This document shows positions 1-33,192 of a DNA stretch of 33,192 nucleotides, one piece after another. Each line of letters opens with the position of its first letter. Position 1 is the first letter of the stretch. The notes beneath the pieces are model-generated. The model saw only the letters and a list, made by a program, of their open reading frames with translations. It was not told the DNA's origin and searched no databases. The position numbers were made by a program, and so were the translations under genes. The DNA comes from Sphingobium sp. (GTDB taxonomy: Bacteria > Pseudomonadota > Alphaproteobacteria > Sphingomonadales > Sphingomonadaceae): the NCBI GenBank assembly GCA_013911745.1, contig JACESO010000025.1, forward strand, positions 1-33,192. The letters run 5' to 3'.

Positions 1-645
1 GCGGGTGCCGCGCGGCAGCTGTGCCTGATAGGCGCGGCCGCAATGCTCCACGCAATAGGGGAAACCGGGGTTCACCGCCTCGCCGCAGAAATGGAAGTCC
101 GGCTCGCCCGGATGACCCATCGGCCATTTGCAGATGCGTTCGGTCAGATCGAGCAGGCTGGTCTTGCCGGCAATCTCCGGGCTGGGCTTGGCCGGAACCA
201 GCCGGCGCGGCGGCGCGGGCGGAATCGGTGCCTGCTGATCGCCCGGACCCTGACGCAGGAAGCCGCCGGGGCCGACCGAGATGATGCGCGGCTGCGGCGC
301 GGGCGCGGGCGCGTCTTCGGCCGGCGCAGCGGATGCGGGAGCGGAAGGTGCGGCCGGTGCCGGAGCAGGCGCGCGAACCGGGGCGGCTGCGGGCGCCGGA
401 GCGGCGGCGCGCGGCGTTTCAGCTTCTGTCGCGACGGGGGCGGGCTTGCGCGGGGCAGGCGCGGCCTTCTTGGGCGTCTCGTTCGCCTTCACCGGCGACG
501 GGCGCGATTGTAGGCCCAGCCGGTGGGCCTTGCCGATCACCGCGTTACGGCTGACCCCGCCAAGTTCATCCGCAATCTGGCTGGCGGTCAGGCCGCGTTC
601 CCACATCGCCTTGAGCTGATCGATACGCTCCTCGGTCCAGGACAA
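1..645 (-). CDS. gcrA: GcrA cell-cycle regulator (C-terminus cut by window edge)
   Basis: GcrA is the alphaproteobacterial transcription factor that works with sigma-70 RNA polymerase at promoters carrying CcrM-methylated GANTC sites. The 215 codons visible start with MSWTEERIDQLKAMW, followed by a helix-turn-helix-like stretch GGVSRNAVIGKAHRLGL (about residues 29-45), both hallmark GcrA sequence. Residues about 50-150 are a long Ala/Pro linker. The C-terminal part has a CKWP motif (C172) and further cysteines and histidines (C187, C198, H201, C202), as usual for the family. The frame is open to base 1, so the last residues lie outside the window. The start is a TTG at 645-643, chosen because AGGAG lies 7 bases upstream and the family begins with MSWT. 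It is transcribed divergently from the ABC permease gene. Identity is confident; the exact C-terminus is unknown. Confidence 0.93.
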   Translation of the reverse strand, partial: MSWTEERIDQLKAMWERGLTASQIADELGGVSRNAVIGKAHRLGLQSRPSPVKANETPKKAAPAPRKPAPVATEAETPRAAAPAPAAAPVRAPAPAPAAPSAPASAAPAEDAPAPAPQPRIISVGPGGFLRQGPGDQQAPIPPAPPRRLVPAKPSPEIAGKTSLLDLTERICKWPMGHPGEPDFHFCGEAVNPGFPYCVEHCGRAYQAQLPRGTR

Positions 646-672
646 TGAAAAACTCCTCACAAATCTGGTGTG

Positions 673-691
673 GCTTCCTATATGGGGAAGC
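673..691. promoter_or_regulatory. Small palindrome between gcrA and the permease gene
   Basis: GCTTCC (673-678) and GGAAGC (686-691) form 6-bp inverted arms around the A/T-rich spacer TATATGG. It lies about 28-46 bases upstream of the gcrA start, in the 118-bp divergent promoter region. The spacer could overlap a -10 element. A short palindrome like this can arise by chance, and no regulator is implied. Confidence 0.2.
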
Positions 692-763
692 AGCCACGCA
701 GGTTCAAATCGCCGGACCTGACCCTCTTGCAGCACAACGGACCAGCCGATAGTCGATCCTCCC

Positions 764-1633
764 ATGAACGACCAGCCAAAAATTACCCTCGACGCTGCCA
801 CCGCGACGCCGCTGCCGCCCTTCGCCGAACCGGGGGTGCCGCAGATCCGCAACATCAACTGGGCGGGCACTTGGGCGCTATACCGGAAGGAGGTGCGCCG
901 CTTCATGAAGGTGCAGCTCCAGACGGTGTGGGCGCCGGCCATCACCACGCTGATGTTCCTCATCATCTTCATCGTGGCGCTGGGGGGAAGCGGACGGACC
1001 GTTAGCCTGCGCGGGGAGGCGGTGCCCTTCGCCGATTTCATCGCGCCGGGCCTCATCATCATGGGCATGATCAACGCCTGCTTCGCCAATGCCAGCTTCT
1101 CGCTGATGGTGGGGAAGGTGCAGGGAACGTTGGTCGATTATCTGATGCCGCCCATCTCGGTTGGGGAATTGCTGTTCGCGCTGGTCGCCTCTTCGGTGAC
1201 GCGCGCGCTGTTCGTGGGCTGCGCGCTGTGGCTGGCGATGGTCGCCTGGCCGGGCGTGCACGTGACGCCAGCGCATCTGTGGGCAGTCGTCTGGTTCGGG
1301 CTGCTGGGCACCAGCTTCATCGCCTTCCTGGGTGTGCTGACATCGATCTGGGCGGAAAAGTTCGATCATGGCGCGGCGATCACCAATTTCGTGATCGGGC
1401 CGCTGGCGCTCTTGTCCGGCACCTTCTACTCGATCGACCGGCTGCCGCCCTTCTTTCAGGGGATCAGCCACGCCAACCCCTTCTTCTACATCATTTCGGG
1501 CTTCCGCTACGGCTTCGTCGCGGCGGCGGACACGAATGTCGTGGTCGGCAGCAGCGTGCTGGTGGCGCTCAACCTATTGCTCGGCGGGCTATGCTATGTG
1601 CTGTTGCAGCGGGGCTGGAAGATCAAGGCCTGA
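764..1633 (+). CDS. ABC-2 type transporter permease
   Basis: This 289-aa protein is a membrane subunit of an ABC-2 exporter (YadH/DrrB-like). About 50 cytoplasmic residues, including GTWALYRKEVRRFMKVQLQ at the elbow-helix position, precede roughly six hydrophobic segments near residues 57-75, 87-107, 128-158, 170-196, 207-225 and 264-283. The stretch FIAPGLIIMGMINACFANAS and the family-typical GPLALLSGTFYSIDRLPPF followed by NPFFYIISGFRYG support the assignment. Its ATPase partner is not in this window, so the exporter is either encoded elsewhere or incomplete here. Substrate is unknown; lipid-linked glycans and drugs are both common for the family. There is no strong Shine-Dalgarno before the ATG; the length is normal. 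Confidence 0.9.
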   Translation: MNDQPKITLDAATATPLPPFAEPGVPQIRNINWAGTWALYRKEVRRFMKVQLQTVWAPAITTLMFLIIFIVALGGSGRTVSLRGEAVPFADFIAPGLIIMGMINACFANASFSLMVGKVQGTLVDYLMPPISVGELLFALVASSVTRALFVGCALWLAMVAWPGVHVTPAHLWAVVWFGLLGTSFIAFLGVLTSIWAEKFDHGAAITNFVIGPLALLSGTFYSIDRLPPFFQGISHANPFFYIISGFRYGFVAAADTNVVVGSSVLVALNLLLGGLCYVLLQRGWKIKA

Positions 1634-1637
1634 CAGG

Positions 1638-1766
1638 TCAGGTGAAGGCGGCGAACAGCGGCACGGCGAGGTTCATCGCCACCAGGATCGCAGCCGCCTT
1701 CAGCCAGTGACGCCATTGCGGCGCGCCGGCCCCCGCGTCGTCCGTCCACCAGGGCCATTCGATCAT
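1638..1766 (-). CDS. Hypothetical small membrane protein (42 aa)
   Basis: A short minus-strand ORF begins MIEWPWWTDDAGAGAPQ and ends in a single hydrophobic helix (about residues 22-41, LKAAAILVAMNLAVPLFAAF). A good Shine-Dalgarno, GGAAGG, lies 8 bases before the ATG. It ends 4 bases beyond the stop of the convergent ABC permease gene and fills the gap up to the wecB promoter region. The tryptophan-rich N-terminus, one C-terminal membrane helix and clean ribosome site suggest a real small inner-membrane protein, but I do not recognise a family and it may be spurious. Confidence 0.45.
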   Translation of the reverse strand: MIEWPWWTDDAGAGAPQWRHWLKAAAILVAMNLAVPLFAAFT

Positions 1767-1883
1767 CCATCCGTCCTTCCGCTTGTCAGCCACCGCCCTA
1801 GCAACGCCGCGCCGTTCAGGCGATAGTTACCTATTCCTGTCACAGCGTCCGGCAAGGACGATCGCATCTGACGAAGGAAGACG

Positions 1884-2999
1884 ATGAAGGTAGCGCTGGT
1901 GTTCGGGACACGGCCCGAAGCGATCAAGATGTTTCCCGTGATCCATGCGCTGCGCGGCCGTGCCGGGATCGACGTGCGCGTGATCGTGACGGCGCAGCAT
2001 CGCGGGCTGCTGGATCAGGTGTTGGAGATCGCCGGCGTCGTGCCGGACATCGACCTGGACGTCATGGTGCCCAACCAGACGCTCGACGGGCTGACGGCGA
2101 AGCTGATCGTCGAACTGGGCAAGGCGTTCGACGCGGAGAAGCCCGATCGCATCCTCGTCCATGGTGATACGCTTACCACCATGGTGGCGAGCCTTGCGGC
2201 CTATTACCGCAAGATTCCGGTCGGTCATGTCGAGGCGGGCCTGCGCAGCGGCGACATCCACCATCCCTGGCCCGAGGAAGTGAACCGCCGCGTGGTCGCC
2301 TGCATCGCGGACATGAACTTCGCCCCGACCCAGGCGGCGGAGGACGCGCTGCTCAGCGAGAACCGCGAAGCTGCGAGCATCCACATCACCGGCAATACCG
2401 TGATCGACGCGCTGCTTGCGACGCGCGACCGGGTGCTGGCCGACCCAAGGCTGGCGAGCGGGCTCGACGATCTCGCCGCGCGCTTCGCCGGCAAGCGCAT
2501 CGTTGCCGTCACCAGCCACCGGCGCGAGAATTTCGGCGGCGGGATGGAGGCGATCGCCCGATCGATCGCGGACATCGCCGCGCGGCCGGACGTGGCCGTG
2601 ATCTTTCCGGTCCACCCCAATCCCAATGTCCGCCCGGTGATGGACGCGGTGCTGGGCAACCTGCCCAACGTCGCCATGATCGAGCCGCTCGACTATCCCC
2701 ATTTCGTGCGATTGCTGGATATGTGCCATCTGGTCCTGACCGATAGCGGCGGCGTGCAGGAGGAGGCGCCCTCGCTCGGCAAGCCGGTGCTGGTGATGCG
2801 CGAGACGACCGAGCGGCCGGAGGGCGTGGCGGCAGGGACGGCGAAGCTGGTTGGCACGGACCGCGCGTTGATCGTGCAGGAGGTGTTGGCATTGCTGGAC
2901 GACGAGGACGCTTACTTGGCGATGGCGCGCGCGCATAATCCCTTTGGGGATGGCAAGGCGGCGGAGCGGATCGCGGATGTCGTGGCGGCAGCATTATAA
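1884..2999 (+). CDS. wecB: UDP-N-acetylglucosamine 2-epimerase (non-hydrolysing)
   Basis: WecB interconverts UDP-GlcNAc and UDP-ManNAc in the cytoplasm, the first step to ManNAc-containing surface glycans. The 371-aa length fits the family. The sequence opens with the Rossmann motif VALVFGTRPEAIKMFPVI. It has HGDT (D95) and GHVEAGLRSGD (E117), SHRRENFG (H212), and the nucleotide-binding signature SGGVQEEAPSLGKPVL followed by ETTERPE. The acidic residues fall at the same positions as the catalytic D95 and E117 of the E. coli enzyme. GAAGGAAG precedes the ATG closely. It lies upstream of wecC, which uses its product, with a small gene and a palindromic element between them, and then the export genes. 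Confidence 0.95.
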   Translation: MKVALVFGTRPEAIKMFPVIHALRGRAGIDVRVIVTAQHRGLLDQVLEIAGVVPDIDLDVMVPNQTLDGLTAKLIVELGKAFDAEKPDRILVHGDTLTTMVASLAAYYRKIPVGHVEAGLRSGDIHHPWPEEVNRRVVACIADMNFAPTQAAEDALLSENREAASIHITGNTVIDALLATRDRVLADPRLASGLDDLAARFAGKRIVAVTSHRRENFGGGMEAIARSIADIAARPDVAVIFPVHPNPNVRPVMDAVLGNLPNVAMIEPLDYPHFVRLLDMCHLVLTDSGGVQEEAPSLGKPVLVMRETTERPEGVAAGTAKLVGTDRALIVQEVLALLDDEDAYLAMARAHNPFGDGKAAERIADVVAAAL

Positions 3000-3118
3000 A
3001 CGCGACATGGCTTCCCCCACCTGCTAGCAGCTATCCATCGCCGCGAACTTCCGCCTGCAAGCCTTCGCTCCGACAGAGAGACCACCGCGCTCCCGCTTGC
3101 CAAAGCATGGAGCGTCGC

Positions 3119-3166
3119 ATGTCGCCTATTTCTTATGTCCTCCCGGTCGTGGCGCTTTCCGCATGA
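3119..3166 (+). CDS. Possible 15-aa leader peptide
   Basis: A mini-ORF encodes MSPISYVLPVVALSA and ends in a TGA that shares ATGA with the start of the next gene at 3163. GGAG lies 6 bases before its ATG, whereas the downstream gene has no good ribosome site of its own. This layout suggests translational coupling, with the leader delivering ribosomes to the 78-aa gene. At 15 codons it could also be chance. Confidence 0.3.
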   Translation: MSPISYVLPVVALSA

Positions 3167-3399
3167 GCCGGGCGATCAACGTCAACGCCAGCGTCGCCGA
3201 TGTGGAAGCGCTGTGCGCGCGCCATGGGATCGCCATTTCGGTCATCGAGCCGCTGACATCGGGCGGGACACGCGTGGTCTTGCTGAACCCCGACGGGGCG
3301 GAACGGGTCCGCACGCTGATGAAAACGAAGATCATCACCGCCGCGGTCGTGCGGTCGCCCATGCACATGGCGCGACAGCCGGCTCCGCGATACCGCTAG
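3163..3399 (+). CDS. Conserved-looking hypothetical protein (78 aa)
   Basis: The protein begins MSRAINVNASVADVEALCAR, with a compact alpha/beta-looking core and a basic C-terminus. It resembles a kind of short protein I recall from sphingomonad genomes, of the form INV-x-A-x(4)-V-x2-LC followed by IEPLTSGGTRVVL and ITAAVVRSP, but I know no function. No signal peptide or membrane helix is seen. The start at 3163 is preferred because the N-terminal extension from 3097 looks non-coding. The stop codon TAG at 3397-3399 is formed by the first bases of the palindromic element that follows, so the natural C-terminus may have been altered by insertion of that element. Confidence 0.6.
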   Translation: MSRAINVNASVADVEALCARHGIAISVIEPLTSGGTRVVLLNPDGAERVRTLMKTKIITAAVVRSPMHMARQPAPRYR

Positions 3400-3541
3400 G
3401 GCGGATAGACATTCAGCCCTGGCGGCCTGCAAATGGCGGCTTTCCGAGCTTCCGGTGCTCACGTACTTTTAGTACGCTGCGCTCCGGGTCTCGAAAACCC
3501 ACCATTTTCGTCACGCCATCATCTGAATATCTATCCGCCCT
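3398..3541. repeat. 144-bp imperfect palindromic element (REP/MITE-like)
   Basis: The outer arms are GGGCGGATAGACATTCAG (3399-3416) and CTGAATATCTATCCGCCC (3523-3540). They are inverted copies with one mismatch, and one further A-T pair extends them to 3398 and 3541. The centre is CGTACT-TTT-AGTACG (3462-3476), lying at the midpoint of the arms (about 3469). Between centre and ends there are more imperfect inverted blocks, such as AAATGG at 3431-3436 against CCATTT at 3502-3507, and CCGG at 3452-3455 against CCGG at 3484-3487. The element has no protein-coding look of its own. Its symmetry suggests a mobile palindromic element or a large RNA hairpin. I have the impression of similar sequence in other sphingomonad intergenic regions, but cannot test that here. 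Confidence 0.75.
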
Positions 3542-3634
3542 GTATTCGTCTCACCTTCGAGGCAGTCGTTACCGAAATCTTCAGCATTTCCGGGCAGGAG
3601 GTTGGTCGTATTTCAGCGGCCATAAGGACCATCC

Positions 3635-4930
3635 ATGCCCGTCGACACCAAGCAGAAGGTTTCCGTCATCGGCCTTGGCTATATCGGCCTGCCGACTGCT
3701 GCGCTGATCGCGCGGGGCGGGGCGCAGGTGGTCGGCGTGGATGTCAGCGCGCATGTGGTCGAGACGGTCAATTCGGGCCGCGTCCATATCGAAGAGGTCG
3801 ATCTCGACGGCCTGGTGCAGGGCGTGGTCGCGCGCGGCAATCTGCGCGCCAGCCTTGAGGTCGAGGAAAGCGACGTCTTCATCATCGCGGTGCCGACCCC
3901 GGTGGCGGAGGATCGTGCGCCCGACATCTCCTATGTCCTGAAAGCGGCGCGCACCGTCGCCCCGGCGCTCAAGGCCGGCGACACCGTGATCCTCGAATCC
4001 ACCTCGCCGGTCGGCACGACGGAAGCGATGCGCGACCTGTTCGCAGAGCTGCGTCCTGACCTCAGGATGCCGGGAACCGGCGTCGCGGGCGACATCGCCA
4101 TCGCCTATTGCCCGGAGCGCGTGCTGCCGGGTCGCATCCTGGTCGAGCTGATCGACAATGACCGCTGCATCGGCGGCATCACGCCCCGTTGCGCGCGCAA
4201 GGCGCTGGGCTTTTATCGCCAGTTCGTGCGCGGCGCCTGCATCACCACCACCGCCCGCGCGGCGGAGATGGTGAAGCTGGTCGAAAACAGCTTTCGCGAC
4301 GTCAACATCGCCTTCGCCAACGAATTGTCGGTGATTGCGGAGAATATGGACATCGACGTGTGGGAGGTGATCCGGCTCGCCAACCGGCATCCGCGCGTCA
4401 ACATCCTCAATCCCGGGCCAGGCGTCGGCGGCCATTGCATCGCGGTCGACCCCTGGTTCATCGTCCATGGCGATCCGCAAAACGCCCGCATCATCCGCAC
4501 CGCGCGCGAAGTGAACGACGGCAAGACCGACCATGTGGTCGCGAAAGCCTCCGACCTGATCGATGATTTTGCGCAAGAAGACGTCGCCTGCCTTGGCCTC
4601 GCCTTCAAGGCCAATATCGACGATTTCCGCGAAAGCCCCGCGGTCAAGGTGGCCGCGCGCCTCGCCCGCCGCTACGGTCGCCGGATCAAGCTGGTGGAGC
4701 CCTATGCCCACGACCTGCCGATGGACTTTGCCGGCACTGGCGCTGAGTTGATCGATCTCGATACGGCACTGGAACAATGCGGCGTGTTCGTCATTCTTGT
4801 CGATCATGACATGTTCAAATCGGTCCCCGTCGACGAGCGCGCCGACAAGGCGGTCTATGACACGCGCGGCATCTGGCCGGACCAGCCGCGCCGCATTGCG
4901 CAGTTCGCGCCGGATCGCCTCGCCGTCTGA
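3635..4930 (+). CDS. wecC: UDP-N-acetyl-D-mannosamine dehydrogenase
   Basis: WecC oxidises UDP-ManNAc to UDP-ManNAcA with two NAD+ per turn. The 431-aa protein has the N-terminal NAD-binding motif VSVIGLGYIGLPTAALIA and VPTPV, then ESTSPVGTTEA and YCPERVLPGRI. The active-site block NPGPGVGGHCIAVDPWFI carries the catalytic cysteine (C268). The C-terminal UDP-binding domain includes GLAFKANIDDFRESPAVKVA and ends near VYDTRGIW. The HCIAVDPWF variant fits the ManNAc dehydrogenase branch better than the UDP-glucose branch. AAGGA stands 6 bases before the ATG. With wecB upstream it completes UDP-ManNAcA synthesis, and export genes follow after 117 bp. Confidence 0.94.
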   Translation: MPVDTKQKVSVIGLGYIGLPTAALIARGGAQVVGVDVSAHVVETVNSGRVHIEEVDLDGLVQGVVARGNLRASLEVEESDVFIIAVPTPVAEDRAPDISYVLKAARTVAPALKAGDTVILESTSPVGTTEAMRDLFAELRPDLRMPGTGVAGDIAIAYCPERVLPGRILVELIDNDRCIGGITPRCARKALGFYRQFVRGACITTTARAAEMVKLVENSFRDVNIAFANELSVIAENMDIDVWEVIRLANRHPRVNILNPGPGVGGHCIAVDPWFIVHGDPQNARIIRTAREVNDGKTDHVVAKASDLIDDFAQEDVACLGLAFKANIDDFRESPAVKVAARLARRYGRRIKLVEPYAHDLPMDFAGTGAELIDLDTALEQCGVFVILVDHDMFKSVPVDERADKAVYDTRGIWPDQPRRIAQFAPDRLAV

Positions 4931-5047
4931 CGGCAGGGCGGCAGGGCCACGCCCGTTCGGCTCGGTCCATCCTATCCCAGGTTGCCATTCGCCTGCCGCC
5001 CCGTTACCCCGCCGCCTGGAACGGACTGTCACGGGGCGGGAGTGCGG

Positions 5048-5755
5048 ATGAACCGCCGGAACGGCATTACAGGGACTATGGCGGTCCTGCTGGCCTGCGT
5101 CCTGCTGGGCGCATGCGCCACGGTGGAGGATGCGCCGCGTGGAGAGGCCGCCTACGCCGCCATCCCGCCCGCGCCGGCCGTGGGTATGGAGTATCGCATC
5201 GCGCCCGACGATGTGCTGCGCATTCAGGTCTATCATGAGCCCGAGCTTTCGCTGGAGGATGCGCAGGTCAGTGCCGCGGGCATGATCCGCATGCCGTGGA
5301 TCGGCGACGTCCCGGTGGCGGGCCTTACCACCTCCGAAGCGTCCGACGTCATCGCCGGGCGGCTGGGGCAGCGCTACCTCGTGTCGCCGCAGGTGACCTT
5401 GTTCGTGAAGAAGGCAGTCAACCGCCGCGTCACCGTGGATGGCGAGGTTCGCGAGCCGGGGCTGTATCCGTTCGAGGGTCGCATCCTGCTGTCGCAAGCC
5501 GTGGCGATGGCCAAGGGGCCGACGCGGCTCGCCGGGCTCGACAAGGTGGTGGTCGTGCGGACCATGGATGGGCAGAGGCAGGCCGCCATGTTCGACCTCA
5601 GCGCCATCCGCAAGGGCGAGGCGGCCGACCCGGAAATCCTGCCGGGCGATCAGGTGATCGTCGGCCTGTCGCGGGCGAAGGCGATCCTGGGCGGGGCGTT
5701 GCTGGCGATCCCGGCGCTGGCGACCGGCTTCATCGCGCTGGATGGGGGGCGGTGA
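5048..5755 (+). CDS. Polysaccharide export lipoprotein (Wza/GumB/BexD family)
   Basis: This 235-aa outer-membrane export protein probably forms the channel for capsule or exopolysaccharide. The start MNRRNGITGT was chosen over an in-frame upstream start at 4982 because it gives a proper lipoprotein signal with lipobox LLGAC (C about 22), and GGCGGGAG precedes the ATG. The Poly_export domain follows (YRIAPDDVLRIQVYHEPELS, with the pattern GMIRMPWIGDVPVAGLT), then a SLBB-like domain (VTVDGEVREPGLYPFEG) and GDQVIVG near the end. A hydrophobic stretch at the C-terminus (ILGGALLAIPALATGFIAL) is a plausible final helix. Its TGA overlaps the ATG of the co-polymerase gene by one base, so the two are probably translated together. 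Confidence 0.9.
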   Translation: MNRRNGITGTMAVLLACVLLGACATVEDAPRGEAAYAAIPPAPAVGMEYRIAPDDVLRIQVYHEPELSLEDAQVSAAGMIRMPWIGDVPVAGLTTSEASDVIAGRLGQRYLVSPQVTLFVKKAVNRRVTVDGEVREPGLYPFEGRILLSQAVAMAKGPTRLAGLDKVVVVRTMDGQRQAAMFDLSAIRKGEAADPEILPGDQVIVGLSRAKAILGGALLAIPALATGFIALDGGR

Positions 5756-7842
5756 TGGACGCGACCCTGCCCGACGCCGCCCGCTCCTATGGCTGGAACC
5801 GCGTGTTCGCGGACCGGATACGCCATGCCGGATCGGTGCTGCGCCGCCATCGCATCATCCTGTTCGTCACGCTGGCGCTTTGCCTGCTTGCGGGCGCGCT
5901 CTTCATCCTGCTGTCCACGCCCAATTATCGCGCCACGGCGTCCGTGGAGGTCGAGGATGTGCCGGCGGGCGCAGCCGGTGCCGGCAGCGCACAGCGCGCC
6001 GCGACGCCCGGCGACATCGAAGCGCTGATGCAGACGGAGCTGGAAGTGCTGAAAAGCCGCGCACTGGCCGAGGATGTGGCTCACTCGCTGGCGCTGGTCG
6101 GCACGCCGACCTTCTTCCGTGGCATGGGCGAGACGGGGCCGACCCAGGGCAAGGGCAGCCTGTCCCAGCGCCAGGTCGAACAGGAGAGGGTGATCCAGCT
6201 CCTCCGTGACCGGCTGCAGGTCGAACTGCCGGGCAAGTCGCGCGTGCTGCGCATCAGTTTCGTCAGCGCCGACCCCGTGCTGTCGGCCCGGATCGCCAAT
6301 GCCTATGCCGACAGCCTGATCCGCGCCGACCTGAAGCGCGGGTTCGATTCCGGGGTGCAGGCGCGCCGCTTCCTGCTGGGCGAACTTGACGGCGCGCGCA
6401 GTGATCTGGCGCGGGCCGAGCGCGATCTGGCGGTCTATGCGACACGGAACGGTACGCCCGAGCCAGAGGGCGACAGCCAGGCCGCGCCCCAGAGCAGCGT
6501 CGGCGAAAGGCTGGCGCAGCTCAACGGTTTCCGCGCGCAGGCCGTGGCGGAACGCATTGCCGCGCAGAAGCGGTGGGAAAGCGCCCGCCGCGCCAGCGTG
6601 GACAGCCTGCCGGACGTACTGGCCAACGGCGCGATGCAGCAGATCATGGCCGCGCGCGCGCAGGCCCGCGCCGCCATCGCAGAGGAGAGGCAGTTCCGCA
6701 AGGATGCCCATCCCGAAATGCGGGAGGCCCGCGCCCGACTCGCCGCCCTCGACGATCAGGCGGATGCCATGGCGAACAGCATCCGCGCCTCCATGCGCGA
6801 ACAATATGAGGTCGCGGTCAGGGGCGAGGAACAGATTGCGCGGGAAATAGCGGCGCTGGAACGGCAGGCCAAGGCCGAACAGGGCCGCGATGTCCAACTC
6901 GGCATCATGCAGCGCTCCGTCGACACCTACCGGATGCTGCACGACAGCCTGTTGCAGCGCTATCGCGACATGGCGTCGCAGGCGGGATTCCAGGCGGGAC
7001 GCATCCAGCCGCTGGATCGCGCGGCGGTGCCGGACGAACCTTTTTCCCCGCGCATCGGCATCATCCTGCTGGTCGCGACGCTGGGCGGGCTGGCGCTCGG
7101 CCTGGTGCTGGTGGTGATCCGGCACATCTTCGACGACGCCGTCACGTCTGCCGACACGCTGGCCGAACGGGTCGACCTGCCCCTGCTCGGCGCGGTGCCG
7201 GTGACGGGAGACAGTCCGCAGCCGCCGGAAATCTTCACCCCCATCGCCTCCTCGCTGCTGCTTGCCACGACCGGCGGGCTGCCGCGCTCGATCCTCGTCA
7301 CCAGCGCGCAGGAAGGGGAGGGCAAGTCGCTGACGCTGCATGCGCTTTCGCTGGCGCTCGCCGGCCTTGGCAAGTCGGTGCTCGTGGTGGACGCGGACAT
7401 GCGCCGTCCGGTGCAGCATCGCCTGTTCCGCGTTGCGCCGGGCCGAGGCATCGCGGAAGTGCTGACCGGACAGGCGCGGGCGGCCGACGCGATCGTGGAA
7501 ACCGGAACGCCCGGCGTGTCGCTGCTGCCCTGCGCCGTCCTTCCGCCCAACCCGGCCGAATTGCTGGCGACGCCGGCGCTCGACGTGCTGCTGGCGGAGG
7601 TGGCGGGAAGCTATGACGTCGCGCTGATCGACGCGCCGCCGATCCTGGGGCTCAACGACGCGCCGCTTCTGGCGGAAAAGGCGGAGGCCAGCCTGCTGGT
7701 GGTCGAATGGGGACGAAACCATCATGGCGGGCTGCGCACGGCGGCCGAAAGGCTGCGGCGTTCAGGCACTGCCGTTATCGGCGCGATCCTGACCAAGCAG
7801 CAGGGCCGGGCGCTGGACTATGATTATCACAGAGGCGGTTAG
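5755..7842 (+). CDS. Polysaccharide co-polymerase / BY-type tyrosine autokinase (Wzc-like)
   Basis: This 695-aa inner-membrane protein probably controls chain length and export of the polysaccharide. A Wzz-type N-terminal part has one helix (about residues 34-54, IILFVTLALCLLAGALFILL), a long coiled-coil periplasmic region rich in R/E/A (about 180-420), and a second helix (about 434-455) preceded by the proline motif VPDEPFSP. The cytoplasmic kinase has Walker A SAQEGEGKS (517-525), Walker A' VLVVDADMRRP (542-552) and Walker B VALIDAPP (622-629). The C-terminal tail has only two tyrosines (DYDYHRGG), fewer than the tyrosine clusters of E. coli Wzc. It overlaps the Wza-like gene by one base and is the last gene of the module. 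Confidence 0.9.
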   Translation: MDATLPDAARSYGWNRVFADRIRHAGSVLRRHRIILFVTLALCLLAGALFILLSTPNYRATASVEVEDVPAGAAGAGSAQRAATPGDIEALMQTELEVLKSRALAEDVAHSLALVGTPTFFRGMGETGPTQGKGSLSQRQVEQERVIQLLRDRLQVELPGKSRVLRISFVSADPVLSARIANAYADSLIRADLKRGFDSGVQARRFLLGELDGARSDLARAERDLAVYATRNGTPEPEGDSQAAPQSSVGERLAQLNGFRAQAVAERIAAQKRWESARRASVDSLPDVLANGAMQQIMAARAQARAAIAEERQFRKDAHPEMREARARLAALDDQADAMANSIRASMREQYEVAVRGEEQIAREIAALERQAKAEQGRDVQLGIMQRSVDTYRMLHDSLLQRYRDMASQAGFQAGRIQPLDRAAVPDEPFSPRIGIILLVATLGGLALGLVLVVIRHIFDDAVTSADTLAERVDLPLLGAVPVTGDSPQPPEIFTPIASSLLLATTGGLPRSILVTSAQEGEGKSLTLHALSLALAGLGKSVLVVDADMRRPVQHRLFRVAPGRGIAEVLTGQARAADAIVETGTPGVSLLPCAVLPPNPAELLATPALDVLLAEVAGSYDVALIDAPPILGLNDAPLLAEKAEASLLVVEWGRNHHGGLRTAAERLRRSGTAVIGAILTKQQGRALDYDYHRGG

Positions 7843-7866
7843 GACCGCGCCGCGCTCCGCGTGAAA

Positions 7867-8541
7867 TCAGGCGCGGGTCAGCAGACCTTCCACCAGTCCC
7901 TTGAAGAGGCGTGCGCCGTCGGTCGATCCATGCGAAGGTTCGATCACCCGTTCGGGATGCGGCATCATGCCCAGCACGTTGCCGCCCTCGTTCAGGATGC
8001 CGGCGATGTTGCGGGCCGACCCGTTGACCGGCTCGGCATAGCGGAGCGCCACGCGCCCTTCGCCTTCCAGCCGGTCGAGCGTGGCATCGTCGGCGAAATA
8101 ATTGCCGTCATGATGCGCGACGGGGAAATGGATCTGCTCGCCCGCTTCATACAGGCTGGTGAAGGCGCTTTGCGCATTCTCCACCGTCAGCGCGACGTCG
8201 CGGCACACGAAATGGCCGCCCGCATTGCGCAGCAGCGCGCCGGGCAGCAGCCCGCTTTCGGTCAGCACCTGAAACCCGTTGCAGACGCCCAGCACGAAGG
8301 CGCCGCGATCGGCCGCCTTCGCCACCGCCTGCATCACCGGTGATCGCGCCGCCATCGCGCCGGAACGCAGATAGTCGCCATAGGAGAAGCCCCCCGGTAC
8401 GCCGATCAGGTCGATATCGTCGGGAAGCTCGGTGTCGCGGTGCCAGATCATGGCGGGCTTCGCACCGGTCGCAGCCTCGAACGCCACCGCCAGATCGCGG
8501 TCGCAATTGCTGCCCGGAAAGACGATGACGGCGCTTTTCAT
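7867..8541 (-). CDS. purQ: Phosphoribosylformylglycinamidine synthase, glutaminase subunit PurQ
   Basis: PurQ releases ammonia from glutamine for PurL, with PurS as the third subunit, in the FGAR to FGAM step of purine synthesis. The 224 residues form a class I glutamine amidotransferase domain: [12 protein letters not shown] at the N-terminus, [13 protein letters not shown], the nucleophile loop GVCNGFQVL (C87), and MMPHPERV with the catalytic His and Glu near the C-terminus. It starts 3 bases after the purS stop, so the pair is one transcript. purL is not in the window. It converges on the autokinase gene with a gap of only 24 bp, in which I see no terminator. Confidence 0.96.
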
Positions 8542-8544
8542 GAC

Positions 8545-8778
8545 TCAGCCCACCTTTTCGATGCGGTAATTTTCGATCACCGTGTTTGCCAGCAGCTTGC
8601 GGCACATGGCGTCGATATCCTCGTCGCTGGTGCCGTCATCGAGGTCCAGCTCGATCAGCTTGCCCGCGCGCACATCGTTGACGCCGCCAAAGCCCAGCCC
8701 TTCCAGGGCATGATGGATCGCCTTGCCCTGCGGATCGAGCACACCGCCCTTGAGGGTGACGAAGATGCGGGCTTTCAT
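8545..8778 (-). CDS. purS: Phosphoribosylformylglycinamidine synthase subunit PurS
   Basis: PurS is the small structural subunit that bridges PurQ and PurL in the FGAM synthase complex. The 77-aa product starts MKARIFVTLKGGVLDPQGKA and contains GLGFGGVNDVRAGKLIEL, both typical of the family, and the length is right. AAGGAGT lies closely upstream of the ATG, which excludes a longer in-frame start at 8844. The 169-bp region between its start and the divergent TSUP permease gene presumably holds both promoters, though I cannot point to clear -35/-10 boxes. Confidence 0.95.
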   Translation of the reverse strand: MKARIFVTLKGGVLDPQGKAIHHALEGLGFGGVNDVRAGKLIELDLDDGTSDEDIDAMCRKLLANTVIENYRIEKVG

Positions 8779-8947
8779 CGGGCGGAGACTCCTTGGTATC
8801 GGGCATGAACCGGCCGTGCGGCGCGGAGATCGATAATGCCGCACCCCCTAGGCGCGTGGCCGCGCGGAGGCAAGCCATTATGCGGCGTCTGCGCGGCGCC
8901 CGCATCCGCCATTCTCATTGCGCGGCGGATCGCCTAAGCGCCACCTC

Positions 8948-9700
8948 ATGAGTCCCGATATCGTCTACATCGTCTACGCGATCGTCGCGGTCATCCTGTC
9001 CGGCCTGGCGAAGGGCGGTTTCGCCGGCGTCGGCGCGCTTGCCATGCCGATCATGGCGATCGGCGTCGATCCGGTGCGGGGCGCGGCGATCCTGCTGCCG
9101 ATCCTGATCCTGCAGGACGCGGTCAGCGTCTGGGCGTTCCGAAGGAGCTGGGACGCCGCGGTGCTGAAGGTGATGCTGCCCGGCGCGGCGATCGGCATTG
9201 CGATCGGCTGGCTGTTCGCGGCGCAGGTGTCGGAAGTGGCGGTGCTCGGGGCGCTGGGCGTCATATCCGTGCTGTTCGGTTTTCAGCGCCTGTGGGTGGA
9301 ACGCGGCAATGCCGTGGTGCTGCCGTCCAACGCGCCGGGTTGGGTGGGCGTCCTCTTCGGCATCGCCAGCGGCTTCACCAGCCAGATCGCCCATGCCGGG
9401 TCGCCGCCCTTCCAGATGTATGTCCTGCCGCGCAAGCTGCCGCGCGACACGCTGATCGGCACGACCGCCATCGCCTTCGCCGTCATGAACTGGATGAAGG
9501 TGCCCGCCTATGCCGCGCTCGGCCAGTTCACGCGAACGAACCTTTTGTCCACGGCGATGCTGGTGCCGGTGGCGGTGGCGGCGACCTTCGCCGGCGTGTG
9601 GCTGGTCCGGCGCGTGGACGCCGCCCGCTTCTACACGCTGATCTATATCCTCATGATCCTGCTGGGTCTGAAGCTCGTCGTCGATGCCGCGATGGCCTGA
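8948..9700 (+). CDS. TSUP family permease (TauE/SafE-like)
   Basis: This 250-aa integral membrane protein has about eight hydrophobic segments. It starts MSPDIVYIVYAIVAVILSGL, has the family-typical KGGFAGVGALAMPIMA in the first repeat, and a second-repeat counterpart GIASGFTSQIAHAGSPPF. TSUP proteins move sulfite, sulfoacetate or other small anions; the substrate cannot be read from sequence. The ATG at 8948 is preferred over an in-frame TTG at 8918 because the extra residues are basic and non-hydrophobic, but neither has a clear ribosome site. It lies in the opposite direction to purSQ and purC and splits them. Confidence 0.88.
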   Translation: MSPDIVYIVYAIVAVILSGLAKGGFAGVGALAMPIMAIGVDPVRGAAILLPILILQDAVSVWAFRRSWDAAVLKVMLPGAAIGIAIGWLFAAQVSEVAVLGALGVISVLFGFQRLWVERGNAVVLPSNAPGWVGVLFGIASGFTSQIAHAGSPPFQMYVLPRKLPRDTLIGTTAIAFAVMNWMKVPAYAALGQFTRTNLLSTAMLVPVAVAATFAGVWLVRRVDAARFYTLIYILMILLGLKLVVDAAMA

Positions 9701-9704
9701 CATG

Positions 9705-9733
9705 AAAAAGGCCGGCTTTGCGGCCGGCCTTTT
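9705..9733. terminator. Bidirectional intrinsic terminator
   Basis: GGCCGGC (9710-9716) and GCCGGCC (9723-9729) form a 7-bp G+C stem around TTTGCG, flanked by AAAAA on the left and TTTT on the right. It can therefore end transcripts on both strands. It sits precisely between the convergent TSUP permease and purC genes. Confidence 0.88.
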
Positions 9734-9736
9734 CGC

Positions 9737-10519
9737 TTATTCCTTCTCGCGCTTCTTGCGATGGGTGTCGAGGTCGAGGACGGTGGTGTCCAGCCCCTCG
9801 GGCAGCAGGCCCAGCCGCCGCGCGACCTCCTGATAGGCCTCCACTTCCCCGCCCAGGTCGCGACGGAACCGGTCCTTGTCCAGCTTCTCGCCGGTGTTCA
9901 TGTCCCACAGGCGGCAGCCGTCCGGGCTGATCTCGTCGGCCAGGATGATGCGGCTGTAATCGCCGTCGTACAGGCGGCCGAATTCCAGCTTGAAGTCGAT
10001 CAGGCGGATGCCGATGCCGGCGAACAGGCCGCACATGAAATCGTTGATGCGGATCGCCATGTCGGCAATGTCGTGCATCTCCTCCTGCGTGGCCCAGCCG
10101 AAGCAGGCGATATGCTCCTCGGACACCAGCGGGTCTCCCAGCGCATCGTCCTTGTAGCAATATTCGATGAGGGTGCGGGGCAGCTGCGTGCCTTCCTCGA
10201 TGCCCAGCTTCTTGCTGAGCGATCCGGCTGCGACGTTGCGCACCACGACCTCGATCGGCACGATCTCCACCTGGCGCACCAGCTGTTCGCGCATGTTGAG
10301 GCGGCGGATGAAGTGGGTGGGGACGCCAATCTGGCCGAGCAAGGTGAAGATATGCTCGGAAATGCGGTTGTTCAGCACGCCCTTGCCGGAAATCGTGCCC
10401 TTCTTCTGCGCGTTGAAGGCGGTGGCGTCATCCTTGAAATATTGGATGATCGTGCCCGGTTCGGGGCCTTCGTAAAGGATCTTTGCCTTGCCTTCGTAGA
10501 TTTGCCGGCGACGGGCCAT
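9737..10519 (-). CDS. purC: SAICAR synthase (phosphoribosylaminoimidazole-succinocarboxamide synthase)
   Basis: PurC ligates aspartate to CAIR using ATP in the purine pathway. The 260-aa protein starts [18 protein letters not shown] and has [11 protein letters not shown], the SAICAR signature regions [19 protein letters not shown] and [11 protein letters not shown], and [14 protein letters not shown]. Residue order and length are normal. The start at 10519 is chosen because [13 protein letters not shown] is the conserved N-terminus; an in-frame ATG ten codons upstream would add [10 protein letters not shown]. The other purine genes, purS and purQ, lie 1 kb away on the same strand beyond the TSUP gene and two terminator arms, so purC needs its own promoter in the 124-bp gap above it. 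Confidence 0.96.
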
Positions 10520-10643
10520 GCGCGTTCCTGTCTTTTTCTTCAAAAACAATGCGCCCCGGCAACGCGAATCGGAAAGGATCAGCGGGTGCCGGGGCTGTCA
10601 GCGCGGCCCATAGAACAAAGTAGGACAGGGTGCAACGAAGCCG

Positions 10644-11921
10644 TCAGGCAAGGCCCTTGGTCCTGCGGAACTGGTCGTAGAGGCCAAGGAAGCGGTCGAT
10701 GTCGGCCTTGCTCATGAAATAGGGGGTGGCGAGCCGCAGCTTGCTGGGGTTGCCGCCGCGGATGCGGACCTTGTGATTGGTCCACAGCCAGTCCTGCAAC
10801 TCCATGCGCTGCACGCCCGGCACGTTTACGGTCGCGATCGCGCCGCGCAGATAGGGGTCGGGCGAGGTCCAGCTTTCCGCGCCGCGCTCCATCATACCGG
10901 CATGGATATAGTCCGCCAGCATCCGCCCGCGCGCCTCGATCCGGTCCATGCCGATCTGGTCGGCGAGCGCGATCGCGGCGTTGAGGCCCATCAGCGTCGG
11001 GATGCACGACGAGCCGATCTGCATGTAGCGATCGGCCATGCGGGTGGGGTCGTCATAGCCGCCGGTCGCGATCGTGTTCCACACCCTGTCCATAACTGAC
11101 TTGTCGCGCAGGTAGAGGAAGCCCGTCCCCTTTGTCGCGAACAGCCATTTGTGCATCGATCCGGTATAGATGTCGCAGCCGATGTCGTTGAGGTCGACCT
11201 TTATCATGCCGGGCGCGTGGGCCCCGTCGAAGGCGGAGACGATCCCCTTCGAGCGGGCGAGGGCGGCGATCTCCTTCGCCGGCAGGACGACGCCGGTGGC
11301 GGTGCTGATATGGCTGACGAAGATGATCCGCGTTCTGGGCGTGATCGCCTCGTTTATGCGGTTCAATATTTCGGCGGCGTTCTTGGGCGGCTTGGGCAGG
11401 GCGAATTTCTTGACCACCACGCCGTAGCGCCGCTGGCGCAGCATCCAGGGCATCTCGCCCGATCCATGTTCCTCGTCGCTGATCAGCACTTCGTCGCCGG
11501 GCTTCATGTCGAAGCCGTTGGCGACATAGCTGTTCGCCTCGGTGCAGTTGCGCAGGATCGCCATCTGTTCGGTCCGCGCGCCCATGAAGGCCGCGAAGGG
11601 CGCGCGATACTCCTCCCATGGGCCGTAGCCCCAGATCGGATAGTCTTCCGATCTCGCCTGCGTCATCCGCTCGGTGTCCATGAAGCCGTCGAAGATCGCC
11701 TTCAACACCGGGCGGGGCGATGACCCGACGGTGCCGACGTTCAGGTTGACGACGTCGGTCGGGATCAGGAACTGGCCGCGCAGCGCCTTCCAATAGCCGT
11801 CCGGATCCTTGCCGAACATGTCGCTTGCAGGCAGGGGGAGGCTGCTCAGCGCCTCCGCACCCAGCGGCGTGGCGATGGAGGCGGCAGCCGCGCTGCCAAG
11901 GAAGGAACGGCGGTCGAGCAT
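10644..11921 (-). CDS. Tat-exported class V aminotransferase (PLP enzyme)
   Basis: This 425-aa PLP-dependent enzyme belongs to the class V fold (isopenicillin-N epimerase / NifS-like). Its N-terminus MLDRRSFLGSAAAASIATP is a twin-arginine signal, so it is probably exported folded to the periplasm. Core features: TEANSYVANGF, ISDEEHGSGEMPW, the cofactor aspartate in AFDGAHAPG (D232) and the Schiff-base lysine in GSMHKWLFATKGTGFLY (K258). GAGGAG lies 6 bases before the ATG, which settles the start; the frame stays open upstream but looks non-coding. Reaction and substrate are unknown. It is divergent from an L,D-transpeptidase gene, so a role in amino acids at the cell wall is possible but only a guess. 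Confidence 0.85.
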   Translation of the reverse strand: MLDRRSFLGSAAAASIATPLGAEALSSLPLPASDMFGKDPDGYWKALRGQFLIPTDVVNLNVGTVGSSPRPVLKAIFDGFMDTERMTQARSEDYPIWGYGPWEEYRAPFAAFMGARTEQMAILRNCTEANSYVANGFDMKPGDEVLISDEEHGSGEMPWMLRQRRYGVVVKKFALPKPPKNAAEILNRINEAITPRTRIIFVSHISTATGVVLPAKEIAALARSKGIVSAFDGAHAPGMIKVDLNDIGCDIYTGSMHKWLFATKGTGFLYLRDKSVMDRVWNTIATGGYDDPTRMADRYMQIGSSCIPTLMGLNAAIALADQIGMDRIEARGRMLADYIHAGMMERGAESWTSPDPYLRGAIATVNVPGVQRMELQDWLWTNHKVRIRGGNPSKLRLATPYFMSKADIDRFLGLYDQFRRTKGLA

Positions 11922-12072
11922 CGGAACTCCTCGGGCGACAGGGCGACGAGCCGGAACGGCTTTTCCTGACAACGATGCAAAGCGGAAAATCCGCCTGCGC
12001 GCCACAGGATAAGGAAGCAGCCTTCCGGGCTTTGATGCGTTTTTCGGCCGAGAGGAAAAGGGAGAGCCAGCC

Positions 12073-13161
12073 TTGAAGACATCGATCCTGACCGCCGCCT
12101 TGCTGTGCAGCGCCTGCAACATATCGATCAGCGACGGCAATGACAGCGCGGCCGCCAACGCCACGAAGCCCAAGCCGGCGCAGTCTGGCGCTTTGTCGGA
12201 AACCGATTATGCGTTTGAGACGGTGGAGGAACCGGCGGGCAAGGCGCCCCAGATCAACCGCATCCTGCAGGCGCAGGTCGCGCTCGACCGGCGCGGCTTT
12301 TCGCCCGGCGTGATCGACGGCAAGGACGGGATGAGCTTCAAGGCGGCATTGCGCGGTTTCCAGGAGGCGAACGACCTGCCCGCCACAGGAACCTATGACG
12401 AGAAGACGGCCGCCGCCCTTCTGGCCGGGCAGCAGGTGCCCGATAGCTGGCTTGTCCGCATACCGGCCAATTTCGCGCGCGGCCCCTTCTTCAATATTCC
12501 CAAGGGGTTGAACGAGCAGGCGAAGCTGCCGGCGCTGACCTATCGCAACCTGCTGGAAAAGCTGGCCGAGCGGTTCCACACCACGCCCGAAACGCTGGTG
12601 GCGCTGAACCCGCCGGGGACGAAGGTGGGCGCGGGCTCGACAGTCCGGGTGCCCGCCATAGCCAACCAGCCGGTCGCGCGGATCGAGGGCGACGAAAGGG
12701 GCTGGGGCGAGACGCTCGCCAGCCTCGGCGTCGCCAAGGAGCAGCCGCAAGCGGATCATCTGGTGGTCGACAAGTCGGAGGGATTGCTGAAAGTCTATGA
12801 TGCGCAGGAAAAGCTGATCGCGCAGTTCCCCGTCACCACCGGATCGGAGCATGATCCGCTGCCGATCGGCGAATGGACGATCAAGGGGATCAGCCGCAAT
12901 CCCGACTTCCACTACAATCCGGACCTGTTCTGGGACGCGTCGTCCAAGGACGAGAAGGCGGTGCTGAAGCCCGGACCCAATGGGCCGGTGGGCATCGTGT
13001 GGATCGACCTGTCCAAGGATCATTACGGCATCCACGGCACGCCCGAACCGCAGACCATTGGCCGGACCGAAAGCCATGGCTGCATTCGCCTGACCAATTG
13101 GGACGCCGCCCGGCTCGCGCAGATGGTGAAGAGCGGGGTGAAGGCGACGTTTCAGGCATGA
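12073..13161 (+). CDS. L,D-transpeptidase (YkuD) with peptidoglycan-binding domain
   Basis: This 362-aa protein probably forms 3-3 crosslinks or attaches proteins to peptidoglycan. In order it shows a signal sequence with a possible but non-canonical lipobox (LLCSAC), a PG_binding_1 domain (about 60-115: RILQAQVALDRRGFSPGVID), a LysM-like segment (about 160-200: LAERFHTTPETLVALNP) and a YkuD catalytic domain from about 225. The active site is GIHGTPEP, then SHGCIRLTNWDA, with C337 and H335. The start is a TTG preceded by GGGAG; no ATG fits. The stop overlaps the ATG of the M23 peptidase gene (ATGA), so synthesis of a crosslinking enzyme and a putative hydrolase is coupled. Confidence 0.9.
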   Translation: MKTSILTAALLCSACNISISDGNDSAAANATKPKPAQSGALSETDYAFETVEEPAGKAPQINRILQAQVALDRRGFSPGVIDGKDGMSFKAALRGFQEANDLPATGTYDEKTAAALLAGQQVPDSWLVRIPANFARGPFFNIPKGLNEQAKLPALTYRNLLEKLAERFHTTPETLVALNPPGTKVGAGSTVRVPAIANQPVARIEGDERGWGETLASLGVAKEQPQADHLVVDKSEGLLKVYDAQEKLIAQFPVTTGSEHDPLPIGEWTIKGISRNPDFHYNPDLFWDASSKDEKAVLKPGPNGPVGIVWIDLSKDHYGIHGTPEPQTIGRTESHGCIRLTNWDAARLAQMVKSGVKATFQA

Positions 13162-13724
13162 GATGGCGGTTGTGGGGCAGCGTGGCGATCGCGCTGCTGC
13201 TCTGCGTCGCATTCGTCCGCTTTTGCGTGCGGATCGTCCCGGCGGGCGCGCCTTCGCCGGTGGTGGAGGCGCAGGGCGAGGCTGTCGATGCAGGCCCGCT
13301 GCTGGTCCCGGTGGAGGGCGTGCCGCCCTCCGCCTTGACCGACACCTTTACAGAGGCGCGGGCGGGCGGCGCGCGGGCGCATGACGCGATCGACATCATG
13401 GCAGCGCGCGGTGCGGGCGTCGTCGCCGCCGCCGATGGTCGGGTGGAAAAGATTTTCTGGAGCGAAGCGGGGGGGCGCACCCTCTATCAGCGCTCGGCGG
13501 ACGGGCGCTTCTCCTATTATTACGCGCATCTGGACGGCTATGCGCCCGGCATCCATGAAGGGCAGATGCTGCGGCGCGGCCAGCGCATCGCGAGCGTGGG
13601 CAGCACCGGCAATGCCGATCCGTCCGCCCCGCATCTCCATTTCGCGGTTCATGTGATGGGGCCGGGCGATCCCTGGCAGGGCGGGCGGGCGATCAATCCC
13701 TATCCGCTGCTCGTGTCTCGCTGA
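13158..13724 (+). CDS. M23 family metallopeptidase (LytM-like)
   Basis: This 188-aa protein has an N-terminal signal-anchor helix (about residues 5-22, LWGSVAIALLLCVAFVRF) and a periplasmic LytM/M23 domain. The zinc ligands appear intact: HDAID (H75, D79), and PHLHF (H159, H161), with the additional active-site histidine in YYAHLDGY (H124). A functional endopeptidase is therefore likely, unlike the degenerate LytM activators. The family cuts peptide crosslinks in peptidoglycan. It overlaps the L,D-transpeptidase gene by four bases. Its fairly short length leaves little besides the anchor and the catalytic domain. Confidence 0.88.
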   Translation: MRWRLWGSVAIALLLCVAFVRFCVRIVPAGAPSPVVEAQGEAVDAGPLLVPVEGVPPSALTDTFTEARAGGARAHDAIDIMAARGAGVVAAADGRVEKIFWSEAGGRTLYQRSADGRFSYYYAHLDGYAPGIHEGQMLRRGQRIASVGSTGNADPSAPHLHFAVHVMGPGDPWQGGRAINPYPLLVSR

Positions 13725-13776
13725 CCTGTCCTAAGCGGGCGCCGACCTCCTATAATGGCGTCAATCGCGCAGGAAA

Positions 13777-13794
13777 ATGTCCTACATAGGACAT
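13777..13794. promoter_or_regulatory. Operator-like palindrome upstream of efp
   Basis: ATGTCCTA and TAGGACAT are perfect 8-bp inverted arms around the spacer CA. The same half-site TGTCCTA recurs at 13727-13733, and GGACAT at 13813-13818. A perfect TATAAT stands at 13751-13756, 20 bases before the palindrome, though without a convincing -35 box. A repressor bound here would cover the start of a transcript running into efp. No regulator is identified. Confidence 0.4.
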
Positions 13795-13950
13795 GAAACG
13801 CCGATTTCTGCGGGACATATGCGAAGTCAAGCGCGCAATCTCCGACAGACGCAGCCCTCTTGCCCTTCGCCCCGGAGCGCTGTAAACGCGCGCCAGCCTC
13901 ATGCGAGGCCGGCTCTTTTCCACCATCAGACATATAGGCAGGCTCTTCCC

Positions 13951-14514
13951 ATGAAGATCAGCGGCGTGGACATCCGTCCCGGCAACAACATCGAATATGA
14001 AGGCGGCCTGTGGCGCGCCGTGAAGATCCAGCACACCCAGCCCGGCAAGGGCGGCGCCTATATGCAGGTGGAACTCAAGAACCTGATCGATGGCCGCAAG
14101 AACAATGTCCGCTTCCGCTCGGCCGAAACGGTCGAGCGCATCCGCCTCGACACCAAGGATTTCCAGTATCTCTATGCCGAAGGCGACATGCTGGTGTTCA
14201 TGGACACCGAAACCTACGAGCAGATCAACCTGGCGCAGGATCTGATCGGCGACGCCTCCGCCTTCCTGCAGGACGGCATGATGGTCGTGCTCGAAATGTA
14301 TGAGGATCGTCCGATCAGCGTCCAGTTGCCCGAAACCATCGAAGCGACGGTCGTGGAGGCCGACGCCGTGGTGAAGGGGCAGACCGCTTCCGCCAGCTAC
14401 AAGCCCGCGATCCTGGACAATGGCGTGCGCGTCATGGTGCCGCCACACATCGTCACCGGCACCCGCATCGTCGTCGACGTCTATGCGCGCGAATATGTGA
14501 AGCGGGCCGACTGA
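13951..14514 (+). CDS. efp: Translation elongation factor P
   Basis: EF-P enters the ribosome between the P and E sites and rescues stalls at consecutive prolines. The 187-aa protein has the three expected beta-domains. The KOW-like N-terminal domain bears the loop [15 protein letters not shown] with the tip lysine K33, the usual site of post-translational modification; the enzyme that modifies it is not in this window. The central OB domain ([21 protein letters not shown]) and the C-terminal signature ([16 protein letters not shown]) are intact. A 226-bp upstream region holds a TATAAT and a palindrome. The TGA shares one base with the ATG of the next gene. Confidence 0.97.
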
Positions 14515-14909
14515 TGATCGTCCGCAGCGCGTTCCTGATCGCGGCGGCCGCCCTGTCGGCGCCCGCGCTCGCCGCCGGGCCGGCTGCGCCGACGAAGGCG
14601 CAGCTGGACACGGCCGCCTTTCACCTCAAGGTGCTGATGAGCGCGCTCCAGTCCAAGGAGGTCGACGACCCGATCAAGAACGCGCTGTTCGTCTGCTTCT
14701 ACGAAAATCCGTTCGGCAAGGTCAGCGACGCCACCACGAAGGTGCTGGCGGGCAACAAGCTCGACGCCAAGGATCCGAACAAGGTGCTGACGGTAATGGC
14801 AGGCGTCTGCGGTTTCCGCCCCGGCGGCACGGCACCGCCGCCGCCCGGCGTTCCGCCAAAGGGTGCCGCGCCGAAATCCGGTCCGCCGCAGAAGCCCAAG
14901 AGCCGCTGA
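14514..14909 (+). CDS. Secreted proline-rich small protein coupled to efp
   Basis: The 131-aa product has a clear Sec signal peptide (IVRSAFLIAAAALSAPALA, cleavage after residue ~21). A folded-looking middle follows with two cysteines (FVCFYENPFG and AGVCGFRP) that could form a disulfide. It ends in a Pro/Ala/Lys tail containing PPPPG (bases 14835-14849). I do not recognise a family. Its ATG overlaps the efp stop (TGATG), so it is translated from the efp message. The polyproline run is itself a typical EF-P-dependent stall sequence. The function is unknown; periplasmic location is the only firm inference. Confidence 0.75.
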   Translation: MIVRSAFLIAAAALSAPALAAGPAAPTKAQLDTAAFHLKVLMSALQSKEVDDPIKNALFVCFYENPFGKVSDATTKVLAGNKLDAKDPNKVLTVMAGVCGFRPGGTAPPPPGVPPKGAAPKSGPPQKPKSR

Positions 14910-14925
14910 CCCACTTCCAACCCAT

Positions 14926-14946
14926 CTTCTCCGCCCGGCGGGGAAG
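14926..14946 (+). promoter_or_regulatory. Hairpin over the suhB ribosome site
   Basis: CTTCTCC (14926-14932) can pair with GGGGAAG (14940-14946) with one G-U pair around a GCCCGGC loop. The 3' arm is the first half of the purine-rich Shine-Dalgarno of suhB, so the hairpin could lower its translation. There is no U run, so it is not a terminator. Confidence 0.35.
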
Positions 14947-14958
14947 GGAGACATAATA

Positions 14959-15774
14959 ATGGTATCGCACTCCGGCCTTCTCACCGTCATGGAACGCGCC
15001 GCGCGCAAGGCGGGCTCCAAGCTCCGCCGCGACTTCGGCGAGGTCGAGCATCTTCAGGTCAGCCGCAAGGGGCCGGCCGACTTCGTGTCCAAGGCGGACC
15101 AGCAGGCGGAACGTACGCTGGTCGAGGAATTGCAGAAGGCGCGTCCCGACTGGGGCTTCCTGCTGGAAGAGGGCGGGGTGATCGAAGGCGATCCCACCAA
15201 GCCGCGCTGGATCATCGATCCGCTGGACGGCACGACCAATTTCCTGCACGGCATCCCCCATTTCGCCATCTCGATCGCGGTGGAGGAACCGCTGTTCGGC
15301 GGGCAGAAGCGGGAGGTGACGACGGGCCTGGTCTATCAGCCCGTCACCGACGAAAGCTACTGGGCGGAAAAGAGCCGGGGCGCGTGGCGGCATGACCAGC
15401 GGCTGCGCGTGTCGTCGCGCCGCGACCTGGGCGATTGCCTGATCGCCACCGGCATTCCGTTCATGGGCCATGGCGACATGGCGCAGTGGACGCGCATCTT
15501 CGGCGCGGTGGCCCCCTCCGTGGCGGGCCTTCGCCGCTTCGGCGCGGCGGCGCTCGACCTCGCGCATGTCGCGTCTGGCCGCTACGACGGCTTCTGGGAA
15601 AGCGGCCTCCAGCCTTGGGACATGGCGGCGGGTCTGCTGCTCGTGCGGGAAGCGGGCGGCTTCACCAGCGATTTCCGGGGCGGCGACCAGATGATCGACC
15701 GCAAGGAAGTGATCGCGGGCAACGACGCCATTCATTCCAAATTACATAAGTTGGTGGCTGGCGCGTTGCGCTGA
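14959..15774 (+). CDS. suhB: Inositol monophosphatase family protein
   Basis: The 271-aa protein has the IMPase metal sites: LLEEGG (E70/E71), WIIDPLDGTTNFLHG (D87, D90) and the C-terminal WDMAAG (D221). It would hydrolyse phosphate esters such as myo-inositol-1-phosphate. In enterobacteria SuhB also has an RNA-polymerase/rRNA antitermination role; whether that applies here is unknown. GGGAAGGGAG sits just before the ATG at 14959, which settles the start. It follows the efp gene pair by 49 bp and is closed by an intrinsic terminator, separating it from the nuo operon. Confidence 0.9.
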   Translation: MVSHSGLLTVMERAARKAGSKLRRDFGEVEHLQVSRKGPADFVSKADQQAERTLVEELQKARPDWGFLLEEGGVIEGDPTKPRWIIDPLDGTTNFLHGIPHFAISIAVEEPLFGGQKREVTTGLVYQPVTDESYWAEKSRGAWRHDQRLRVSSRRDLGDCLIATGIPFMGHGDMAQWTRIFGAVAPSVAGLRRFGAAALDLAHVASGRYDGFWESGLQPWDMAAGLLLVREAGGFTSDFRGGDQMIDRKEVIAGNDAIHSKLHKLVAGALR

Positions 15775-15779
15775 CGTAT

Positions 15780-15812
15780 AAGGGCCAAGCGCTTCAGGCA
15801 CTTGGCCTTTTT
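15780..15812 (+). terminator. Intrinsic terminator after suhB
   Basis: GGCCAAG (15783-15789) pairs with CTTGGCC (15801-15807) around an 11-base loop and is followed by TTTTT. A few further weak pairs extend the stem. It lies 6 bases after the suhB stop and insulates the nuo promoter region. Confidence 0.85.
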
Positions 15813-15838
15813 GCGATTCATTCTCACCGCCGTCGCCC

Positions 15839-15867
15839 CTTGCTTCGCATATGCAGCGGGCCTAAAG
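15839..15867 (+). promoter_or_regulatory. Candidate promoter of the nuo operon
   Basis: In the 88 bp between the suhB terminator and nuoA, CTTGCT (15839-15844) is followed after 17 bases by CTAAAG (15862-15867). That is a tolerable match to the CTTGAC / CTATAT-type boxes of alphaproteobacterial housekeeping sigma promoters. The position fits, but the sequence match is weak. Confidence 0.3.
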
Positions 15868-15900
15868 CGCGCCCACAACCTTTTCGCCCAGGGGATTCCG

Positions 15901-16275
15901 TTGGTCGATCTTAGCCAATATCTGCCGATCCTGATCTTTCTCGGGGTCGCCTTGCTGCTCTCGGGGACATTCGTGTTCCTGCCGATGCTGGTCGGCCGCC
16001 TGACCGGCGCGCATCAGCCCGACCCCGCCAAGCTCAGCGAATATGAGTGCGGCTTTCCGGCGTTCGAGGAACCGCGCAGCCAGTTCGACGTGCGTTTCTA
16101 TCTGGTCGCCATCCTCTTCATCATCTTCGATCTTGAAGCGGCGTTCCTGTTTCCCTGGGCGGTGAGCCTCGACCAGATCGGCTGGGCCGGCTGGGCGACG
16201 ATGATGATCTTCATAGCGGAGCTGGTGCTCGGCCTCGTCTATGCGTGGAAGAAGGGAGCACTCGATTGGGAGTAG
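15901..16275 (+). CDS. nuoA: NADH-quinone oxidoreductase subunit A
   Basis: NuoA is a three-helix membrane subunit of complex I at the junction of the quinone site and the membrane arm. The 124-aa product has helices at about residues 9-31, 63-87 and 94-115 and the family motifs [25 protein letters not shown] (split as YECGFPAF and [20 protein letters not shown]). The start is taken as the TTG at 15901 ([11 protein letters not shown]), with AGGGGA six bases upstream; a longer reading from 15802 would begin inside the suhB terminator. The nuoB start overlaps its end by 10 bases. Confidence 0.93.
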
Positions 16276-16820
16276 AACTCGAACGGCCCGCGCCCGGCAC
16301 GCTTCTGCCCGCCGGCACGCAGCCCGATCAGGCCTTCTTTGACTCGCTGAACAGCGAAGTCACCGACAAGGGCTTCCTCGTCACCTCGACCGAGGAGCTG
16401 TTCCAGTGGGCGCGCACCGGTTCGCTCTGGTGGATGACCTTCGGCCTGGCCTGCTGCGCGGTGGAGATGATCCACGTGAACATGCCGCGATACGACATGG
16501 AGCGCTTCGGCGCGGCGCCGCGTGCATCCCCGCGCCAGTCGGACGTGATGATCGTTGCGGGCACGCTGTGCAACAAGATGGCCCCGGCGCTGCGCAAGGT
16601 CTATGACCAGATGTCCAACCCGAAATATGTGATTTCGATGGGCAGCTGCGCGAATGGCGGCGGCTATTATCACTACAGCTATTCCGTTGTGCGCGGATGC
16701 GACCGCATCGTGCCGGTGGATATCTACGTCCCCGGTTGCCCCCCGACGGCCGAAGCGCTGCTGTACGGCGTGATGCAGTTGCAGCGGAAGATCCGCCGCA
16801 TCGGAACGATTGAGCGCTGA
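16266..16820 (+). CDS. nuoB: NADH-quinone oxidoreductase subunit B
   Basis: NuoB holds the terminal [4Fe-4S] cluster N2 that reduces quinone. The 184-aa protein has all four ligands: the tandem cysteines in GLACCAVEM (C63, C64), SMGSCA (C128) and [14 protein letters not shown] (C158). The start is TTG at 16266 (MGVELERP), preceded by AAGGGAG at a good distance; an in-frame GTG at 16245 would add seven residues and lie deep inside nuoA. It overlaps nuoA by 10 bases and ends one base before nuoC. Confidence 0.95.
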
Positions 16821-16821
16821 T

Positions 16822-17712
16822 ATGGGCCATTCCGCACCGAAGATCGCGATCATCGATGGCATTGCCGAGGAAATCGGCGGCCTGCTGGGGGCGATGCTGA
16901 TCGACACCGTCCATCATGCCGACGAATATAGCTTCACCGTGGTTCGGGAGAGCCTGGCCGACGCCATGACGCTGCTGCGCGACCGTGCGCAGTATCAGCA
17001 GCTGATGGAAATCGCCGGGGTCGACTATCCCGACCGGGCCGAACGGTTCGAGGTGGTCTATCATCTGCTCAGTGTCACGCGGAACCATCGCATCCGCCTG
17101 AAGGTGACGACTGACGAGGATACGCCCGTTCCCACGGTCACGCACATCTGGCCGGTCGCCGGCTGGCTGGAACGCGAGGTGTTCGACATGTATGGCGTGG
17201 TGTTCGACGGTAACACCGACCTGCGCCGCATCCTCACCGACTATGGCTTCCGCGGCCATCCGCAGCGCAAGGACTTTCCGCTGACCGGCTATGTCGAGAT
17301 GTGGTACAGCGAGGAAGACAAGCGCGTCGTCTACAAGCCGGTGCAGCTGGCCCAGGACTTCCGCAGCTTCGACTTCATGAGCCCATGGGAAGGCGCGGAA
17401 TATATCCTTCCCGGCGACGAGAAGGCGCCCCAGGCTCCCGGCGCGCCGTCGCCTGCCGCCGCGCCGCCGCCTCCTCCCGCAGCGCCAAAGGGCGACGCTG
17501 CCGCCGGCACGCCCAAGGTGACGGAGAAGAAGGAAGACACGGGCGCGGGCGAACCCGCCAACAAGGAAGCCGCCAAGGCGACCGAGGAAAAGCCCGTGCC
17601 GCATGGCGCTTCGACCTCGCAGGGCGAAGTGAAGGCCGAACCCGCTCACAACCCGGCCGAGGTGAACGCCGACAAGGGCGAGGGCACCGCAAAGCCCGAG
17701 GATAAGGCCTGA
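16822..17712 (+). CDS. nuoC: NADH-quinone oxidoreductase subunit C with long C-terminal tail
   Basis: NuoC is the 30-kDa peripheral-arm subunit. The core domain (about residues 10-200) includes [20 protein letters not shown] and [20 protein letters not shown], the family signature. After [13 protein letters not shown] an extension of roughly 90 residues follows that ordinary NuoC proteins (about 200 aa) lack. It is Pro/Ala-rich first, with five prolines in a row (bases 17464-17478), and then Lys/Glu-rich and surely disordered. The total is 296 aa. nuoC is separate from nuoD here, unlike the fused nuoCD of E. coli. Its stop shares one base with the nuoD ATG. An in-frame TTG at 16810 is a less likely start. 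Confidence 0.94.
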
Positions 17713-18947
17713 TGGCAGACTATCTCGACGAACTGGAGCACCGCACCGACGCCAGCGACCCCACGCTGGGCGATACGGACATCCAGAATTATACGATCAA
17801 CTTCGGTCCCCAGCACCCGGCGGCGCACGGCGTGCTGCGTCTGGTCATGGAACTGGACGGCGAGATCGTGGAGCGGTGCGACCCGCATGTCGGGCTGCTG
17901 CATCGCGGCACCGAGAAGCTGATCGAGTATAAGACCTATCTTCAGGCGCTGCCCTATTTCGACCGGCTCGACTATTGCTCGCCCATGGGGATGGAGCACA
18001 GCTATGTGCTGGCGGTCGAAAAGCTGCTGAACCTCGAAGTGCCGATCCGCGCGCAATATCTGCGCACCTTCTTCGCGGAACTCACCCGCATCAAGAACCA
18101 CATGCTGAACCTGGGTTCGCACGTCATGGACGTGGGCGCGATGACGCCCAACCTGTGGCTGTTCGAGCTGCGCGAAGACTGCATGAACTTCTATGAGCGG
18201 GCGTCGGGCGCGCGGATGCATGCGGCCTATTTCCGGCCGGGCGGCGTGCATCAGGATGTGCCGCTCAAGCTGTTGACCGACATCGCCGACTGGCTCGACA
18301 CCCGCCTGCCGCGCCTGTTCGAGGATGCGATCAGCCTGGTCGCGGACAACCGCATCTTCAAGCAGCGCAATGTCGACATTGCCGTGGTGAGCAAGGAAGA
18401 CGCGCTGAAATGGGGCTTTTCCGGCCCGATGCTGCGCGGATCCGGCATCGCATGGGACATCCGCAAGGCGCAGCCTTACGACGTCTATGACCGCATGGAC
18501 TTCGACATTCCGGTCGGCACCAATTTCGACTGCTACGACCGGTTCATGGTCCGCGTCGAGGAAGTGCGTCAGTCCGCGCGCATCATGAAGCAGTGCCTGA
18601 ACGAGATGCCCGAAGGCCCGGTGCTGTCGCTCGACACCAAGGTCGCGCCGCCGCGCCGGGGCGAGATGAAGCGCTCGATGGAAGCGCTGATCCACCACTT
18701 CAAGCTTTATACCGAGGGCTTCCACGTGCCCGCCGGCGAAGTCTATGTGGCGACCGAAAGCCCCAAGGGCGAATTCGGCGTCTATCTGGTGAGCGACGGC
18801 AGCAACAAGCCCTATCGCTGCAAGATCCGCCCGACCGCCTTCAGCCACCTGCAGGCGATGGACTTCATGATGAAGGGCCACATGCTTGCCGACACCACCG
18901 CCGTCCTCGGCGCGATGGACATCGTGTTCGGGGAGTGTGACCGGTGA
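17712..18947 (+). CDS. nuoD: NADH-quinone oxidoreductase subunit D
   Basis: NuoD is the 49-kDa subunit, related to [NiFe]-hydrogenase large subunits, that forms the quinone pocket with NuoB. The 411-aa sequence has [15 protein letters not shown] near the N-terminus (the quinone-site His region), [33 protein letters not shown] and the C-terminal [20 protein letters not shown] and [13 protein letters not shown] ending. Length and motifs are standard. It begins with the TGATG overlap from nuoC, and its stop overlaps the GTG of the orphan gene that follows. Confidence 0.97.
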
Positions 18948-19234
18948 GGTTTCTCGAATCGTATAGGCAACAGTTGGCTGACGAGGCGGCGGGACGTAGC
19001 CATCAGTTCACCGATATTTTGCGATACTTCCGAGCTTTCTGGATTGGGTCCACCTTCCTAGGACTAGTCGCTGCGGGTTGGTTGATCGCGTCTGAGCTTC
19101 GCAATCCTTATCCGGGCGGTGGTTGGGGGTTCATCATCGGACCGGTCCTGGCGATTGTGATCGCAGTTGCCGGTCGGATACCATACGCGATAGCGCAGCT
19201 TTTTCTATCAGTGAGGCCAGAACATAATGGCTGA
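18944..19234 (+). CDS. Orphan two-helix membrane protein within the nuo operon (96 aa)
   Basis: I do not recognise this protein. It starts [20 protein letters not shown], an amphipathic, charged N-terminus, followed by two hydrophobic helices (about residues 33-50, [18 protein letters not shown], and 61-88) with YPGGGWG between them, and a short polar end. Its GTG start overlaps the nuoD stop by four bases, with GGGGAG 8 bases upstream, and its TGA lies 8 bases inside nuoE, so it appears fitted into the coupled operon. By hand count it has about 55% G+C, clearly lower than the surrounding nuo genes, and it uses rarer codons such as ATA and CTA. It may be an acquired gene or an accessory complex I or assembly protein. 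Confidence 0.75.
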
Positions 19235-19895
19235 CGCAATTCATATTCCGGACGAAGCCGAGACCCGCGCGCGCTGGGGCGCGTTTGCGTGGACGGCTGA
19301 AAACGCCGCGCACGCCGAGAAGATCATCGCGCGCTATCCTGCCGGCCGTCAGCAGTCCGCTGTGATGCCGTTGCTCGATCTCGCCCAGCGGCAGGTGGGC
19401 GCGGAGACGCAGACGCAGGGGTGGTTGCCCGTGCCGGTGATGGAATATATCGGGCGTCAGCTCGATATGCCGTACATGCGCGTCTATGAGGTCGCGACCT
19501 TCTACACCATGTACAATCTGGCCCCGGTCGGCCGCTATCATGTGCAGGTGTGCGGCACGACGCCCTGCATGTTGCGCGGCTCCGACGATGTCATGGCGGC
19601 CTGCAAGAATAAGGGGCTGATCAAGGGTTCGACCACGCCGGACGGCCTTTTCACCCTGACCGAGGTCGAGTGTCTGGGTGCCTGCGCCAACGCGCCGATG
19701 GTCCAGATCAACGACGACAATTACGAAGACCTGACCTACGACAGCATGAGCGCGATCCTGGAAACGCTCGCCTCCGGCGGCCAGCCCAAGATCGGCCCGC
19801 AGATCGACCGCCAGACCAGCGCGCCGGAAGGCGGACCGACTACGCTGAAAGAGATGGTCAGCGAAAATCATGACTATCGGGGAGAGTGGGCATGA
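19227..19895 (+). CDS. nuoE: NADH-quinone oxidoreductase subunit E
   Basis: NuoE is the 24-kDa subunit with [2Fe-2S] cluster N1a in the NADH-dehydrogenase module. The 222-aa protein has the thioredoxin-like fold signature [17 protein letters not shown] and the four ligands in [14 protein letters not shown] (C109, C114) and [13 protein letters not shown] (C149, C153). A C-terminal extension of about 40 residues after the domain is common in alphaproteobacteria. The start lies inside the orphan gene's last codons, and GAGG about ten bases upstream is the probable ribosome site. The end overlaps nuoF (ATGA). Confidence 0.96.
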
Positions 19896-21229
19896 CCGAC
19901 GCACCCGCAGCACCGGCGCCTTTCGTCGGCCCGCTGGCCGACAAGGACCGCATCTTCACCAACGTCCATGGCTTCCAGGATTGGGGCATCGACGCCGCGA
20001 TGAAGCGCGGCGACTGGGACGATACGAAGAAGCTGATGGAGATCGGCCAGGACGCCATCATCGACATCATCAAGGCGTCGAACCTGCGCGGCCGCGGCGG
20101 CGCGGGCTTTCCGACCGGCATGAAGTGGAGCTTCATGCCCAAGGAGAGCAAGGATGGCCGCCCGAGCTTCCTGGTCATCAACGCGGACGAATCCGAACCC
20201 GGTTCGTGCAAAGACCGCGAGATCATCCGCCACGATCCGCACAAGCTGATCGAAGGTGCGCTGATCGCCGGCTTCGCGATGCGGGCGCGCGCCGCATACA
20301 TCTATATTCGCGGCGAATTCATCTACGAAGCGAAGGTGCTCTTCGCCGCTGTCGAGCAGGCCTATGAAAAGGGCTTCCTCGGCAAGAACGCCTGCGGCTC
20401 CGGCTATGATTTCGACGTCTTCGTCCATCGCGGCGCGGGCGCCTATATCTGCGGCGAGGAAACCGCGCAGATCGAGAGCCTTGAGGGCAAGAAGGGGCAG
20501 CCTCGCCTGAAGCCGCCTTTCCCGGCGGGCGCGGGCCTTTATGGCTGTCCGACCACGGTCAACAATGTGGAATCGATTGCGGTCAGCCCGACGATCCTGC
20601 GGCGCGGCGCGGCCTGGTTCAACGGCTTCGGGCGCGAGAATAATCGCGGCACAAAGCTGTTCCAGATCAGCGGCCATGTGAACAAGCCCTGCGTGGTCGA
20701 AGAGAGCATGTCGATCCCGTTCCGCGAACTGATCGACCGCCATTGCGGCGGCATCAGGGGCGGGTGGGACAATCTGCTCGCCGTGATCCCCGGCGGTTCC
20801 TCGGTCCCGCTGGTCCCCGCGAAGGAGATCATGGACGCGCCGATGGATTTCGACGGGCTGCGCGCGCTCGGCTCGGGCCTCGGCACCGCCGCCGTCATCG
20901 TCATGGACAAGTCCACCGACATCGTCCGCGCGATCAGCCGCCTCAGCTATTTCTACAAGCATGAAAGCTGCGGCCAGTGCACCCCCTGCCGCGAAGGCAC
21001 CGGCTGGATGTGGCGCGTGATGGAACGGTTGCGCACCGGCGACGCGGACCAGAGCGAAATCGACATGCTGTTCCAGGTGACCAAGCAGGTCGAAGGCCAC
21101 ACCATCTGCGCGCTCGGCGACGCGGCGGCTTGGCCGATCCAGGGCCTCATCCGGCACTTCCGCCCGGAAATCGAGCGCCGGATCGCGGAAAACAAGGGTA
21201 GCGCCCCCGTCATGGAGGCAGCGGAGTAA
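19892..21229 (+). CDS. nuoF: NADH-quinone oxidoreductase subunit F
   Basis: NuoF binds NADH and FMN and carries cluster N3. The 445-aa protein has the glycine-rich NADH/FMN motifs [17 protein letters not shown] and [28 protein letters not shown] and the cluster ligands [12 protein letters not shown] (C360, C363, C366) with C406 in HTICALGD. One residue looks odd: after GEETA there is Q193, where relatives I recall have leucine (GEETAL). Start at 19892 with the ATGA overlap to nuoE is preferred over an in-frame start two codons earlier. nuoG follows after 2 bases. Confidence 0.96.
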
Positions 21230-21231
21230 CC

Positions 21232-23238
21232 ATGCCCAAGGTCAAAGTAGACGGCGTAGAAATCGAGGTTCCGGCGGGCGCGACGGTGCTGCAGGCATGC
21301 GAGCTTGCGGGCAAGGAAATCCCGCGTTTCTGCTATCATGAGCGTCTGAGCATCGCGGGCAATTGCCGCATGTGCCTGGTCGAAGTGAAGCCCGGACCGC
21401 CCAAGCCGCAGGCTTCGTGTGCGCTGCCGGCCGCAGAAAATCAGGAGATCTTCACCCAGACCGAGATGGTCAAGAAGGCGCGCGAAGGGGTGATGGAGTT
21501 CCTGCTCATCAACCACCCGCTCGACTGCCCTATCTGCGACCAGGGCGGCGAATGCGACCTGCAGGACCAGTCCATGGCCTATGGCCGGGGCGGTAGCCGC
21601 TTCGACGAGAACAAGCGCGCCGTCACCGAGAAATATATGGGTCCGATCGTCAAGACGGTCATGACCCGCTGCATCCAGTGTACCCGCTGCGTGCGTTTCG
21701 CGGAAGAAGTCGCTGGCGTGCCGGAGATCGGCGCGATCTATCGCGGCGAGAATATGCAGATCACCACCTATCTGGAACATGCCGCCAAGAGTGAGCTGTC
21801 GGGTAATGTGGTGGACCTGTGCCCGGTGGGCGCGCTGACGAGCAAGCCCTACGCGTTCGAGGCGCGTCCATGGGAGCTGAAAAAGACCCACGCCATCGAC
21901 GTGATGGATGCTGTCGGCACCAACATCCGCCTCGACAGCCGGGGCCGTCAGGTGCTGCGCGCCGTGCCGCGCATCAATGACGACGTGAACGAGGAATGGG
22001 CGTCGGACAAAACCCGGCACAATGTCGATGGCCTGGTCCGCAAGCGGCTCGACAAGCCCTTCGTGCGCAAGGACGGCAAGCTGGTCCCCGCCAGCTGGGA
22101 AGAGGCGTTCAAAGCCGTCGCGGCCGTGCAGCATGGCGGTAGCGTCGCGGCCATTGCCGGCGACCTGCTGGATTGCGAGACGATGTTCGCCGGCAAGCTG
22201 CTGGTCGAAAAGCTGGGCGGCACGATGCTGGAAGGGCGTCAGACCGGGATGGACTATGACGTGTCCAGCCTGTCGGCGGTCGTGTTCAACACGCCGCTGG
22301 CCGATCTGGAAACGGCCGACGTCATCCTGCTGGTCGGCACCAACCTGCGCTGGGAAGCGCCGCTGGTGAACACACGGCTTCGCAAGGCAATCAAGAAGGG
22401 CGCGAAGGTCTTTGCTATCGGGCCCGAATATGACCTGACCTACAAGGTCGAATGGCTGGGCAACGACGCCTCTCTGCTCGGCAAGCTGCCGCAGGTGGTG
22501 CTGGATGCGTTTGGCGGCGCGGCGCGTCCTGCGCTGATCGTGGGCGGCGGCGTTCTTGCGACACCCGGCGCGCATGGCGACACGCTGGCGCTGGTCGAGA
22601 CGCTGGGGCTCATCAAGGGCAATTGGAACGGGTACAACCTGCTCCACTTCGCGGCGGCGCGCATGGGCGCGCTGATGCTGGGCTTTGCGATGGACGGCGG
22701 CATCAAGGCGATGGCCGCGGCCAAGCCGAAGCTGCTGTTCTCGCTCGGCGCGGACGAGGTGGACTATTCCGCGTTCGAGGGCAGCTTCAAGGTCTATGTC
22801 GGCCATCATGGCGACAAGGGCGCGCATGCGGCCGACGTGATCCTGCCCGGCGCGAGCTACGCCGAGAAGGCCGGCACCTATGTCAACCTGGAAGGCCGGG
22901 TGCAGCGCGGCGACAAGGCCGTGTTCGCGCCGGGCGATGCGCGGGAGGACTGGTCTATCCTGCGCGCGCTGTCCGACGTGATGGGTGCGCGCCTGCCGTT
23001 CGACAGCTTCGACCAGCTCCGCGCGCGGATGGCGGAGGCGGTGCCTGCGCTGGGTGTCGAGGGGCTGGCGGATTATGGCTGGTCTATCCCATCGCTGCCG
23101 ACCGGCGCGACCGGGCCGCTCGCTTCTCCGATCAAGGATTTCTACCTCACCAACGCGATCTGCCGCGCCAGCCCGACGATGCAGCAATGCTCGGCCGAGC
23201 TGATCCATGGAGAGAGTTTCGCGGAGGCCGCAGAATGA
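21232..23238 (+). CDS. nuoG: NADH-quinone oxidoreductase subunit G
   Basis: NuoG is the 75-kDa iron-sulfur subunit. The 668 residues begin with a [2Fe-2S] ferredoxin domain (ligands C34, C45, C48, C63), followed by the His-Cys3 [4Fe-4S] motif (H95, C99, C102, C108) and the second [4Fe-4S] ligands RCIQCTRC (C147, C150, C153) with C197. The rest is a molybdopterin-oxidoreductase-like domain with no cofactor motif that I can identify. The length fits the alphaproteobacterial/mitochondrial form, shorter than the E. coli protein, and no extra N7-type cysteine set is seen. It is coupled to nuoH by ATGA overlap. Confidence 0.96.
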
Positions 23239-24284
23239 CCGCTTTTTTCCAGAATCTCGGCCTGCCGTTCGAGGGTGCCTGGTTCCTGTCGACCATCATC
23301 GGCATTCTTCTGATCGCGCTGCCGGTCATGCTGGCGGTCGCGATGATCATCTATGCCGACCGCAAGATCTGGGCGGCGATGGCGCTGCGGCGCGGCCCCA
23401 ATGTCGTCGGGCCGTTCGGCCTGCTCCAGTCGTTCGCGGACGGGCTGAAAGTATTCCTCCAGGAAACCATCATCCCCTCGGCCGCGAACAAGACCTTGTT
23501 CCTGATCGCGCCGATCATCACCTTCACGGTCGCGCTGATGGCCTGGGCGGTGGTGCCGTTCCAGGTGGGGGTGGTGCTGGCCAACATCAATGTCGGCCTG
23601 CTCTATATCCTCGCTATCTCGTCGCTCGGCGTCTATGGCGTGGTGCTGGCGGGGTGGGCGTCCAACTCCAAATATCCCTTCTATTCCGCAATCCGCGCCA
23701 GCGCGCAGATGATCAGCTATGAAGTCTCGATCGGCTTCATCCTGATCTGCGTCGTCCTGTGGGCGGGCAGCTTCAACCTGACCCAGATCGTGGAAAGCCA
23801 GAAGGGCTATTACGGCTTCCTGAACGGCAACGGTTTCAACCCGCTGCTCTTCCCGATGGCGATCATGTTCCTGATCAGCGCCATGGCGGAAACGGCGCGC
23901 GCGCCCTTCGACCTGACCGAAGCGGAGAGCGAACTGGTCGCGGGGTATCAGACCGAATATTCGTCCATGGCCTTCGCGCTCTACTGGCTTGGTGAGTATG
24001 CCAACGTCATCCTTATGTGCGCGCTGAACGCCATCCTGTTCTGGGGCGGATATTTGCCGCCGGTGGACTGGGCGCCGCTCTATCTGGTGCCGGGCATCCT
24101 CTGGCTGTTCGCCAAGATCCTGTTCTTCTTCTTCGTCTTCTCCTGGGTGAAGGCGACGGTGCCCCGCTACCGCTACGACCAGCTGATGCGGCTGGGCTGG
24201 AAAATCTTCCTGCCGACCTCGCTGCTGTTCGTGTTCCTGGTGTCGGGCTTCCTCATGCTGACGCGCTATGGAGGCGCACAATGA
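23235..24284 (+). CDS. nuoH: NADH-quinone oxidoreductase subunit H
   Basis: NuoH joins the peripheral arm to the membrane arm and lines the quinone channel. The 349-aa protein has about eight helices and the family signatures [37 protein letters not shown], and the acidic loop [20 protein letters not shown]. The C-terminal [21 protein letters not shown] is also typical. It overlaps nuoG and nuoI by four bases each. Confidence 0.97.
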
Positions 24285-24766
24285 GCCTCGGTTACTACGT
24301 CAAAAGCTTCACCCTCTGGGAGTTCGTGAAGGCGCACTGGCTGACCTTGAAGTATTTCTTCAAGCCCAAGGCGACGATCAACTACCCTTATGAGAAGAAC
24401 CCGATCTCGCCGCGGTTCCGGGGCGAACATGCGCTGCGTCGCTATCCCAACGGGGAAGAGCGTTGCATCGCGTGCAAGCTGTGCGAGGCGATCTGTCCGG
24501 CGCAGGCGATCACCATCGAGGCGCAGCCGCGCGAGGATGGCAGCCGCCGCACCACGCGCTACGACATCGACATGACCAAGTGCATCTATTGCGGTTTCTG
24601 CCAGGAAGCCTGCCCGGTGGATGCGGTCGTCGAGGGGCCGAACCTCGAATTTTCGACGGAAACCCGCGAGGAGCTGATCTACGACAAGGCGAAGCTCCTT
24701 GAGAATGGCGACAAATGGGAGCGCGCGATCGCCGCGAACCTTGCCGCCGATGCACCCTATCGTTAA
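24281..24766 (+). CDS. nuoI: NADH-quinone oxidoreductase subunit I
   Basis: NuoI carries the two [4Fe-4S] clusters N6a and N6b that feed NuoB. The 161-aa protein has two ferredoxin-type motifs: [11 protein letters not shown] with the following P (C62, C65, C68, C72) and [11 protein letters not shown] followed by P (C101, C104, C107, C111). An amphipathic N-terminal helix ([20 protein letters not shown]) anchors it to the membrane arm. The start overlaps nuoH by four bases. It is followed by a 29-base gap before nuoJ, the longest inside the operon. Confidence 0.97.
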
Positions 24767-24795
24767 GCCGCGCGCGCCAAGGGGAATATGAACCT

Positions 24796-25407
24796 GTGAT
24801 TCACGTGCTAGCCTTTTACCTGTTCGCCATATTGGTGGTGAGCAGCGGCGCGCTCACCATATTGTCGCGCAACCCGGTCCATTCGGTGCTGTGGCTGATC
24901 CTGGCCTTCTTCAACGCGGCGGGCCTGATGGTGTTGCTGGGTGCCGAGTTCATCGCGATGCTTCTGGTCATCGTCTATGTCGGCGCGGTCGCGGTGCTGT
25001 TCCTGTTCGTGGTCATGATGCTCGACATCGACTTTGCCGAGCTGCGGGCCGGTTTCGTCGATTATCTGCCCTTCGGCCTGCTGATCGCGCTGGTGCTGCT
25101 GGCGGAGATCGTGCTGGGCATCGGCCTGTGGAGCGCCGGCCCCATCGAACTGGCGCAGCGCGCCGCTCCGGCCAACCCGGAACTGAGCAACATCCAGGCG
25201 ATCGGCGGGCTTCTCTACACGCGCTACATCTTCCTGTTCGAAGCGGCGGGCATCGTCCTGCTGGTCGCGATGATCGGCGCGATCGTGCTGACCCATCGGG
25301 CGCGCGGCGGCGTGCGCCCGCAGAATATCGCGAAGCAGAACCGCCGCCGGCCGGAAGACGCCGTGCGCAACGTCAATCAGCCCGTCGGGCAGGGGGTGGA
25401 GCTGTGA
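24796..25407 (+). CDS. nuoJ: NADH-quinone oxidoreductase subunit J
   Basis: NuoJ is a membrane-arm subunit with five helices. The 203-aa product starts at GTG ([20 protein letters not shown]), continues with [21 protein letters not shown] and the conserved helix-3 segment [20 protein letters not shown]. The polar C-terminal tail ([18 protein letters not shown]) is cytoplasmic. GGGG lies 11 bases before the GTG, and a tiny ATG AAC CTG TGA overlaps the start, so re-initiation may help. It shares GTGA with nuoK. Confidence 0.94.
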
Positions 25408-25709
25408 TCGGCCTTCAGCATTATATGGTCGTCAGCGCGATCCTGTTCGTGATGGGGGTGCTGGGCATCTTCATCAACCGCAAGAATGTCATCATCATCC
25501 TGATGGCGATCGAGCTGATCCTCCTGAGTGTGAACATCAACCTTGTCGCCTTCAGCGCCTTTCTGGGTGATCTGGTGGGGCAGGTGTTCAGCATGTTCGT
25601 GCTGACCGTCGCGGCGGGTGAGGCGGCCATCGGCCTTGCCATCCTCGTCATCTACTTCCGCGGTCGCGGCACCATCGCCGTCGATGACATCAACCAGATG
25701 AAGGGCTGA
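25404..25709 (+). CDS. nuoK: NADH-quinone oxidoreductase subunit K
   Basis: NuoK is a three-helix antiporter-like subunit. The 101-aa protein (GTG start, [20 protein letters not shown]) has the helix-2 glutamate in [20 protein letters not shown] and the helix-3 glutamate in [20 protein letters not shown], both needed for proton translocation in studied homologues. It overlaps nuoJ by four bases and precedes nuoL by 8 bases. Confidence 0.97.
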
Positions 25710-25717
25710 GCCGTTTC

Positions 25718-27829
25718 ATGATCCAGCTTATCGTCCTTCTTCCCCTGCTGGCGGCCGCCATTGCGGGCCTCGGCAACAAGGCCCTGGGCAAGCTGCCGGC
25801 CAAGATCGTCACCACCGGCGCGCTGTTCGCCAGCTGCGCCATGAGCTGGCCGATCTTCATCGGCTTCCTCACCGGCCATAACGAAGCCTATGTGCAGCCG
25901 CTCTTCACCTGGATCGAAAGCGGCAGCTTCGACGCGCAGTGGGCGCTGCGCGTCGACACGATGACGGCGGTCATGCTGGTGGTCATCACCAGCGTCTCCA
26001 GCCTCGTCCACCTCTACAGCTGGGGCTATATGGAGGAGGAGCCGGACCAGCCGCGCTTCTTCGCCTATCTGTCGCTCTTCACCTTCGCGATGCTGATGCT
26101 GGTCACGGCGAACAATCTGCTCCAGATGTTCTTCGGCTGGGAAGGCGTGGGCCTTGCCTCCTACCTGCTCATCGGTTTCTGGTTCCGCAAGCCGTCGGCC
26201 AATGCCGCCGCGATCAAGGCGTTCGTGGTCAACCGCGTCGGCGACCTTGGCTTCATGATGGGGATTTTCGGCACCTATCTGGTGTTCAACACCATCTCGA
26301 TCCCGGAAATTCTCGCCGCCGCGCCGTCGATGGCAGGATCGACCGTCGGGTTCCTCGGCCACCGCTTCGACACGATGACGGTGCTGTGCCTGCTGCTGTT
26401 CATCGGGGCGATGGGCAAGTCGGCGCAGCTTGGCCTGCACACCTGGCTGCCCGACGCGATGGAAGGCCCGACGCCCGTCTCGGCGCTGATCCACGCGGCG
26501 ACCATGGTGACCGCGGGCGTGTTCATGGTGTGCCGCCTGTCCCCGATGTTCGAGACGTCGCCGACTGCGCTCGGCTTCGTGACCTTCATCGGCGCTGCCA
26601 CCTGCCTGTTCGCGGCGACCGTCGGCACGGTGCAGAACGACATCAAGCGCGTCATCGCCTATTCGACCTGTTCGCAGCTGGGCTATATGTTCTTCGCGGC
26701 GGGTGTGGGCGCGTATGGCGCGGCGATGTTCCACCTCTTCACCCACGCCTTCTTCAAGGCGCTGCTGTTCCTGGGCGCGGGATCGGTCATCCATGCGATG
26801 CACCATGAGCAGGACATGCGCTATTATGGCGGCCTGCGGAAGGAGATCCCAATCACCTTCTGGACGATGACGCTGGGCACGCTCGCCATCACCGGCGTCG
26901 GCCTGCCGCTCATCGGCTATGGTTTCGCGGGCTTCTATTCGAAGGACGGCATCCTGGAAGCGGCCTTCGCTTCGGGCGGATCGGGCGTCGGCGCCTATTA
27001 TGTCGGCGTGTTCGCGGCGCTGCTCACCAGCTTCTACAGCTGGCGGTTGGTGTTCCTCACCTTCTTCGGCAAGCCGCGCTGGGCCGCGTCGGAGCATATC
27101 CAGCACGCGATCCACGACGCGCACGGGCATGGGCATGGGCATGGGCATGACGATCATGCGATGCACGGCCACGGATCGGAGCATGACAATGCGCCGGCGC
27201 AGGAAGATGCGGGGCATGATCCGCACGGACATGAAGCGGACGCGCATGCGCTGCCCACCGGCACCGGCGGCTATCATCCGCATGAAAGCCCCTGGGTCAT
27301 GCTGGTGCCGCTCGTGGTGCTCAGCCTGGGCGCAGTGTTCGCCGGCTTTATCTTCCACGACCAGTTCATCGGGCCGGAAGGCGGCATCGAGTTCTGGAAG
27401 GGCGCGCTCGCGTTTGACAGCCACCTGATGCACGCCGCGCACGAAGTGCCGACCTGGGTCAAGTTCGGACCGTTCACGGTGATGGCGCTCGGCTTCATCA
27501 TCGCCTGGCTCAGCTACATCAAGAACACGGACTGGCCGCAGCGCTTCGTCTCGCAGTTCGGCGCGCTGTACCAATTCCTGCTCAACAAATGGTATTTCGA
27601 CGAGCTGTACAACGTCCTGTTCGTGAAGCCCGCCTTCGCCATCGGCCGCTTCTTCTGGAAGTTCGGGGATGTCGGCTTCATCGACCGCTTCGGCCCCAAC
27701 GGGCTCGCCGCGCTGGTCGTGCAGGGCAACAAGATCACCCGTCGGATCCAGTCCGGCTACCTCTACACCTACGCGCTGGTGATGCTGATTGGCCTCGCCG
27801 CAGCCGCAACCTGGGCGATGACACGATAA
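25718..27829 (+). CDS. nuoL: NADH-quinone oxidoreductase subunit L with histidine-rich loop
   Basis: NuoL is the distal Mrp-type proton pump with the long lateral helix. The 703-aa protein has the antiporter signatures [19 protein letters not shown] (helix-5 glutamate), [20 protein letters not shown] and [14 protein letters not shown] hydrophilic loop at about residues 460-525 contains at least 17 histidines and includes four GGGCAT DNA units in tandem (27125-27148, read HGHGHGHGH). The loop lies between the antiporter core and the last helices. Family members usually have a short loop there, so this is an expansion, perhaps metal-binding. The start ATG is 8 bases after nuoK. Confidence 0.96.
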
Positions 27830-29376
27830 TGGACGGCTTCCCCATCCTTTCCCTGATGATGGCAGTACCGATGGCGGGGGCCATCGCCTGTCTCTTCGCG
27901 GGCGCCAATGGCGCGCGCTGGATCGCGCTGATCGCCACGCTGGTCGATCTGGTGCTGGGCATCCTGCTCTGGGCCAATTTCGACCAGGGCGGCCTCCAGT
28001 GGCAGTTCCAGGAATATCATCCGATCTTCGGCCGCTTCGCCTGGGCGCTGGGCATCGACGGCATTGCGCTCATGCTGATCGCGCTCACCGTGTTCCTGAT
28101 GCCGATCTGCATCGGGGCGAGCTGGGAAGCCATTCAGAAGCGTGTCGGCGAATATATGGCCGCCTTCCTGTTCATGGAGGTGCTGATGATCGGCGTCTTC
28201 GCGGCGCAGGATCTCTATCTCTTCTATGTCATGTTCGAGGCTGGCCTGATACCGATGTACCTCATCATCGGCATCTGGGGCGGCGCGGATCGCATCTACG
28301 CCAGCTACAAATTCTTCCTCTACACGCTGCTCGGCTCCGTGCTGATGCTGATCGCGATGATGTGGATGGTGCATGAAGCGGGCACGACCGAAATTCCGGC
28401 GCTGATGGCCTATAATTTCGATCCGCAGGTCCAGACCTGGCTGTTCCTTGCCTTCTTCGCCAGCTTCGCGGTCAAGATGCCGATGTGGCCGGTCCACACC
28501 TGGCTGCCTGACGCCCACGTGCAGGCGCCGACCGCGGGGTCGGTGATTCTGGCAGGCGTGTTGCTGAAGATGGGCGGCTATGGCTTCATCCGCTTCTCGC
28601 TGCCGATGTTCCCCGAAGCCTCCGCGCAGCTGGCGTGGCTGGTCTGGGGCCTGTCGATGGTCGCGGTGGTCTACACCAGCCTCGTCGCCCTGGTGCAGAG
28701 CGACATGAAGAAGCTGATCGCCTATTCGTCGGTCGCGCACATGGCGATCGTGACGGTCGGCCTGTTCGCCTTCAACCAGGCGGGCATCGAGGGCGCGATG
28801 ATGGTGATGCTGGGCCACGGCCTGGTGTCGGGCGCGCTGTTCCTGTGCGTCGGCGTCATCTACGACCGCCTGCATACGCGTGAGATCAGCCGCTATGGCG
28901 GCCTCAGCATCAACATGCCCAAATATGCGGTGCTGTTCCTGCTGTTCACCATGGCTTCGGTCGGCCTGCCGGGCACGTCCAACTTCGTCGGCGAATTCCT
29001 GTCGCTGATGGGCATCTACCAGGCGTCGAGCTGGGTGGCGCTGGTCTGCACCACGGGCATCATCCTGGGCGCGGCCTATATGCTCTACCTCTACCGCCGC
29101 ATCGCCTATGGCGAACAGGTGAATGCGGACGCGGCGGCCATGCCCGACCTGTCGGCGCGCGAAGTCGCGCTGCTGGTGCCGATCGCTGCGGCGGTGCTCT
29201 GGATGGGCATCTATCCCGAGAGCTTCCTGGCGCCGATGCGCGCCGACATCCGCGCGCTCGAAGCGCGCCTCGCTCCTGCGGCGCCCGCAGGCGATTCTCA
29301 CATCAAGATGGGTGCGGCCAAGCCGGCCGGCGAGGCCCATCATGACGAAGTATCTGCGCATGGGGAGGCGCACTGA
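27829..29376 (+). CDS. nuoM: NADH-quinone oxidoreductase subunit M
   Basis: NuoM is an antiporter-like proton-pumping subunit. The 515-aa protein has about 14 helices, with LYLFYVMFEAGLIPMYLIIG (key glutamate), KMPMWPVHTWLPDAHVQAP and KLIAYSSVAHMAIVTVGLF. The last 30 residues form a polar tail rich in histidine (KPAGEAHHDEVSAHGEAH), beyond the usual end. The ATG overlaps the nuoL TAA by one base and its TGA overlaps the nuoN ATG by one base. Confidence 0.97.
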   Translation: MDGFPILSLMMAVPMAGAIACLFAGANGARWIALIATLVDLVLGILLWANFDQGGLQWQFQEYHPIFGRFAWALGIDGIALMLIALTVFLMPICIGASWEAIQKRVGEYMAAFLFMEVLMIGVFAAQDLYLFYVMFEAGLIPMYLIIGIWGGADRIYASYKFFLYTLLGSVLMLIAMMWMVHEAGTTEIPALMAYNFDPQVQTWLFLAFFASFAVKMPMWPVHTWLPDAHVQAPTAGSVILAGVLLKMGGYGFIRFSLPMFPEASAQLAWLVWGLSMVAVVYTSLVALVQSDMKKLIAYSSVAHMAIVTVGLFAFNQAGIEGAMMVMLGHGLVSGALFLCVGVIYDRLHTREISRYGGLSINMPKYAVLFLLFTMASVGLPGTSNFVGEFLSLMGIYQASSWVALVCTTGIILGAAYMLYLYRRIAYGEQVNADAAAMPDLSAREVALLVPIAAAVLWMGIYPESFLAPMRADIRALEARLAPAAPAGDSHIKMGAAKPAGEAHHDEVSAHGEAH

Positions 29377-30812
29377 TGATCGATTCCGCTTCCCTTCTGG
29401 CGGTCCTGCCGGAACTCATCCTGACGGCAGGCGGCCTCGTGCTGATGCTGGTCGCGGCCTTCGGCGGCGACGGCAGCGCGCGCGTGGTCAACTGGCTGTC
29501 GGTCCTGACGCTGGCGATCGCAGGCGTGTCGATCTCCACCTCGCTTGCGCACGGTCCCGACGCGTTCGACGGGCTGGTCAGGGCCGATGCCTTCTCCGCC
29601 TTCGCCAAGGTGCTGATTTACGGCGCGGCCGCCGCCGCGATCCTGCTCGCGCCGCGCTTCTTCCTGAGCGACGGCAAGGAACGGCCCGAATATCCCGTGC
29701 TGATCCTGTTCAGCAGCATCGGCATGGGCATGATGGTGTCCGCCGGCGACCTGCTGACGCTTTATATCGGCCTCGAAATGCAGAGCCTTGCCGCCTATGT
29801 GCTGGCGAGCTTCATGCGGCAGGACGGGCGCTCGTCCGAAGCGGGCCTCAAATATTTCGTGCTGGGCTCGTTGGCGAGCGGCATCCTGCTCTACGGCTCC
29901 GCGCTGCTCTATGGCTTCACCGGTACGACCGCGTTCGACGGCATCGCGGTTGCGATGGGCGATGGGGTGTCGAACGGCGAACTGTTCGGCATGGTCTTCC
30001 TGCTCGCCGGTCTTGCCTTCAAGATGAGCGCCGTGCCGTTCCATATGTGGACGCCCGACGTCTATGAAGGCGCTCCGACGCCCGTCACCACCTTCTTCGG
30101 CAGCGCGCCGAAGGTCGCCGCGATGGGCCTCGCCGTCCGCGTCGCGATCGAAGCGCTTGGGCCGGCGGGCCTGGACTGGCAGCAGATCGTGATCTTCGTG
30201 GCGCTGGCCTCGATCATCCTGGGCGCGGTCGCGGCGATCGGCCAGACCAACATCAAGCGTCTGATGGCCTATTCGTCGATCAACAATGTGGGCTTTGCGC
30301 TCATTGGCCTTGCCTGCGGCACGCCCGCCGGGGTCGCCGCGACGATGAGCTATATGGCGATCTACGTCGTCATGACCATCGGCGCCTTCGCCTGCATCCT
30401 CCAGATGCGCGACGCCGAAGGCCGTCCGGTCGAAAGCATCGCCAGCCTGTCTGGCCTGTCGCAGTCGCGCAAGGGGCTGGCCGCTGCCTTCGCCATCTTC
30501 ATGTTCTCGATGGCCGGCATTCCGCCGCTTTTCGGGTTCTGGGCGAAGTTCCTGGTGTTCGACGCTGCCGTCGCCGCCAACCTGACCGCGCTAGCCGCAT
30601 TCGGCATTGCGGCCTCGGTGATTGGCGCTTTCTATTATCTCAAGATCATCAAGACGATCTATTTCGACGAACCGGCGGCCGCCTACGAGGCGAAGGGCGG
30701 GGCGGTCGAGAATATCATCCTGACCGCCTGCGCGGTGGTGATCGTCTTCGGTTATCTGCTGAACCCTGTCCTTGACGCGGCGAGCGCATCGGCGGCGGCG
30801 GCGCTCTTCTGA
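29376..30812 (+). CDS. nuoN: NADH-quinone oxidoreductase subunit N
   Basis: NuoN is the third antiporter-like subunit. The 478-aa protein contains LLTLYIGLEMQSLAAYVLAS (helix-5 glutamate), FKMSAVPFHMWTPDVYEGAP and NIKRLMAYSSINNVGFALIG, in the right order. The length is normal and 13-14 hydrophobic segments can be counted roughly. It closes the nuo set; the TGA overlaps the apparent CTG start of birA, so that gene is probably translated as a continuation of the operon. Confidence 0.97.
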   Translation: MIDSASLLAVLPELILTAGGLVLMLVAAFGGDGSARVVNWLSVLTLAIAGVSISTSLAHGPDAFDGLVRADAFSAFAKVLIYGAAAAAILLAPRFFLSDGKERPEYPVLILFSSIGMGMMVSAGDLLTLYIGLEMQSLAAYVLASFMRQDGRSSEAGLKYFVLGSLASGILLYGSALLYGFTGTTAFDGIAVAMGDGVSNGELFGMVFLLAGLAFKMSAVPFHMWTPDVYEGAPTPVTTFFGSAPKVAAMGLAVRVAIEALGPAGLDWQQIVIFVALASIILGAVAAIGQTNIKRLMAYSSINNVGFALIGLACGTPAGVAATMSYMAIYVVMTIGAFACILQMRDAEGRPVESIASLSGLSQSRKGLAAAFAIFMFSMAGIPPLFGFWAKFLVFDAAVAANLTALAAFGIAASVIGAFYYLKIIKTIYFDEPAAAYEAKGGAVENIILTACAVVIVFGYLLNPVLDAASASAAAALF

Positions 30813-31516
30813 GCCTGTTTCGCTTCGTCGAGGAGACCGGCTCCACCAACGCCGACTTGCTGGCGCTGGCGGAGCAGGGCGCGCCCGAAGGCATGTGGCT
30901 GCGCGCCGGTCGCCAGACCGGGGGCAGGGGGCGGATGGGTCGCTCCTGGGACAGCCCCAACGGCAATCTCTATTGCTCGACGCTGGTGCGGATGGGGCCG
31001 AACGATCCGGCCCCGCATACGCTGGCTTTGGTGGCCGCGAATGCGGTTCACGCCTTGGTTGCCCCGCTCTGCGCAGGAAGCGCCAGGATCAAATGGCCCA
31101 ATGACGTGCTGGTCGATGGGGCGAAGATTGCGGGCATCCTGCTGGAGCGGGTGGGCGACGCGATCGTCGTCGGCATCGGGGTCAACGTGACTGGGCATCC
31201 GACCGGGCTCGACCGTCCGGTAACCAGCCTCACCGCGCAGGGCGCGCGCGAGGCGGAGGCGGGGCCTTTGCTGGAACGGCTGTCGGTCCTTTTCGCCCAT
31301 TGGCTCGGCATTTGGCGGGCACAGGGTCTGGAGCCGGTGCGGACCCACTGGCTGCTCAACGCCCATCCCGCCGGCACACCGGTGCGCGTGCTGATGCCGG
31401 ATGGCGAGACGGCGGAGGGAAGTTTCGAGACGCTCGATCGGCAGGGGATGCTGATCCTGCGCTTGGCGAATGGCCAGAGCCGTGTCATTCACGCCGGCGA
31501 CGTCATTCTCACCTGA
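30809..31516 (+). CDS. birA: Biotin--[acetyl-CoA-carboxylase] ligase, probable CTG start
   Basis: BirA makes biotinyl-AMP and biotinylates acetyl-CoA carboxylase. The 235-aa product lacks the N-terminal DNA-binding domain of E. coli BirA, so it is a ligase only. It has GSTNADL (S12-T13-N14, biotin contact), the [13 protein letters not shown] loop (residues 35-47), [17 protein letters not shown] (from K95) and GIGVNV. No ATG, GTG or TTG precedes the GSTN motif in frame. The nearest, TTG at 30857, would remove the motif. CTG at 30809 gives [14 protein letters not shown] and a CTGA overlap with the nuoN stop, in the same way that ATGA overlaps join other genes here. The start is inferred, not proven. 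Confidence 0.88.
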
Positions 31517-31527
31517 GGAACCGGCCC

Positions 31528-32310
31528 ATGCTTCTCGCGATCGACGCGGGCAACACCAATGTGGTTTTCGCGCTGCTCGACGGCCGGGACATCCGTGCGC
31601 GATGGCGGATCGCGACCGATCCGCGCCGCACGGCGGATGAATATGCGGTGTGGCTGAACCAGCTTCTTCAGCTTGAAGGTTATGCCATTGCGGACGTGGA
31701 CGCCGTGATCATCGCCACCGTCGTGCCGCGCGCGCTGCACAATCTTCAGGTGCTCGCTGACAAATATTTCAAGACGAAGGCACTGGTCGCCGGGCAGGCG
31801 CCGGTCGATTGGGGCATCGAACTGGACGTGGCCGAACCCGCCTCGGTCGGAGCGGACCGGGTTGTAAACGCCATCGCGGCCCACCATCTCTATCAGGGCG
31901 ACCTGATCGTCATCGATTTCGGCACGGCGACGACATTCGACGTGGTGGATTATACGGGCGCGTACAAGGGCGGGATCATAGCCCCGGGCATCAACCTGTC
32001 TCTCGACGCGCTGGTGGCGGCGGCGGCGAAGCTGCCCAAGATCGCGATCGCGCCGCCGGAGAGCAAATCGGTGATCGGCCGCAACACGGAATCGCAGATG
32101 CATATCGGCGTCTTCTGGGGCTATGTCGCCATGATGGAAGGATTGGTGGCGCGGATGCGCGCCGAAATCGGCCGCCCGGCACGGGTGGTCTCCACCGGGG
32201 GCCTTGCGGTCCTCTTCAACGACAACAGTGATATTTTCGATGCGATTGCGCCGGACCTCACCATTCAGGGTCTCGCGCTGTTGCACGAACGGAGTTTGAA
32301 AACAGAATGA
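31528..32310 (+). CDS. coaX: Type III pantothenate kinase
   Basis: CoaX phosphorylates pantothenate as the first step of coenzyme A synthesis. The 260-aa protein belongs to the ASKHA fold: [19 protein letters not shown] (phosphate 1), [25 protein letters not shown] (phosphate 2) and [15 protein letters not shown], with the second-half motif [14 protein letters not shown] lies about 8 bases before the ATG. It follows birA by 11 bases and overlaps rnj by four, so biotin and CoA functions lie together behind nuoN, a neighbourhood I recall from other alphaproteobacteria. Confidence 0.95.
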
Positions 32311-33192
32311 CACCCGGAAACGAGCTGATCTTCCTGGCCCTTGGCGGGTCGGGGGAGATCGGCATGAACGTCAACCTTTATGGCTGCCAGGGCAAATGGG
32401 TCATGGTCGACCTGGGCCTGACCTTTGCAGATCCTGCCTATCCCGGCGTGGAGCTGGTGCTGCCGGACCTCTCCTTCATCGAGGATCGCCGCGACGACCT
32501 CCTCGGCATCGTGCTGACGCATGGGCATGAGGATCATATCGGCGCGACCCCCTATCTGGCCGCGGACCTTGGCGTGCCGCTCTATGCCACGCCCTTCACC
32601 GCCGGGCTCATCCGGCTCAAGCTGGAGGAAGAAGGGCTGACCAACGAGGTCGAGCTGAACGTCATCGATAATGAGGGCAGCTTTGCGCTAGGTCCGTTCG
32701 GCTTCCGATATGTGCCGCTGGCGCACTCGATCCCGGAGGGCAATGCGGTCCTGATAGATACGCCCTACGGCCGCATCTTCCATACCGGCGACTGGAAGCT
32801 GGACGAACAGCCGCTGCTCGGGCAGCCCTCCACGCCGCAGGAACTGACTGCGATCGGCGACGAAGGCGTGCTGGCGCTGGTGTGCGACAGCACCAACGTC
32901 TTCAATCCCGAGGCCAGCGGCTCCGAAAGCGATGTGCGCGAAGGGCTGATGCAGACCATCGCCGGCGCGAAGGGGCGGGTGCTCGTCACCACCTTCGCCT
33001 CCAATGCCGCGCGTGTGCAGACGCTGGGCGAGGTTGCAGCGGCTACCGGGCGCAAGCTTTGCGTCGCGGGCCGCTCGCTGGACCGGATCATCGGCACGGC
33101 GAAGGCAGCGGGCTACTTGAAGGACTTCCCGCCGCTGGTCGATTGGGACGATGCCATGGCCCTGCCGCGCAATGAGGTGATGATCATCGCGA
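32307..33192 (+). CDS. rnj: Ribonuclease J (3' part outside the window)
   Basis: The reading frame runs from the ATG at 32307 to the window end (295 codons seen, of about 550 expected). It starts [20 protein letters not shown] and has the metallo-beta-lactamase zinc motif [10 protein letters not shown] (H72, H74, D76, H77), then [23 protein letters not shown] and the beta-CASP start [19 protein letters not shown] and [12 protein letters not shown]. RNase J is a 5'-3' exo- and endoribonuclease for mRNA and rRNA. Its ATG overlaps the coaX stop by four bases. The remaining catalytic beta-CASP and C-terminal parts lie beyond the edge, so completeness cannot be judged. Confidence 0.94.

Follow-up and report, generated by a model that had tools for sequence, protein, structure and literature searches.

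The DNA between wecB and wecC in a Sphingobium sp. contig (JACESO010000025.1, assembly GCA_013911745.1) raises the question of how a long palindrome came to begin within the stop codon of a gene, and whether the gene owes that stop codon to it. The window analyzed here is the whole stretch of 33,192 nucleotides (positions 1 to 33,192 of the forward strand). The original prediction, made from the letters of the window alone, described a 144-bp near-palindrome that supplies the stop codon of a 78-aa gene, with either a REP-associated (RayT/IS200-like) transposase or a MITE parent behind it. By comparing sequences of relatives, we found that the element inserted at a TA target that was duplicated, that its ends match those of IS5-family ISs, and that copies of its family lie on stop codons in excess. 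We consider it very probable that the palindrome is a non-autonomous IS5-family MITE, moved in trans and tolerated at stops, and thus an ordinary kind of element with an unusual stop-codon habit.

Results

A palindrome within the stop codon of a conserved gene

The palindrome lies between wecB (UDP-GlcNAc 2-epimerase, 1884..2999, + strand, NCBIfam TIGR00236) and wecC (UDP-ManNAc dehydrogenase, 3635..4930, +, NCBIfam NF008286), as originally proposed, and a conserved gene of unknown function, defined by its ORF and homologues, ends in the insertion site (78 aa; 3163..3399, +). The predicted symmetrical arms are real: they comprise 19 nt (3398-3416 and 3523-3541) with one mismatch, and their 18 matches are unique in that no other 19-nt pair at the same spacing in the 33-kb window reaches even 15. 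The perfect centre CGTACT-TTT-AGTACG can be read directly at 3462..3476 (+) as an apical stem, with compensatory changes in relatives. The extent given for the palindrome, 144 bp from 3398 to 3541, has to be amended, since base 3398, as the A in the left copy of the target, lies outside the element proper, which is 142 bp long (3399..3540, +, oriented such that the left end meets the stop codon). Moreover, an ungapped mirror of all 144 bases pairs at only 36/72 positions, a value equaled at four other places in the window, and the inner part of the palindrome pairs only via bulges. Folded with bulges, the palindrome is nonetheless real, with a free energy of -74.5 kcal/mol compared to -39.8 +/- 3.8 in 200 shuffles (z -9.2; 0/200 as good).

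Within the 142 bp, we assigned an 18-bp left terminal inverted repeat (GGGCGGATAGACATTCAG, 3399..3416, +) and, by comparison of the arms, a right terminal inverted repeat (3523..3540, -), which match at 17/18 positions, as well as a conserved central hairpin (3427..3510, +), which matches a covariance model (R1) that includes the window copy among its 45 sequences. We saw by eye no T-run 3' of the stem and rejected a classical terminator on that ground. Likewise, the window has no Rfam match at gathering score, and the sole sub-threshold match in 3300-3640 was to a microRNA model (19.8 of 80 bits); we thus rejected a known RNA family.

To find out where the stop codon came from, we compared 30 fetched loci of the 78-aa gene, including the window and G087, the closest relative. 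The protein has matches in 81/94 genomes of the genus and none in Pfam or NCBIfam. Apart from the window and G087, 19 of the 30 loci encode a protein ending in PRYR with neither the element nor an IS behind it; their stops are TAG in 10, TAA in 7 and TGA in 2, and six loci (L077, L078, L079, L081, L082 and L086) have the identical CGC TAG. One further homologue ends in PHSR (L091), and eight more distant homologues have other ends. More distant members of this gene family also have differing downstream sequence. Since relatives without the element end in the same PRYR and stop, the stop codon of the 78-aa gene is older than the element. The prediction that the element inserted into the 3' end of this gene therefore stands, with the left target copy TA (3397..3398, from a CTAG target, as seen in the sequence and in relatives without the element) within the TAG stop (3397..3399, +), while the claim that it supplies the stop does not: on this comparison, the TAG is regenerated from the TA of the target and the first G of the element. 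The right target copy (3541..3542), which follows from the sequence and from the TA on both sides of related copies, has decayed to TG. Downstream of the element, a conserved non-coding motif (CGTTACCGAAATCTTCAGCATTTCCGGGCA, 3567..3596, +) upstream of wecC is intact; it occurs downstream of the gene in 17/21 PRYR loci with a strict pattern and is possibly a promoter or regulatory site. The further idea of the original prediction, that the hairpin may separate the expression of wecB and wecC, stays a conjecture.

The same gene end has received other insertions. In G087, whose protein is 87% identical, a complete 850-bp IS5-family IS occupies the very same CTAG, with junctions CGCTA / GAGCGGATCGACATTTA...TAAATGTCGATCCGCCC / TAG, ends GAGCGGATCGACATTTA and GGGCGGATCGACATTTAGG, and TA on each side. 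This IS carries two ORFs that match the IS5-family model NF033580 (transpos_IS5_3) and Pfam DUF4096 and DDE_Tnp_1. In G027 and G028, the MITE lies within the TAG of a 78-aa homologue with 55-57% identity. Thus, stops of this gene family have been hit at least three times. We also note that locus L085 (genome G069) has another palindromic insertion right behind the TAA stop of the orthologue, 154 bp between outer arm ends, with arms ending in ...GTTTGAAAATGCGC and no clear target duplication.

Ends and target shared with IS5-family ISs

We extracted 186 copies of the family (173 with distinct flanks), of which 156 have at least 14/18 arm matches. Among these 156 good-arm copies, 117 are exactly 142 bp long and 96 have TA on both sides, and the target reads YTA...TAR in 90/96 (CTA/TAG 52, TTA/TAG 21, CTA/TAA 17). 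TA is missing on one or both sides in the other 60/156, the window copy included, a result that we count against the MITE explanation. Copies differ in their outer arm bases, with both sides changing together; for example, the pair 5/138 is CG in 55, GC in 36 and TA in 15 of 116 copies. Since IS copies with ends ~850 bp apart show similar paired variation, the covariation of the arms may reflect recognition by a transposase rather than RNA structure.

ISs with similar ends are present in both the genus and the family, flanked by TA at YTAR. The IS at L286 has perfect 18-bp ends (GGGCGGATCGACATTCAG) that differ from the left arm of the window element at one base (17/18 identical), and the transposase domains that we found in these ISs are PF13340 and PF01609. 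The window element is short and non-coding and has terminal inverted repeats and a target duplication, of which the right TA has decayed. It shares its ends with an autonomous IS, and its target (YTAR) and duplication (TA) are those of the IS. These sequence comparisons give good support to mobility by IS5-type ends, and an IS5-family IS of ~850 bp, as in G087, is likely the type of the parent. The MITE parent that the original prediction had offered as one option is thus supported. Against the MITE explanation, we found no matching transposase in the organism's own draft genome, which is 81% complete; the best IS5 relative there is 40% identical and differs in its ends, and there is one more match, a weak one. 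With only such distant relatives found in its own genome, the element has probably lost its mobility there.

A family repeated across the genus

The search of sphingomonad genomes that the original prediction had proposed showed that the family is widespread. At E 0.001, at least 83/94 genomes of the genus, counting the window's own, match the family, with the best ~9 candidates scored per genome, and among the candidates scored, 11/94 have none. In a deeper search of six sister genomes, with up to the best 40 candidates scored, we obtained 43, 42, 40, 40, 19 and 15 matches, although palindromes can match on both strands, such that the number of places may be somewhat lower. In the own draft genome (147 contigs, 2.89 Mb), one copy was found, which likewise matches on both strands. 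Thus, dispersed copies of the kind expected of a MITE are present in the six sister genomes, and a single one was found in the own draft. In G049, many contigs start or end within copies of the element, and copy numbers from drafts may therefore be too low. The original prediction had itself named two results that would speak against it, a single-copy sequence and an unchanged C-terminus where the element is absent; both were found in the literal sense, with one copy in this assembly, but they remove only the idea that the element supplies the stop. The reading as a repeat element survives, since multiple copies of the family occur in sister genomes.

An exact 31-base core pattern is present in 43 stretches of named genomes, from genera that include Sphingobium, Novosphingobium, Sphingopyxis, Phyllobacterium, Agrobacterium and Mesorhizobium. 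The element also matches 31 plasmid records (Sphingobium, Shinella and others) and no phage records.

Copies lie on stop codons in excess

With a simple test based on open frames and codon position, we found that in 57/96 TA-flanked copies a gene stops precisely at the junction, compared to 2/384 for frame-shift controls and 21/206 for the remaining YTAR sites of these loci (5/45 for CTAG). For a second test, we used our own codon-usage gene caller, trained on 400 kb from three sister genomes, and reduced the 90 YTA...TAR copies, to which the window copy with its decayed right TA does not belong, to 85 independent sites. Of these sites, 42 coincide with a single stop and 9 with two convergent stops that overlap; 33 are intergenic and 1 is intragenic. 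Of 374 YTAR sites taken as controls from the 400 kb, 46 are on a stop, 0 on a double stop, 224 intergenic and 104 inside genes. Thus, 51/85 sites are on stops, compared to 46/270 non-genic control YTAR sites (odds ratio 7.5, P 9e-14), the copies being drawn from a larger number of genomes than the control, which covers three. The excess is also seen between convergent genes, where 35/41 copies (from the 90, unreduced for kinship) are on stops, compared to 20/93 control sites.

Among 54 control convergent gene pairs, we observed no overlap of 4 nt. We inspected 15 of 20 fetched loci corresponding to one double-stop locus (L168), and both stops were readable in 13; in 4 of these 13, the two genes overlap at a shared stop with the element absent. 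Thus, a shared double stop can predate the insertion. Copies on stops are no more diverged than the others (P 0.54), a result that does not favor slow retention at stops. In contrast to the MITE copies, ISs with the same kind of ends are on stops in 5/19 resolved cases (23 inspected) and, in a broader overlapping set, in 6/29, which is hardly above control; we count this against the MITE explanation.

Orientation and a conserved core hairpin

The two ends of the element do not meet stops equally. Of the 90 copies, 34 meet a stop with the left end only, 10 with the right end only and 11 with both (P 0.0004 for 34 vs 10, with related copies kept). The mismatches in the stem are also asymmetric: read in the sense direction, A-C occurs in 273 cells and G-U in 74 (37 vs 10 pairs, not counting one whose consensus is T-G), and in 116/116 of the 142-nt copies the more stable fold is that of the opposite strand, related copies being not independent. 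This wobble asymmetry, which points to the strand opposite the sense, is a lead and not proof; we rejected an RNA constraint on the sense strand.

Elsewhere in Alphaproteobacteria, matches are mostly to the central hairpin and the outer arms differ; the core thus seems to be older than its ends. In an alignment of 45 cores, 94.0% of cells at 23 pairs are paired, compared to 79.8% in shuffles, with changes on both sides at 18/23 pairs and a covariation of 0.386 compared to 0.139 (0/500 shuffles as high). The internal-loop sequences TGCTCA and CTGCGC are nearly invariant, although 19/45 cores came from loci with the exact core pattern, so that their loop identity is partly due to selection of the sequences. 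With the covariance model, we found matches in 43/385 genomes of the class at E <=1e-4 (E-values rough, from a short calibration), compared to 18 in a plain DNA search of 385 class genomes. At 1e-10, the model matched 22 genomes in 17 families; nine of these gave the model no sequence, and the other 13 match partly by construction. In a search of the phylum, 60/398 genomes matched, 39 of them outside the class, where a single genome fell below E 1e-10; weak matches outside the class, such as those in G927 (ten near 1e-7), are not counted as relatives. At L327, in a small genome (G481), two weak matches to the core lie at a distance of 122 nt, beside a repeat of the GTCATTGCGAGGAGC type.

Outside the genus, the target duplications that we resolved are TA or TNA (TAA in Agrobacterium and Xaviernesmea, TGA in Phyllobacterium). 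Ten of 13 resolved copies are on stops by the open-frame test with a lenient codon-position criterion; the left end is always at the stop, and in 3 the right end is as well. These 13, one of them in the same family, come from 61 rows, from which we dropped 36 with no duplication, 7 with half of one and 5 without arms, some of the dropped rows being chance matches of the pattern. In the first pass, end-calling was loose, with the core missed in 8/60 loci and 4 more armless; a narrower pass resolved 7 copies, largely among the same 13, with 6 on stops. In Thalassospira lucentensis, both hairpin-arm sequences are tabulated at two loci as putative microRNAs predicted from small-RNA reads, according to the available part of that report (PMC6413936 Table 5). 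We do not adopt the name microRNA here.

Discussion

How the element would reach and spare a stop codon

We propose that an IS5_3 transposase from ISs of ~850 bp, with ends such as GGGCGGATCGACATTCAG, would act in trans on the 18-bp ends and mobilize the MITE, which would insert at YTAR, here CTAG, with TA duplicated. The initial G of the element, added to TA, would restore TAG; with a stop codon as the target, the protein of the upstream gene would stay complete, and where one CTAG is common to two convergent genes, both stops would be restored. Since insertion restores the stop, copies may be tolerated there, with a long hairpin directly behind the gene.

Among other readings, two appear very improbable to us. 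In one, the excess at stops is an artefact of ORF prediction, in that intragenic insertions create a stop at the junction, as TA plus G in frame always does. A YTA...TAR target, however, is already TAR in that frame, so the stop existed before insertion; the other two frames yield 2/384; and at the two sites checked, the empty site keeps the C-terminus (window) or the double stop (L168). In the other, a RAYT (IS200/IS605-like) transposase would have moved the element, which would then be a palindrome of the REP type, a possibility that the original prediction had raised. The element is indeed palindromic, intergenic and repeated. GTAG-tagged REPs are not known to duplicate TA. They are 20-40 bp long and associated with RAYT, and their termini often supply TAG to flanking ORFs, as far as the accessible text goes (PMC3733652). 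An element of 142 bp with TA duplication and 18-bp ends matching IS5-family ISs does not fit this description, and judged by its ends and target duplication such an origin has no support.

Two other accounts bear on why stop codons are hit and what the hairpin might do. Either the transposase or the DNA state at gene ends might actively steer MITEs to stops, beyond the preference for YTAR; we regard this as a serious contender, although we lean slightly against it. It would explain the excess over non-genic YTAR sites (51/84 vs 46/270), the bias between convergent genes, the 9/85 shared double stops in the face of control pairs that do not overlap in this way, the lack of an age difference between stop copies and others, and the independent hits on the stop of the 78-aa gene and its homologue. 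On the other hand, ISs with the same type of ends show a weak excess at most, and strong selection straight after insertion would give the same picture. Thus, target choice and rapid selection are both possible sources of the excess. It is also conceivable, if rather doubtful, that the element serves as an RNA module, either domesticated or self-protecting, whose transcribed hairpin would control the 3' ends of mRNAs through stability, processing or termination, and that this accounts for its persistence and the conservation of the core. The spread of the core across Alphaproteobacteria with differing outer arms, the compensatory changes in its pairs, the bias of the left end to stops within and outside the genus, and the Thalassospira lucentensis listing are in line with this. 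However, the strand on which G-U is kept is the antisense one, no T-run follows the stem, no Rfam model matches at gathering score, the covariation of a palindrome could arise at the DNA level, and 11/94 genomes of the genus do without a match.

Relation to known elements

Among the closest described systems are IS5-family ISs with a YTAR target, such as IS711 of Brucella. We take IS711 to be a member of the IS5 family, with group name IS427. It is 842 bp long and duplicates TA at YTAR, as given in the part of the literature at hand (PMC3163539), and the ISs found here, ~840-850 bp with TA duplication at YTAR, are like it. Unlike IS5-family ISs, the window element lacks a transposase, and most of its length is palindromic. 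It resembles ERIC, RUP and other bacterial MITEs, which are non-autonomous and mostly intergenic and have inverted repeats, although they differ in sequence and in the transposase to which they are linked. From the portions of the reports available, RUP is a MITE with TA at its target (PMC2229807), ERIC at 3' ends alters transcript level, and QMITE2 is mostly in 3' untranslated regions (PMC10969869). The same portions of the literature make no mention of exact landing on stop codons for ERIC, RUP or other MITEs.

Other palindromic or structured intergenic repeats of Alphaproteobacteria, namely Bru-RS1/2 (Brucella), RIME and the A/B/C palindromes (Rhizobium) and CIR (Caulobacter), can be likened to the element by description only, as partial accounts give it; in these accounts, Bru-RS1 is a putative target of IS711. 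CIR has a GANTC methylation site, and GANTC is absent from both the window element and the consensus, which sets the element apart from CIR. We found no description of the present MITE family in the parts of the literature searched, which lie outside the original descriptions of RIME, Bru-RS and CIR. Already in print are MITEs with TA targets, 3'-end hairpins that change mRNA level, and stops provided by palindromic repeats (GTAG REPs).

Implications

We suggest, tentatively and with some doubt, that the element belongs to a class-wide modular mobile element, in which an asymmetric TGCTCA-stem-CTGCGC hairpin would carry exchangeable IS5-type ends and land on stops in a biased orientation (TAG/TAA with a TA duplication, TAA/TGA with a TNA duplication), acting as a portable, stop-preserving 3' end and as a splitter of genes that share CTAG. 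The spread of the core with changing ends might also link scattered palindromes of Alphaproteobacteria. If the landing on stop codons is active targeting, it would show how a transposon can spare its host by picking a site for which its own first base provides the repair. If selection is responsible instead, the copies would provide a natural set of genes with and without a 142-nt hairpin behind the stop, overlapping convergent genes included, in which the effect of ERIC-like hairpins on mRNA would be directly testable.
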